Assembly (NCBI GenBank): GCA_030148805.1
Contig: JASBSS010000003.1
Coordinates: forward strand, 1 to 57,191
DNA: 57,191 nucleotides
Origin: Thiogranum sp.
GTDB lineage: Bacteria; Pseudomonadota; Gammaproteobacteria; DSM-19610
Direction of reading: 5' to 3'
Shown: positions 1-57,191 of the stretch, piece by piece
How the letters are laid out: the number at the start of each line of letters is the position of its first letter
How positions within the stretch are numbered: the first letter of the stretch is position 1
The notes under the pieces: model-generated
Database searches by the model: none
The model's input: the letters and a program-made list of their open reading frames with translations, nothing else
Told to the model about the DNA's origin: nothing
Position numbers and translations under genes: made by a program

Positions 1-130
1 AGCTCGATGGCGTTGAGCTTCTGGCGCACGGATTTCCTGCGCTGCTGCTGTCCGGGCATGATGAAGGTGCGGCCGATGTAGCGATTCTTGATGAAGCCTT
101 CGCGGTATTTCACACCCAGATTGTTCGCCA
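1..130 (-). pseudogene. purF: purF fragment joined to the metal-domain ORF
   Basis: The minus-strand translation matches the well-conserved PurF stretch from about E. coli residue 340 onward, with [13 protein letters not shown] and [11 protein letters not shown] as hallmarks. No PurF N-terminal nucleophile domain precedes it; the upstream codons belong to a metal-binding domain. The switch point lies near bases 125-145, where the codons for ALEL would suit both families, so the exact boundary cannot be fixed by eye. The PRPP-binding loop (VLLVDDSIVRG in relatives) would lie beyond base 1. Confidence 0.75.
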
Positions 131-437
131 GCTCCAGCGCCATGCCGCATTTGGGACAGGCGCCGGGCTGCGACTGCTGGACCTCGGGATGCATCGGGCA
201 GGTGTAGAGCGCATTCGGGTCGCGCCGGTGCGATGAGCCGGCCTGGCCGCCGGTGTCTGACTCGGCATGCAAGTAGTGGTCTGGCGCAGATTTGAACTTG
301 TGCAAGCAGCCTGTACTGCAGAATCGGTAGTCCTCGCCGGCATGGCGGTAATGGTGACTATTGTCGGCGCTGACGTGCATTCCGCACACCGGATCGACCA
401 TTGTTGCGGTGTGGCTGGACTCTTTCTCGTCTAACAT
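1..437 (-). CDS. YHS and heavy-metal-binding domain ORF fused in frame to a PurF fragment (partial, chimeric)
   Basis: The ORF is open from its ATG to base 1 and runs off the window. A YHS-type domain comes first ([16 protein letters not shown]), then a heavy-metal-binding domain with YTCPMHPEV and [10 protein letters not shown], as at the N terminus of Cu+ P1B-type ATPases. After about residue 100 the protein no longer continues as an ATPase. It reads [20 protein letters not shown] and [11 protein letters not shown], which is the conserved glutamine phosphoribosylpyrophosphate amidotransferase (PurF) segment just before the PRPP loop. The start at 437 has a GAGG Shine-Dalgarno sequence and overlaps the merR stop codon, so translation is probably coupled. 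A second ATG lies at 401. The upstream part is probably the start of a copper ATPase gene. The join is either an assembly chimera or a real rearrangement. Confidence 0.8.
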
Positions 438-859
438 CCCGGCACCTCGTCATCCAGAGAGAAGGACTCGATCAAATGGCATACCGTGTGACCATCCGGT
501 ACGCCGTCGGGTTTGTCCTCCCAGGAAGCCAATGCCCGCTCCATACGAGTCTGCAACAACATCAGCTCTTCCAACTGGCGCCGGTTCTCCGCGATCCGAC
601 GCTGCAGGATCTCGCGCACCCGTGGACAGGGAGACTGCCCTTTGTCCGCGTCGTGCATAATTGTCTTGATTTCATTGAGTGTGTAACCCAACCCCTTGGC
701 TCTGCGGATAAATCGCAGCCAGTGGATCTCCCTGGGCTGATACATATGGTAGTTGTTGTCCGGATTGCGTGCCGGGCGCAACAGCCCCATGCGGGTATAG
801 TAACGTACGGCGTGCGGCGTGGCGCCGCCACGATTGGCGAGTTCTGTGACTGTCAGCAT
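431..859 (-). CDS. MerR-family heavy-metal-responsive regulator
   Basis: This is a MerR-type activator of metal-resistance promoters. The N terminus is a winged helix-turn-helix ([21 protein letters not shown]), followed by a GLLRPARN wing and the long dimerisation helix. Cysteines are placed as in PbrR/CadR-like regulators rather than CueR: one in SPCPRV, one in TVCHLIE and one as the last residue. The inducing ion therefore cannot be assigned securely. The ATG at 859 follows a GGGGGAT ribosome site; a TTG at 877 would add six residues. The gene sits between a Met-rich exported protein and the YHS/heavy-metal-binding ORF, which overlaps its stop. It probably activates the MerR-type promoter at 1481-1512 that heads this operon. 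Confidence 0.88.
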
Positions 860-872
860 ACCGATCCCCCGG

Positions 873-900
873 GGCAACCCCCGCCAGGCGGTGGGTTGCC
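873..900 (-). other. RNA hairpin between the Met-rich gene and merR
   Basis: GGCAACCC pairs with GGGTTGCC and the inner CCGCC pairs with GGCGG, leaving one bulged base. It lies 14-41 nt upstream of the merR ATG on the transcribed strand, after the stop of the Met-rich gene. There is no T-tract, so it is more likely an mRNA-processing or translation-tuning element than a terminator. Confidence 0.5.
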
Positions 901-913
901 CGCTTGCCTGTTG

Positions 914-1381
914 TTATTTCATCTGCTTGCGATGGTCGTGATTGCGCCGTACGCGCGCGGTATCCTCGGCGGCGGCCTGATTCTGCATCATCTGCTCCAT
1001 CATCATCTGCATCATCTGCATCCGTTGTTCCATCATATCCTGACGCTGGTTCATCATCTCCATCGATCCGCCTTGCCCGGCTCCCTCCGGGGCCTTCTGC
1101 ATCGAGCGCATCATCTCCTGCATGCTCTGCATGTGACGCTCGATCAGCGCTTCGCGCTTGTCCGGGTCCTGGGTGCGCTTGATTTCCATCATCTGCTGGC
1201 GCAGCTTCTGCATGTCCGCCTGCATCGACATCATCCCCATCGGGTGTCCGGAAGCGCTTTCACCCTCCGCCTGTGAGTCGGCGGGTTCGTGGCCACCCAC
1301 TTGATGTGCCGGTCCGGTGGCAAACACCGGCCCGGAACTCAAGGCCAGCGCAAGCGCAGCAATTAAACGATTGGTTTTCAT
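914..1381 (-). CDS. Exported Met-rich helical protein, probable periplasmic copper binder
   Basis: The 155-residue protein begins with a Sec signal peptide (MKTNRLIAALALALSSGPVFA). A short His-containing linker follows, then a mostly helical region in which MM and MxxM pairs repeat (KLRQQMMEIK, MQEMMRSMQ, RMQMMQMMMEQMMQ). I count about 27 methionines. Such runs bind Cu(I) in other periplasmic proteins; that role is inferred. I do not recognise a named family. The ATG at 1381 has AGGAGA six bases upstream; a second ATG two codons earlier would sit on top of that site. It is the first gene of a metal-responsive operon with merR and the YHS/heavy-metal-binding ORF. Confidence 0.75.
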   Translation of the reverse strand: MKTNRLIAALALALSSGPVFATGPAHQVGGHEPADSQAEGESASGHPMGMMSMQADMQKLRQQMMEIKRTQDPDKREALIERHMQSMQEMMRSMQKAPEGAGQGGSMEMMNQRQDMMEQRMQMMQMMMEQMMQNQAAAEDTARVRRNHDHRKQMK

Positions 1382-1480
1382 CTGCATTCTCCTAACTAAT
1401 CCAATAACAACACAATGCCGGGGCGTTCCCGCCGCCATCTTCGGTGGCGTCCGCCCCGGCGGCATTGATGACCGGGGTCA

Positions 1481-1512
1481 AGCCTAAAACCTATACCCTG
1501 GACACAGGTCAA
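1481..1512 (-). promoter_or_regulatory. MerR-type promoter and operator
   Basis: On the minus strand a TTGACC -35 box (1507-1512) and a TAGGCT -10 box (1481-1486) are separated by 20 bp, the lengthened spacer typical of MerR-activated promoters. The spacer holds an imperfect dyad, ACCTGTGTCC facing GGGTATAGGT. It lies about 100 bp upstream of the Met-rich gene, and the MerR regulator is encoded in the same operon. Confidence 0.72.
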
Positions 1513-1516
1513 GCTT

Positions 1517-2152
1517 TTATCGTGACGCACCTCCAAACTGCTCGCGCAGATAGGTCAGCACCCGCTGGATATCCGCCGCGCCAAGGGCCGGATTGCCGCC
1601 TTTGGGCGGCATGGCCATGGGCGAACCGGGCGTCTTGAAGCCCTCGGTGATGTGGCGTAACAAAACCCCGTCGTCCTTCGCCAACGGCCCGTCCGTCGCG
1701 GTAAAATCGGGCGCTCCGGGCACGCTGCCGGTGCCGTTTTGTCCATGACAGGCCACGCAGGTTTGTTGATAGATGTCCGCGCCGGTCTGCGCGCTCTTGG
1801 CCGAGGCGCCCTGCACGGCACGGTCGGTGGAAACCTTCCTGGGTTCCGCAGCCCGATTGTTGGCGCTTTGCAGGAACGCAAGGATCTCCCGTTGCTGAGT
1901 CCCCGTCAGTCCGGCGCGTACCCGCATGTGAGTGACGATCGGCCGCCAGAGGTCGTCGCGGAATTCCATCGGGTCGCGCATTTCGTGACAGCGGGAACAG
2001 TTCTCGCTCCAGCTTTTGGCGCCGCGCGCCAGGATATCGCCGCTCGCCTCCGCGGCGCCGGCCGGCGCTGCGGCAAAACCGGCGGCGACGGTCAAACCCA
2101 GATAGACGGCGGGGATGAGATTGGAAATTTTCGGTGCAGTGATGCGGTTCAT
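1517..2152 (-). CDS. Periplasmic diheme c-type cytochrome
   Basis: The 211-residue protein has a signal peptide (hydrophobic stretch at residues 12-34 ending AGAAEA). It carries two c-type haem sites, CSRCH (C52-H56) and CVACH (C132-H136). The C-terminal half is a normal cytochrome c fold with PMAMPPKGG supplying the usual Met ligand. The N-terminal half looks like the diheme-type domain with EMRDP after the CXXCH. It should carry electrons in the periplasm. The ATG at 2152 follows a GGGGAGA ribosome site and lies 13 nt after the porin stop codon, so the two genes form an operon. Partner oxidase or donor cannot be read from the sequence. Confidence 0.85.
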   Translation of the reverse strand: MNRITAPKISNLIPAVYLGLTVAAGFAAAPAGAAEASGDILARGAKSWSENCSRCHEMRDPMEFRDDLWRPIVTHMRVRAGLTGTQQREILAFLQSANNRAAEPRKVSTDRAVQGASAKSAQTGADIYQQTCVACHGQNGTGSVPGAPDFTATDGPLAKDDGVLLRHITEGFKTPGSPMAMPPKGGNPALGAADIQRVLTYLREQFGGASR

Positions 2153-2165
2153 TTGCTGATCTCCC

Positions 2166-3395
2166 CTAGAAGCCGTAAGCGAACTGGACCTGGAAGCCGT
2201 CGTCATCGGCGGCCGATCCGTTTGCTCCGTCATTGAAGTTGTACGCCAGTTTGGCCATGGCGTTGGCCGCGAACAGGTAGTTGACACCCACGGCCCATTG
2301 TTTCTGGTCGCTGCTGTCGTGGGGTGAATCGTAGTCGCCGTAGCGCACCACGCCTTCCCAGCCGGTGGGCGCGAAACGATAGCTCGCCTGGGTATACCAG
2401 GCCTGCCACTTCGCCGAGTCGGGAGCGGCACTTGACGCCTCGGAGCCGACCTTTTGCTCGATGTACTCGCCACGCAGCCGCAGCGAACGCCATTGGTACG
2501 CCAGGTCGGCGCCGAACACGCGATAGCTGCGAGTGGCGTCCGGCTCGTCCTCTCCGGCCACTTTCCCCGTGGCACCCGACAGGCCGAGTTCGAGCCGCGG
2601 CAGGGGAAGAATACCGATTCGGCCCCCAAACACCGCCTCGTCATCGTCGTTCGACGTGCGTCCTTCGGCTTCGATCGCCTCGATCTCGTTGCCGACGATC
2701 TCGAGTATCGGTCCGTTGCCGGCATACAGGGCATAGTTGATAAAACGACTCTCGCCCCCCAAGGGAAAACCGCCGCGCGCCTGCAAACCGGTTTCGGAGA
2801 CAGGCGCGGCCTGATCATGACCGAAACCCGGCGGCGCGGTGGGCAGTTTGTTGATCCAGGAGGGGTGGAAGTTCTGCCGGAATTGACCGATCGGACTGAG
2901 AAACCGACCGCCGAGCAGGGCGAGATTGTCGTTCACGAACAGATCGACGGTCAGGTACTCCAGATTATTGGTCGTCCCTCCAGTCTCGTCCACCTCGAGT
3001 TCCAGTTCAGCCTCGAGCATGATGAGATCGCGATACTGATAGTGAAAAATGGGATTGAAGCGCACCGCCGACAATGCCCCGTTCTGATTGTCGCCATCGG
3101 TATAAGAGAAATCGCCGTATCCGGCCAGATGTACCACGGAGTCGGCGTTTTTCCACTCCTCACTCTGCGCCGAAACCTGCTCTACGCGATTCCTGAGTTC
3201 GGCGACTTCCTTGTCGGTGGTATCCTTCTCCTGGGCGTCGAGTTGATCTTTGACTTCACGAAGTTGTTTCTGCAGGCTCTCGACCTGCGATTTGAGGGCG
3301 TCGTAAGTAGCGTCGGCCAAAACGTCCTGGGACATAGCTACTGCGGCGAGGGTCGCGGCGAACACCGCGGAGGGTTTTCTTGACGGTCGTTTCAT
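2166..3395 (-). CDS. Outer-membrane porin with coiled-coil N terminus
   Basis: The protein is about 409 residues. A signal peptide ending near DVLA is followed by a charged coiled coil (roughly residues 28-75, with SLQKQLREVKDQLDAQE). After it comes a barrel made of alternating aromatic strands, ending in the classic terminal Phe (FQVQFAYGF). The segment with a periplasmic coiled coil and GYGDFSYT, RFNPIFHYQY and GGRFLSPIGQF resembles the phosphate/anion-selective porin group. ATG at 3395 has GGGAGA upstream; a GTG lies one codon earlier. It precedes the diheme cytochrome by 13 nt. A copy of the CopR palindrome core lies about 120 bp upstream, suggesting copper control. The substrate is unknown. 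Confidence 0.82.
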   Translation of the reverse strand: MKRPSRKPSAVFAATLAAVAMSQDVLADATYDALKSQVESLQKQLREVKDQLDAQEKDTTDKEVAELRNRVEQVSAQSEEWKNADSVVHLAGYGDFSYTDGDNQNGALSAVRFNPIFHYQYRDLIMLEAELELEVDETGGTTNNLEYLTVDLFVNDNLALLGGRFLSPIGQFRQNFHPSWINKLPTAPPGFGHDQAAPVSETGLQARGGFPLGGESRFINYALYAGNGPILEIVGNEIEAIEAEGRTSNDDDEAVFGGRIGILPLPRLELGLSGATGKVAGEDEPDATRSYRVFGADLAYQWRSLRLRGEYIEQKVGSEASSAAPDSAKWQAWYTQASYRFAPTGWEGVVRYGDYDSPHDSSDQKQWAVGVNYLFAANAMAKLAYNFNDGANGSAADDDGFQVQFAYGF

Positions 3396-3517
3396 CACGT
3401 TTCTCCCTGATGTATGAAAAGGCAGCGGAACATGCCCCTTATCGTTTCTTCACCCCCTTTTTATGCGCTTAAACGACACGCCGTTTTGATACGGATCAAC
3501 TCAAGCCCACTACGAAA

Positions 3518-3533
3518 ATTACTTCTTTGTAAT
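3518..3533. promoter_or_regulatory. Candidate second CopR box
   Basis: ATTAC-N6-GTAAT occurs here, with the same arms and the same spacing as the core of the 40-bp palindrome between copA and copR. It lies upstream of the porin-cytochrome operon and next to the copI terminator. Inferred CopR operator; the outer arms of the large palindrome are not conserved. Confidence 0.45.
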
Positions 3534-3562
3534 GAAAAAAACGCCCATCGAGCGATGGGCGT
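3532..3562 (-). terminator. Rho-independent terminator after copI
   Basis: On the minus strand the stem ACGCCCATCG / CGATGGGCGT (loop formed at its tip) is followed by a run of T residues (bases 3541 down to 3534). It lies 53 nt after the copI stop and should end the copA-copB-copI transcript. Confidence 0.85.
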
Positions 3563-3614
3563 TCAGCACCTATTCAGCGCCTAGGACAGCCTTCCCACGA
3601 GGCCGACGGCAACC

Positions 3615-4103
3615 TCATTTGACCACAATCTCCCCGTGCATTCCGGCCTCCATATGCCCGGGAACCAAACAGGCGAAGTCGAAAGTACCGGCTCGATCGA
3701 AGTCCCAGATCAACTCCCCGGTCTTGCCGGGCGCCAGTGAAATCATGTTCGGCTCGGCGTGCTGCATGCCAGGGTTTTTTCGCATCATCGCCGCGTGCTC
3801 TTTCAATTCATCCATCGTTCCGATGACCAATTCGTGCCGGATTTTCCCGGAATTGCGCACTACCAGCCGCACCGTCTCGTTCTTTTTGAACCGCAACTTG
3901 TCCGGGCTGAAGCGCATGTTGTCGCTCATGGTGACCTCGACGGTGCGCTCGACCTTGGCGGCATCGCCCTGTTTGCCCACCGAATCTTCGTCCCCGTGAT
4001 GTTCCATCTGCTCCATGCCATGGCCACTGTGCTCTCCGCCGGCGAATGTCGCCCCGGGCAGTGCAACAGCGCCCAGGAGTAAAAAAGTGCTCATAGACTT
4101 CAT
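3615..4103 (-). CDS. copI: Periplasmic cupredoxin, CopI-like copper tolerance protein
   Basis: This is a small blue copper protein of 162 residues with a signal peptide (residues 1-21) and a His/Met-rich N terminus (GGEHSGHGMEQMEHH). The cupredoxin domain keeps the type 1 copper ligands: His90 (KIRHEL), Cys145 (FACLVPGH), His150 and Met155 (MEAGM). CopI-type cupredoxins protect the periplasm against copper in proteobacteria such as Rubrivivax. The ATG at 4103 has AGGAAA upstream. It is the last gene of copA-copB-copI and is followed by a strong terminator. Confidence 0.88.
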   Translation of the reverse strand: MKSMSTFLLLGAVALPGATFAGGEHSGHGMEQMEHHGDEDSVGKQGDAAKVERTVEVTMSDNMRFSPDKLRFKKNETVRLVVRNSGKIRHELVIGTMDELKEHAAMMRKNPGMQHAEPNMISLAPGKTGELIWDFDRAGTFDFACLVPGHMEAGMHGEIVVK

Positions 4104-4130
4104 AACGTGTTTCCTGTGTAGATGATGCCG

Positions 4131-5051
4131 TTAAAACCAGAGGCGCAGGCCGGCCACCAAGCGTGTGTCATAGGCACTCTCGCCGGCAGCCTTGACCAGG
4201 TCCTGCGTCTCCCCGAATTTCCCTGACCATTCGACGCCCACATAGGGGGCGAACTGACGCCTGATCTCGTAACGCAGCCGCAAACCGGCGACCACATCCG
4301 ACAGACCGCTGCCCAGATCCCGTTGGTTGTCGCTTTTACTATAAACATTGGTCTCCACCCTTGGGGTCAGGATCAGCCTCTGGGTGAACAAAATTTCATA
4401 TTCACTGTCCAGGCGCAGCGCGGCGCGCCCCTCCTCACCCACGTACCCGGTGAGTTCGAGGTCGAACCAATAGGGCGCCAGGCCCTGGACCCCGAAAGCC
4501 AGCCAGCTTCGGTTGGGTCCGTTGCCGTGATCGTAGCGAACACCCAACTGGGTATCCCAGTAAGTCGCCACCGCGTGACCCCATAACAATTCGCTGCGGG
4601 CCTCGGTCAATTCACCGCCGTCGACTTCGCCCTCGCCCTTGAACACGGCGCGGTCATAGGTACGGCCGTACCAGGCTTGCAGGTCGTAGGCGCTGGATTT
4701 GTTGTCTTCGCTGCGCACGCTTTCCAACTCGTCGATCAACAACGAACCGAAACTGTGCGAATCCATCATGGTCAACGGGTAGGGGCTGAAGTCCTGGCCG
4801 TCGCTGTAGTCCGGGTCGCGCGCATCGGGTGGCGCCGAACCACCCTGCATGGCGCCCATGTCCATCTTGTGGTCCCCACCGGACATGTCTCCAGATCCTG
4901 CCGGCGCGGAAGGTGAAGGTGGAATACTGCGCCCCAATTGCGGCTTGTCGCCCCACCAGAATGATGACTGTGCGCTGGCGCCGACGCTTAACCCCAGACC
5001 CAGCGCCAACAGCAACGCCACTGTGATCGGCTTCGCTAGCTGCTTGTTCAT
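4131..5051 (-). CDS. copB: Copper resistance outer-membrane protein CopB
   Basis: CopB/PcoB is an outer-membrane barrel that works with CopA in periplasmic copper resistance. The protein has about 306 residues. A signal peptide ends near GASAQ, followed by a short Met/His linker (DMSGGDHKMDMGAMQ) and the PcoB domain from about residue 90. The domain includes MDSHSFGSLLIDELE, a WYGRTYDRAVFKGEGE core strand and a terminal aromatic (RLWF). Its linker is shorter than in many CopB proteins. The ATG overlaps the copA stop as ATGA, so the two are translationally coupled. Confidence 0.93.
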   Translation of the reverse strand: MNKQLAKPITVALLLALGLGLSVGASAQSSFWWGDKPQLGRSIPPSPSAPAGSGDMSGGDHKMDMGAMQGGSAPPDARDPDYSDGQDFSPYPLTMMDSHSFGSLLIDELESVRSEDNKSSAYDLQAWYGRTYDRAVFKGEGEVDGGELTEARSELLWGHAVATYWDTQLGVRYDHGNGPNRSWLAFGVQGLAPYWFDLELTGYVGEEGRAALRLDSEYEILFTQRLILTPRVETNVYSKSDNQRDLGSGLSDVVAGLRLRYEIRRQFAPYVGVEWSGKFGETQDLVKAAGESAYDTRLVAGLRLWF

Positions 5052-6922
5052 GCCACCACCGCTTCGCGAAACATGCCCGCTTCCATGTGATACAACAAGT
5101 GACAGTGCCAGGCCCAATGTCCGAGGGCGTCCGCGGTCAGCAGAAAGGTGACGCGCTGCGCCGGCTGCACGGTGACGGTGTGTTTGCGTACCTGGAAACC
5201 GCCGCTCGGAGTTTCCACCTCGCTCCACATGCCGTGCAGATGCATCGGGTGGGTCATCATGGTGTCGTTGACGAACACCACCCGCAGCCGTTCGCCGTAG
5301 CGGAAATGTACCGGTGTCGAGCGGCCGAACTCCAGACCGTCGAGCGACCAGGCGTAGCGTTCCATGTTGCCGGTCAGATGCAGCTCGATCTCGCGTTCGG
5401 CATCGCGCTGGTCGAGCGCGCCGCCGATGGTATGCAGGTCGGCATAGGTCAGCACCCGCCGCCCGTTGTCACGCAACCCGACGCCGGGGTCGTCGAGATT
5501 GGTCCGTGGCATGTCCACGCGCATGTCGACGCTCGGGCCGTACTCGGTACGCGCGTGATGCGCCTTGACCATGCCGCCACCGCCATTCATCGTCATGCCC
5601 GCGTGAGCCGAATGATTCATGCCCCCCATGCTCATCCCCGGCATCGCGTGGCCACCTGGCTGCATACCCTTCATCTCCATCTTCATACCGCCATGATCCA
5701 TCTTGGCGTGATCCATCCCGTCCATGCCCGGCATGGCACCGCTCTGCCCCATGGCGCCCATCATGTCGGCCATGCTCAGCCACACCGGCATGTCCACCGC
5801 GGGAATCTCGGCCTGCATGCCGGCGCGCGGCGCCAACGTCCCACGGGCGAAACCAGTACGGTCCATCGACTGGGCGAAAATGGTATAGGCCCGGTCGTCC
5901 TTGGGCTCGACAATGACGTCGTAGGTCTCCGCCACACCGATACGCAGCTCGTCCACCGTCACCGGCTCGACCAATTGGCCGTCTGCCTCCACCACGGTCA
6001 TCTGCAGGCCAGGTATACGCACGTCGAAAAAGGACATGGCGCCGGAATTGATGAAGCGCAGGCGCACCCGTTCGCCACGTTTGAACAGCCCGGTCCAATT
6101 GCCGGCAGGCGTGACGCCGTTCATCAAATAGGTGTAGGTATAGGCGGAAATATCCGCCAGGTCCGCCGGACTCATACGCATCTGGTTCCACATGCGCCGC
6201 GTGGCGAGCGCCTTGCGCAGCCCCATCTGCGAAACATCCTCGAAGAAATTGACTGCCGTGGGCTCGATGAAATTATAATAATCGCTCTGCTTCTTCAGAT
6301 GCGCGAACGCCGCCACGGGGTTTTCGTCGGTCCAGTCGGAAAGCTGCACCACGTAGTCGCGATCGGCGCGCACTTTCTCACCTCCGGCCGGTTCGATGAT
6401 GATCGAGCCGTACATGCCCGTCTGTTCCTGGAAGCCGGTGTGCGAGTGGTACCAGTAGGTGCCCGCCTGCTTGACTTTGAAGCGGTAGACGAATGTGCTG
6501 CCGGGGGCGATGCCGGGATAGCTGATGCCGGGTACCCCGTCCATTTCGAACGGCAGAAGGATGCCGTGCCAGTGGATCGAGGTCGAGCCCTTGAGACGAT
6601 TGGTCACCCGCAAGGTGACCGTGTCGCCCTCGCGCCAGTGCAACACCGGGCCGGGGACGGAGCCGTTGATGGTGGTGGCCATGCGCGCTTTGCCGGTGTA
6701 GTTCACCGGTGTCTCGTCGATGACCAGATCGAACTCGGTGCCCCTGAGCACCGGCACGGAATTGCCCGCCGCGGCCAGGGCCGCCTGGGCGGCGGCCTGT
6801 GCCCGCGAGCCGCCCAACAGGGAGCCGAAGCCAAGGGCCACGCCGCCGGCGGCCAGTCCTTGCAAAAAACGTCGCCGCGGCATATCTGGCAAACAGAAAG
6901 GTAAAGGTGGGTTTCGTTTCAT
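5048..6922 (-). CDS. copA: CopA-type multicopper oxidase
   Basis: This is the periplasmic multicopper oxidase of the PcoA/CopA family, likely oxidising Cu(I) and binding copper. It has 624 residues with a Tat signal (PRRRFLQGLAAGG). The copper sites are HWHG, WYHSHTG, HPMHLHG and the C-terminal HCHLLYHMEAGM with the type 1 Cys. Between domains two and three sits a long Met/His/Gly-rich insert (about residues 380-450, with GMDGMDHAKMDHGGMKM), the expected extra copper-binding segment. ATG at 6922 has AGGA 9 nt upstream and includes the full Tat n-region; a later ATG at 6883 would start immediately at the twin arginines. Divergent from copR across the 40-bp palindrome. Confidence 0.94.
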   Translation of the reverse strand: MKRNPPLPFCLPDMPRRRFLQGLAAGGVALGFGSLLGGSRAQAAAQAALAAAGNSVPVLRGTEFDLVIDETPVNYTGKARMATTINGSVPGPVLHWREGDTVTLRVTNRLKGSTSIHWHGILLPFEMDGVPGISYPGIAPGSTFVYRFKVKQAGTYWYHSHTGFQEQTGMYGSIIIEPAGGEKVRADRDYVVQLSDWTDENPVAAFAHLKKQSDYYNFIEPTAVNFFEDVSQMGLRKALATRRMWNQMRMSPADLADISAYTYTYLMNGVTPAGNWTGLFKRGERVRLRFINSGAMSFFDVRIPGLQMTVVEADGQLVEPVTVDELRIGVAETYDVIVEPKDDRAYTIFAQSMDRTGFARGTLAPRAGMQAEIPAVDMPVWLSMADMMGAMGQSGAMPGMDGMDHAKMDHGGMKMEMKGMQPGGHAMPGMSMGGMNHSAHAGMTMNGGGGMVKAHHARTEYGPSVDMRVDMPRTNLDDPGVGLRDNGRRVLTYADLHTIGGALDQRDAEREIELHLTGNMERYAWSLDGLEFGRSTPVHFRYGERLRVVFVNDTMMTHPMHLHGMWSEVETPSGGFQVRKHTVTVQPAQRVTFLLTADALGHWAWHCHLLYHMEAGMFREAVVA

Positions 6923-7020
6923 CCGACAACATCCTGAAAGTGGAGACCGCACAGGACCGATCCCGTCGGTCCCGCCCCTGCAACTACGGAAAAACTTTAG
7001 CAATGACACCCTGTCCCGGG

Positions 7021-7060
7021 CATGACTCAATCATTACAATTATGTAATGATTGAGTCATG
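7021..7060. promoter_or_regulatory. Perfect 40-bp palindrome, probable CopR operator
   Basis: Two exact 18-bp arms, CATGACTCAATCATTACA and its reverse complement, are separated by ATTA. The palindrome lies in the 202-bp gap between divergent copA and copR. The inner core ATTACA-N4-TGTAAT resembles boxes bound by CopR/CusR-type regulators. The extra outer arms make it longer than a usual box and may hold two nested dimers. Because it is symmetrical it could serve both promoters. Confidence 0.75.
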
Positions 7061-7124
7061 TTGGCGAAAGGGCGCCCGAGGTAGCCTGACTGAATGAACG
7101 ACCTATAACTTTTGAGGATGGACC

Positions 7125-7794
<670 letters not shown>

Positions 7795-7808
<14 letters not shown>

Positions 7809-9222
7809 GGCGATCGGCTTGCGCCCGCTTTCACTGGCCCAACGGCTGACTTTATTGATCGCCGTGGCCGCGATGCTGATATTCGTGGTGTTCGGCTGGG
7901 TCATCGGCACCGCCATGGAGCAGCACTTCGAGGCCGGGGACATCGCCGAGCTCGAGGTCATTGGGGATGCGGTGGAGGACGGGCTCGCCGGCGTGCGTTC
8001 GGCGGCCGACTTCCAGCGCCTGGAGAAACGCTTCAAGGACATACTGGTCAGTCACCACCGCGCCGGGCTCCATATCAGCGACGCCCGGGGAGAGCCGGTC
8101 TACGCCAGTGACGGGCCGGATCTGGCGGCGCTGGCGCGCCGTCTTGGCCGGGCGCCCGACGGCTCGGTGCACCGCTGGAGCGATGCCGATCACAACTACC
8201 GCGCCCTCGTGCGTCGCGCCGCCATCCCCACCACGCTTGGGACCAGTCCCCTCACCCTGACCATCGCTTTGCAGACCGACTACCACATCCGTTTTCTCAC
8301 GCATTTTCGCAAGACCCTGTGGCTGATGATCGTGGCCAGCATCGGCATCATGACCTTCATGGGCTGGATCGCCGTGCGCCAGGGGCACGCGCCGCTGCGG
8401 CGTATCGTGTCCCGAATTCGGCGGATCAGCGCCAGCGAACTCAATGTCCGCCTGGAGCCGGATACGGTTCCGGCGGAGCTGCGCGATCTGGCCGTCTCGT
8501 TCAACGAAATGCTCCAGCGCGTGGACGCGAGCTTCCATCGACTCACCGGTTTCAACGCCGACATCGCCCATGAACTGCGCACGCCGATCGCCAATCTGAT
8601 GACACAGACCCAGGTGGCCATGTCGCGGGCGCGCACCGTCGAACAATATCGCGAGACGCTCTACTCCAACATGGAGGAATACGAACGCATGGCGCAAATG
8701 GTCAACGACATGTTGTTTCTGGCCCAGACCGAGAGCTCGCCGCAACAGCGCGACGACGCGCCGCTGGAACTTGGGCAGGAACTGAAAGCCCTATTCGACT
8801 ACTACGAGGGCTGGGCGGAGGAGCGCGGCGTCAGGCTGCAACTGGAGGGCAGTGGCACGGTCAGGGGTGACCGGGCGATGCTGCAACGCGCCCTGGGCAA
8901 CCTGCTATCCAACGCCATCCGCCATACGCCGTCTGGCGAAACCGTCCGGGTACGGCTCAGGCGCACATCCGAGGTCGAAATCGAGGTTGCGGTGGAAAAC
9001 CCGGGAGATACCATCGGCGCCGAACATCTGCCAAAACTCTTCGATCGCTTCTACCGCGTCGACCGCTCGCGTCAGCGCGAAGGCAGCGGCGCCGGCCTCG
9101 GGCTGGCGATTGTCAAATCGATCGTGGAAGCCCATGGCGGCAGCATCAGCGTGCAATCCGCCGCCGGCCTCACGCGTTTCCAACTCCGGCTGCCCGCGGG
9201 TCCTGGCGATAGAACCGACTGA
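7795..9222 (+). CDS. copS: Copper sensor histidine kinase CopS
   Basis: This is an inner-membrane heavy-metal sensor kinase of 475 residues. TM1 lies at about residues 18-40 and TM2 at about 173-193, enclosing a periplasmic sensor loop of about 130 residues that contains several His ([10 protein letters not shown]). HAMP follows, then HisKA with His259 in DIAHELRTP, then an HATPase domain (N box [12 protein letters not shown] box [11 protein letters not shown]). The GTG start at 7795 overlaps copR by 14 nt. The last 53 bases overlap, on the opposite strand, the 3' end of the mtfA-like gene. Confidence 0.9.
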
Positions 9223-9949
9223 GCTGGTGATAGACGGCGGGGAAGCTTTGCCACAGGCGCTCCGGCGCGACAAAGAACGCCTCGCTCATCACCGCGAAGA
9301 ACTCCGCCGGGCTCTCGGCGGCGTAGGCATCCAACGCGGTGGGCTGTCCGCCGTCGAGCTGATCGCACATCGTCTCGTAGGCCTGGGTAAAGGCCCGGGT
9401 CCAGTCTTGGCGCGACATGTCGGCATGCAGCGGCGGCATGCCATTTGCCGTCCCGTTGAGCATATCCAGCTTATGGGCGAATTCATGTAAGATCACGTTG
9501 CCGGTCTCCTCCTGCTCCAAGGTCTGCGGACAGACCTCGGCCCATGACAGAATCAGCGGTCCCCGCTCCCAGGACTCGCCTTCGAGCGCGCGTTCCGATT
9601 CGTGTACCACGCCGGCTTCGTCGTATTCCTCGTGCCGCACCACGAAGGTATCCGGATAGAGGATGATTTCATGCCAGCCGGCGTAATATTCCAGCCCGAG
9701 GTTGAGAATCAACAGGCAGGCCTGGGCCGCGACATACACGCGCATCTCGTCGTCGACCTGCAGGCCACCGGCACCCACGAAGGTCTTCTCGCGTAGCATC
9801 AGGCTGGCCAGTTCGTGCAGCCGGGCCTGGGCGTGTGGGTCCAGCGCGGCCAGCAAGGGCAGCCGCGCCACCGTTCGCCGCCAGAGCTCGTCGGCGATCA
9901 GCGGGCGTCGCGAAAAACGCGACCAACGGCGCCACAGCCGCGAAAGCAC
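9170..9949 (-). CDS. mtfA: MtfA-like zinc metallopeptidase (M90 family)
   Basis: The 259-residue cytosolic protein has the zinc-peptidase motif HEFAH (His155, Glu156, His159) within NVILHEFAHKLDMLNG, and the downstream Glu-bearing helix ESPAEFFAVMSEAFF that is typical of MtfA. In enterobacteria MtfA binds the Mlc repressor and has peptidase activity; whether that applies here is unknown. The GTG start at 9949 lies 4 nt after the stop of the RND pump gene, so it belongs to that operon. Its final codons are antisense to the end of copS over 53 bp, an unusual convergent overlap. Confidence 0.85.
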   Translation of the reverse strand: MLSRLWRRWSRFSRRPLIADELWRRTVARLPLLAALDPHAQARLHELASLMLREKTFVGAGGLQVDDEMRVYVAAQACLLILNLGLEYYAGWHEIILYPDTFVVRHEEYDEAGVVHESERALEGESWERGPLILSWAEVCPQTLEQEETGNVILHEFAHKLDMLNGTANGMPPLHADMSRQDWTRAFTQAYETMCDQLDGGQPTALDAYAAESPAEFFAVMSEAFFVAPERLWQSFPAVYHQLSRFYRQDPRAAGVGNA

Positions 9950-9953
9950 ACGT

Positions 9954-12900
9954 CTACTCCGCTACCGCGTCGCCGGCGGCTTTCATGCGCTTGCGCATCA
10001 AGGCATAGTAGAGCACCGGAATCACCACCAGCGTCAGCACGGTGGACACCAACAACCCGAAGATCAGCGCGATCGCGAGTCCCCGGAAAATCGGGTCGTC
10101 GAGTATGAACAAGGCCCCCATGATGGCGGCCAGCCCCGTAAGAATGATCGGCTTGGCGCGGATCGCCCCGGCGCGTATGACCGCCTCCTCGAACGCCACT
10201 CCGCGCGCGACCTCCTCGTTGATGAAATCCACCAGCAGAATCGAGTTGCGCACGATGATACCCGCCAGCGCGATCATGCCGATCATCGACGTGGCGGTGA
10301 ACTGCGCGCCCAACAGCGCGTGGCCGGGCATGACGCCGATAATGGTCAGGGGTATCGGCGCCATGATGATCAGCGGCACCAGGTACGAGCGGAACTGCGC
10401 CACTACCAGCAGATAGATCAGAATCAGCCCGACCGAATAGGCGATACCCATGTCGCGGAAGGTCTCGTAGGTGATCTGCCACTCTCCGTCCCACTTCAAA
10501 CTGTAGCGATAGGGGTTTTCGGGAGGCTGAATGAAGTACTGCTCCAGCGGCTCGCCATAGGCGGTCAAATCATTTTTGATCGTGGTGTAGATCGATGCCA
10601 TTCCATAGAGCGGACTGTCCAGCTCGCCGGCCATGTCACCGGTGACGAAGACCACCGGCAGCAGATCTTTATGATAGATCGAACGTTCGATGCTCGACTT
10701 GCGCACGCTGATCAGTTCCGACAAAGGCACGCGACGGCCGTCGTTCGCGGCCACTTTCAGTGCCAGTATCTGATCGAGACCGGCCTTGTCACGCACCGGC
10801 AGCTCCAGCCGTATGGGTACCGGATACTTGGCGTCGGGATCGTGCAGGTAGCTGACGTCCTCACCGCCCAGGAGGGTATTCACCGCGGCGACCACCGTCG
10901 CCTGACTGACGCCCAGACGCGCGCTGCGGGCACGGTCGATGCTGAGGGTCCAACGGGGCGCGGAATACTCCACGCTATCGTCGACGTCGACGATATCGGG
11001 TGTCTGCCGAAAGACGGTCTTGACCTGCTCGGCCACCTTGATCTGCCCGGCGTAATCCAGACCGTAGATCTCGGCCACCAGCGGCGAGAGCACCGGTGGC
11101 CCCGGCGGCACTTCCACCACCTTGACCACGCCGCCATAGCGCTGGCCAATGGCGTGCAAGGGCGCGCGTACCGCCAGCGCGATATCGTGGCTTTTGCGCT
11201 GACGGTGTTTCTTGTCGATCAGGTTCACCTGGATGTCGCCGACGTTGTCGCCGCGGCGCAGATAGTACTGGCGCACCAGCCCGTTGAAGTTGATCGGCGC
11301 GGCGGTGCCCGCGTAGATCTGATAGTCGCTCACTTCATCGACCCCGGCCAGATAAGCGGCCAGCTCCGTGAGCACCCGGTTGGTCTGCTCCAGTGGCGTG
11401 CCCTCGGGCATGTCCAGCACCACCTGGAATTCAGACTTGTTGTCGAACGGCAGCATTTTCAGCACCACCAGCTTGAAACCGGCGAGCGCCACCGACAACA
11501 GGATCAACAGCACGATTCCGGCCAGCATGAACAAGCGCGCCCGGCGCCCTTCGCCGCCGCGCAGGAACGGTCGCAGCATGCGCCGGAACCACGCCACGAC
11601 CCGCGGATTCCCGCCTTCGGGGTCTTCGGCGGCCGCGCCCGAGCCATGATGGCGCAACAGCTTCAGCGACATCCAGGGGGTGACCACCAGGGCGACGGCC
11701 AGCGAAATCAACATGCCCATGCTCGCGTTGATCGGTATGGGACTCATATAGGGCCCCATCAGACCGGTGACGAAAGCCATCGGCAGCAACGCGGCGATCA
11801 CGGTAAAGGTCGCCAGAATGGTCGGACCGCCTACCTCGTCGACCGCCCGGGGTATGGCCTGCACCAGATTCAGCTTGCCCAGCTGCATATGGCGATGGAT
11901 GTTTTCCACCACCACCACGGCGTCGTCGACCAGAATGCCGATGGAGAAAATCAGGGCGAATAGCGATACCCGATTGAGGGTGAAGCCCCAGGCCCAGGAG
12001 GCGAACAAGGTGATCGCCAGGGTGATCACCACCGCCGCACCCACGATCACCGCCTCGCGCCAGCCGAGGCTGATGATGACCAACAGCACCACCGAGGCGG
12101 TGGCGAAAATCAGCTTCTTGATCAGCGTCTGGGCCTTCTGGTCGGCGGTCACACCGTAATTACGGGTGATTTCCGCGTGCACGCCATCGGGAATGAAGGT
12201 CCCCTCCAGGGCGTGCATGCGGGAGATGACCTGGTCGGCGATCTGCACGGCATTGGTTCCGGGTTGCTTGGCGATCGCCAGGGTCACCGCCGGCTGCAGT
12301 GCGGCGCTGGGCCCGCCGTCGCCGGCCGGACCCCTGCCGTACCATACGTACTGTTCCGGCTGATCGGAGCCGCGGCTGACCTCGGCCACGTCGCGCAGAT
12401 AGACCGGGCCGCCGGCGTGCATGCCCACCACCAGGTCGGCCACTTCCTGCGCCGAATGGAACAGCTCGCCGACCTTGATCCGTATCACCCGGTTATCCGC
12501 CACCAGCGCCCCGGCCTCACCGGAACGGTTGGCGGCCTGTAACGCGGCGCGCAGATCGCCGAGCGATATCCCGAAGCCGGCCAGACGCTGGGGATCGAGC
12601 AGCACGTGCACCACCGGATCGGGACCGCCAATGGTATAGATGTCGCGCGTTCCCGCGACCCGCTTGAGCTCCACCTCCAGCGCGTGCGCCACGCTGCGCA
12701 ACTGCGCCGCCCCGCTCTGCGGATCGTCGTTCCACAGGGTGACCGAGACGATCGGCACGTCGTCGATCCCTTTGGGCTTGACCAGCGGCTGCCCCACGCC
12801 GATACCGGCGGGCAACCAGTCCTGATTGGAATACAGGGCGTTGTAGAGCCGCACGATGGCATCGGTCCGGTGCTGCCCGACCTCGAACTCCACCGTCAGG

Positions 12901-13190
12901 GTGGCCAGGCCGGGGCGGGACTGGGAATAGATATGCTTGACGCCCTTGATTTCCGAGAGCACCTGTTCGCTCGAGGAGGTCACCAGCTGTTCGACCTGGC
13001 GCGCCGAGGCACCGGGAAAAGGAATGAACACGTTGGCGAAGGTGACGTCGATCTGCGGCTCTTCCTCGCGCGGTGTCACCGCGATGGCGAACAAACCGAG
13101 CAGCAATCCCAGCAACGCCAGCAGCGGTGTGATTTCGGTCTGCAGAAACTGACGGGCGACCCGCCCGGAGAACCCCAGGCGCTCAGTCAT
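9954..13190 (-). CDS. RND-family efflux pump inner-membrane protein
   Basis: This is a proton-driven resistance-nodulation-division pump of about 1078 residues in the AcrB/acriflavin-resistance superfamily. It has one TM near the N terminus, a large periplasmic porter domain, the TM4 proton-relay segment GILVDDAVVVVENI with paired Asp, a second periplasmic loop, and the C-terminal TM bundle (MIGMIALAGIIVRNSILLVDF). It lacks the methionine triad context of CusA, so substrates are probably organic compounds rather than copper; this is inference. The ATG at 13190 overlaps the adaptor stop by 8 nt; a GTG at 13205 is an alternative. No outer-membrane channel gene is adjacent. Confidence 0.92.
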   Translation of the reverse strand: MTERLGFSGRVARQFLQTEITPLLALLGLLLGLFAIAVTPREEEPQIDVTFANVFIPFPGASARQVEQLVTSSSEQVLSEIKGVKHIYSQSRPGLATLTVEFEVGQHRTDAIVRLYNALYSNQDWLPAGIGVGQPLVKPKGIDDVPIVSVTLWNDDPQSGAAQLRSVAHALEVELKRVAGTRDIYTIGGPDPVVHVLLDPQRLAGFGISLGDLRAALQAANRSGEAGALVADNRVIRIKVGELFHSAQEVADLVVGMHAGGPVYLRDVAEVSRGSDQPEQYVWYGRGPAGDGGPSAALQPAVTLAIAKQPGTNAVQIADQVISRMHALEGTFIPDGVHAEITRNYGVTADQKAQTLIKKLIFATASVVLLVIISLGWREAVIVGAAVVITLAITLFASWAWGFTLNRVSLFALIFSIGILVDDAVVVVENIHRHMQLGKLNLVQAIPRAVDEVGGPTILATFTVIAALLPMAFVTGLMGPYMSPIPINASMGMLISLAVALVVTPWMSLKLLRHHGSGAAAEDPEGGNPRVVAWFRRMLRPFLRGGEGRRARLFMLAGIVLLILLSVALAGFKLVVLKMLPFDNKSEFQVVLDMPEGTPLEQTNRVLTELAAYLAGVDEVSDYQIYAGTAAPINFNGLVRQYYLRRGDNVGDIQVNLIDKKHRQRKSHDIALAVRAPLHAIGQRYGGVVKVVEVPPGPPVLSPLVAEIYGLDYAGQIKVAEQVKTVFRQTPDIVDVDDSVEYSAPRWTLSIDRARSARLGVSQATVVAAVNTLLGGEDVSYLHDPDAKYPVPIRLELPVRDKAGLDQILALKVAANDGRRVPLSELISVRKSSIERSIYHKDLLPVVFVTGDMAGELDSPLYGMASIYTTIKNDLTAYGEPLEQYFIQPPENPYRYSLKWDGEWQITYETFRDMGIAYSVGLILIYLLVVAQFRSYLVPLIIMAPIPLTIIGVMPGHALLGAQFTATSMIGMIALAGIIVRNSILLVDFINEEVARGVAFEEAVIRAGAIRAKPIILTGLAAIMGALFILDDPIFRGLAIALIFGLLVSTVLTLVVIPVLYYALMRKRMKAAGDAVAE

Positions 13191-14262
13191 CGGTTGTGCC
13201 GACACGCTGCTGTTTCAACCGGATGCCGGCGGCCACCGGATCCAGCGCGACGCGCTCGCCCGGCTCCAGTCCCGCCAGGACCACGGTAAGTTCGCCCGGC
13301 ACCTCACGTCCCAGGCGCAGTTGGCGCAAATGCAGCCGTTGCTCGGCGTCCACCACATAGACGCCGCTGACTTCGCTGCGATGCACAATCGCCCGCGTCG
13401 GTATCGCCAGCTCCTGTCTCTGACCGAGACTGAAGGCCACCTTGACCAGCATGCCGGGATACAGACCGTGTTGTCCCGGCGGCAGTTGCACCCGCACGGT
13501 AAAGGTATGACTGGCGGCATCGGCGTAAGGGAAAAAGGTCAGATTGTCGCTTTCCAGCCAGCCGCCCGCGGGCACGCTGACGCGGGCGTGGTTGGCCGCG
13601 CGTACCCGCGCGGCGAAGTGGCTCGGCACCTCGGTCTTGACGCGCAGGTTTTCCAGCGACAGGCCGGTGGCCAGGCGGGTCCCCACCTGCACCTGCTCAC
13701 CCGGCTCGACGAAACGTTCGACCATTACGCCGGTGAAGGGTGCTCGCACGGTGGTGTATTCCCACTGCTCCCGCGCCTGCTCCAGCGCCGCCTGGGCGGC
13801 GCTGACCTGGGCGCGCGCCGACTTCATGTCCGCCTCGGCGCGGTCGAGCTGCGATTTGCTCACCACTTTTTTCTCGATCAGCTGCCGGATCCGCTCATAG
13901 TTGGCCTGGGCGTCGCTGGCCCGCGCCCGCGCCCGCGCCTCCTCCGCCTTGGCCTTGTCGAGTTCCGCCTTCTGACGCGCATCGTCGATACGCACGATGA
14001 CTTCGCCCTTCGGCACCAGGTCGTTCACATCGAAGGGAAGCGCGACGATTTCGCCGGCGGTCTGGGCGGAAACCGTGGAGCGGGATACCGCCTCGACCAC
14101 CCCGTCGAAGCGTTGCTCGTCGCTCAGCGCGTGCAACTCGGCGGTCACCGTTTTCAGCTCCGACGAGCCGAGCGGGGCGGCGGCGGGCATCCCCCCGGGC
14201 CAACCGGCCAGGGCTGCGATCAACGCCACACCGAAGGAAATTGCGGGGATCCTGCGCGACAC
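13183..14262 (-). CDS. RND membrane-fusion (periplasmic adaptor) protein
   Basis: This is the HlyD/AcrA-type adaptor linking the RND pump to an outer-membrane channel. The 359-residue protein has an N-terminal signal or anchor (residues 5-28), a biotinyl-lipoyl half (AQTAGEIVALPFDVNDLVPKG), an alpha-helical hairpin at about residues 95-165 (AKAEEARARARASDAQANYE), the second lipoyl half (TVRAPFTGVMVERFVEPGE), and beta-barrel and membrane-proximal domains. The GTG start has GAGGTG just upstream. It precedes the pump gene with an overlap and is divergent from the glycerate kinase gene. Confidence 0.9.
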   Translation of the reverse strand: MSRRIPAISFGVALIAALAGWPGGMPAAAPLGSSELKTVTAELHALSDEQRFDGVVEAVSRSTVSAQTAGEIVALPFDVNDLVPKGEVIVRIDDARQKAELDKAKAEEARARARASDAQANYERIRQLIEKKVVSKSQLDRAEADMKSARAQVSAAQAALEQAREQWEYTTVRAPFTGVMVERFVEPGEQVQVGTRLATGLSLENLRVKTEVPSHFAARVRAANHARVSVPAGGWLESDNLTFFPYADAASHTFTVRVQLPPGQHGLYPGMLVKVAFSLGQRQELAIPTRAIVHRSEVSGVYVVDAEQRLHLRQLRLGREVPGELTVVLAGLEPGERVALDPVAAGIRLKQQRVGTTDD

Positions 14263-14440
14263 TGGGCACCTCGTTCACAACTATGCGGGTTCAGTATTAT
14301 TCGGTGATTGCCGGAAAATGGCAAACGACCCGTCGGCGCGCGCGGCGGCGTACAATCAGGCTCCGCTTTGGTTTAGACTAGCAAGCCATGTCGTACAGTC
14401 ACCGGCGCTCGGCCGGCTTACCGGATGCGGGAACGCCCTT

Positions 14441-15622
14441 GTGAAAATCGTCGTGGCCCCGAATGCTTTCAAGGGCTCGCTCAGCGCGGCGCAGGCGGCC
14501 GAGGCCATCCAAACGGGCATCCGCCGCGTCCTGCCCGAGGCCCGGCTGGTGCTGGTGCCGGTGGCCGACGGCGGCGACGGTCTGGTGGAGGTTCTGGCCG
14601 CACCGCTGGGCGCCCAGCGCCATGTGCGCACCGTCTCGGGTCCACTCGGTGCCCGCGTGCGGGCGGCCTTTCTTTACTGCCCCGAGCGGCGACTGGCGGT
14701 CATCGAAATGGCCTCCGCGGCCGGGCTGGCGTTGCTCCCGACCGACGCCCTGGATCCGTTGCACAGCACCACCCGGGGCGTGGGTCAATTGCTGTACGCC
14801 GCCCTTGAACTGGGCGCGCGCCACGTCGTTCTCGGTATCGGCGGCAGTGCCACCACCGACGGCGCCACAGGCCTGGCCGCCAGCCTGGGCGTGCGCTTTC
14901 TCGACCGCGAAGGCCACCCGGTGACGGGCGACGGCGCCAACCTCGAACGCATCGAACACATCGACCTCAGTCGACTCGACCCGAGAATGAACGCGATCCG
15001 TCTCGAGGTGGCCTGTGACGTCGACAACCCCTTGCTCGGAGCGCGCGGCGCCGCCGCGGTGTACGCCCCGCAGAAAGGCGCCAACGCCACCCAGACCGAT
15101 CGCCTGGAACAGGGCTTGGCCCACTTCGCCAAGGTCATCCAGCGCGAGCTGGCGGTCGACGTCCGTTCTCTGCCCGGCGGCGGCGCCGCCGGTGGCATGG
15201 GCGCCGGACTGAAAGCGTTGTTCCAGGCGCAACTCAGACCAGGCGCCCAACTGGTGCTGGAACTGCTCGGCGTGGAGGACGCCGTCGCCGGCGCCGATCT
15301 GGTGTTCACCGGCGAAGGCCGGCTCGATCGGCAGACGGCGTTTGGCAAGGCGCCCGGGGCAGTGGCGAGCCTGGCCCAAAAGCACGCCGTGCCTTGCATC
15401 GCCCTGGCCGGCGCCCTGGACGAGTCGGCCTACGAACTGAACGCCAACGGCTTCAGCGCACTGTTCAGTCTCAGCCCCGGCGCCCGCTCACTGACGCAGT
15501 TGATGGAGCACGCGGAGGTTCATCTGGCCCGCGCGGCGGAACAGGCGCTGCGTTGCCTGCTCGCGGGCAGGGAAAGCGCGCCCGAGCGCGCGCCACCGTC
15601 GGCGCCCGGAGCCGCGGCATGA
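14441..15622 (+). CDS. garK: Glycerate kinase (GarK/GlxK type)
   Basis: This enzyme phosphorylates D-glycerate with ATP, giving 2-phosphoglycerate in this family. The 393-residue protein starts with KIVVAPNAFKGSLSA, has VADGGDG near residue 42, the glycine loop GIGGSATTDG (133-140) and a C-terminal VFTGEGRLDRQTAFGKAP motif. It starts at a GTG with a GCGGGA site upstream; no in-frame ATG fits better. Its stop overlaps the next start as ATGA. Beside a glucosylglycerate phosphorylase it makes sense as the enzyme that recovers glycerate into glycolysis. Confidence 0.9.
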   Translation: MKIVVAPNAFKGSLSAAQAAEAIQTGIRRVLPEARLVLVPVADGGDGLVEVLAAPLGAQRHVRTVSGPLGARVRAAFLYCPERRLAVIEMASAAGLALLPTDALDPLHSTTRGVGQLLYAALELGARHVVLGIGGSATTDGATGLAASLGVRFLDREGHPVTGDGANLERIEHIDLSRLDPRMNAIRLEVACDVDNPLLGARGAAAVYAPQKGANATQTDRLEQGLAHFAKVIQRELAVDVRSLPGGGAAGGMGAGLKALFQAQLRPGAQLVLELLGVEDAVAGADLVFTGEGRLDRQTAFGKAPGAVASLAQKHAVPCIALAGALDESAYELNANGFSALFSLSPGARSLTQLMEHAEVHLARAAEQALRCLLAGRESAPERAPPSAPGAAA

Positions 15623-16494
15623 ACGCCGGCTTTCAGGTGCCGGGCTGCCCACTGATCGTCTACACGGATCTCGATGGCACCTTGCTGGATCACGATACCT
15701 ACCGCTTCGATGCCGCGCTGCCCGCCTTGCGGCGGCTCCAGGCGCTGTCGATTCCGATTGTGCCGGTGACCAGCAAGACGCTGGCCGAACTCGACCCGTT
15801 GTTGAACCAGCTGCAGATCGCGGGGCCCTGCATCGCTGAAAACGGCGCGTTGATCGCCACGCCGCTGGACTACTTCAGCCACCCGACAGACGCCGAGGAG
15901 ATCCGCGGTCGGTTCCAGGTGCGCTATCTCGCGCGCCGTTACGACGCGATCAAGACACTGCTCGCGTCGCTACGGGCCGGGTTCGGCTTTGTCTTTACCG
16001 GTTTCGCGGACATGGACGACGCCGAGGTGGCGCGGCTCACCGGACTGGACGTCGCGGCCGCCGCCCTGGCACGGCAACGTCTGGCCTCGGAGCCTTTGCT
16101 GTGGCGCGACAGCGCCGCGGCGCTGGCGGAATTCAACCGGCAATTGCAAGCTCACGGCTGCACCCTGGTCGCCGGCGGGCGCTTCCACCACGTGCTCGGC
16201 GACAGCGACAAAGCCGGCGCCATCGCCCGGCTCAACCGGGACTTCGTCGCCGCCGGTTTCAGCCGCTTCACTACCGTCGCCCTCGGCGACAGCCCCAACG
16301 ACGCCAGCATGCTCCAGGCCAGCGACATCGCCGTGGTGGTGTCGGCCAAGGACGGCCCGCGGCTGTCACTCGCCGCGCACGCCAATGCCTTCACCACCCG
16401 GGCGCGCGGGCCGCAGGGGTGGAACGAATTCTTTCACCAACATCTGGACGATCTGCTGCTGCGGCTGAACGCAAAAAGGACCCACCATGGCTGA
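15619..16494 (+). CDS. Mannosyl/glucosyl-3-phosphoglycerate phosphatase (HAD family)
   Basis: The 291-residue protein is a HAD subfamily IIB phosphatase. The catalytic pair Asp17/Asp19 is in YTDLDGTLL, motif II is PVTSKT, and motif IV is GDSPNDASML. The family member dephosphorylates mannosyl- or glucosyl-3-phosphoglycerate to the free glycoside. Because the neighbouring transferase looks like GpgS, glucosyl-3-phosphoglycerate is the likelier substrate. The start overlaps the glycerate kinase stop by 4 nt and its end overlaps the next gene by 8 nt. Confidence 0.88.
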   Translation: MNAGFQVPGCPLIVYTDLDGTLLDHDTYRFDAALPALRRLQALSIPIVPVTSKTLAELDPLLNQLQIAGPCIAENGALIATPLDYFSHPTDAEEIRGRFQVRYLARRYDAIKTLLASLRAGFGFVFTGFADMDDAEVARLTGLDVAAAALARQRLASEPLLWRDSAAALAEFNRQLQAHGCTLVAGGRFHHVLGDSDKAGAIARLNRDFVAAGFSRFTTVALGDSPNDASMLQASDIAVVVSAKDGPRLSLAAHANAFTTRARGPQGWNEFFHQHLDDLLLRLNAKRTHHG

Positions 16495-17701
16495 TTTTTT
16501 CCAATACGGCGACATCACCACGCTGCACAAGTTGCGCCCACGCCCCATAGAGGCGCTGGAGGAGGAACTGCGCGAATTCGCCCGCATCCGGCCGATGGCG
16601 CTGATCCTGCCCAGCCTGTATTCCGAACTCGAGGGCGAGGCCCTACCCCGGATTGTCGAACACCTGCGCCATGCCGGCTATATCTCCGATATCATCGTCG
16701 GCCTGGACAAGGCCGACGCCGGGCAGTTTCGTCGGGCGCGCGAATTCTTCTCCGTGCTGCCGCAACGCACCCATATCCTCTGGCAGGACGGCGCGCGCCT
16801 GCGTGCGATCGACGAACAGCTGGCCGCGAAAGGCCTGTCGCCGCAGCACGAAGGCAAGGGGCGCAATGTCTGGTTCTGCTTCGGTTATGCGCTGGCGCTG
16901 GCGCACGTCGAGGCGGTGGCGCTGCACGATTGCGACATCACCACCTACGACCGCGGCTTTCCCGCGCGCCTGTTTTATCCGGTCGCCAACCCGACCTTCA
17001 GCTTCGAGTTCTGCAAGGGGTATTACGCCCGCATCCACGGCAACAAACTCAGCGGTCGGCTCACGCGCCTGTTCGTCACCCCCCTGCTCAGAGCATTGAA
17101 GAAGGTCGTCGGCAATCGGGATTATCTGGAGTTCATGGACAGTTTCCGCTATCCGTTGTCGGGCGAGTTTTCGCTGCGACGCGACTTCATCCAGACCATG
17201 CGCATCCCCGGAGACTGGGGACTGGAAGTCGGAGTGTTGTCCGAGGTCTATCGCAATCTTTCGCGCCACCAGGTCTGCCAGGTGGACATCGCCGATACCT
17301 ATGACCACAAACACCAGGTGCTGTCGGCGGACGAGCAGGATACCGGCCTGGTGAAAATGAGCGAGGAGATCGCCCGCTCGCTGTTTCGCAAGCTGGCGAC
17401 CGAGGGCATTCCGCTCACCCCGGAGTCCTTCCGCTCCATCAAGGCCAGTTACTTCCGGATCGCGCTGGAGTCCATCGAACAGTACTACTACGACGCCATG
17501 ATCAATGGGCTGGACTTCGACCGCCACGCCGAGGAAGGCAGCGTCGATCTGTTCGCCCAGAGCATCATGACCGCCGGCGAGGCCTTTCTCGCCCACCCGA
17601 TGGAAGCCCCCTTCATCCCCAACTGGAACCGCGTGCACAGCGCCATCGCGGATTTCGGCGAACAGATCCGCGCCGCCGTGGCGGCCGACTATCGCGACTG
17701 A
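16487..17701 (+). CDS. gpgS: Glucosyl-3-phosphoglycerate synthase (GT81)
   Basis: It transfers glucose from an NDP-glucose to 3-phosphoglycerate, the first step of glucosylglycerate synthesis. The 404-residue protein has a GT-A fold; ALILPSLYSE lies near the N terminus and the metal-binding DCD is at residues 148-150 (ALHDCDITTYDRG). The segment SGEFSLRRDFIQTMRIPGDWGLEVGVLSE is the conserved acceptor region of GpgS-type enzymes. A mannosyl specificity cannot be excluded. It follows the phosphatase with an 8-nt overlap and converges on the GH13_18 gene with a 13-nt overlap. Confidence 0.88.
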   Translation: MADFFQYGDITTLHKLRPRPIEALEEELREFARIRPMALILPSLYSELEGEALPRIVEHLRHAGYISDIIVGLDKADAGQFRRAREFFSVLPQRTHILWQDGARLRAIDEQLAAKGLSPQHEGKGRNVWFCFGYALALAHVEAVALHDCDITTYDRGFPARLFYPVANPTFSFEFCKGYYARIHGNKLSGRLTRLFVTPLLRALKKVVGNRDYLEFMDSFRYPLSGEFSLRRDFIQTMRIPGDWGLEVGVLSEVYRNLSRHQVCQVDIADTYDHKHQVLSADEQDTGLVKMSEEIARSLFRKLATEGIPLTPESFRSIKASYFRIALESIEQYYYDAMINGLDFDRHAEEGSVDLFAQSIMTAGEAFLAHPMEAPFIPNWNRVHSAIADFGEQIRAAVAADYRD

Positions 17702-19485
17702 CCGGCAGCCGAGGCGGGCCCTGTTCTGCTGAACCAGCAGGCGGCGAAGGGTGGCAGCTGCAGGTGTTTTTCGGCGAACACCACGGGGGTGCCGAGCAGC
17801 TCCTCCCAGTGATCGATATCGGGCGGCAGGGGCTCGCGATCGAGCCGCACCGGCGCGGCGGTGCAATTGTACAGACACAGCATATCCTGTTTCGCGTCCA
17901 GGGAACGCCGCTGCAGGCCGAACAGACCATTGTCCAGTTCCAGCACCCACTGCGGCGCGTCGGGATGGAAGGCCGGTTGGCGGCGTCGCAACTGCAGCAA
18001 GCGGCGATAGGCGTGGAAGACCTCGCCGGTTTCGGTTTTACGATTGTGCATCAGCTTTTCCAGCTCGCCCCGGTCCCACTGGCGGCGGTTGACCGCGCGC
18101 GTCAGACCGGTGCGCTCCACGCCCAGCGTGTCGTTCGGCGTGGCCAGCAGACTGTGGATGTAAACCCCCGGGATGCCCTTGAAACTCAGCGGTATGATCT
18201 GCGAGAGCAGAAACGCCGCGATATGCAGCTCGTTGGGCTCGGCGTGCGGCCGGCGGAAGGCGTCGAAGTAGCTGATATTCAGTTCATAGGGAACGTCGCG
18301 TCCGTCGCTGCCGCGGCGGGTGGAGATGTAGCCGCCGCGCTCGCGCATCGCCTCGAGCATGTGCGCGATCTCCTTCTCGGGCACCAAGCCTTCGAGTGGG
18401 CGCAGGCCGACACCGTCGTGCGAGGCGGTGAAGTTGAAAAAGGTGCAGTTGGGCGGCAGTTGCAGGCTCTCCAACGACCGTGCCCAGGCCGTGAAATAAC
18501 GGGTATCGCCCGAGTGGATGGCGTGCAACAACAGCGGCGGCAGACTGAACTGATAGACCAGGTGCGCCTCGTCCCCGGCGCCGAAATAGGTGATGTTCTC
18601 ATTGTGCGGGACATTGGTCTCGGTGATCAGCAGGCCGCCCGGCTCGACCAGCTCCAGCAGATCGCGAAACAGCTTGACGACTTCATGAGTCTGCGGCAGG
18701 TGGATGCAGCGGGTGCCGATCTCCTTCCACAGATAAGCGACGGCGTCGAGGCGGATCATGCGCGCGCCACGACGGAAGTAGTACAGCAGTATATCGACGA
18801 ACTCCAGCAGCACTTCCGGATTGGCATAGTTCATGTCGATCTGGTCGTTGGAAAACGTGGTCCAGACATGACGCAACCCGCGGTGGGTGCGCACGCCGCT
18901 GAGCAGCGGGCTGCTGCGCGGTCGCGTCACCAGCGAGAGGTTCTCCGCCGGATCGGTTTCGATGAAATAATCGCAGGCCGGTTCCTGCCCGGCGATGTAA
19001 TCGACGAACCACAGGTTTTCGCGCGAGCAGTGGTTGAGCACCAGATCGAAGACCAGATCGAAGCTCTCCTCGAGCGCGGCGATATCCTCCCAGGTGCCCA
19101 GCTGGGGATTGACGGCGCGGTAATCGGTCACCGAAAACCCCCCATCCGAACTCCAGGGATAGAACGGCAGCAGATGCACCATGCTGAACGCATCGGCGAG
19201 GTGACGTCGGAGAAAACTGCACAGCGTCTGCAACGGCGGATACTGGGGCGACTGCACCGTGTCGCCATAGGTGATCAGCACCAGATCGCGGTGGCCCCAA
19301 TGGGGGCCGACGACGGAGCGCCGACGCAGCTGGCGGTGGGTCTCCAGCATGCGGAAAATCCGCCGGGCGGTGGCGGCGCCGGTATCCGGGCCATAGAGCC
19401 CGGCCAGCCGATTCTCGATTCGCTGTCGGGCTTCGGCGACGCGTTCGGGTGAGCTGCGGGTAGGTTTGGGGGATGGATCAGGCAT
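17689..19485 (-). CDS. GH13_18 sucrose-phosphorylase-family enzyme, probable glucosylglycerate phosphorylase
   Basis: This is a retaining alpha-glycoside phosphorylase of 598 residues with a (beta/alpha)8 barrel. The nucleophile is Asp247 (MIRLDAVAYLWKE), the acid/base Glu289 (LLITETNVPH) and the transition-state Asp357 (FTASHDGVG). The segment LLPFYPWSSDGGFSVTDY is typical of GH13_18. Sequence alone does not separate sucrose, glucosylglycerol and glucosylglycerate phosphorylases. The convergent gpgS operon favours glucosylglycerate, which would be split by phosphate into glucose-1-phosphate and glycerate. The 3' ends of this gene and gpgS overlap by 13 bp. Confidence 0.85.
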   Translation of the reverse strand: MPDPSPKPTRSSPERVAEARQRIENRLAGLYGPDTGAATARRIFRMLETHRQLRRRSVVGPHWGHRDLVLITYGDTVQSPQYPPLQTLCSFLRRHLADAFSMVHLLPFYPWSSDGGFSVTDYRAVNPQLGTWEDIAALEESFDLVFDLVLNHCSRENLWFVDYIAGQEPACDYFIETDPAENLSLVTRPRSSPLLSGVRTHRGLRHVWTTFSNDQIDMNYANPEVLLEFVDILLYYFRRGARMIRLDAVAYLWKEIGTRCIHLPQTHEVVKLFRDLLELVEPGGLLITETNVPHNENITYFGAGDEAHLVYQFSLPPLLLHAIHSGDTRYFTAWARSLESLQLPPNCTFFNFTASHDGVGLRPLEGLVPEKEIAHMLEAMRERGGYISTRRGSDGRDVPYELNISYFDAFRRPHAEPNELHIAAFLLSQIIPLSFKGIPGVYIHSLLATPNDTLGVERTGLTRAVNRRQWDRGELEKLMHNRKTETGEVFHAYRRLLQLRRRQPAFHPDAPQWVLELDNGLFGLQRRSLDAKQDMLCLYNCTAAPVRLDREPLPPDIDHWEELLGTPVVFAEKHLQLPPFAACWFSRTGPASAAGQSR

Positions 19486-19726
19486 CAGTCGCGGAAAAAA
19501 TGCACGGTTATGGCTATTCGGGCCCGGTGGCGGGCATTATACCGCCTGATGGCCGGTGTTTCGCGTCGATCGGGCCCTTTTGCGCCCGCAGCAGGATCGC
19601 GAGCAGGATACGTGCCATCCCGGGTAGGGACGATCCGCCCTGGACCTCAACGTCGATCATGATAGAATCACAAGGCTCCAGCGCGGTGAAATAATCCAGT
19701 ATCCCAGTACGAGGTTCCACCCCACG

Positions 19727-20425
19727 GTGTTACGAATCAGCGTCATGAATACCAAAGGGGGTTGCGGCAAAACCACCGTAGCCACCAATCTGGCCAGCTA
19801 CTGCGCCTGCCAGGGTTATGCCACTTCGTTGTTCGACTACGACCGCCAGGCTTCCAGCGTCCGCTGGTTGAAGCAGCGTAAAGCCGGGAGTCCGCCGGTG
19901 CACGGCGTGGCCGCCTTCGCGCCACCGCCGGAAGGCGTCACCCGCAGCTGGCACATGCGGGTGCCGGACAACACCCGCTACCTGATCACCGACACCCCGG
20001 CCGGCTACGGTCTGGTCGACATGGAGGACCGGGTGGCGGAAACCGACGTGATATTGATTCCGGTGCTGCCCTCTTTCATCGACATCCACTCCACGGCCGA
20101 TTTCGTCCGCGACCTGTTGCTCATCGGCAAGGCCCGGGCACACAACACGCAGCTGGCGATCGTCACCAACCGCACCCGCATTCGCACCCGCGCGGTGGAC
20201 AAGCTCGAGCGCTTCCTGCAGCAACTGGACATCCCCGTGATTGCGCGCATCCGCGACACCCAGCACTATGTCACCGCCGCCGAACGGGGGCTGGGCGTGC
20301 ACGAGCTGGCCGAGCGTGACGCGCAAAAGGATACCGAATCCTGGGCGGCCCTGCTCGACTGGCTGGACAGCGGGGGCGAGGCCGTCGGCCACCCCCAGCG
20401 GCTATTGAAGAACGCCTCGCGCTGA
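19727..20425 (+). CDS. Orphan ParA/MinD-type ATPase
   Basis: The 232-residue protein begins with a deviant Walker A motif with both signature lysines (MNTKGGCGKTT), then the switch I Asp in FDYDRQASS and a Walker B-like LITDTPAGYG. Such P-loop ATPases position plasmids, chromosomes or protein complexes. No parB-like gene or obvious centromere repeats are adjacent, so its cargo is unknown. The GTG at 19727 is needed to include the first beta strand (LRISVMN); an ATG at 19745 would remove it. A GAGG lies upstream at 19710. A strong hairpin terminator follows. Confidence 0.82.
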   Translation: MLRISVMNTKGGCGKTTVATNLASYCACQGYATSLFDYDRQASSVRWLKQRKAGSPPVHGVAAFAPPPEGVTRSWHMRVPDNTRYLITDTPAGYGLVDMEDRVAETDVILIPVLPSFIDIHSTADFVRDLLLIGKARAHNTQLAIVTNRTRIRTRAVDKLERFLQQLDIPVIARIRDTQHYVTAAERGLGVHELAERDAQKDTESWAALLDWLDSGGEAVGHPQRLLKNASR

Positions 20426-20432
20426 TCAGCAC

Positions 20433-20463
20433 GCGAAGAGCCGCCACCTTCGCGGCTTTTCGC
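20433..20463. terminator. Hairpin terminator between convergent genes
   Basis: A 12-bp stem with one G-T pair (GCGAAGAGCCGC against GCGGCTTTTCGC) and a 7-nt loop lies 8 nt after the ParA-like stop, with a T-rich right arm and ATTTG beyond. It probably ends the ParA transcript and may act on the facing cytochrome transcript too. Confidence 0.7.
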
Positions 20464-20475
20464 ATTTGACCATCC

Positions 20476-20883
20476 TCAGTGCTTGCCCGGCGCCAGCGGC
20501 ACACCACGCCGCTCCCAATGGATATAGGACTGCAAATCCACCATGTCCGCGGCATCCAGGGCCAGCGGGTCACTCTCCAGCGGGTTCATGATGCACCAGT
20601 TGATCATCTCGCCGAGCACCGCCACCTTGCCTAGCTGCTGCTGGAACTTCGGATAGGTCTCCGGATGGATGTTGGTCGCGTTGGGATGACACTGATCGCA
20701 GGAGACGGTGTTTTTCGACTTCAGACCGCCGTGGAACAGCTTCTCGCCCTTTTCCACCGAGGCCATATACTCCGCTTTCCAGCGTTCGAGATCGGCCTGG
20801 GTGAAGGGATCGGCGGAAGCGACACCCGCGAGCACCGCGGTCGAGGCGGCGAGCAGCAGACAGGTTGGTGTTTTGATCTTCAT
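20476..20883 (-). CDS. Small exported monohaem c-type cytochrome
   Basis: The 135-residue protein has a signal peptide ending ASADP and one haem site, CDQCH (Cys62-His66). The C-terminal pattern MINWCIMNPL plus LDAADMVDLQSYI resembles a SoxA/TsdA-like cytochrome domain rather than a classical class I cytochrome c. The final ERRGVPLAP is also typical of that fold. The ATG at 20883 has GAGGAG upstream. It is the last gene of the peroxidase - phosphoesterase - cytochrome operon. Its redox partner is unknown; by position it may donate electrons to the diheme peroxidase. Confidence 0.82.
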   Translation of the reverse strand: MKIKTPTCLLLAASTAVLAGVASADPFTQADLERWKAEYMASVEKGEKLFHGGLKSKNTVSCDQCHPNATNIHPETYPKFQQQLGKVAVLGEMINWCIMNPLESDPLALDAADMVDLQSYIHWERRGVPLAPGKH

Positions 20884-20903
20884 ATACTCGGCTCCTCGCA
20901 CAA

Positions 20904-21977
20904 TCAATAGTGGGTCTGGGGTGGTATGCGGTCCGCGACGGGCTGGAACTTGGTGTCCGCCGGATGACCGGCTTTGCGGTCAAAGGCCACCACGCGGTTC
21001 TGATTGTCCGGCAGCAGATAGTGCACGTCGACGTTGCCGGTGTGCATGTTGATGAACTGCCAACCCGTGGCATCGCGTTCGAAAAACGGGTCCGCGCGGT
21101 TCATTTCCACGGTGAGTTTCGGCAGATAGCTGGCGGCCTGCTTGTAGCTGCTGGGATAGGGCCAGGGCCAGGCGGTGGCCATGGCGGAGTTGAAGCTGAT
21201 ATTGCCGATCTGGTTGTACTGGATCTGATGCACGTGACCGTACAGGACGCTGACCTTGCGAAACGGCTTGAGCAGCGCCTGCACCTGTTCGGCATCGTCG
21301 GTCCAGAAGTTCCAGCCTTTATAGATTTTCTGCAGCGGGGAATGCGACAGCACCACGACGGGCGTGTTCTTGTCGACCTTCTCCAGATCCTGCTTCAACC
21401 ACTGGCGCTGCGCCTCGCCCACCATGAAGGGCGAACCCTGCGGGTTGTCCAGGCGCGCCATCTGCTGCATGCGCTCCATCGGTCCGCCCCATTTGTTGAC
21501 CCAGTCGTCGTAGGTCAGGATGCTGTTGAGCACCACGAAATGCACCCCTTTGTGATCGAAGGAGTAATGATCCGGGCCCAGTTGCTTGCGCCAGTAGTCG
21601 CCCAGGTCGAGATAGTAATCGTGCTCGCCCATCACATAGTGCACGTCTCCGCGCAGGCCGGAGAGGATCTCCAGGCCGTGGTCGATCTCCTCCGGCTTGC
21701 CGAGTTGGGCGATATCGCCGCCGTAGAAGACGAAATCCGGTCGCGGATCCAGCAGGTTGGTCTCGGCGATGGCGCGGATCAGCCCCCGGTCCCAGTTGCG
21801 CACGAACTCCTTGCCCTTGATGTGCGTGATATGGGAATCTGAGAGATAGGCGAAAGTGAAGTTCTCCGGGTCGTTCTTGCCGAAGGCCACCTCCACCAGC
21901 GACAAAGGCAAGCTGCCGGCCGCCAGCAGCGCACTGCCGCGCTTGAGAAATTCCCGTCGGTTGATAGATTTGCTCAT
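20904..21977 (-). CDS. Tat-exported metallophosphoesterase
   Basis: This is a calcineurin-like phosphoesterase of 357 residues. A Tat signal (INRREFLKRGSALLAAGSLPLS) is followed by the two-metal site residues in order: LSDSHITH, YGGDIAQ, GEHDYY, LSHSP and GHVHQ. The unusual GEHD replaces the common GNHD. Substrate is unknown; relatives hydrolyse phosphomonoesters or nucleotides in the periplasm. It sits between the diheme peroxidase gene (14 nt upstream) and a small cytochrome c, an odd redox context for a phosphatase. Confidence 0.85.
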   Translation of the reverse strand: MSKSINRREFLKRGSALLAAGSLPLSLVEVAFGKNDPENFTFAYLSDSHITHIKGKEFVRNWDRGLIRAIAETNLLDPRPDFVFYGGDIAQLGKPEEIDHGLEILSGLRGDVHYVMGEHDYYLDLGDYWRKQLGPDHYSFDHKGVHFVVLNSILTYDDWVNKWGGPMERMQQMARLDNPQGSPFMVGEAQRQWLKQDLEKVDKNTPVVVLSHSPLQKIYKGWNFWTDDAEQVQALLKPFRKVSVLYGHVHQIQYNQIGNISFNSAMATAWPWPYPSSYKQAASYLPKLTVEMNRADPFFERDATGWQFINMHTGNVDVHYLLPDNQNRVVAFDRKAGHPADTKFQPVADRIPPQTHY

Positions 21978-21990
21978 TGCTGATCCTCCG

Positions 21991-23103
21991 TTACTTGCCG
22001 GCCTGGGACGCGAACTGCGCGCTGGTGAGAGATTCTAGAAACGCCACCAGGTCCTGCTTCTCCTGGTCGGTGAGGTGCAGCGGGCGGATGCCGCCGCTTT
22101 GAAAGTCCGACAGGGGATCGGTCTCCTTCAGACGACCGCCATTGTTGTAGAAATCGACCACGTCGGCCAGGGTCTCCAGACTGCCGTCGTGCATGTACGG
22201 CTGGGTGATGGCGATGTTGCGCAACGTGGAGGTCTTGAACGCGCCGACTTCGGTGGGATTCTCGGTGACGGCGAAACGACCCAGCTCGGAAATATCGGCG
22301 TTGGTGAGCACGGACTTGTCGACATCCGCGCCCTGGCGCTTGGCGTGCACGAATTTCTCCGCGATCTCCAGCTCCTTGCCGCGGATTTTCTTGAAACCGA
22401 CGCCGATGTTGTGAAACCGGTTGTCGGTGAACAAGGCCTGTGTCTCCTCTATCGTGTGACAGGCGACGCAACGCGCCTTGTTGCGAAACAGTTGCAGACC
22501 GCGCACCTGGGCGTCGCTCAGCGCGCTCTTGTCACCGCCGTATTGATAACGATCGAAAGGCGAGTCCCCGGCCACCACGGTGCGTTCGAAACTGGCGATG
22601 GCCTTGGCGACGTGATCCATGGTGATGGCCTGCGGCGCGACGTCGAAGACCTCGCGGAATGCCGAGGTGTAGTCCCCGTCCTCGCGGATCACCTTGAGGA
22701 TCGGCTTGTGATCGTGCAATCCGCCTTCGACCGGGTTCACGAACGGCTGTTTGGACTGACCCTCCAGATCGGGTTCGCGTCCGTCCCAGAACAGGCTCGT
22801 CATATAAGCGGAATTGATCACCGTCGGCGCATTGCGGGTGCCCGTCAGGCCGTCAAAGCCCTTGGATACGGCCAGGTGATCGGTAAAGCCCTTGGCCTTG
22901 TCGTGGCAGGTCGCGCAGCTGACCTTGCCGTCGGCACTGAAACGCTGATCATGGAACAATTTGTCGCCCAGCTTGATCTTGGCCGGGGTCTGCGGATTAT
23001 CGGCCGGGATCGGCACGGGCGGCAAGCCTAGCGGGGCCGCCGCCACACTGCCACCCACAGCCATCAGCACAGCCGCTGTCAGCCACTGTCCGGAAAATTT
23101 CAT
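21991..23103 (-). CDS. Diheme cytochrome c peroxidase (CcpA/MauG family)
   Basis: It reduces periplasmic H2O2 with electrons from a small cytochrome. The 370-residue protein has a signal peptide ending near SVAAAP and two haem sites, CATCH (Cys63-His67, peroxidatic haem) and CVACH (Cys212-His216, electron-transfer haem). Family hallmarks are KLGDKLFHDQRFSADGKVSC, GTRNAPTVINSAY, FWDGRE and TLRNIAITQPYMHDGS. The ATG at 23103 has GGAGG upstream. It is divergent from oxyR, and the OxyR-like site at 23194-23230 may couple its expression to peroxide. Confidence 0.92.
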   Translation of the reverse strand: MKFSGQWLTAAVLMAVGGSVAAAPLGLPPVPIPADNPQTPAKIKLGDKLFHDQRFSADGKVSCATCHDKAKGFTDHLAVSKGFDGLTGTRNAPTVINSAYMTSLFWDGREPDLEGQSKQPFVNPVEGGLHDHKPILKVIREDGDYTSAFREVFDVAPQAITMDHVAKAIASFERTVVAGDSPFDRYQYGGDKSALSDAQVRGLQLFRNKARCVACHTIEETQALFTDNRFHNIGVGFKKIRGKELEIAEKFVHAKRQGADVDKSVLTNADISELGRFAVTENPTEVGAFKTSTLRNIAITQPYMHDGSLETLADVVDFYNNGGRLKETDPLSDFQSGGIRPLHLTDQEKQDLVAFLESLTSAQFASQAGK

Positions 23104-23193
23104 CGCAACCTCCTCCTTTGCTGAACGCACAGCTTGTCGGTCGAAAACATTCTGTTATGGGTAGAGTGTAGTCACGTCGGCCGGACCCAACCA

Positions 23194-23230
23194 TTAAATT
23201 GTTGCAATAATTGCGATAGTATAAAGCTAT
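23194..23230. promoter_or_regulatory. Candidate OxyR operator between the diheme peroxidase and oxyR
   Basis: ATAG-N7-CTAT at 23216-23230 fits 9 of 10 fixed positions of the OxyR half motif. A weaker half (23194-23208, 6 of 10) lies exactly 7 bp away, the spacing of tandem OxyR sites. The site ends 21 bp before the oxyR start codon, suiting autoregulation and control of the divergent peroxidase operon. Confidence 0.55.
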
Positions 23231-23251
23231 CGAGAACGGGAGCACCCGAAC

Positions 23252-24199
23252 ATGACGCTGACAGAACTACGCTACATCATCGCCCTGGCGCGGGAAAAGC
23301 ACTTTGGCCGCGCGGCCAGGGCCTGCTACGTCAGCCAACCGACGCTGAGCATCGCGATAAAAAAGCTCGAGGAAGAACTCGGCGTCCAATTGTTCGAACG
23401 CCGCGCCAGCGACGTCACGGTCACACCGATCGGCGAACGGGTGCTGGAACAGGCGCAGCACGCCCTGGAGGCGGCCGCCAACGTCAAGCAGGTCGCCCTC
23501 GAGGGCAAGGATCAGTTGAGCGGGCCATTGCGCATCGGCGCGATCCACACCGTCGGCCCCTACCTGTACCCCGAACTGATTCCGGTGATGCGCAAACTGG
23601 CGCCGAAAATGCCTCTGTTCGTCGAGGAGAACTATACCGCGGTACTGACGGAAAAGCTCAAGCGGGGCGATCTGGACGTGATCATCATCGCCCTGCCCTA
23701 CCGCGAACAGGGCATCGTCACCCTGCCCTTATACAACGAGCCCTTCGTCCTGTTGCTGCCGGCCGCCCACCCCCTGACGCAGCGCAAAACCATCAAGGCC
23801 CAGCAACTGGAGAACGAAACCGTATTGCTATTGGGGGCCGGACACTGCTTCCGCGATCATGTCCTGGAAGCCTGTCCTGCCTGCATACCCAAGCCCGGGC
23901 GGGAGGGCGAACTCGAACACACCATCGAGGGCAGCTCGCTCGAGACCATTCGACACATGGTAGTCTCCGGTCTGGGCCTGACCGTCCTGCCCTGCACCGC
24001 CGCCGGCGCCGACCGCTACTCCCAACGGCTGCTGGAAATCCGCCGCTTCGGCAATCCGGTGCCCAGCCGGGTCGTCGCGCTGGCCTGGCGGGTGACCTTT
24101 CCGCGCACCCGGGCGATCGACACCCTCAGTAGCGCCATCGCCCAATGCGGCCTGAGCTGTGTCAAGCTGATCAAACCGGCGAAAGGCAAAAGCCACTGA
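23252..24199 (+). CDS. oxyR: Peroxide-sensing LysR-type regulator OxyR
   Basis: The 315-residue protein has an N-terminal LysR winged helix-turn-helix (AARACYVSQPTLSIAIKKLE). The redox pair Cys199 and Cys208 in GHCFRDHVLEAC has the same numbering and spacing as E. coli OxyR. Oxidation by H2O2 forms the disulfide that switches DNA binding. It lies between two genes of its expected regulon: the divergent diheme peroxidase operon and the convergent peroxiredoxin-glutaredoxin gene. The ATG at 23252 follows a GGGAG ribosome site. Confidence 0.94.
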   Translation: MTLTELRYIIALAREKHFGRAARACYVSQPTLSIAIKKLEEELGVQLFERRASDVTVTPIGERVLEQAQHALEAAANVKQVALEGKDQLSGPLRIGAIHTVGPYLYPELIPVMRKLAPKMPLFVEENYTAVLTEKLKRGDLDVIIIALPYREQGIVTLPLYNEPFVLLLPAAHPLTQRKTIKAQQLENETVLLLGAGHCFRDHVLEACPACIPKPGREGELEHTIEGSSLETIRHMVVSGLGLTVLPCTAAGADRYSQRLLEIRRFGNPVPSRVVALAWRVTFPRTRAIDTLSSAIAQCGLSCVKLIKPAKGKSH

Positions 24200-24210
24200 G
24201 GCGCCAGGCG

Positions 24211-24246
24211 CAGGCCACCCGCGTCGGCTGGCACGCGGGCGGCCTG
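24211..24246. terminator. Hairpin between convergent oxyR and prx-grx
   Basis: CAGGCCACCCGCG pairs with CGCGGGCGGCCTG apart from one A-C mismatch, with a 10-nt loop. It fills the 52-bp gap between two facing stop codons. There is no clear T-tract, so termination efficiency is uncertain. Confidence 0.5.
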
Positions 24247-24251
24247 GAGCA

Positions 24252-25001
<750 letters not shown>

Positions 25002-25097
25002 CTTGATGACTCCTTGAGTTACTAGTATTGCGCTGATCCAGCCCCATGCGGATCAGACCATGGGGTAAAGCATAGCGATCCGCGGAAACGAATAGAA

Positions 25098-25134
25098 ATC
25101 AATTATAAGTATGCTGACAATAGAATTTAACTAT
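25098..25134 (-). promoter_or_regulatory. Candidate tandem OxyR operator for prx-grx
   Basis: On the minus strand ATAGTTAAATTCTAT (25120-25134) fits 9 of 10 fixed positions of the OxyR half site. After exactly 7 bp, ATACTTATAATTGAT (25098-25112) fits 7 of 10. It lies about 97 bp upstream of the start codon and overlaps the pqiC stop. Confidence 0.6.
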
Positions 25135-25757
25135 CGATGGCAAGCGCCGGCGTAGGCGCTGAGTCGGTTGCCGATGGCCTGACTGAGCTGGGCGAGCGCG
25201 GCGCTCAGCGAATCCACGTAGGCCGCATAGCCGCTCGCACCTGGAACCGGGCGCAGATCAAAGGTTTGGGTCAATGGGGCGCAGGCGCCGTCGACGGCGC
25301 GCAGACGCCAGTCGCCGGCAACCCGCGCCTGCTTGCCCGGCTGGCCGTCGAAGCGAAAGAAATTCACGCTGAGCTGCCACTGCGGCTCGTCTCCGCTCCA
25401 GGGCCAGGCGGTGACGGCGACCCCCGGCAGGCGCGCGGTCAGATTCTGGATCAGGACGCGCTGGATCGAATCGCCCAGATCCCCCGCCCAACGGTCGAAT
25501 TCGGCCAACTCCACCCGGCTGTCGTCCGCCCGGGTGACGATCTGAGGGCGCGCGAACATATCCGGCAGGTTGATCGGTCCGACAGCGATCTCCGACACGC
25601 CGACGGTTGCCGGCGCCGTCGCCACTTGCGCGGTCTGCGCGCTGAGCGCGTAGAAGCGCGTCGGCGCTCCGCTCCCGCCAAGACTGCAAGCGGCGCTCAC
25701 CAGGGTCAGGACGGCGGGCAGAAAGAGTCGGGCGGCAAGCATGGGAACACTCCTCAC
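25131..25757 (-). CDS. pqiC: PqiC-type outer-membrane lipoprotein
   Basis: This is the lipoprotein partner of the PqiB MCE protein, anchored to the outer membrane. The 208-residue protein has a signal with a lipobox before Cys23 (VSAAC) and the ABC-transport auxiliary domain (PTRFYALSA, VGPINLPDMFARPQIVTR, FDRWAGDLGDSIQRVLIQNL), as in E. coli PqiC/YmbA. The start overlaps the pqiB stop by 4 nt. It is the last gene of pqiA-pqiA-pqiB-pqiC. Confidence 0.9.
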   Translation of the reverse strand: MRSVPMLAARLFLPAVLTLVSAACSLGGSGAPTRFYALSAQTAQVATAPATVGVSEIAVGPINLPDMFARPQIVTRADDSRVELAEFDRWAGDLGDSIQRVLIQNLTARLPGVAVTAWPWSGDEPQWQLSVNFFRFDGQPGKQARVAGDWRLRAVDGACAPLTQTFDLRPVPGASGYAAYVDSLSAALAQLSQAIGNRLSAYAGACHR

Positions 25758-27415
25758 CGCGGACTCTTGCCGCGCAACAGGGCCTCGGGGTGACGCTCCA
25801 GATAATCCGCCATCACGCGCAAGGAGCGCGCCGCGGCGGCGACTTCCCGCAGCGTGTCCTGCATCTGGGCGTTGAGCACGCCGTCGGGCGAAGCGGTGGC
25901 GTCCAGCGAGCGCAGCGTCCCGGAGGCTTCCTTGAAAGTCGTGCGCATCTCCGCGAGCGTGGCGCGCATGTCGGCGGACAGGCCCGGCGCGTCCTTGGCC
26001 AGCACCGTCATCAGCGTGTTCGCCGTCACCATCAACTGGTTCAGATTGCCGACCGTCTGCTCGAAGTTCGCCTGCTCCAGGCGGTTGAGCAACTGTTGGA
26101 TGCCGCCCAGTATCCCTTCGAACGAACCGGGCAAAGTCGGAATCTCCGGGTACACGCCGGTTTGGGCGACGGTCGCGGCCGGCGCGTCGGGAAAGAAATC
26201 CAGGTCCACGAACAATTTGCCCGTCACCAGATTGCCGGTCTGCAGGCGCGCGCGCAGGCCCTGTGTCTCCACCTGTTTGCGCACCCGGCTGACGGGGTCG
26301 CTGATCAGGCGGTCGAGTTCCGCGCCGGCCTGCGCCGAGCCGTCCAGAGTGGCATAGTTTTCCAACCGCTGTGGTTCCAGGTCCACCAGCACCACCGGCT
26401 CCAGGTGGTCGCCAGCGGCATCCGAGCCCAGTTCGATCGCGCGCACCGTGCCCAGGCGGATGCCGCGATACTCGACCGGCGCGCCCACCTCGAGTCCCCG
26501 CACGGTGCTGTTGAAACGCAGTGCAAAAGTGGTGACGTCGGTGATGGGTTGCTCCAGGCTGGCCGCGCGCGAGGCATAGAGGGTGAAGCGGTGGCCTTCG
26601 GGGGCCGGCGGCAGATCCGCGCCCCGGCCGCTGGTGGCGAACGCGATCCCTCCGCTCAACAAGGAAACGACCGACTCCATGTTGACCTCGACGCCGGAGG
26701 CGCTCAAGGAGAAGCTGACGCCACTGGCGTTCCAGAAACGGGTCGCGCCGGTGATCTGTTTGTCGTGGGGGGACTCGACGAATACCCCCACGTCCACATA
26801 GTCCTCATCCTCGCTCAGGCGGTAATCGGTCACTTCCCCGACCGGAATCTGGCGAAAGTAAACCGGGGTGCCGACCGTGAGCGAACCGACCTGGTCGGCC
26901 CGCAGGCGATAATGGGTGCCGACCCGGTCAGTAGTGATTACCGGCGGCTTCTCCAACCCCGTGAAACGCCGCCGCGGTGTCCCGGTGTTGTTCGGATCGA
27001 TGGCGATATACGCCCCGCTGACCAGCGTGCCCAGGCCGGAGATCTCGCCGGCGCCGAGTCGGGGACGCACTACCCAGAAACGCGTTTCATCGGTCAGGTA
27101 GGGTTCGGCCTCGCGCACCATGCTGATGTGAACCAGGACCTGTGACAGGTCCTCGCTGAAACTCACCGAGCGCACGCTGCCGACCGTCACGTCCTTGAGC
27201 TTGACCTGGGTCCGCCCCTCCTCGATCCCCTCGGCGGTCTTGAAACTGACGACGATATCCGGGCCGCGCTCGGACAGCGTTTTCACAAACAACCAGATCC
27301 CCGCCAGCGCCGCGACGATCGGCAGCAGCCACACCGGCGATAGGCGCCTGCGCGGCGACTCGGTTCGCGCCTGCGGCAGCTGGTCGAAATCCGGGTGCGG
27401 CTCAGGCGCGGGCAT
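25754..27415 (-). CDS. pqiB: PqiB, MCE-domain intermembrane transport protein
   Basis: PqiB bridges the inner and outer membranes as a hexameric MCE tube for lipid traffic. In its 553 residues there is one N-terminal TM (about 26-45, SPVWLLPIVAALAGIWLFV) and three successive MlaD-type domains. The first starts IVVSFKTAEGIEEGRTQVKLKDVTVG; the second has ADQVGSLTVGTPVYFRQIPVG; the third has LEVGAPVEYRGIRLGTV. A long alpha-helical C-terminal needle region follows (about residues 425-530). It overlaps the preceding pqiA half by 14 nt and pqiC by 4 nt. Confidence 0.94.
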   Translation of the reverse strand: MPAPEPHPDFDQLPQARTESPRRRLSPVWLLPIVAALAGIWLFVKTLSERGPDIVVSFKTAEGIEEGRTQVKLKDVTVGSVRSVSFSEDLSQVLVHISMVREAEPYLTDETRFWVVRPRLGAGEISGLGTLVSGAYIAIDPNNTGTPRRRFTGLEKPPVITTDRVGTHYRLRADQVGSLTVGTPVYFRQIPVGEVTDYRLSEDEDYVDVGVFVESPHDKQITGATRFWNASGVSFSLSASGVEVNMESVVSLLSGGIAFATSGRGADLPPAPEGHRFTLYASRAASLEQPITDVTTFALRFNSTVRGLEVGAPVEYRGIRLGTVRAIELGSDAAGDHLEPVVLVDLEPQRLENYATLDGSAQAGAELDRLISDPVSRVRKQVETQGLRARLQTGNLVTGKLFVDLDFFPDAPAATVAQTGVYPEIPTLPGSFEGILGGIQQLLNRLEQANFEQTVGNLNQLMVTANTLMTVLAKDAPGLSADMRATLAEMRTTFKEASGTLRSLDATASPDGVLNAQMQDTLREVAAAARSLRVMADYLERHPEALLRGKSPR

Positions 27416-28019
27416 GGCTTTCCTCGTGGTCCCAGATCAGGCGCGGGTCGAAACTCAACGCCGCCAGCATGGACAGAATCACCACCGCTGTAAAGGCGAG
27501 TGCGCCCGGTCCTGGCAGAATCGTCGCCAGCGCCCCGGCGTGCACCAGCGCCGCGAGCAGCGCGACGACAAAAATATCCACCATCGACCAGCGCCCTACC
27601 AGCTCGATCAGCCGGTACAGGCGAGTGCGCTGCGCCTTGCGCCAGGCCGAACGACGCTGTACCGACAACAGTAGGTAGAGCAGCGCGGCGATTTTCAACA
27701 GCGGCACCAGCACGCTGGCGACAAACACAATCAGCGCCAACGGCCAGTCGCCGTGCACCAGCAGATAGTACACGCCGCTGACAATGGTGTCCGACTGCGT
27801 CCTGCCGAGCGAGACTACGGTCATCACCGGATAGAGGTTGGCCGGCAGATAGGCGATTATTGCCGTGATCAGCAGCGCCCAGGTGACGCGCAGACTATCG
27901 GTTTTGCGCAGTCGCACCGCCGAGCCGCAGCGCGGGCAATGCCCGTGACCCTGCGCCGGCAGTTTCTGCAGCAGGCCGCAGGTGGCGCAACCGGTAAGAC
28001 CGAGTTGTCTAGCGCGCAT
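27402..28019 (-). CDS. pqiA: PqiA-like membrane protein, C-terminal half of a split PqiA
   Basis: The 205-residue protein has a zinc ribbon at its N terminus (CATCG ... HCPRCG) and four TM helices. It contains TDSLRVTWALLITAIIAYLPANLYPVMTVVSLG and WSMVDIFVVALLAALVHAG, the pattern of each PqiA repeat. E. coli PqiA is one protein of about 417 residues with two such repeats; here each repeat is a separate gene. ATG at 28019 lies inside the end of the upstream pqiA half (11-nt overlap). It probably forms a membrane complex with its partner half and PqiB. Confidence 0.88.
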   Translation of the reverse strand: MRARQLGLTGCATCGLLQKLPAQGHGHCPRCGSAVRLRKTDSLRVTWALLITAIIAYLPANLYPVMTVVSLGRTQSDTIVSGVYYLLVHGDWPLALIVFVASVLVPLLKIAALLYLLLSVQRRSAWRKAQRTRLYRLIELVGRWSMVDIFVVALLAALVHAGALATILPGPGALAFTAVVILSMLAALSFDPRLIWDHEESHARA

Positions 28020-28659
28020 CGGATTTCCACCGATGACGATCGAGCCGACGCCATAGATAACCTGGCTCGAAAGAAGACGACGCCGCCGCCGACACGCCAA
28101 TCAGCCCGATATAGGCGAACAGCGAAACGCCCATGTGCATGCTCGCCATATTGCCGAGCTTGACGAAAGCCACCAGCACGCCGAGCATGAACACATCGAG
28201 CATGCCCCAGGGTTGCAGGTGGCTGATCCAGGACAGGGCGAGCCGCGTACCCGGTAGATACAGATTGAACCTGATACTGAGCAGCACATAGAGACTGCTG
28301 GTGATCAAAAGCGTCGGCGCCAGAATACTGGTAATGAACACGGCCACCGCCAGCCCGCCCATGTCGGCTTCATAGAGAGCCTGGGACGCGCCAAAAATTG
28401 TCGTGAACGCCTGTCGGCCCTGAATGTCGAGCAGCATGAAGGGAAAACTGTTGGCCAGCAGCAGCAGGATCAGCGCGGCGCTGAACAGCGCCAGTGGCCG
28501 ATCCAGTCCGCCGGGCGGAATCCGCAACAGCTTGGCGTGACAAACGCCGCAGCGCGCCGTCTGGCCCGGCAATAATACCGGCAGCTGTTGCAAGGCATCG
28601 CATTCGTGACAGGCGATTCGCTCCCGGTCAGTCACATCGAAAGTTGGCGCAGAACTCAT
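28009..28659 (-). CDS. pqiA: PqiA-like membrane protein, N-terminal half of a split PqiA
   Basis: This 216-residue protein is the first gene of the pqi operon. It begins with a zinc ribbon (CHECDALQQLPVL ... CGVCHAKL), then LALFSAALILLLLANSFPFMLLDIQG and WGMLDVFMLGVLVAFVKLG, the same repeat as the next gene. ATG at 28659 was chosen because the zinc ribbon follows shortly; longer starts reach back into the promoter region. It is divergent from the solute-binding protein gene with a 113-bp gap. Confidence 0.87.
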   Translation of the reverse strand: MSSAPTFDVTDRERIACHECDALQQLPVLLPGQTARCGVCHAKLLRIPPGGLDRPLALFSAALILLLLANSFPFMLLDIQGRQAFTTIFGASQALYEADMGGLAVAVFITSILAPTLLITSSLYVLLSIRFNLYLPGTRLALSWISHLQPWGMLDVFMLGVLVAFVKLGNMASMHMGVSLFAYIGLIGVSAAASSSFEPGYLWRRLDRHRWKSDAR

Positions 28660-28772
28660 GAGGGGAATTATCCCTGTCCCGGTAACGCCTGCCAACATGT
28701 GACGCCAAGATAGGCAGCCGCGCGGCCGGCGGGTATAGTGAGCCTCTGGCGCGAATCGACGACGGAGCGGCA

Positions 28773-29543
28773 ATGGGCACGATTTTTCAGCGACTGGCGG
28801 GCTTCGTGGTGGTGCTGTGCCTGGGCACGGGAGGCGCGCTTGGCGGCGAGCTCAATGTGGTCCACAGCGGTCAGTGGCCGCCTTACTCAGACACCAGCCT
28901 GCGCGGTCAGGGGCTGGCCGTCGAGATCGTCACCACGGCGCTCAAACGCGCCGGCTACACGACCGTGGTACGGGTCGACTCGCTGGAGCGGATTCTCGAA
29001 GGCGGCGCGCTGGGCGTCTATGATGTGTTCGCCACCCCCTGGTACAGCGACAGCCGCAACCGCTACCTGCATTTCAGCCAACCGTATCTGCAATCGCGGA
29101 TACGCTTCATCAAGCGCAAAGCTACGGATTTTGATTACCGCTCACTGCAGGATCTGAACGGTGTGGTGATCGGCACCGTGCGTGACTACGCCTATGGCAG
29201 CGATTTCAGCAGCGCTCCCGGCGTCGTCCGGGTGCCGGCCGGCACGCTGATGGAAAATCTGCAGAAACTTATCCAGGAACGGATCGATCTGACCTTGGAC
29301 GACGAACGCGTACTGCGTTACCAGATTCAGCGCTTTATGCCCAATAGCATGGAGCAGTTGGAATTTCTGCAAAAGCCACTGGCCGTGCGCGGTATACATA
29401 TCGGCGTCAGCCGCAAAAACGCCGAGCACGCTCGCATTGTCGCCGGGTTTGACCGGGCGATCGAACAGATGCACCAGGACGGCAGCTTCGCGGCCATCGT
29501 CGCCCGGCACGAGGATGATCAGCGCAGCCCGGCGTCCCCGTAA
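28773..29543 (+). CDS. Periplasmic solute-binding protein (family 3 type)
   Basis: The 256-residue protein has a signal peptide (residues 1-24, VVVLCLGTGGALGGE) and a bacterial solute-binding family 3 domain: LNVVHSGQWPPYSD, GQGLAVEIVTTALKRAGY, YDVFATPWYSDSRNRYLHFSQPYLQSRI. No ABC permease or ATPase gene is adjacent, so it may be an orphan binding protein or feed a receptor; a chemoreceptor gene lies 320 bp downstream on the same strand. The ligand cannot be inferred. Confidence 0.85.
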   Translation: MGTIFQRLAGFVVVLCLGTGGALGGELNVVHSGQWPPYSDTSLRGQGLAVEIVTTALKRAGYTTVVRVDSLERILEGGALGVYDVFATPWYSDSRNRYLHFSQPYLQSRIRFIKRKATDFDYRSLQDLNGVVIGTVRDYAYGSDFSSAPGVVRVPAGTLMENLQKLIQERIDLTLDDERVLRYQIQRFMPNSMEQLEFLQKPLAVRGIHIGVSRKNAEHARIVAGFDRAIEQMHQDGSFAAIVARHEDDQRSPASP

Positions 29544-29862
29544 GACCCACTGGCCGCGCTGATCGTGCGCAATGAGCGCTCAGCGCGCGCTCGACAGGCG
29601 CCGAGCCCGAAAGCGCGCCGACACCCCGCTGCGCCTAGACACCTCCTAAAGACTCCTGCCACTGCGGTCGACACCTAGGGATGAATGCCGCGATCGAGTA
29701 TTGAGTGCAGGGAATCTTGGTACCGACTTTTACCGCCCCACTCCAACTACTGCACACGAGCGCCCCAGGGGCGGTAGGCTCGTGTGTGCCGCTTGCATCG
29801 CACTCTTTGTATAGCCGTAGCGCTTTTGTGGTTTAGCCGTATCATCTTTGGAGAAGTTAGAC
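29544..29862. other. Intergenic region with a cruciform-like inverted repeat
   Basis: No convincing gene is visible in these 319 bp. The main feature is a nested hairpin at 29752-29787: outer arms CACACGAG / CTCGTGTG and an inner CGCCCC / GGGGCG stem. It sits about 77 bp before the chemoreceptor start, so it may be a terminator, attenuator or small structured leader. The last 15 bases contain the chemoreceptor ribosome site GGAGAA. Confidence 0.5.
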
Positions 29863-31773
29863 ATGTTGGCGAAACTGAACATCAAAACCAGGATTATAAT
29901 AGGGTTTATGCTGGTGTTGACGGTGACCCTCGGCGGCTTGTTACCGAGCGTCATGGTGTCACTGTCACGACTTGAAGCACACGCGACACAACAAGAACTC
30001 AACGCCGCCTATGCAAGTCTGGCCAGCGCGATAGAAAGTCAAGGACAACTCGCGCAGGCCCTGAGCGCCGTAGTGGCGGCGAACCCCGACGTGCAACAGG
30101 CGATGGCCGCGGGTGATCGCGAGCGCCTCGCGGCTATCGCGGTGCCGATGTTCAAGGTCATGAAACAACACTACAACGTGCGCCAGTTTCAGTTCCACAC
30201 CCCGCCGGCGACCTCCTTTCTGCGCGCGCATAAACCGGAAAAGTTCGGCGATGACCTTTCTGCGTTCCGTCAAACCGTGCTCATTGCCAACCGCGAAAAA
30301 CGCCCGGTCTACGGCATTGAGCGGGGAGTTGCAGGACTGGGCATGCGGGGTATAGTGCCGGTGTTTTCCGCTGGCCGGCATCTGGGCTCGGTGGAGTTCG
30401 GCATGTCGTTCGGACAGCCTTTCTTCGATAAATTCAAGCGCACGCACCCGGGTTTCGATGTCGCTCTGCATATCGCCCGCGAGGGGGGTTTCGACACCTT
30501 CGCCAGCACCCAGAAGCAGACCCTGGCCAGCGACGATGAACTGCAAAAAGCCTTCGACGGCCGAAGCATTATGCGTAGCGCCAGCCTCAACGACAATTCC
30601 GTGACGATGTACGCCGAAGCCGTGAATGACTTTTCCGGCAACCCCATCGGCGTACTGGAACTTGCCCTCGATACCAGCGCCGCCAGTACGCTGATGCATG
30701 AAGCGCGCAGCGCGGTGGCGATCGCCGCCCTGATCGGCATCGCGCTGGCGCTGTTCATCGCCGGTATCATCACCCGCAGTATTGTGCGCCCGGTGTGCAA
30801 GGCCTCGTTGGGCATGCAGGCTATCGCCGAGGGCGAAGGTGATCTTACCCAGCGTCTCGACGTCAACGGCAGCGACGAAGTAGCGGTACTGGGCATGAAC
30901 TTCAACCGTTTTGTCGAGCGGGTACACCAGCTCGTCAGCCAGGTCGCCGGGGCCACCGCACAACTCGCCGCCGCCGCCGAGCAACTAAGCGCCACCAGCG
31001 AGGAAACCAGCGATCACGTGCGCCACCAGCAATCGGAAACCGATCAGGTCGCCAGTGCCATGCACCAGATGACCGCTACCGCCCAGGCCGTCGCGCATAA
31101 CGCGGTCACCGCCGCTGAGGGTGCTTCGCGCGCCGATGGCGAAGCCCGCAAGGGTCAGCGCGAGGTGTCGCAAACGATCGACGCCATCACCACGCTGGTC
31201 TCTGAAGTGGAAAACGCCACCGCCGTGATTCACAAACTGGAAACAGACAGCGAGGCGGTCGGCAAGGTGCTGGAAGTGATTGGCGGCATTGCCGAGCAGA
31301 CCAACCTGCTGGCGCTCAACGCCGCTATCGAGGCGGCGCGGGCCGGCGAACAGGGCCGCGGCTTTGCCGTCGTGGCTGACGAGGTACGTACCCTGGCACA
31401 GCGCACGCAAACGTCCACGCAGGAGATTCACGAGATGATCGAACGGTTGCAAAGTGGCGCGCGCAGTGCCGTGGAGGTCATGAACCAGGGTCAGCTTCGC
31501 GCCCGGGGAACCACGGAGCAGGCCGCGGCGGCCGGCGCGTCGTTGCAGGGTATCACCGAGGCGGTTGCCCACATCAACGATATGAACGCGCAGATAGCCA
31601 GCGCCGCCGAGGAACAGACCGCCGTGGCGGAGGAAATCAACCGGAATGTGGTCAACATCAGCCAGTCGGTAAACCACAGCAGCCAGGGCGCCCAGCACAC
31701 CGCTCAGGCCAGCGATGAATTGGCGCGCCTGGCCGCCGATCTTCAGGATCGCGTATGCCAATTCAAGATCTGA
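29863..31773 (+). CDS. Methyl-accepting chemotaxis protein with periplasmic dCache-like sensor
   Basis: This is an inner-membrane chemoreceptor of 636 residues. TM1 is at about 9-32 and TM2 at about 285-310; between them lies a ligand-binding domain of about 250 residues with [14 protein letters not shown] and [19 protein letters not shown], the pattern of dCache_3. HAMP follows (RSIVRPV), then a methylation region and the hairpin tip [32 protein letters not shown]. The C terminus has no NWETF-like CheR tether. ATG at 29863 has GGAGAA upstream. A clear terminator follows. Confidence 0.92.
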
Positions 31774-31821
31774 TCGGCGCCGCGCGGGTGCCGCTGTGCC
31801 CGGACCTTGTCTGAAAACGCC

Positions 31822-31854
31822 TACGCCCGGAACCGCTGGGCGTATACATTTTTT
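31822..31854 (+). terminator. Rho-independent terminator after the chemoreceptor
   Basis: TACGCCC and GGGCGTA form a 7-bp stem with a 9-nt loop, followed four bases later by six T residues. It lies 49 nt after the chemoreceptor stop. Confidence 0.8.
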
Positions 31855-31919
31855 AATGCGGGTTCAGTTAAACCCCCGTAGGCTGTGAGTACTTTTAACG
31901 ATCGCAGCAGAAAGACGTC

Positions 31920-32663
31920 ATGGCTATGCACGCCGAATCACATTATTGCGCGCTCGCTGCGCAGGATGCGCATCAACCCCTGGAGGCTCATGCTTATCCG
32001 GGAGAGATCTGCGCCTTACCCGGCCGACGCGGGCCTGAGCACAGGCTGCTGGCGCACGCGCATCGCAGCCGATACCAGCCGCAGGAAATTCTTTACCACC
32101 AGGGCGACCGCGCTGACACGGCCTATTTTATCGTCTCGGGCTTACTCAAATTCGTCGCCTATTTGCCCAACGGCCGCTCGCGGATAGTGCGTCTGCAGCG
32201 CGCCGGGGCAGCCCTCGGCCTGGCCGGTGTACAGGCCAAAACCTACCGTCACGCCGCCGTGGCGGTGACACCGGTGACGGCGCTTAAAGTCCCTTTCAAT
32301 CTGCTGCAGCGTGTGCGCCGGGACGATCCACAAACGTACATCAGCCTGCTCGAGGATTGGGACGATTATCTTCAGGACGCCGCCGATACCTGGATTACCG
32401 ATTTTTCCACCGGCCCCATTCGCGGCCGCGTGGCCCGGTTGCTGAACTATCTCTGGACGCTCGAAGCGCAAGCGAATCCTGACCGGCTACATCTGCTCAC
32501 CTGCGAAGAGATGGGTTCCATGCTCGGCGTCACCAGCGAGAGCGTGAGTCGTACGCTGGCCGAGTTCAAGCGTCAGCGGATACTCACGCGCGCTGATGCA
32601 CCGGGGGACGACTGCTACCAAGCCGATATTGAATGCCTGCGCGCCATCGGCGCGCAGGAGTAG
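31920..32663 (+). CDS. Crp/Fnr-family transcriptional regulator
   Basis: The 247-residue protein has a cyclic-nucleotide-type beta-barrel (ILYHQGDRADTAYFIVSGLLKFVAYLPNGRSRIVRL, about residues 57-110), a long dimerisation helix and a C-terminal helix-turn-helix with ESVSRTLAEF. The E-S-R pattern of the recognition helix is Fnr-like. It lacks the cysteine cluster of Fnr (only isolated Cys near residues 10 and 31), so it is not an obvious [4Fe-4S] oxygen sensor. The signal is unknown. A palindrome of Crp/Fnr type lies just downstream, before the HiPIP gene, which may be its target. Confidence 0.85.
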   Translation: MAMHAESHYCALAAQDAHQPLEAHAYPGEICALPGRRGPEHRLLAHAHRSRYQPQEILYHQGDRADTAYFIVSGLLKFVAYLPNGRSRIVRLQRAGAALGLAGVQAKTYRHAAVAVTPVTALKVPFNLLQRVRRDDPQTYISLLEDWDDYLQDAADTWITDFSTGPIRGRVARLLNYLWTLEAQANPDRLHLLTCEEMGSMLGVTSESVSRTLAEFKRQRILTRADAPGDDCYQADIECLRAIGAQE

Positions 32664-32694
32664 CCCATGTGCCTGCGTAACAACACCTGACAGA

Positions 32695-32722
32695 AAGGTC
32701 ATTGCGATTTCGCAATGACCTT
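32695..32722. promoter_or_regulatory. Crp/Fnr-type palindrome upstream of the HiPIP gene
   Basis: Perfect 13-bp arms AAGGTCATTGCGA and TCGCAATGACCTT are separated by 2 bp. At its centre is TTGCG-N4-CGCAA (32702-32715), a spacing and symmetry used by several Crp/Fnr-family regulators such as NnrR. It lies 32 nt after the regulator gene and 61 nt before the HiPIP start. It could instead be a terminator hairpin, but there is no T-tract on the plus strand. Confidence 0.55.
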
Positions 32723-32783
32723 GGACCGCTGTGTACCTATTGTCAAACTAACGGATTACCCGTTGACCGAGGAGATATACCTC

Positions 32784-33140
32784 ATGAAGAAATCCAGCAA
32801 AGTCATTCCCGTCGACAGCGGCCGTCGCCGCATGCTGTTAGGCACCGCCGCCACGCTCGCCAGCGTACCTTTAGTCAATCTGCTGATCAGTGCGCGTGCT
32901 GAAGCGGGCGATCTGCCCCATCTTACCCCGGACGATCCCACCGCCAAGGCCTTGCACTACCACAATGATGCCAGCGAGGCCCCGCGCGCCGACAAACCTG
33001 GGATGCCGGCCAAGGAGCAATTCTGTCACAACTGCCGTTTCATTAAGTCGCAGTCCGGTGACTGGCGCCCCTGTCAGATCTTCCCCGGTAAACTGGTCAA
33101 CGCCAACGGCTGGTGCTCCTCCTGGACCAAGGCGAGTTGA
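32784..33140 (+). CDS. hip: High-potential iron-sulfur protein (HiPIP)
   Basis: This is a periplasmic one-electron carrier with a [4Fe-4S] cluster, used by purple and other respiratory proteobacteria. The precursor has 118 residues with a Tat signal (SGRRRMLLGTAATLASVPLVNLL, cleavage near ARAEA). The four cluster ligands are Cys81, Cys84, Cys97 and Cys111 (FCHNC ... PCQIFPG ... NGWCSSW), the standard HiPIP spacing. The ATG at 32784 follows GAGGAGA. It lies directly after a Crp/Fnr regulator gene and a palindromic operator candidate, suggesting redox or respiratory control. Confidence 0.95.
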   Translation: MKKSSKVIPVDSGRRRMLLGTAATLASVPLVNLLISARAEAGDLPHLTPDDPTAKALHYHNDASEAPRADKPGMPAKEQFCHNCRFIKSQSGDWRPCQIFPGKLVNANGWCSSWTKAS

Positions 33141-33731
33141 TCGGGTACGGCGCTCGCGCTGCGCTGCCGGTCGGGCGTGGCCGAGTGCTGATGTATAAAA
33201 AATATCAATAATTTATCCAGTAAGTTATTGAGTTTTTATAATCCAGTCTATAAGGTAGGCGCTGAGCCGGTAACGGTTAACAAAACCTTAATGCCGTTGC
33301 CGGCAACATACCTCGGCGGCGGGCCCTAAGGCGCCGCCATTAACAGGCGGCACTGGCGTTGGATAGAGGCGATTAACCAACTCGGCGACGGAGGCGATGA
33401 GCTTGTTCCTGGTGGCCACGATGGCGACGCGCTATGCTTCAAGTCCTGGTGGAAACAATGATGGCACTGGCTTTATGACGACCCGCACGCCCAACCCCGC
33501 ACAGCGCTTCCGCGCTGAAGCGCTTTTAGGTGCCGGTTCGCACCGCCAACCGGCTGGTCCATCAGGGACTGCCCGGACCGTACCCGCCAGCCGGCGCACG
33601 CCGTCGGGATCAGCGGTGATCGGCCGCCAGACCGCCCCTGCCCCCCTTCTCTGCTGAAGTGCCGCCGTGGATATGCTGGTAAGCGGTGAAGTTTGGATCG
33701 CTGCAACGACGGTAGCGGCGCATAGTTTTCT
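33141..33731. other. Long noncoding stretch after the HiPIP gene
   Basis: I see no convincing gene in these 591 bp; the open frames are short with no ribosome site or recognisable domain. A locally AT-rich imperfect inverted repeat (33194-33240, TATAAAAA ... TTTTTATA with CAATAA/TTATTG inside) lies 53 nt after the HiPIP stop and may act as its terminator. The minus-strand frame around 33320-33425 faintly recalls the end of a transposase (RVAIVATRNKLIASVAELV) but is too short to call. Confidence 0.45.
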
Positions 33732-34847
33732 ATGCATCTAGCCGACATCACCATGTTCTATGCCCCGGCCAGCGGTGGGGTGCGCACCTATTTAAGCGCC
33801 AAACGTGCCTGGCTGCAAACTCAGCCGGGGATCCGGCACAGCTTGTTGGTGCCCGGCGAGCACACCAGCTGCGAACAGGGCGTCTATCTGTTGCCGGCGC
33901 CGACCATCCCGTTCAGCCAGTCCTACCGGTTTCCCCTGAGCGGACGGGCATGGGTCGAACAACTGCAGGCCCTGCGCCCGAACATCATTGAAGCCGGCGA
34001 TCCGTACCGACTCGCCTGGGCTGCCCTGGCGGCCGGCAAATCCCTAGATGTACCCGTGATCGGCTTCTATCACTCGGACCTGCCGCGGCTGGTGGGCGCT
34101 CGAGCCGGGGGCTGGACCGACCCTGTGCTCGATGGTTATGTCCGGCGTCTCTACGGACGTTTCGACCGGGTCCTGGCGCCCTCGCGGCTGATGGCCGACA
34201 AGCTGGCGGGGCTGGGTGTGCAGCGGGTCCAGGTGCAACCGCTGGGCGTCGACACCACCCAGTTTCATCCGCGCCTGGCCGATGCGCAGGCGCGTCACCG
34301 GCTGGGTATTCCCGAACACGCGCACCTGCTGATTTTCGCCGGTCGCGGCTCGCGGGAAAAACACATCCCGATGCTGTTGCAGACCCTGCAGCGACTCGGG
34401 CGGGACTACCATTTGTTGTTAGTCGGCTCTCACATGCCCACCCGCACACCGAGCAACGTCAGCGTCCTGAACCGTTTTGTCGGTCAAAGTGAATTGGCGC
34501 GCCTGATGGCCAGCAGCGACGCCATGCTGCACGCCGGCGACCAGGAGACTTTTGGTCTGGTGATACTCGAAGCCATGGCGAGCGGGCTGCCGGTCGTCGG
34601 GGTGCGCGCCGGGGCGGTGGCCGAACTGGTGGCGCCCGGCACCGGGCTATTGGCCAAGCCCGGTTGCGTTGATTCCCTCGCCCAGACGGTGCGCGCGTTG
34701 TTCGCCGACGGCTGGCCGGAAATGGGTCGCCTGGCGCGGCGGCACGTGGAGCTGCACTACGCCTGGGACCAGGTGCTGCCCTCGCTGCTGGGCCATTATC
34801 GCGAGCTCTGCGGAGACTGGACCTTCGAGACGGCCGCCAATGGCTGA
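33732..34847 (+). CDS. GT4-family glycosyltransferase
   Basis: This is a retaining glycosyltransferase of the GT-B fold with 371 residues. The N-terminal acceptor domain has YAPASGGVRTYLSAKR; the C-terminal nucleotide-sugar domain contains LIFAGRGSREKHIPMLL and the donor-site E-x7-E motif in ETFGLVILEAMASGLPVVG. Donor and acceptor are unknown. It is the first of three overlapping genes with a deacetylase-like protein and a flippase-like membrane protein, pointing to a cell-envelope glycolipid or glycan. Confidence 0.88.
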   Translation: MHLADITMFYAPASGGVRTYLSAKRAWLQTQPGIRHSLLVPGEHTSCEQGVYLLPAPTIPFSQSYRFPLSGRAWVEQLQALRPNIIEAGDPYRLAWAALAAGKSLDVPVIGFYHSDLPRLVGARAGGWTDPVLDGYVRRLYGRFDRVLAPSRLMADKLAGLGVQRVQVQPLGVDTTQFHPRLADAQARHRLGIPEHAHLLIFAGRGSREKHIPMLLQTLQRLGRDYHLLLVGSHMPTRTPSNVSVLNRFVGQSELARLMASSDAMLHAGDQETFGLVILEAMASGLPVVGVRAGAVAELVAPGTGLLAKPGCVDSLAQTVRALFADGWPEMGRLARRHVELHYAWDQVLPSLLGHYRELCGDWTFETAANG

Positions 34848-35586
34848 CCCAACCCGGGCGGTGAGTGTGGTGCTGCACGATGTAGCCCCTTCCACCTGGC
34901 CCCTGTACCGCGACTTCGTGCGTCGTATCGACGGACTCGGGCGGGTGCCTCTGACGCTGCTGGTGGTGCCCGATTTTCATCATCACGATCACTTGCTGCA
35001 ACATCCGGCTTTCGTCGCCAGCATGGATGAGCGCCTGGCGCGCGGCGACGAGTTGGTGATGCACGGCTATTATCATGCCGACGATGGCCCTGCCCCGCGC
35101 ACGCCGGCGGAGTACTTCATGCGTCGTGTGTATACCCACGAAGGAGAGATGTACCGCCTCTCGGCAAGCGCGGCACGGGCGCGGCTGGAGCAGGGTGTCG
35201 AGCTGTTTCAGCGGTTCGGCTGGCCGCTGAACGGCTTTGTGGCGCCGGCCTGGCTGCTTGGTCCCCAGGCCAGACAGGCCCTGCAGGAGTTTCCGTTTCG
35301 TTACACCTCCGCCCCCGCCGCGCTGTTGCGACTGCCGGATTTCACCCAGCGGCCCGCGCCGTCACTGGTATGGAGCGCGCGCAGCGCCTGGCGCCGGTTC
35401 GTCTCCCGTCACTGGAACCAGCGTCGTTTGCGCCGCCACGCCGATGCGCGGCTGCTGCGACTCGGACTGCACCCGGTGGATATGTGCCACCCGTCTGCAC
35501 AACAGTTCTGGTTCGAGACCCTGGAAGCGCTGTTGCACCACCGCACGCCCCTGACCAAATCCGCCTGGCTGGAGCAGGTGGGGTGA
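34840..35586 (+). CDS. DUF2334-type polysaccharide-deacetylase-fold protein
   Basis: The 248-residue protein opens VSVVLHDVAPSTWPLYRDFVRRID and has DELVMHGYYH, the NodB-like metal-binding His and Asp pattern of DUF2334 proteins, then GFVAPAWLL. This family is predicted to deacylate glycans or glycolipids; the substrate is not known. The ATG overlaps the glycosyltransferase end by 8 nt and its stop overlaps the next start as GTGA, so the three proteins are probably made together. Confidence 0.82.
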   Translation: MADPTRAVSVVLHDVAPSTWPLYRDFVRRIDGLGRVPLTLLVVPDFHHHDHLLQHPAFVASMDERLARGDELVMHGYYHADDGPAPRTPAEYFMRRVYTHEGEMYRLSASAARARLEQGVELFQRFGWPLNGFVAPAWLLGPQARQALQEFPFRYTSAPAALLRLPDFTQRPAPSLVWSARSAWRRFVSRHWNQRRLRRHADARLLRLGLHPVDMCHPSAQQFWFETLEALLHHRTPLTKSAWLEQVG

Positions 35587-36611
35587 GCCTTCGCTATGGG
35601 GTTCTGGCATTGCTGGGTTTGGCGATCGGCGTGGGCTTGCCGGTATTCCTTGGCGGCGGCAAGGCTCTGGCGCTGCTGCGCGATTACCCCCTCGACGAGT
35701 TGTTGTTGTTGCTGGCGATGGTATTCGTCGGCTGGAACCTGAACGCCGGACGCGTGCGCCTGCTCACCAGCGGCATGGGCACCCGCCTGACGCACGTTCA
35801 GGCCCTGGCTACGATCATGGCGTCCGAATTCGCCGTCTGCGCCACCCCGGGCGGTGCCGGCGGCCCGATCACCTATGCCTTTGTCCTGTCCCGTCGCGGC
35901 ATGACCGCCAGTCACAGCGTCGCGCTCTACGCCGCCGATCAGCTCATCGATCTGTTGTTTTTTCTCACCGCATTGATCGGCTTAAGCCTCTACTGGTTGT
36001 TCGTACCCCAGGATTTGCATGTAGTATGGCAGCTGATGGTGCTCGCGGTGTTGGTCTTCGGCGGCTTGGCGGTCTTCGTTGCCGTGCTGCGCTTTTACCG
36101 CAAAGTGTTATTGCTGGCCGGCCGTCTATTGCGTCACTTGCGCGTTTCCTCAAACGGCCGGCGGCGTTTGGCGCGCCGGGCGATTGAGTTTCGCCATTCA
36201 TTGGCGGTGATACGCAGCTACTCACGCAGACGCCTGTTCGCGGTCTATCTGCTGTGCGCCGGTCACTGGTTGTTGCGCTACAGCATCCTCTATCTGGTGG
36301 TGCGCGCCTTAGGTGGGGAGTTGTCCTGGGCCTATGCCTTTCTGGTGCAGATGCTCTCTCTGGGCGCCGGCCAGATCGCCCTGCTGCCCGGGGGCAGCGG
36401 CGGCACCGAAGCCAGCGGCACGGTGTTGCTGGCGCCGGAACTCGGCACAGCAATGGCCGCCGCGGCGATCCTGGTATGGCGTTTCGTGACGTTCTACTGG
36501 TATCTGATTGCCGGTGCGCCGGTATTTGCGGTGCTCGCCGGACGACCTCTTTGGCGGCGCATGACCGGCCGTGCGCAAAGCGCTGTCGATCCGCAGGCGC
36601 TCGGACCGTGA
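35583..36611 (+). CDS. Lysylphosphatidylglycerol-synthase-TM-type (flippase-like) membrane protein
   Basis: The 342-residue integral membrane protein has about eight predicted TM helices and the features of the LPG_synthase_TM/UPF0104 family: FAVCATPGGAGGPITYAFVLSRRG near residue 85, and SLGAGQIALLPGGSGGTEASG near residue 265. The catalytic aminoacyl-transfer domain of MprF is absent, so this is the flippase-like part alone. It starts at GTG overlapping the upstream stop. In this operon it could translocate a glycolipid built by the GT4 enzyme; that is inference. Confidence 0.85.
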   Translation: MSLRYGVLALLGLAIGVGLPVFLGGGKALALLRDYPLDELLLLLAMVFVGWNLNAGRVRLLTSGMGTRLTHVQALATIMASEFAVCATPGGAGGPITYAFVLSRRGMTASHSVALYAADQLIDLLFFLTALIGLSLYWLFVPQDLHVVWQLMVLAVLVFGGLAVFVAVLRFYRKVLLLAGRLLRHLRVSSNGRRRLARRAIEFRHSLAVIRSYSRRRLFAVYLLCAGHWLLRYSILYLVVRALGGELSWAYAFLVQMLSLGAGQIALLPGGSGGTEASGTVLLAPELGTAMAAAAILVWRFVTFYWYLIAGAPVFAVLAGRPLWRRMTGRAQSAVDPQALGP

Positions 36612-36620
36612 TGTCGGGGT

Positions 36621-37112
36621 CTAGGAAACGCGATTGGCGCTGGTCGCCGCGTCCTGTTTACGCAGTACATACATGGAAAGCGTCAGCAGGACAATCATCA
36701 CTGTCAGCAGACCGAGCTCCACCATGGTGCCCTGAAAGCTGCTATTGGCCAGATCTGTCTCACCAACATTTTCCGCGGTGATGACCAGAATGCGGCGTAC
36801 CGCGGCAATGATGCCGATGACCAGAAAGGGATTGATCTCCAGCCTGCGAGTCTGGGCGATGCGTTCCACGGTATAGATGATCTCGGCGAGCATCAAGGCC
36901 AACAGCACACGATCGAGAAGGTGTGTCATCGCCGCGTTGTAATCACGCCGCCAGAACAAGTGGCTCATTTGCACCACGGCTTCGATCAGCAAGGCACCCG
37001 CGGCCACCACCAGCACATATCCGGCAACCAGATAAATAAACTGCTCGGCCTTGACGAGAATACGCGCACTCGCGCTCGGTAGCTTTGCGTCGGGCATGTA
37101 ATCGGACCGCAT
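36621..37112 (-). CDS. psiE: PsiE-family phosphate-starvation-inducible membrane protein
   Basis: The protein is about 163 residues with four TM helices: FIYLVAGYVLVVAAGALLIEAV, VLLALMLAEIIYTVE, FLVIGIIAAVRRILVITAE and LGLLTVMIVLLTLSMYV. The central RLEINPFLVIGIIAAVRRIL is the PsiE signature. The function is unknown in any organism. Start at 37112 or the ATG five codons later; neither has a strong ribosome site. It follows the sensor kinase gene by 94 nt on the same strand. Confidence 0.82.
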   Translation of the reverse strand: MRSDYMPDAKLPSASARILVKAEQFIYLVAGYVLVVAAGALLIEAVVQMSHLFWRRDYNAAMTHLLDRVLLALMLAEIIYTVERIAQTRRLEINPFLVIGIIAAVRRILVITAENVGETDLANSSFQGTMVELGLLTVMIVLLTLSMYVLRKQDAATSANRVS

Positions 37113-37206
37113 AAATGACGGGTTGCAGAGGTTGCGATTGTAACACAGCCGGGCGTTTACCGGGCAATCGGCCGGAGACCCGCAGGCATTCGCACGCCGG
37201 TGGCGG

Positions 37207-38799
37207 TCAGTCGAACGAGCCGGATGCGCCAGCGCCGCCGAGATCCGTGCCTGCCGCCGCACTCAGCGGCAATTCAATGTAGAAGGTGGAACCGACACCG
37301 ACTTCGGTATCGAAGCCGGCTTTACCCTCGTGCGCTTCGACAATGAGCTTGACAATACTCAGGCCCAACCCCGTACCGCCAAGTTTGCGCGTGTTGGAAC
37401 TGTCCACCTGCTCAAATTTCTGGAACAGACGGTGGCGTGAAGTTTCGGGGATGCCGGGCCCATGATCCTTGACGCTGACGCGGGCGAAAGAACCGTTGAC
37501 AGTGATAGCCACCTCTATCGTATCGCCGCTAGCACCGTATTTGGAAGCGTTCGACAACAGGTTGAACATTACCTGACAGATTCGACTCTCGTCGACATCG
37601 ACGATAATCCCGGGCGGTGCATCGGTCAGCACATAGCGGCTGGAAAACTGTTCACCGTAGTTGCGGCTGTCACGAATACAGCTTTCTATGAGCGGCGAGA
37701 GCTCTACCGGATGCCTGTGAAAATCCATTTTTCCGGCGTCGATCTTTTGTACGTCCAATATGTCGTTCACCAGCGCTTCCAGCCGCAGAGCATTATTTAG
37801 CGCAATCACGATCAACGATTTGGTCTTCGCTTCCAGCGCGCCGACGAGCCCACTGTTGATCAGCCCCAGGGCACCGCGAATGGACGTCAGCGGTGTGCGC
37901 AATTCGTGACTGACTACGGAGAGAAACTCGTCCTTATGTTTTTCCGCCCGGCGGCGCAGCGCTTCTTCGCGCCGGACATAAAACAGCATGACGATAGACA
38001 CCAGAGCGAACAAGCCGAAAATCAGCGCCGATTGCCGCAGCAGGCCGGCATAGAAATTCTTAAAAAGCCCAGGGGCATGCATATCCACAGCCTCCCACAC
38101 ACTGCCGGGCACGGCCTGACGCGAAAGTATACGCTGCTGTTCGTCGGCCGAGAGACGATAGTCTTCCCGTACCCAGTTGATACGAGCACCGTCGACGGTA
38201 ACTTCGATAAGCTGCGAGGCCTGCGGGTAAACCAGCATCGCCTGGTGGCGCGGCGTCTGTGCGCTTCGCAAGGTGGCGCCGAGGATATCGGCGTGAAAAC
38301 TGATAAACAGTATTCCCGAAGTTGGGCCTGAGCCAAACCTCGCCAGAATATCGAAATGGTAACCTTCGTAATTGGGATGAATACGTGGAAGTTGTGCGCC
38401 GGTAGCGACAAAGGTCTCGATATCCTGCTGACAGACATCGCCTATCAACTCGTCAAAATCGTCCAGATAGGGGGCTCCGTCGGCGCCCGTCACCGTAAAA
38501 GCGAATTGATTGGGGAAATAGGCTACGACAAGTCTCCCCAGGCGCTGCTCAAGCACTTCGTCCTGCGGACGCGCAGCGAGTTGTTGGATCAGCGACAAAT
38601 GCTCTTTGGCGAACAGATCCACCAGCCGCTCTTTTTCGGCGATAAAACGCGCAATGTCATGCGCGACGCCGGCCGTGGTCTCCTGCGCAATGCCGGTATG
38701 GTAGGCCCTGAAGTCCTGCACCCGCGCCTGCGCAATCCACACCAGCATGCCGACCACCAGGCAAGTAACGACCAGCATAAAAAAAACGTAGCGTTTCAT
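37207..38799 (-). CDS. Membrane sensor histidine kinase
   Basis: The 530-residue protein has TM1 at about 5-23, a large periplasmic sensor region of about 230 residues without an obvious named fold, TM2 at about 256-275, HisKA with His298 in VSHELRTPLTSIRGALGL, and HATPase with NLLSNASKYG and GTGLGLSIVKLIVEAH. No response regulator is adjacent, so its partner is encoded elsewhere. The periplasmic part (ADGAPYLDDFDELIGD, GILFISFHADIL) may be a cache-like sensor. Confidence 0.88.
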   Translation of the reverse strand: MKRYVFFMLVVTCLVVGMLVWIAQARVQDFRAYHTGIAQETTAGVAHDIARFIAEKERLVDLFAKEHLSLIQQLAARPQDEVLEQRLGRLVVAYFPNQFAFTVTGADGAPYLDDFDELIGDVCQQDIETFVATGAQLPRIHPNYEGYHFDILARFGSGPTSGILFISFHADILGATLRSAQTPRHQAMLVYPQASQLIEVTVDGARINWVREDYRLSADEQQRILSRQAVPGSVWEAVDMHAPGLFKNFYAGLLRQSALIFGLFALVSIVMLFYVRREEALRRRAEKHKDEFLSVVSHELRTPLTSIRGALGLINSGLVGALEAKTKSLIVIALNNALRLEALVNDILDVQKIDAGKMDFHRHPVELSPLIESCIRDSRNYGEQFSSRYVLTDAPPGIIVDVDESRICQVMFNLLSNASKYGASGDTIEVAITVNGSFARVSVKDHGPGIPETSRHRLFQKFEQVDSSNTRKLGGTGLGLSIVKLIVEAHEGKAGFDTEVGVGSTFYIELPLSAAAGTDLGGAGASGSFD

Positions 38800-39082
38800 A
38801 GCGGTTGTAGCGACTGGAGGCGGGAAAATATAAATGTTTGGCGAGCGCTTTCAGTGCCCCGCCACTACCTGGCGCCCGATCGAGTAGCCGGGCTCATTAC
38901 CATTAATATTTTCCGGTTATTCAGGCTCACCCGGGGGGTGAGAGAAAACCCCATTGTACGCCACTCGCCGGCGCCGGTATCGCTGTGCCGGCGGCGCTTC
39001 CGGTCGAAAACCGCATCAAGGCAGGTCGACTGGAGCCCCTACTACCCGAGTGGAGTTGTGGCGGCATAGGTATGTTTGCCGT

Positions 39083-39577
39083 TTACTGAGTTTCATTAAA
39101 CATATAGCGATAAATTTTCCAGCCACCACCAATACGCTTCATAACAAACAACTCCCTGCTGTTATTGACGATATTTACGTCTTCCTGCAGAAGCTTGATA
39201 TCACCATCGGAGACAGTACGCGCAAAGGCAATATCGTGACGTATCTGAATTTCTTCAATATGGAAGGAAACCTTCAGCTCGAGATGTTTGAACACATCGT
39301 CATAGGCCTCACGTAACTGCTGCCTGCCGGAGGCGGTTGGTTTATTCGAGGGCATAAATACACCATCATCCGCATAAAGCACCATAACCGCGTCGGTGTC
39401 CGAGGCGTTAAGCGCCTTTTGGTAGTCAGCCAACACCGCCTCAATCTTCGTCCGCGCCCGTGACTGGCATGCTTGAGCGGTTTCCGAGTTGCTACTGTCG
39501 TCGCCTGCCGTGGCCACCCCTAGAGCGGAAATATTCAGCGCAAGCGCGACAAAAAATGACCTTATTAATTTCTTCAT
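39083..39577 (-). CDS. Exported SnoaL/NTF2-like protein (DUF4440 type)
   Basis: The 164-residue protein has a signal peptide ending ATAGD and an NTF2-like cone fold: IEAVLADYQKALNASDTDAVMVLYADDGVFMPSN, then GRQQLREAYDDVF. Such proteins bind small ligands or act as isomerases; the role here is unknown. The gene is visibly AT-richer than the pump and copper genes and shares that trait with the oxidoreductase and LysR genes beside it. Confidence 0.75.
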   Translation of the reverse strand: MKKLIRSFFVALALNISALGVATAGDDSSNSETAQACQSRARTKIEAVLADYQKALNASDTDAVMVLYADDGVFMPSNKPTASGRQQLREAYDDVFKHLELKVSFHIEEIQIRHDIAFARTVSDGDIKLLQEDVNIVNNSRELFVMKRIGGGWKIYRYMFNETQ

Positions 39578-39608
39578 CCGTTCACCTTTTCATGTCTATT
39601 CACTTGCA

Positions 39609-40589
39609 CTAGAAAGAAACAACCCCCTTGCCCAGTATCTGATTGTTTTCCATGGCTTGGTGGGCGTCCTGAATCTGGTCATATCGGTATGTTTTTGACA
39701 CCAGTGAGGGCATGTTTCCTTTTTCGATCTGTTCTATGACCCACTGAATAGGCGATGCTGAAAACTCCAACCCTTCCGAACCCAGCAATCCGCTGCCGAA
39801 GAAGCTGAGTTTGACCGTATTTGGCAGATCGGACATGAAATCAAAACTGTCAATCCTAGTTCCGCTCAAAACACCTACAACGCAGACCTGCCCCCAGCAC
39901 TTCACGGCAGCCAGAGTATCCTTGAGCGTGGCCGCTCCGACGACATCCAGGGCGTTATCTATCCCGTTCGGCATAATATCCCTGACTTTATCCGCAATGT
40001 GGCCGTCGTCGATAACCACGATATCGGCACCCTGTAGCTTAAGAACGGTTTCGTTCTGTGCGCTGCGCGTGGTGGCAATGACCCTCAGCCCCCTGGCCTT
40101 CGCGTAGGTGATGGCCGCAAACCCCAGCGTTGTTGTTCCACCTCTTACCAACAGCGTTTGCCCCGGTTGGATCGCCAGATTTTTATCCAGCGCCGCCCAT
40201 ATCGTAAGGTAGGCCTGAGGAATCGCGGCCAGCTGTTGCCAGGAAAGCGTGGTTTTGACCGCCAGAACATTGCTTGGGGGGGCTAACAGGTACTCAGCGT
40301 AACTGCCGTCTCTGGCCAACATCAGACCGCCCATTGCGGTGATGACTTTATCGCCAGGTTGGAAGTGCCCGCTATTGTCTTCGGCAACTTCGCCAACAGC
40401 TTCTATGCCGGGTATTTTGGGCTCACTGATCTCGCCCCAGCTACCGGCGCGAAAATAGGCTTCGGCTCTGTTTAAGCCAAAAGCCTTGGTGCGAATTTTG
40501 ACGTACCCCTCCGGGGTGGTTGGCTCGGCCACCATCTGAACATTAAGCTCATCTACGCCACCGGATTTGTTGACCACAATCGCCTTCAT
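39609..40589 (-). CDS. Zinc-type alcohol dehydrogenase / quinone oxidoreductase family protein
   Basis: This is an MDR-superfamily NAD(P)H-dependent oxidoreductase of 326 residues. The GroES-like domain (GLNRAEAYFRAGSW, IPGIEAVGEV) precedes a Rossmann domain with TLLVRGGTTTLGFAAITYAKARG. The catalytic-zinc Cys/His set is absent, as in quinone oxidoreductases. The substrate is unknown. It is divergent from a LysR regulator gene, the usual layout for a regulator and its target. Low GC compared with the genes to the left. Confidence 0.85.
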   Translation of the reverse strand: MKAIVVNKSGGVDELNVQMVAEPTTPEGYVKIRTKAFGLNRAEAYFRAGSWGEISEPKIPGIEAVGEVAEDNSGHFQPGDKVITAMGGLMLARDGSYAEYLLAPPSNVLAVKTTLSWQQLAAIPQAYLTIWAALDKNLAIQPGQTLLVRGGTTTLGFAAITYAKARGLRVIATTRSAQNETVLKLQGADIVVIDDGHIADKVRDIMPNGIDNALDVVGAATLKDTLAAVKCWGQVCVVGVLSGTRIDSFDFMSDLPNTVKLSFFGSGLLGSEGLEFSASPIQWVIEQIEKGNMPSLVSKTYRYDQIQDAHQAMENNQILGKGVVSF

Positions 40590-40646
40590 CTCTGTACTCC
40601 CCTATAGCCATCGAAACATCATTTCCCGGGCACTATAGGGTGTTTT

Positions 40647-40694
40647 TATATTTGGGATTAGATACTATTAATGAAAATTATTTTCTCAAATATA
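40647..40694. promoter_or_regulatory. Candidate LysR operator between oxidoreductase and lysR genes
   Basis: In the 118-bp divergent gap, TATATTTG and CAAATATA form an inverted repeat with a 32-bp spacer. The right arm ends 13 bp before the LysR start. Spacing is wider than a classic LysR T-N11-A box, so the call is tentative. Confidence 0.35.
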
Positions 40695-40707
40695 GGAAAA
40701 TAGCAGA

Positions 40708-41613
40708 ATGCTCGATCTCAATTCACTTGCGACCTTCGTCAAGGTTGTCGACACCGCGAGCTTCTCTGCAGCCGCACGCCAATTGGGCATGCCGATATCG
40801 ACCGTCAGTCGAAAAGTGGCGGAACTTGAAAAGCAGCTCGGCGCTCGCCTGCTGGAACGCTCCACTCGCCGGCTACGCCTTACCCATACCGGTACGGAAA
40901 TCCTCGAAGAGGCGAGAAAAAGTCTTGAAATTAGTGAAAATGTTGAAAGTATAATCGCCCGCCAAAACACCGAAACAAGAGGCATGCTGCGTCTTTCCGC
41001 ACCACCCAGCATCGCCGAGAGCGTACTGACCCCCCTGGTCACGGAGTTTCAGAAATCCTGTCCGCAGGTGCGCGTGCACATTCTTGTCACCGAACGCTTT
41101 GTCGATCATATCGCCGAGGGAATAGATCTCGCGTTTCGCGTCGGTGTATTGAAGGATTCCAGCCTGGTTGCAATAAAACTGCTGCGTTACCGCCACCAAC
41201 TGGTAGCCAGCCCGGCGTACATGGATACCATAAAGGCGCCTAAAAAGCCGCCCGACCTGCTGCGTTGCAGACTGCTCGCTTTTTCACAGTGGGCGCCCCA
41301 GACCGACTGGGTGTTCAGCAAAGGGGCGCGCAACGAACGCATCACCTTTAAACCCCATCTGGCGATGAATGATTTTTCCGGTTTGGCGTCCTCACTGGCC
41401 TCGGCGGCCGGTATCGGTGATTTGCCGCCTATTGTTTCACCGCATCTTTTAAGGCAAAACAAACTGGTAGAGGTCATGCCAAGCTGGCGCTTTCAGGCCG
41501 TAGACTTATCCGTTGTGCATTTGAGTAACCGATACATTTCGCGCCCTGTCAGCCAGTTCAAGGAGTTTGTCACAGACATGGTATCAACGCTATTCGACCA
41601 ACTACCGGCCTAG
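40708..41613 (+). CDS. LysR-family regulator
   Basis: The 301-residue protein has an N-terminal helix-turn-helix (DTASFSAAARQLGMPISTVSRKVAELEKQLGARLLERSTRRL) and a LysR substrate-binding domain with LRLSAPPSIAESVLTPLV and GIDLAFRVG, as in the group that controls adjacent oxidoreductases. No redox Cys pair. It is divergent from the quinone-oxidoreductase-like gene, its probable target. Confidence 0.9.
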   Translation: MLDLNSLATFVKVVDTASFSAAARQLGMPISTVSRKVAELEKQLGARLLERSTRRLRLTHTGTEILEEARKSLEISENVESIIARQNTETRGMLRLSAPPSIAESVLTPLVTEFQKSCPQVRVHILVTERFVDHIAEGIDLAFRVGVLKDSSLVAIKLLRYRHQLVASPAYMDTIKAPKKPPDLLRCRLLAFSQWAPQTDWVFSKGARNERITFKPHLAMNDFSGLASSLASAAGIGDLPPIVSPHLLRQNKLVEVMPSWRFQAVDLSVVHLSNRYISRPVSQFKEFVTDMVSTLFDQLPA

Positions 41614-42003
41614 GGAGATCGCGTAGCCGTTACCGGCGGACGACGGACTTACACTACACCTGGTCAATCCGGCGAACCAGCGCGCCGTGGCAGGCGGCTA
41701 GCCGGCACTGGCGGGGGCACTGCCCGTAACGTAGCACTCACTCGGGGAGGACTCCCGGATGACGTATTTTTGCTCCCGGGCTTGCAGGTGGATAATCCTG
41801 TGCCACGCTTCCCGGACGTATCGAACTGCTCACTGAGGTATTTCATGACCTCGGCCTGAATGTCACGAACCTGTTCGAGAACGTAGGCGCCAACTATGAC
41901 GTGCTGTGTGAGGCGGTGTTGAAACGGCGTGACGAAGTGCTGGAGCAGGTCGCTGCCTGAAACAAGCCTTTCTATGATGTTTGGAAGTATTGCCGGAGCT
42001 GCT
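41614..42003. other. Gap between lysR and hypF with a gene fragment
   Basis: There is no complete gene in these 390 bp. A plus-strand open frame at 41796-41960 lacks a start codon but reads like protein (see the next entry). The rest shows no recognisable feature. It marks the boundary between the AT-richer block and the hydrogenase operon. Confidence 0.5.
41796..41960 (+). pseudogene. Start-less fragment of an unrecognised gene
   Basis: This frame of 54 codons ends at a TGA and begins right after an in-frame TAA. It has coding-like composition (GRIELLTEVFHDLGLNV, ENVGANYDVLCEAVLKRRDE) but no ATG/GTG start and no ribosome site. I do not recognise the family. Upstream sequence in another frame (DDVFLLPGLQVDNPV) may be its frameshifted continuation. 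The opposite strand is also open here, so a minus-strand origin cannot be excluded. Confidence 0.3.
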
Positions 42004-44358
42004 TCACCATTGTTGTTGTCGTGCGGCAGCCACCACGGCTTGCCCCAACGCGATCCCGCCATCATTAAGCGATACACATTCGGGATATATCACACTAAGC
42101 CCGTTCTCCCTGCAGCCTGCACACACGCCTTCAAGAATCAGACGATTCTGAAAAACGCCACCGCTCAGCGCAACATTTTTCACGTTGTTCAGTTGTCCAA
42201 GATCTATGACAACCTCCGTGATCGCACGAATCAACCCGTGATGGAAACGTGCTGCCATGAGCGCTGGCTGTTCACCCCGCTTCAGGTCGGCTAACAGATC
42301 GCGCCACAGAGACGACCAGCTCAGCCACCGCCGATCTCCATCGACCACAGTGTCATATGTATAAGAATGAGTGGCCTCACTTTCAAACACGGGAGTCGCC
42401 AGCGACTCCAGTTCCATGGCCGCCTGTCCCTCATGCGTCACGGTTTCACGACGGATTCCGATAGCTGCCGCCACGGCATCGAACAAACGACCGCAGGATG
42501 AAGAAGACGGACTATTGATCCCTTTCTTCATCATTGTATCGAGCGTCTTCAGTGACCTGGTTTCCAGGAAGCGGATGATATCCAGCGCTGCAAACTCGCG
42601 CCGCACCGTCTGCCAACCGATAAAGGTCGATAACTGGGCATAGGTGTTGCGCCAGGGTTCGCGCATGGCCCGGGATCCGCCCGGCATTGGTACAGGACTG
42701 AAACAGGCCAGGCGTTGAAAACCGGTATAGTCGGCAAGCAGAAATTCGCCCCCCCACAAGGTGCCATCCTGGCCGAAACCCAGACCATCGAGCGCAACGC
42801 CCAACACGGGCGAAGTATCCCGGGGCAGCCCATGTTCCGCCATGCACGCCGCAATATGTGCGTGATGATGCTGGACTTCGATGACATCCAGCCCGCAATC
42901 GGCCGCCATGCGCTGCCCGGTCTGCGTAGACAGATAGTCAGGGTGCATATCGACGGCGATACAACGAGGCGAAAAATCGAACAGGTTCCGGTAAAGCTCC
43001 AGATGATGTCGATAATCTGAAAGTGTCGAAGCGTCTTCAAGATCACCGATATGCTGCGAGAGAACCGCTTTTCCATCATCAAGCAGGCAAAAGCTGTTCT
43101 TTAATTCGGCCCCCATCGCCAGCACGGCCGGGCCGGGTTCAAACCCGGGCGGGAGCGGGATCGACGCCGGTGCGTAACCGCGTGCACGCCTGAACACCTG
43201 CGGTTTACCTTCAATGACACGGGCGACCGAGTCATCCAGGCGGTTGACAATCTCCCGGTTATTCAACAACCAGTAGTCTGCCAGTTGCTGCAAACGGTCC
43301 GTGGCATCCAGGTTGTCGATACACTGGGGCTCATCACTGAGGTTACCGGATGTAAGCACGATGGGGCGAGCTATATTCTGCATCAATAAATGGTGCAGCG
43401 GAGTATAGGGCAACATGAAGCCGAGCGTGTTTTGTCCCGGCGCCAACTGTTCGGCCAGTGTATCCGGGATGGCGTTCAGAATAACAATCGGCGCGGCTCT
43501 GCTCTCCAGCAAGGTCTGTTCTTCGGTACTCACGGCGGCGTGTCGCCTGACCATGTTCACATCACGCGCCATCAGTGCAAAGGCCTTGCAGTAGCGCCGC
43601 TTACGCGCTCGCAGCCTCGCCACAACGCGGCTATTTCCGGCATCGCAGGCGAGATGAACGCCGCCAATCCCCTTCACTGCCACGATATTGCCCTGTTCGA
43701 TCAGCACACGCGCCGCATCGATGGCGTCGCGGGCGCCCGGTACCTCGACCATTTCGTGGTGCGCATTTTCCAGCCACACGCGGGGCCCGCATTCAGGGCA
43801 GGCATTGGGTTGGGCGTGAAACCGCCGGTCTGACGGATCGTCATACTCTGCCTGGCAGGCCGGGCATTGTGTAAACGAGGCCATGCTGGTATTGGAGCGA
43901 TCATAAGGAATAGCCTTTATGATCGACAGCCGCGGACCGCAATGCGTGCAGTTGGTAAAGGCATAGCGAAAACGACGATCGCCCGGGTCCATGATTTCAC
44001 CCAGACACTCGGGACAGGTCGCGGCATCCGGCACAACACCCGTCTGCACCGGGCCGGCGACACTCTCGCTGATACTGAAGTCTGCCGGCGCAGGGTTCAG
44101 CGTAATGTACGAGCGTTCGATTTCGTCAATGCGCGCCAGCGGTGGCGCTTCATTCCTTAGCCGGTGGACGAATGCTTCAATGGCGTTCGCCGCCCCCCAG
44201 ACGTGGATCAAAACACCTTGTGCATCGTTCCTCACATCGCCGCAAAGATGACATCCCCTGGCCAGCCTCCAGACCGTGGGCCGGAATCCGACACCCTGCA
44301 CTTGTCCCCTGACCCGAATGCGCTCTGCCTGAATCAATGCACTGTACAGACCATACAC
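42004..44358 (-). CDS. hypF: Carbamoyltransferase HypF, hydrogenase maturation
   Basis: HypF makes thiocarbamate on the HypE C terminus from carbamoyl phosphate, the source of the cyanide ligands of the NiFe site. The protein is 784 residues. An acylphosphatase domain (VRGQVQGVGFRP, residues 17-28) precedes two zinc fingers (CPECLGEI ... NCTHCGPR and CPACQAEY ... ACPECGPR), a YrdC-like domain (about 205-390), and a Kae1-like C-terminal domain with VQHHHAHIAACMAEHG and SGGVFQNRLI. The start is unclear: GTG at 44358 lies inside hupV, and a TTG at 44337 overlaps the hupV stop as TTGA. It is the last gene of the operon. Confidence 0.93.
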   Translation of the reverse strand: MYGLYSALIQAERIRVRGQVQGVGFRPTVWRLARGCHLCGDVRNDAQGVLIHVWGAANAIEAFVHRLRNEAPPLARIDEIERSYITLNPAPADFSISESVAGPVQTGVVPDAATCPECLGEIMDPGDRRFRYAFTNCTHCGPRLSIIKAIPYDRSNTSMASFTQCPACQAEYDDPSDRRFHAQPNACPECGPRVWLENAHHEMVEVPGARDAIDAARVLIEQGNIVAVKGIGGVHLACDAGNSRVVARLRARKRRYCKAFALMARDVNMVRRHAAVSTEEQTLLESRAAPIVILNAIPDTLAEQLAPGQNTLGFMLPYTPLHHLLMQNIARPIVLTSGNLSDEPQCIDNLDATDRLQQLADYWLLNNREIVNRLDDSVARVIEGKPQVFRRARGYAPASIPLPPGFEPGPAVLAMGAELKNSFCLLDDGKAVLSQHIGDLEDASTLSDYRHHLELYRNLFDFSPRCIAVDMHPDYLSTQTGQRMAADCGLDVIEVQHHHAHIAACMAEHGLPRDTSPVLGVALDGLGFGQDGTLWGGEFLLADYTGFQRLACFSPVPMPGGSRAMREPWRNTYAQLSTFIGWQTVRREFAALDIIRFLETRSLKTLDTMMKKGINSPSSSSCGRLFDAVAAAIGIRRETVTHEGQAAMELESLATPVFESEATHSYTYDTVVDGDRRWLSWSSLWRDLLADLKRGEQPALMAARFHHGLIRAITEVVIDLGQLNNVKNVALSGGVFQNRLILEGVCAGCRENGLSVIYPECVSLNDGGIALGQAVVAAARQQQW

Positions 44359-45782
44359 GGGTCAAAGGACCGGACAATATGCTGAACGGCCACCGGGTCC
44401 TTCTCCCCGGCACGCACGGGCGCACCGATCAAGGCCTGCTCCAGTGCACCGGGTACACCTTGCATGTCGCGGGGAGAGAAGTTCCATGTGGTCGGCGCAA
44501 TAATCTGGTAGTTGAGAATGCGGCCGTTTTTTATCCGCACCCAGTGCCCTAGACTGCCGCGCGCCGCCTCTGTCAGACCACAACCCTGCGCCTCATCCGG
44601 CATCGGCACCTGCTGACAGAAGGCCTCGCGGGGACGCATCATGCGGGCCCACTGCCCCATCGCATCGACAACCCGGGCTATTTCAAACAAACGGGCAATT
44701 ACCCTGTTACGTACGTTGCCACCTGTCTGCTGAACCAGGTCGCGAATCAGCGGATGACCATCGACCACCTGACGCGCCAGGGCGCCGACCTCGACCACCG
44801 AACCGTCCAGCCGCGGCGCCTTGCACCAGGTATAGCCGTCTTTGGTGTCCGGATCGGGCACCGTCACACCTTCGTAAGGATGGCGTGGCGTATTACCCTG
44901 CTCCATCCAACTATGCGACAAATCTTCGGCAATGCTCTGCGCCCCGAACGGTTGCTCGCCGTTATGCCACACCCCGCGCCGGAACAGGTTCCCTTCCGTT
45001 CCCAGGTAGACGCCATAACTCATAAAAGCATCGTTCGCCCGGCCAAGCTTTTCCAGGTCAAGCTGCCGGGAAACGTGCAGGAAACGGGTAAAGTCACTGT
45101 GTGCCGGTGCGCGTTCATCGAGCCATTTATCCAGTTCCCGGGCTGAACCGATAGCCAGAATATTGTCCAGGAAATCTCCGAACAACACCTCTTCGAGAAA
45201 TTTCCGGAAGGCAAAAATAATCGACAGGATACGCGCCTGTTCCTGCGCTTCGATGGCGCGGGACGTGCCGCCCGGCTGTATCGCCAGACTGTGGGGCCAC
45301 TTGCCTGCCAGAATACCCATAAGATGCAGCCAGTCCGCCCGCGCCGTAAGCACCGGCTTGGCGGCGGTGCCGGTGAGCGCCCTGAAACGCCCTGCGATCT
45401 CTTCGTGCCAGGGCTCGCCGCGGTAAATATCCCGCCCGAAGTCAGGCATGAAAAAGAGGTAGAAGTGCGTCAGGTGGTCGGCGATATTTTCGCTGGCCAG
45501 TATCAGGTTGAGCGCGATCCGGCCATTCCTCGGCATCTCGATAGCCTGCGCATCAGCCAGCGCGGCTGCTGTCGCAACCGACTGCGAAACCGAGCAGATG
45601 CCACAGATGCGCGGCGTATACACCAACGCATCCGCAGGCTTCTTGCCATGCAGTATCTGCTCGAAACCCCGATACAGTGGCGATACCACCCAGGCATCCT
45701 GAACCACGGCATCATTGATCTCCAGATGCACCTCAAGATCGCCCTCCACGCGGTTAAACGGACCAACGATTCGACGACTCAT
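44334..45782 (-). CDS. hupV: Regulatory (H2-sensing) NiFe hydrogenase large subunit HupV/HoxC
   Basis: The 482-residue protein has both NiFe-binding motifs: RICGIC (Cys60, Cys63) and DPCMVC (Cys476, Cys479). It ends DPCMVCTVH with the stop immediately after the His. It therefore lacks the C-terminal extension that an endopeptidase removes from energy-conserving large subunits. That is the hallmark of regulatory hydrogenases (group 2b). Together with HupU it should sense H2 and signal to the HupT kinase. It overlaps hupU by 4 nt and hypF by up to 25 nt. Confidence 0.92.
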   Translation of the reverse strand: MSRRIVGPFNRVEGDLEVHLEINDAVVQDAWVVSPLYRGFEQILHGKKPADALVYTPRICGICSVSQSVATAAALADAQAIEMPRNGRIALNLILASENIADHLTHFYLFFMPDFGRDIYRGEPWHEEIAGRFRALTGTAAKPVLTARADWLHLMGILAGKWPHSLAIQPGGTSRAIEAQEQARILSIIFAFRKFLEEVLFGDFLDNILAIGSARELDKWLDERAPAHSDFTRFLHVSRQLDLEKLGRANDAFMSYGVYLGTEGNLFRRGVWHNGEQPFGAQSIAEDLSHSWMEQGNTPRHPYEGVTVPDPDTKDGYTWCKAPRLDGSVVEVGALARQVVDGHPLIRDLVQQTGGNVRNRVIARLFEIARVVDAMGQWARMMRPREAFCQQVPMPDEAQGCGLTEAARGSLGHWVRIKNGRILNYQIIAPTTWNFSPRDMQGVPGALEQALIGAPVRAGEKDPVAVQHIVRSFDPCMVCTVH

Positions 45783-46810
45783 TCACGGTCCTTTGTAATA
45801 TTGCGCAGTGGCACAACAATATGGTCAGCGACCGCATTCTCCCTGAGTCGTTTTGGTGTTGCCGCCTTGGATAAGGAGGCCAGTGCGACAAACCAGGCTT
45901 TGGGCATATCGGTGGGCAACCCCACCGGAATACCGGCGATCTTCGGCGTTTCGGTAAATACATGCCCCGGCTCCTCGAAGCCGGGCGCTGTACAGTTCAC
46001 GCAGGCGTAACCACCGCGCAGACAGGACCCCTCGCCATTCCATAACCGGGTGTTGCAATCCGCATGCGCCTGCGTGCCGAGGCAGCCCATGTTCTCCATC
46101 ATGCAGCCCAGGTCCGTGGGCTTTTCCGCACTGGCCTTGAATTCGTAATATTCGTTGCGTGGGCAGCCATGGTGTACCAGGTGATCGGCGTAACTGCGCG
46201 GCCGACCCAGTTCATCCATCTCGGTCCCGGAGAACTGTCCGAGCGCAATTTGCACCAGTGTTTCCGTCACCCAGTTCGGGTGCGTGGGACAGCCGGCGAT
46301 ATTGATCACCGGCAGGCCAGTACCAGTGGAGAAATCCTTTCCCAGAAAACCGCCCTTGTGATGACCATCGTATTGCAAGCCCACCGCTTCACAGGGATTA
46401 TCCCCTGCAGCGGTAATACCCCCATAGGTCGCGCAGGTCCCGACTGCGACAACATGGCGTGCCACGGCGGAAAGGTCCCGGATCCATTCCATCATCGGTC
46501 GCCCGGTGCCCCCCAACATATGAAATTTGCCGGTGCCGCGCGGACCGGTGACAACCGAACCCTCCAGGCAAAGGAGATCGAGGCGAGTATTCCCATTCAG
46601 TATATTGTGGAGAACATCCAGTAAATCGTCACCACAGGTTTCACTGAGTGAAGGATGCCAAAGCAGGTTGATACCGGCACTCTCAAGCACCGTAACTAGG
46701 TCGGGCGATTCGGCGCATAACAGGGACAAGGTGCAACCACCACAGCCACCGGACTGCAACCACAGCAGATTCAACCTCCCTTCACCGGCTTCATGAAACG
46801 TTTCAGGCAT
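45779..46810 (-). CDS. hupU: Regulatory NiFe hydrogenase small subunit HupU/HoxB
   Basis: The 343-residue iron-sulfur subunit has the proximal cluster motif SGGCGGC (Cys23, Cys26), GTCATYGG, AGCPTHPNW, and the downstream Cys set HGCPRNEYYEF, GCLGTQAHADC and CVNCTAPGF. There is no twin-arginine signal peptide, so it stays in the cytoplasm, as expected for the sensor and not for an uptake enzyme. Its start overlaps the hupT stop by 8 nt, placing kinase and sensor in one unit. Confidence 0.92.
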   Translation of the reverse strand: MPETFHEAGEGRLNLLWLQSGGCGGCTLSLLCAESPDLVTVLESAGINLLWHPSLSETCGDDLLDVLHNILNGNTRLDLLCLEGSVVTGPRGTGKFHMLGGTGRPMMEWIRDLSAVARHVVAVGTCATYGGITAAGDNPCEAVGLQYDGHHKGGFLGKDFSTGTGLPVINIAGCPTHPNWVTETLVQIALGQFSGTEMDELGRPRSYADHLVHHGCPRNEYYEFKASAEKPTDLGCMMENMGCLGTQAHADCNTRLWNGEGSCLRGGYACVNCTAPGFEEPGHVFTETPKIAGIPVGLPTDMPKAWFVALASLSKAATPKRLRENAVADHIVVPLRNITKDRE

Positions 46811-48177
46811 TCAGCGGTACCTCCAGGGTGAATACGGCACCTTCCTCCGGGTAGTTCTCGATGCGCAGGTCGCCGCCCAGGTTCGTCGCCAGTCCGTAAC
46901 TGATATACAGACCCAGGCCGGTACCTTTACCGACCGGCTTGGTGGTATAGAACGGGTCAAATATCTTCCCGAGATCCTCGTCAGGGATGCCGGGGCCGTG
47001 GTCCCTGACGCGAATAACCACACAATCCGCCTTTACACGACAGCTTATTTCCAGACGCGGATCATCCATGCCTTCCATTACATCACCGGCGTTCTGTACC
47101 AGGTTGACCAGAATCTGATGCACGTGCCCCTTCCTGCCCTCGACCTCCAGTTGGTCCGGCAGATCAAAGGTAACAACGGGTTTAATCCGACTGGCCTTGA
47201 CCACCCACTGCGCGGCTGTTCGAATCACTTCGGTGATATCAAAAACGCTGACGGATTCCTCTCGCGAGGCGGAATACCGGCGCAGGTCTTTCACAATATC
47301 ACTGACCCGTTGAGCCCCTTCAAGGGTTCCGTCAGTCAGGGATCCCATGTCGGCAAGAATGCGATCGATCTTGAGATCGCTGCGTAGTTGCTGAAGTGCC
47401 TGCGGACCCTCACCCGCATCCACCGCATTCAGATACCGGATCAGACGATCTCCGTAGCGTTTGAGCGAATGCACATTACCAAACACGAAACTGATCGGGT
47501 TGTTCAGCTCGTGGGCAACGCCGGCGACAAGCCGGCCCAGCGACGCCATTTTCTCCGTGTGTACCAGTTGTAACTGGGTCTGCTTCAGTTCCTCGTGGGC
47601 GTCGTTCAGATCCCTGTAGGCCCTGCGCAACTCTCCGACCGGGCGCCCAATCAACACCATGCCGACCAGTCTCCCTTGCTGGTCATAACGTGACGAGCAG
47701 TTCATCGCCAGCGGTGCACCGCCGCCGTCGCGATCGATAAGGCTGACTTCGCAGTCCGATACAACGTCGGAGCCCAGTTTATCCGGGAAGGACTCAATCA
47801 ACGGTAGCGACTCGGGGGCAAACAACTCGTCCAGTCGCCGTGATAACAGTTCGGACTCGACTTTTCCCGTCAGTGTTTCCAGCGCTTTGTTAACCTGCTG
47901 GATGCGTCCACTGGTGTCGCAGACGATGAGTATGTCCGTCATTGCACCCAATACACTGCGAATGAACTGATGCGCATCCTCCAGTTCCGCGTTTTTCTGT
48001 TCCAGCTGAATCTGGTTATCGACGAGGTCGGCGTAGAGCGTGTCCATCGTCTGGATAACATCGATCCAGACGTTCTCCCTGACATCATCCAGCTGAAAAG
48101 GTATCTCGAGGCCGACCCTTTCACTCAATCTTTCAGATTGAAGCTTTTCCAGCCTGGAACCACCTTTGGTCACTGTA

Positions 48178-48200
<23 letters not shown>
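46803..48200 (-). CDS. hupT: Histidine kinase HupT/HoxJ, partner of the H2 sensor
   Basis: This is a soluble kinase of 465 residues with no TM segment. A PAS domain (about residues 80-190; MTDILIVCDTSGRIQQVNKALETLTG) precedes a coiled segment, HisKA with His230 in GVAHELNNPISFVFGN, and HATPase (NLVQNAGDVMEG, GKGTGLGLYISYG). In Ralstonia and Rhodobacter this kinase interacts with the regulatory hydrogenase through its PAS region. ATG at 48200 with GAGGGG upstream overlaps hupR by 23 nt. Confidence 0.9.
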
Positions 48201-49667
<1,467 letters not shown>

Positions 49668-49671
<4 letters not shown>

Positions 49672-51365
49672 TGCACCATTCTCCGGGGAGGGCGAGAGGA
49701 TAGGGACCTGTGCGCCGCAATCGTCAGTGGCGTTCTGGATTTGGCAACCTTGTAGACAAAGTTATACCGCGCCACATGGTAGCTGGGGTCGAACCCGTAG
49801 AAATTCATGCGCATGCTTTCCAGCTCCTGATCGCGATACAGTGTCAGTGGCTTCTGTTCCTCGTCCATCATCCGCCTGGCCCACTTTCGTGCCAGAAGTT
49901 CATCGTAACGGTCAGCACCGGCAAGTGCCCTGGCTCGTATAAGGGTGCTTTCCAGAAACTTCCCGTGACAGGCTTCAAAGGCAGCGTCAACCAGCCCCAG
50001 CTTCATTGCCTCAGCGCTTCCCATCGGCAGGCGGGCCTGACTGATCTGCCGGGCATGTTGTGTCCCGGTATAGCGGGGCAGAAGATAGGTCCAGTATTCC
50101 GAGCCATACAGGTTACCCATATCCTTGTAATGGGGATTGAGAATAACGCCTTCCCGGGACCACACATAGTCCGCGGCACGCGCCAGAAACACCCCGCCGG
50201 CACCGGCATTTCCCTGCAACGCCGATACAACAAGCTGGTTATCCGTGGTAATAATTTCGTACGCAAGATCGTTAATCGCATTAATATTACGCCACGACTC
50301 ATCCGCCGGGCTACTGGCCGCCTCAATGAGGTTCAGGTGCATTCCGTTTGACCAGAAATCGGTTCCACCCATCAATACGATCACTTTCGTGTCGCGTGTT
50401 CGCGCGTCCCGGTACGCGTCAAGCAGCATCCGGCATTGCCTTGTGCTCATCGCGCCGTTGTAAAAATCAAAATACAGATACCCAGCACCGGACTGTTCCG
50501 TATAGCGGATTTCCTCATAGCCGCGGGATTCCGGTAACGTTGCAACTTCATTTTGCAGAACCCGCGTTGCCGGAAGCTTGAACGGATGCTCACTGTCTTT
50601 ATCGCGCAGATGACCGATCCAGATCGCGCCATCGGTGGTCGCTCTGCAAATCGCCGGGCCACAGCGGGCGATCACATCACCGGGCCGGCCACGCAAACGG
50701 AATTCGGGCCGGGCATCATACAAGTAGACTTCACGTCCAAACAGTGTATCAACAACGCCCGGGAAACCGTCCGCAGCGCGAATCTTACGCAGCACGATAT
50801 CGCTTCGGTCACTGGCCCAGTCAATGGCCCGATCACTCTGTTTCATGAGCGGGCGCAGCGTTCCGCGAATATTTTCCCGCGCATAGTCCAGTGGCTCAGG
50901 CGCTACGTCACCCGCCTCGAATTTCCCGACCGCCTCCAGCACGGCGGCCACGGCGGCCTCGGTCACTTCATTGCGGTACAGGCTGGCTTTTGACGCCTGA
51001 CGCATGGGAAACTCGCAAAACGCCCAGATAGCGCCACCGTCCATCACCTCATTGGCCTGCAGGACAGTGACACCCCACCCGGACCCGGATGCAAGGATGG
51101 CCCAGTCCAGCGACGACGGACCACGATCGCCGGGAATGCCGGGGTGTACGACCAGGCAAACATGATTACGCCATATCAGTTCCGGTATCGCACGTTTGAG
51201 AAACGGTGCAACAATCAGATCCGGCTGGAACAGATCGACCGCTTCAATAGCGGTGTCATCATTGATGTCAAATTCCACCGAAACATTGTGCCCCCGGTTC
51301 CGCAGTTCGACGTGGAGCCGCTGGCTCAGGCTGTTGAACGAGTGGGTCAGAAACAGGATGCGCAT
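49668..51365 (-). CDS. hypX: HypX/HoxX, CO-ligand synthesis enzyme
   Basis: The 565-residue two-domain protein has an N-terminal formyl-transferase domain (MRILFLTHSFNSLS, VVHPGIPGDRGPSSLDWAI) and a C-terminal crotonase domain (about residues 275-500; KVIVLMGGTDFWSNGMHLNLIEA, SALQGNAGAGGVFLARAADYVW). HypX makes the active-site CO from formyl-tetrahydrofolate under aerobic conditions and occurs with oxygen-tolerant hydrogenases. ATG at 51365 lies 13 nt after the hypE stop. Confidence 0.9.
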
Positions 51366-51378
51366 CAAGGCCGTCCGG

Positions 51379-52428
51379 CTAGCATATCCGCGGCAGCTGT
51401 TCGCCGGCCAGCCAGTCAATCACGCGACTGCCGCCAAAGCTGGTGTCCAGGGTAACGAAACCGTGTGCATCCTCGACGACTTCGCCAATTCTGGCCGCGT
51501 CACGCCCAAGGGGGTGCACACGCATGACCTGCAACAGCCTGTCAGCATCCCCGGGGTCGCAGACACAAATCAGTTTGCCTTCGTTGGCGACATACAGGGG
51601 ATCGAGGCCCAGCAATTCGCAGGCGGCCGTCACCGCGGGATTCACCGGGATGGCGTCCTCGTTCAGTGTCATTCCGACACCCGACTGATGGGCCAGCTCG
51701 TTCAGTGTGGTTGCGAGACCTCCACGCGTGGGATCACGCAGACAGTGTATGTCTGCGACCGCATTCACCATGTCGGCGACCAGGGTATGCAGCGCGGCGG
51801 AATCGGACTCGATACTGGTTTCAAACTCCAGGTTTTCCCGGCTGGACATAATGGCCACGCCATGATCACCAAGCGTCCCACTCACCAGTATGGCGTCGCC
51901 GGCTTGTGCCCGGTTTCCCGAAATATTCACACCCTCTGGGACCACACCAACCCCCGTCGTGGTGATGAAGACACCGTCACCCTTGCCCTTTTCCACCACT
52001 TTGGTGTCACCGGTCACCACCGGTACGCCCGCAGCGGAAGCAGCCTTCGCCATACCCATCACCACCCGCTCAAGGTCCGCCAGCGGGAAACCCTCTTCCA
52101 GGATAAAAGCCGCCGACAGGTACAGAGGTTTCGCACCGGACATCGCAACATCGTTGACAGTACCGTGAACCGAGAGGGACCCGATGTTACCGCCCGGGAA
52201 AAACACTGGTGATATCACATGGCCATCGGTACTCATCACCATCCGGCCGGCATCGACCGGAAACATCGCCTGGTCATTGCCCTGCCGCAACAGGTTATTA
52301 TCGAGGTGTCTGACGAACAGTTCCTCGATCAGCTGCGCCATGGCCCGCCCGCCACTGCCGTGTGTCATATCGACCGTCCCGCGGCGGGTATCGAGCCGTA
52401 CCGGAAAGCGTTTGATGACAGCACTCAT
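51379..52428 (-). CDS. hypE: Hydrogenase maturation protein HypE
   Basis: HypE dehydrates the thiocarbamate on its C-terminal Cys to thiocyanate and passes cyanide to the HypCD complex. The 349-residue protein has a PurM-like fold (MTHGSGGRAMAQLIEELF, DGHVISPVFFPGGNIG, LSGTLGDHG-like VSGTLGDHGVAI, DPTRGGLA) and ends PRIC with the essential terminal Cys. The ATG overlaps the hypD stop as ATGA. Confidence 0.95.
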   Translation of the reverse strand: MSAVIKRFPVRLDTRRGTVDMTHGSGGRAMAQLIEELFVRHLDNNLLRQGNDQAMFPVDAGRMVMSTDGHVISPVFFPGGNIGSLSVHGTVNDVAMSGAKPLYLSAAFILEEGFPLADLERVVMGMAKAASAAGVPVVTGDTKVVEKGKGDGVFITTTGVGVVPEGVNISGNRAQAGDAILVSGTLGDHGVAIMSSRENLEFETSIESDSAALHTLVADMVNAVADIHCLRDPTRGGLATTLNELAHQSGVGMTLNEDAIPVNPAVTAACELLGLDPLYVANEGKLICVCDPGDADRLLQVMRVHPLGRDAARIGEVVEDAHGFVTLDTSFGGSRVIDWLAGEQLPRIC

Positions 52429-53582
52429 GCGACCGACTCCACCTTGACGGCAACCCGATCGGGCGCGCGCATTCTCCCATAGCTCCAGTAGGCCGCACAG
52501 GCGCCCTCGGATGACACCATGCACGAGCCCATGGGGTTCTCCGGTGTACAGACAGTACCAAACAACTTGCAGTCGGTCGGTTTCTTCACACCGCGCAAAA
52601 TTGACGGGCATTCGCAACCTTTGACATCAGAGGCCTGAATCGCCGGCAGGTCGAAACGACGCTCGGCATCATAGTCGGCGAAAGCCGACTTTATCTGCAG
52701 CGCACTGTACGGAACCAGCCCAAGACCCCGCCATTCGAAAGCGCGTCGCAATTCCAGAACTTCTGCAACCAATGCCTGGGCCTTGCGGTTCCCTTCCCGG
52801 GTTACCACACGGGTGTATTCGTTCTCCACCTCGTGACGTCCTTCGTTAATCTGGCGAATCAGCATTAATGCCGACTGCATCACGTCCAGCGGTTCGAATC
52901 CGGCAATCACCACCGGCTTCTGAAATTCTTCGGCAAAGAATTCGTAGGGCTGACTGCCGATAATCGAGCTGACATGCGAGGGGCCAAGAAAACCATCGAT
53001 ACTTACCGTTCCGATGTCTCTTACCTCCGGCGATTCAAGGATATTCTGGATCGCCGCCGGCGTAAGTACGTGGTTGCAGAACACGCTGAAGTTTTTCAGT
53101 CCTTCTGCCCGGGCCTGCTTGATGGCTACCGCAGTGGGTGGCGTGGTGGTTTCGAAACCGATGGCAAAAAACACCACTTCGCGGTCCGGATTATCCCGGG
53201 CAATCTTCAGCGCATCGCGGGTCGAATACACCATGCGTACGTCCGCGCCCGATGCCTTGGCCTTGAGCAGGCTTTTCCGTCCACTGGCCGGAACGCGCAA
53301 CATATCGCCATAGGTGCAGAGAATAACCCTGCGCGCTTCGGCCAGCTGGATGGCATTGTCAATACGACCGATGGGCAACACACACACCGGGCATCCCGGC
53401 CCATGCACGAACTTCAGGTTTTCCGGCATCAGGTCCTGCACACCGTAGCGAAAGATGGCGTGCGTATGACCGCCACAGAACTCCATCAGATTATACTGAC
53501 GGCCCGTATCGGCTTCACGGGCGATGGCACGGGCGAGCGTTGTTGCCAGTTCGCGCGTACGGAATTCATCAACGTATTTCAT
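52425..53582 (-). CDS. hypD: Hydrogenase maturation protein HypD
   Basis: HypD is the scaffold on which Fe(CN)2CO is assembled with HypC. The 385-residue protein has the key motifs NLMEFCGGHTHAI (Cys36), GPGCPVCVLP (Cys64, Cys67) and GFETTTP. The C-terminal cysteines (GCECPSIL, CKLFGTVCTPENPMGSC) hold the [4Fe-4S] cluster. Its start overlaps the hypC stop as ATGA. Confidence 0.95.
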   Translation of the reverse strand: MKYVDEFRTRELATTLARAIAREADTGRQYNLMEFCGGHTHAIFRYGVQDLMPENLKFVHGPGCPVCVLPIGRIDNAIQLAEARRVILCTYGDMLRVPASGRKSLLKAKASGADVRMVYSTRDALKIARDNPDREVVFFAIGFETTTPPTAVAIKQARAEGLKNFSVFCNHVLTPAAIQNILESPEVRDIGTVSIDGFLGPSHVSSIIGSQPYEFFAEEFQKPVVIAGFEPLDVMQSALMLIRQINEGRHEVENEYTRVVTREGNRKAQALVAEVLELRRAFEWRGLGLVPYSALQIKSAFADYDAERRFDLPAIQASDVKGCECPSILRGVKKPTDCKLFGTVCTPENPMGSCMVSSEGACAAYWSYGRMRAPDRVAVKVESVA

Positions 53583-53815
53583 CTTTCTTCCTCGTCAAGC
53601 AGGCCTGCCTCGGCGAACAGTTCCAGCGTTTTTTTCGCTTCTTCCTCGCTGATCCTGTTCAGGGCGTACCCCACATGAATCAGAACATAGTCATCGACGC
53701 CGACATCGTCGACCAGGGCCACGGAGACCTCTTTCCTGACTTCGCCGATTGCTACAGTCGCCACATCGGCCTCGGCGTCGAGTGCAACTATTCTGGCCGG
53801 AAGTGCAAGACACAT
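53579..53815 (-). CDS. hypC: Hydrogenase assembly chaperone HypC
   Basis: HypC is a small (78-residue) chaperone that carries the iron complex from HypD to the large-subunit precursor. It begins MCLALPARI with the essential N-terminal Cys2, and has the OB-fold pattern VGVDDYVLIHVGYALNRIS. ATG at 53815 has AAGGAG upstream and lies 11 nt after the hypB stop. Confidence 0.93.
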   Translation of the reverse strand: MCLALPARIVALDAEADVATVAIGEVRKEVSVALVDDVGVDDYVLIHVGYALNRISEEEAKKTLELFAEAGLLDEEER

Positions 53816-53826
53816 GGGCTTCTCCT

Positions 53827-54684
53827 TCAGGCGCTGTCGGCCAGCGAGGGATGTCCGATCAGCGATACCTGGCGGGTCGCCCAGACCCACTGGTACCAGG
53901 TTTCAAGGCCCTCCCCCCGGGTGGCGGACAGCTGCAACACCTTGATGCCGGGATTCACGCGCCTTGCATAGTCGATACACTTGTCGACATCGAAGTCCAG
54001 ATAGGGCAACAGGTCAACCTTGTTCAGGATCATCAGGTCCGCTGCATGAAACATGTCCGGGTATTTGATCGGCTTGTCTTCACCTTCCGTGACTGACAGG
54101 ATGGCTACCTTGTGTGCCTCGCCCAGGTCGAACGCCGCCGGGCACACCAAATTGCCGACATTTTCGATGAACAGTACGCTGCCGTCCTCCGGCGCCAGGC
54201 CGTCCAGCGCATGGCCGATCATGTGCGCATCCAGATGACAGCCCTTACCGGTATTAATCTGCAGAGCCTTGACGCCGGTTGCGCGAATACGCTCGGCGTC
54301 ATTGGCCGTCTGCTGGTCGCCCTCGATCACCGCCAGTGACAGATCCGACTTGAGATCGTCGATCGTCCGTGTCAACAGGGAGGTCTTTCCGGAGCCCGGA
54401 CTCGACACCAGATTCAGCGCCAGGATGCCATGGCTGGCGAAATAACCCCGGTTGGCCTTCGCGTATTCATTATTCTTGCCGAGGATGTCTTTCTCGATCC
54501 GGACCATGCGCGACTGGCTGAGACCGGGTGCATGCGCATGCGCCGGACCCAGACCATAATCGTGGGTGTGTCCATCGTGGTGGTGACGGTGATGGTGGTG
54601 ATCGTGTCCATGGTCATGAGTGTGCTCATACTCATGTCCCTCGATACGGGTTTCGCCTTCTCCGCAGCCGCATACGCTACACAT
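53827..54684 (-). CDS. hypB: Nickel-inserting GTPase HypB with His-rich nickel store
   Basis: HypB is a SIMIBI-class GTPase that delivers Ni with HypA. The 285-residue protein starts [10 protein letters not shown], the N-terminal nickel site. It then has a long His-rich tract (about residues 17-52, with about 17 His). The GTPase core has the P-loop [24 protein letters not shown], and the base-recognition motif LNKVDLL. It overlaps the hypA stop by one base (TAATG). Confidence 0.95.
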
Positions 54685-55025
54685 TATTCCACCTCCAGTT
54701 CCTTTATCCGCATTTCGTCACCCGTGGTGACCTGTAATTGATAACCGCCGCAATCGGGACAGGCATCATAACGCTGATTCACCTTCACTGTCCTGGCACA
54801 CTGCATACACCAGGCCTCACCAGGCATACGCACAATCTCCAGTGTCGCACCTTCCGCCAGCGATCCGTCCATGACCAGGTCAAAACTGAAACGCATGGCT
54901 TCCGGCTCAACACAGGACAGAACGCCGATTTCCAGCCAGACAGTTTTTACCCGTCGATAGCCCTGTGTACAGGCATTCTGTTCAAGGATCTTCAATACAC
55001 CTTCACAAAGCGACATTTCATGCAT
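54684..55025 (-). CDS. hypA: Nickel chaperone HypA
   Basis: The 113-residue protein opens MHEMSLCEG, where the first residues including His2 bind nickel. It has a zinc site made of two CxxC pairs (CMQC ... CPDC). It hands nickel to the hydrogenase large subunit together with HypB. It lies 15 nt after hupK. Confidence 0.95.
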
Positions 55026-55040
55026 ACATCACCCGTCCGA

Positions 55041-56216
55041 CTAATGCACCCGAATCCGATAATCAACACAGGGATCAATGGCGCTGACAAACAACATGGC
55101 CTGCTGGCACAGGCTATCTTTGTCACCGGCTTCGCGGCCACTCAATGAACGTTTCAGCAGACCCCGTGGATGGAAGTTCCACTCGGTGGGCGCAACAATC
55201 TGGTACCGTCGAATGCGCGCGTTTTCCACCTCCACCCGGTGGATCAACCGGCCGCGTGCTGCTTCAAGCTGCGATAGACCGAAACCGGATTGCTGTGTCG
55301 GCACCCCGCTACCCGCGTCATGTTCGAGCCCGTCGGCAAGCTGACGCATTTCATCGATGCTGACAACCAGTTCGTGCAAGCGGGCAATAAGCCGGGGCAG
55401 CAGACCGTTACCGTGGCGGTTACACAAGTCACCGATCAGCTGCGACCCGTGCTGACGGGTAAAAGGGGTCGTCTCGTGGTTTTCCCCGCGCCAGAGCGGT
55501 TGGCTGACGAACGCATCTGCCGATGGCGCGCTCAGGCAATCATGCAGATCTTCGCTATCCAGGTATGGCAGCCCGGCAATGGTAGAGCGTCCGAAATCAG
55601 ACCAGCGTTCGCGCACGACCATTTTGATGAGCGCTGCCGCTATACTGTCACTGTGATCAATCCAGGCCATCAGTGCAACCTCGTCCCCGATCGTTTTCCA
55701 GACACCGAAATCGATGCCAAGGATCTTTGTCTGCACCCATTGTTGCACGTCATCCAGGCACAGCTCCAGCTCAGGCCGGGTGACCGCAAGCGCGCCACCG
55801 CCTAACTGAAACGGATTGTCGCGTGGATAGAGTGCCGCGCGCAGGCTCTTGCCCAGCCGGCTCATCGGGCCCATCGGTGCAGCAGCCGATTCGCGGCCGG
55901 TAAAGGCAGGCCAGTCCAGCAGGATACGGAACATATGCTCCCGCGAGGTTTCCGCCCTGAGCAGCAAGTCACGAGCGCGCTTCTGGTCAGCGGATATCTC
56001 GATTCCCATGGCCTGTTCACAGGCGGTCGCTGCCGCCATCGCCTGTGCGGTTCCGCACACGCTGTAAAGCAACGGCAGTGTTTCCAGCACTTCCGTAACT
56101 TCCTTCCCCCAGAAAATAGTAACGGCTTTAAACGGGCGCGTAGAACGGATTGTGACGTCCCGTATCTGCATCGCATCGCGGTACAAATCGATTTCCAGGC
56201 GGCCTTCGACTTTCAT
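55041..56216 (-). CDS. hupK: HupK/HoxV, large-subunit-like assembly scaffold
   Basis: The 391-residue protein is homologous to NiFe large subunits but with decayed metal motifs. The first motif reads YSVCGTAQ (Cys54) instead of RICGIC, and the end reads DPCVDYRIRVH, keeping one Cys of the last pair. HupK/HoxV is thought to be a scaffold for active-site assembly, seen mainly with uptake hydrogenases made in the presence of oxygen. It overlaps hupJ by 4 nt. Confidence 0.88.
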   Translation of the reverse strand: MKVEGRLEIDLYRDAMQIRDVTIRSTRPFKAVTIFWGKEVTEVLETLPLLYSVCGTAQAMAAATACEQAMGIEISADQKRARDLLLRAETSREHMFRILLDWPAFTGRESAAAPMGPMSRLGKSLRAALYPRDNPFQLGGGALAVTRPELELCLDDVQQWVQTKILGIDFGVWKTIGDEVALMAWIDHSDSIAAALIKMVVRERWSDFGRSTIAGLPYLDSEDLHDCLSAPSADAFVSQPLWRGENHETTPFTRQHGSQLIGDLCNRHGNGLLPRLIARLHELVVSIDEMRQLADGLEHDAGSGVPTQQSGFGLSQLEAARGRLIHRVEVENARIRRYQIVAPTEWNFHPRGLLKRSLSGREAGDKDSLCQQAMLFVSAIDPCVDYRIRVH

Positions 56217-56779
56217 TTCCGTGCCCCACCCGGAAAAACACTGCGCAGCAGGTCGCGGCGGCTCAGTGGCGTATCCATGCGTTCGCTCAGTGTTGGACGA
56301 ATGTCCTGGTCAGGCCGGGCACGCAAGTCCGTGCCCTGAGATTCATTTCTCGGGTTTAAAGCCTGATCCTGGTTCTCTTCCTGCATGATGGCGTCCATGA
56401 CTGCCTCAGCAGTAGCGACTGCACTGGCCTGATGTTCAAATTCGTACATGGGTGAGAACAACGAGCACATCTGGTAGTGTCCAATACCTTCTTCTTCCCC
56501 GACGATGAACACATAGGGACCGGAAGGAAAAACATGCTGCTGTGTGGAACCTGGCGGAAGATCGCTCCAGTCGTCACCTTCGTTCGGCAACAACATAAGG
56601 TTCATGAACCACGGCGTGATCAGAATACCAAGACAATGTCCGTCCCAGGACTGCATGCCCACCACTTCGACCTCGAGTTGGGAGTTCAGGATCGGAACAC
56701 TAGCCATGCGCCTGTTCTGGATATCGGTAAAGACCTTTTCCAGTCCTTCAGACAGATAATCGGGACAGATTGCCGTCAT
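56213..56779 (-). CDS. hupJ: HupJ/HoxT, HybE-family hydrogenase chaperone
   Basis: The 188-residue protein carries the HybE domain (SVPILNSQLEVEVVGMQSWDGHCLGILITPWFMNLMLLP, then FEHQASAVATAEAVMDAIM). The C terminus ends in RRDLLRSVFPGG. HybE-type proteins bind large subunits during assembly and Tat proofreading. The ATG overlaps the rubredoxin stop as ATGA. Confidence 0.88.
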   Translation of the reverse strand: MTAICPDYLSEGLEKVFTDIQNRRMASVPILNSQLEVEVVGMQSWDGHCLGILITPWFMNLMLLPNEGDDWSDLPPGSTQQHVFPSGPYVFIVGEEEGIGHYQMCSLFSPMYEFEHQASAVATAEAVMDAIMQEENQDQALNPRNESQGTDLRARPDQDIRPTLSERMDTPLSRRDLLRSVFPGGARK

Positions 56780-56997
56780 AATTCGATCACCATAAAGTCG
56801 TCCCTGTTGCCGTCGCAGCGGGGGCAACGCCAGTGATCCGGCAGCCGGGAAAACGGTGTTCCCGGCTCAATCTGCCAGTAATCATCACCATCCGCCGGGT
56901 CATAAATATACCAGCAGATCTTGCACTCCAGTTTGGTGCCGTCCTGAATCTTGCCATCGTCCCCGCCATAGGACCCGCTGAAAAAGCTGTCTTTCAT
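56776..56997 (-). CDS. hupI: Rubredoxin HupI/HoxR
   Basis: This is a 73-residue rubredoxin with the two iron-binding knuckles LECKICWYIYDP and WRCPRCDGNRDDF and an N-terminal extension of about 23 residues. In hydrogenase operons it helps mature the iron-sulfur subunit under aerobic conditions. Start overlaps the hupH stop as ATGA. Confidence 0.93.
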   Translation of the reverse strand: MKDSFFSGSYGGDDGKIQDGTKLECKICWYIYDPADGDDYWQIEPGTPFSRLPDHWRCPRCDGNRDDFMVIEL

Positions 56998-57191
56998 TGA
57001 TAGACCTTCAGGATTTCCTGCAGGCGGTCCACGCTATCACCAATATCGTCCTGGGATGCCAGCGCCACGGCCGGCACGTCCACGACTTCGATGGTGTTAA
57101 GGATAACCGCGTCGCGTGAATTGAAGTATTTTACCCGCCATACATTGCGCGTTGCCGTGCTGTGAATGCGGCAATTCCCATAACCCCGTGA
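56994..57191 (-). CDS. hupH: HupH/HoxQ (HyaF-like) hydrogenase assembly protein, C-terminal part
   Basis: Only the last 65 residues are present; the gene runs off the right edge. RGYGNCRIHSTATRNVWRV and VILNTIEVVDVPAVA match the C-terminal end of HupH/HyaF proteins, which act on the iron-sulfur small subunit. Genes for the uptake hydrogenase would be expected further upstream, beyond the window. Confidence 0.85.
   Translation of the reverse strand, partial: SRGYGNCRIHSTATRNVWRVKYFNSRDAVILNTIEVVDVPAVALASQDDIGDSVDRLQEILKVYQ

Follow-up and report, generated by a model that had tools for sequence, protein, structure and literature searches.

PER, MPE and CYT: a conserved gene triad of Thiogranum sp. 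that may serve periplasmic electron transfer

Three genes for exported proteins lie side by side in the window analysed here, a stretch of 57,191 nucleotides from Thiogranum sp. They encode a di-haem protein (PER), a metalloprotein of the calcineurin-like fold (MPE) and a small monohaem cytochrome (CYT). The arrangement is conserved: in a genome scan, the order PER-MPE-CYT on one strand, with PER upstream and CYT downstream of MPE, was found in 80/80 loci, which are the best 80 of the 211 relatives found, so that the count describes the closer part of the MPE family. By label, these loci span five phyla, and an order so constant goes far beyond chance. The reading we prefer, tentatively and at a little below an even chance, is that MPE functions as part of an electron-transfer pathway, with PER here spending the electrons on H2O2.

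PER, MPE and CYT would make up one periplasmic electron-transfer unit. MPE, with a presumed carboxylate-rich dimetal site, and CYT would be its redox core, and PER, the putative sink, would be an arm using electrons of the core to reduce hydrogen peroxide. In rhizobia the MPE-CYT core would be wired instead to a cupredoxin-like protein and a cbb3-type oxidase, and in more distant relatives of MPE a cupredoxin may be the carrier. The direction of flow is likewise presumed, as the gene neighbourhood, an indirect line of evidence, fits entry of electrons into MPE and exit from it alike.

The locus and its three proteins

The earlier note had given the coordinates of the three genes correctly (Table 1), and its description of tight packing and divergence from oxyR is borne out: the PER-MPE and MPE-CYT gaps are 13 and 20 nt, with all three genes on the strand opposite to the oxyR-like gene. 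A purine-rich stretch precedes the ATG of PER, MPE and CYT alike, and each product exceeds the cut-off of a Pfam family (PF03150, PF00149 and PF21342, respectively).

Table 1. Features of the triad and its upstream region (positions in the window)
Feature	Position	Strand	Description
PER	21991-23103	minus	370 aa; exported di-haem MauG/MbnH-type peroxidase
MPE	20904-21977	minus	357 aa; Tat-type exported calcineurin-fold metalloprotein, GEHD motif
CYT	20476-20883	minus	135 aa from ATG; exported monohaem cytochrome, single SoxA/TsdA domain
oxyR-like gene	23252-24199	plus	LysR-type, divergent from PER; likely regulator
OxyR-type half-site ATAG-N7-CTAT	23216-23230		between oxyR and PER

PER matches Pfam CCP_MauG with 184 bits, and its haem sites (C63xxC66H67 and C212xxC215H216) are invariant in an alignment of 77 sequences, from which four partial PER were omitted. 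In the same alignment Glu114 is invariant and Trp106 is found in 0.97 of the rows. These two residues and the two-haem fold are shared with bacterial CcpA, which has an axial Met on the electron-transfer haem, whereas PER has the invariant Tyr319 there. Tyr319 aligns to M275 of 1eb7 and, without a gap, to MauG Tyr294, both of which we take to be axial haem ligands. A classical CcpA peroxidase is thereby ruled out. The nearest NCBIfam model is that of the MbnH family (TIGR04039; 279.6 bits, under the cut-off of 362.85), and the closest solved structure is the di-heme enzyme 6e1c (E 5e-50), presumably MbnH. The name 'diheme peroxidase', used in the earlier note, thus fits the fold (PF03150, two CxxCH) and not the CcpA subtype. 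PER has its fold, Tyr position and nearest NCBIfam model in common with the MbnH/MbnP and CorB/CorA systems. It differs in scoring under the family cut-off and in its neighbour, a metallophosphoesterase-fold protein where the MbnH system has MbnP, a residue of which MbnH is said to oxidise with H2O2 for maturation.

MPE matches Metallophos (PF00149) with 43.7 bits against a cut-off of 21.5, and its model, which is of moderate confidence (pLDDT 65) and was used for fold only, resembles GpdQ with a fold Z of 17.5. The frame of its metal site is D47, H49, D88, E118, H212, H248 and H250. Nine metal-site residues are invariant in 100/100 MPE sequences of three classes, and so is the Arg-Arg. Motif III (residues 117-120) reads GEHD in all 100, versus GNH(D/E) in the superfamily; E118 aligns to N80 of GpdQ in a profile alignment. 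The GEHD motif that had been pointed out on a calcineurin-like fold is therefore real and a hallmark of these proteins. The phosphodiesterases GpdQ, Rv0805 and CpdA share the fold and metal-site frame but have Asn in motif III, whereas MPE has Glu, Tat-type export and electron-carrier neighbours; the CpdA equivalog model NF008359 gives MPE 31.5 bits against a cut-off of 225. The same genome holds 16 Metallophos matches; 12 loci were fetched, with the motif readable in six, and the 11 fetched besides MPE have GNHD or GNHE in five and no readable motif in six. The GNHD branches of the MPE tree are very long, so that the placement of these relatives is unsafe, and no rooting was taken from the tree. 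Apart from the change of Asn to Glu, MPE retains every metal ligand that a working phosphodiesterase has, so it could still hydrolyse.

CYT has a single CxxCH and matches the SoxA/TsdA cytochrome domain (PF21342) with 46.6 bits (cut-off 27). Its H66 is the proximal and C97 the candidate distal haem ligand; C97 is invariant in 81 sequences and aligns to Cys96 of TsdA. The earlier description of a SoxA/TsdA-like monohaem cytochrome agrees with all this. The A4 profile matches SoxA at E 7e-15, and the CYT model superposes on TsdA with Z 10.2 across 99 residues. CYT thus corresponds to one domain of the fold of TsdA and SoxA, but TsdA has two substrate Arg, a second haem and a second domain, where CYT has Gln83 (invariant) and Met93 (0.99), one haem site and a single domain. 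With both Arg positions changed, and with 46.6 bits against a cut-off of 110 for the SoxA model TIGR04484, CYT is neither a true SoxA nor a thiosulfate dehydrogenase. From these residues we infer His/Cys ligation, and CYT would carry an active-site haem of the Cys-ligand type and not that of a classical shuttle. The potential of His/Cys haems is usually low (PMC6879331), which makes CYT awkward as a simple shuttle.

Conservation and gene partners

That the triad might be an undescribed module had been proposed in the earlier note, together with a search of other genomes. The conservation described above supports this as far as tested, as do the matches listed in the open-access literature (subscription papers and preprints aside), among which no description of PER-MPE-CYT was found. 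Among 349 Pseudomonadota genomes, the host's included, MPE (E<=1e-30) and a strong CYT (E<=1e-50) occur in the identical three genomes; at most five candidates were scored per genome, and distant GEHD relatives were missed there. Within the host's order, MPE was found in 12 and CYT in 11 of 20 genomes, the sole mismatch (G007) being one where MPE is cut by a contig end. The family is further carried, by record names, by sulfur oxidisers, methanotrophs, ammonia oxidisers, Desulfobulbaceae, rhizobia and actinobacteria.

When the neighbours were clustered, 28 loci shared naive ORFs lying antisense to the CYT region, an artefact of the gene calls. Besides these and the triad there were an OxyR-like cluster of 22 loci and clusters of at most eight. 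A wider conserved operon was rejected, with same-strand neighbours within 150 bp in only 14/72 loci downstream and 13/72 upstream (naive gene calls). Co-evolution by distance correlation did not single out the triad (Pearson 0.67-0.80 over 77 rows; 0.72-0.87 with OxyR over 22 rows). M. bryophila is an exception to the arrangement: MPE and a PER-like gene are about 56 kb apart on the same plasmid, on which no CYT was found at E<=1e-5.

The product of the oxyR-like gene scores 234 bits against the NCBIfam OxyR equivalog, under the cut-off of 329, and its C199 and C208 are each conserved in 0.95 of 22 aligned rows. Upstream sequence was long enough for scoring in 73 of the 80 loci and too short in seven. 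In 19 of the 73, a gene of this kind is transcribed away from PER; the other 54 have none in that arrangement. The motif ATAG-N7-CTAT, which we take to be the OxyR-type half-site consensus, is present exactly in 11 of the 19 oxyR-PER intergenic regions, all from loci other than the window, against about 0.08 expected from shuffles. The site supports peroxide control of the unit, which in this organism OxyR probably turns on under peroxide.

The seven rhizobial clusters examined all combine a cupredoxin-like protein with MPE and CYT, and none has an adjacent PER. COX1 and FixO/cyt c genes (cbb3-type oxidase) lie just 3' in four Bradyrhizobium-type loci and in Phyllobacterium. One S. meliloti plasmid with the MPE-CYT cluster has a 33% identical di-haem gene elsewhere, and PER might act at a distance in rhizobia. 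Since MPE-CYT pairs persist there without an adjacent PER, MPE is the most constant partner of CYT. Feeding of the peroxidase by the cytochrome, as the earlier note had it, is possible and at the same time incomplete as an account, given this partnership and the Cys-ligand haem.

More distant GEHD proteins of one genus adjoin a cupredoxin in 23/23 genomes examined; weaker GEHD hits are present in 58 of 80 genomes, and the 23 came mainly from the highest-listed of these. In one batch of 20 loci a script flagged 17; L166, L171 and L176, where a same-strand, overlapping stop-to-stop ORF encodes the cupredoxin, were counted as adjacent too. A cupredoxin also adjoins GEHD MPE in two Burkholderia loci, Caballeronia, Streptomyces and Mycobacteroides, and in Cupriavidus the neighbor is a protein that we take from its motif to be of the CuA type. 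Two exceptions were met: beside the two plasmid MPE copies of B. vietnamiensis no carrier gene was found by annotation (and, for L103 only, by sequence search), and in Gemmatirosa the cupredoxin is 1.3 kb from MPE on the opposite strand. As relatives of MPE are usually beside an electron carrier, a role in electron transfer, and not in ordinary phosphate removal, is suggested. The remark that the role of a phosphatase here was unexplained was right, and the evidence suggests that phosphatase activity may not be what MPE contributes at this locus.

Competing accounts of the triad

By analogy with MauG and MbnH, PER could be a modifying enzyme that would use H2O2 to oxidise a residue of MPE (or CYT) for its maturation. 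We consider this unlikely. Tyr319 at the MauG position, 6e1c as the nearest solved structure and nine Trp invariant across 81 MPE all fit such a role, and di-haem genes adjoin a phosphatase-like protein with GNHE (read from the sequence) in B. cenocepacia and a PF04185 protein in Paraburkholderia. The di-haem proteins 6nx0 and 6v59, presumably BthA, are far weaker matches to PER (E 3e-17) than 6e1c. BthA is described as a Tyr-ligated di-haem MauG-like enzyme, paired with PhosA, that invariably has a putative phosphatase without an assigned role nearby, and is proposed to oxidise PhosA (PMC6405878). The pair resembles PER-MPE in having a di-haem enzyme beside a phosphatase-fold protein. It differs in that the B. 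cenocepacia ORF, which is likely PhosA from its position upstream of the di-haem ORF, has GNHE where MPE has GEHD, and in that the accessible part of the paper mentions no SoxA/TsdA-type cytochrome (PMC6405878), whereas the triad has CYT. With the motif different and the di-haem enzyme distant (E 3e-17 vs. 5e-50), an identical system was set aside. What speaks against maturation is that the rhizobial MPE-CYT and the cupredoxin-type MPE keep the metal site without an adjacent PER, so MPE does not generally need an adjoining one. Moreover, BthA variants with Tyr changed to His/Met retained peroxidase turnover (PMC6405878), and Tyr is thus compatible with a peroxidase.

Rather unlikely, too, is an ordinary peroxide-stress operon, in which CYT would donate electrons to PER for the detoxification of H2O2, while MPE would be a true phosphodiesterase of housekeeping or repair. 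The adjoining OxyR-like gene, the OxyR-type site and the GpdQ-like dimetal site retained in MPE are as expected from it, but MPE and CYT remain paired without an adjacent PER, no peroxidase was found beside the cupredoxin-linked GEHD relatives, and a divergent OxyR is missing from 54 of the 73 loci scored. A Sox-like reaction seems quite improbable. SoxB hydrolyses the product in Sox sulfur oxidation; by analogy, Cys97 of CYT would bind a sulfur oxyanion oxidatively, MPE would hydrolyse the product and PER would take the electrons. The fold and Cys97 of CYT agree with this, and the two rhizobial clusters read at length both have SoxY, SoxZ and NAD(P)/FAD oxidoreductase genes, with no SoxA, SoxB or SoxX annotated in their incomplete gene table. 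SoxY is above the cut-off in 32/50 triad genomes (50 of the 80 loci were used) vs. 17/150 background genomes, but when any match is counted the contrast shrinks to 36/50 vs. 60/150 and is confounded by ancestry. The 14/50 triad genomes that have no SoxY match, some of them incomplete MAGs, rule out SoxYZ as an obligatory partner. The substrate Arg of TsdA are replaced in CYT, and MPE resembles GpdQ, whereas SoxB comes no higher than Foldseek rank 22 (E 2e-3; same moderate-confidence model).

MPE as a possible oxidoreductase

If MPE does work in electron transfer, as in the reading we prefer, the substrate to consider first would be a sulfur compound, on the weak grounds of the SoxA/TsdA ancestry of CYT and of SoxY/SoxZ at two rhizobial clusters. 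We know of no redox chemistry in the metallophosphoesterase fold family. A bolder proposal, which we regard as doubtful, is that the calcineurin-like metallophosphoesterase fold has a redox branch whose founding member is MPE, a dimetal oxidoreductase with dedicated carriers. The change of Asn to Glu in motif III would convert the phosphodiesterase site to one of 2 Asp, 1 Glu and 4 His. Flavodiiron proteins have this ligand set as well, on a hydrolase-derived fold that is unrelated. The carriers would be a SoxA/TsdA-type cytochrome, a cupredoxin or a CuA protein, through which MPE would exchange electrons with H2O2 via PER, or with a cbb3-type oxidase.

The triad provides a second, independent setting, with a small and fixed gene set, for the association of a MauG-like di-haem protein with a phosphatase that BthA/PhosA represents. 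The proteins of this family carry phosphatase or phosphodiesterase annotations but may be part of electron-transfer enzymes, and, given the family's wide occurrence by record names, this question of annotation touches many genomes.

Layout, conservation and probable control of the triad

The genes for the exported di-haem peroxidase (PER), the calcineurin-fold metalloprotein (MPE) and the monohaem cytochrome (CYT) are separated by 13 and 20 nt, and oxyR runs in the opposite direction; the tight packing and divergence from oxyR described in the earlier note are thus borne out. G+C content is 0.607 for the three genes vs. 0.608 for the window. Hydrophobic leaders are read from the sequence on PER and CYT, and MPE carries an invariant Arg-Arg, of the Tat type by its motif. 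Past oxyR, and convergent with it, lies a peroxiredoxin-glutaredoxin fusion gene, which adds another gene for peroxide defence to the site. A lone ParA-type ATPase gene is convergent with the triad; L015 and L016, the nearest relatives with names, likewise have one beside their triads. The same genome has two adjacent CCP_MauG di-haem matches (G000:C36:62207-63972) and another at C38:118918.

Features of the triad region in the window
Feature	Position	Strand	Pfam
ParA-type ATPase	19727-20425	plus	
CYT	20476-20883	minus	PF21342
MPE	20904-21977	minus	PF00149
PER	21991-23103	minus	PF03150
ATAG-N7-CTAT (oxyR-PER gap)	23216-23230		
oxyR	from 23252	opposite to triad	
Peroxiredoxin-glutaredoxin fusion	24252-25001	minus	

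The search for the triad in other genomes that the earlier note proposed was successful: among the best 80 of 211 MPE relatives in named genomes, MPE is preceded by PER and followed by CYT, all on one strand, at every one of the 80 loci. Intergenic distances there have medians of 11 and 20 nt, no more than 100 nt separate MPE and CYT at 77 of the loci, and the titles are chiefly of Gamma- and Betaproteobacteria, with Desulfobulbaceae, Arcobacter, an Acidobacteria MAG and a MAG labelled Bacillota besides. Within the window's order, 12 of 20 genomes have MPE and 11 have CYT; the discrepancy comes from a single MPE truncated at a contig end. Of 349 Pseudomonadota genomes (the window's own included), three have MPE (E<=1e-30), and it is these three that give strong CYT matches (E<=1e-50); weaker CYT matches there (E above 1e-22) are taken to be SoxA/TsdA-type relatives. 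More distant triads are found on a Methylocystis sp. MJC1 plasmid (MPE 51% identical) and in genome G206. In Lysobacterales MAGs a second, distant PER-like gene lies directly downstream of the triad (L043:7668-8699, L044:7695-8741).

The triad is a self-contained unit. The one conserved neighbor found is an OxyR-like gene, which is divergent at 19 of the 73 loci scored. The ATAG-N7-CTAT sequence in the window's oxyR-PER gap is an OxyR-type half-site by the OxyR consensus. Outside the window, 11 of 19 intergenic regions with a divergent OxyR contain the exact site, against 0.08 expected from shuffles; for upstream regions lacking OxyR the figure is 3/54, against 0.24 expected. Peroxide control is therefore likely in the window's lineage, to judge from this enrichment, and is not general across triads.

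The three proteins

According to a model of moderate confidence, MPE folds like GpdQ (Z 17.5), Rv0805 and the purple acid phosphatases. Its nine metal-site residues (D47, H49, D88, E118, H119, D120, H212, H248, H250) and its Arg-Arg pair do not vary in 100/100 sequences (the window, 80 from the triads of class I, 7 from the rhizobial class II and 12 from the more distant class III). E118, of the GEHD motif, aligns to Asn80 of GpdQ. None of 11 further Metallophos loci retrieved from the window's genome shows GEHD; five have GNHD or GNHE, and no motif was readable in the remaining six.

Among NCBIfam models PER comes closest to the MbnH family, with a score below the cut-off, and among PDB chains to 6e1c. 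Its Tyr319 never varies and falls on MauG residue 294 in an ungapped stretch of the alignment; across 77 sequences Glu114 is invariant and Trp106 is found in 97%. In the Burkholderia di-haem enzyme BthA, a Tyr-His ligand pair is reported to steer towards the bis-Fe(IV) state and to be dispensable for peroxidase turnover (PMC6405878).

CYT has one haem domain. Its profile (A4) finds SoxA 1h31 (E 7e-15) and TsdA (E 6e-8), and its model (pLDDT 85) superposes on TsdA with Z 10.2 over 99 residues. Cys97, invariant in 81 sequences, aligns to TsdA Cys96, a haem ligand whose mutation kills activity; TsdA also has two conserved Arg, numbered 109 and 119 (both points from PMC6879331), which we equate to chain positions 82 and 92. 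CYT differs in having Gln83 and Met93 there. It is therefore more reminiscent of an active-site haem domain whose substrate pocket has changed than of a simple shuttle.

Exchange of partners around MPE

The strongest clue is that MPE exchanges partners. Class I has the order PER-MPE-CYT. In class II, where MPE is about 40% identical, each of the seven clusters examined groups a cupredoxin-like protein with MPE and CYT, and no PER gene lies next to them. The cupredoxin-like protein has Cys-x2-His-x2-Met, and Pfam detects only a CarboxypepD_reg domain; its gene is apparently frameshifted in S. meliloti R11 relative to relatives (L151:13770-14346), being a single gene in several other strains. 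Four loci of Bradyrhizobium type (L147, L158-L160; genus label inferred) carry SCO, the cupredoxin-like protein, MPE, CYT, COX1 and a FixO-cytochrome fusion consecutively. Phyllobacterium extends this row downstream with SafE, a P-type ATPase, an NAD(P)/FAD oxidoreductase, a cytochrome, SoxZ and SoxY; S. meliloti pSymA has genes of this kind around the trio, differently arranged, and in S. americanum SCO accompanies the trio, a COX1 gene being about 5 kb off on the other strand. Since one S. meliloti plasmid with a class II cluster encodes elsewhere a di-haem protein 33% identical to PER, a rhizobial peroxidase may act from a distance.

Class III MPEs on plasmid records are 33-38% identical to that of the window. 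A blue-copper protein adjoins the GEHD MPE in all 23 genomes examined of one genus (58 genomes with such matches), and also at two Burkholderia loci and in Caballeronia, Streptomyces and Mycobacteroides; in Cupriavidus the neighbor is of CuA type by its motif. The Mycobacteroides plasmid cluster (L104:1-5304: molybdopterin oxidoreductase, epimerase, sigma factor, Rieske protein, cupredoxin, GEHD MPE) has the appearance of a redox operon, for which we know of no described role. Exceptions exist. In M. bryophila a single plasmid carries both MPE and PER, separated by about 56 kb, and CYT was not found on it at E<=1e-5. Two B. vietnamiensis plasmids have a cytochrome c assembly gene upstream of MPE, and no carrier gene was found beside it. 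In Gemmatirosa the cupredoxin is 1.3 kb away on the opposite strand.

Among the plasmid matches listed, at least 58 records match MPE and at least 41 CYT. The two counts are equal, by organism rather than record by record, in Sinorhizobium (at least 35), Rhizobium (at least 4) and Phyllobacterium (at least 1); at least three Methylocystis records have MPE, one of three with CYT. In these wordings, no paper of the open PMC library was found to mention both "metallophosphoesterase" and "cytochrome c peroxidase"; "metallophosphoesterase" and "cupredoxin" meet in a plant paper among the matches listed.

A proposed role in redox chemistry and its alternatives

A link of the triad to sulfur metabolism has some support: SoxY exceeds the cut-off in 32/50 triad genomes vs. 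17/150 background genomes, although this contrast is confounded by ancestry. It shrinks when any SoxY match is counted (36/50 vs. 60/150), and 14 of the 50 triad genomes have none. It is also possible that the di-haem enzyme modifies its partner, the printed precedent being BthA with the putative phosphatase PhosA. B. cenocepacia has a di-haem gene beside a GNHE phosphatase-like ORF, and in Paraburkholderia a di-haem peroxidase gene is directly downstream of a PF04185 phosphoesterase (L198:2251-5673). A di-haem gene thus recurs with unrelated phosphatase partners, which speaks for such modification.

One-electron transfer is nearly all that cytochrome, blue-copper and CuA proteins have in common, and all pair with one MPE branch whose metal site is changed and invariant. 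This suggests a part in redox chemistry for the MPE branch. On that reading PER would serve as the arm that consumes peroxide in the window's organism, and the cbb3-type oxidase as the one that consumes oxygen in rhizobia.
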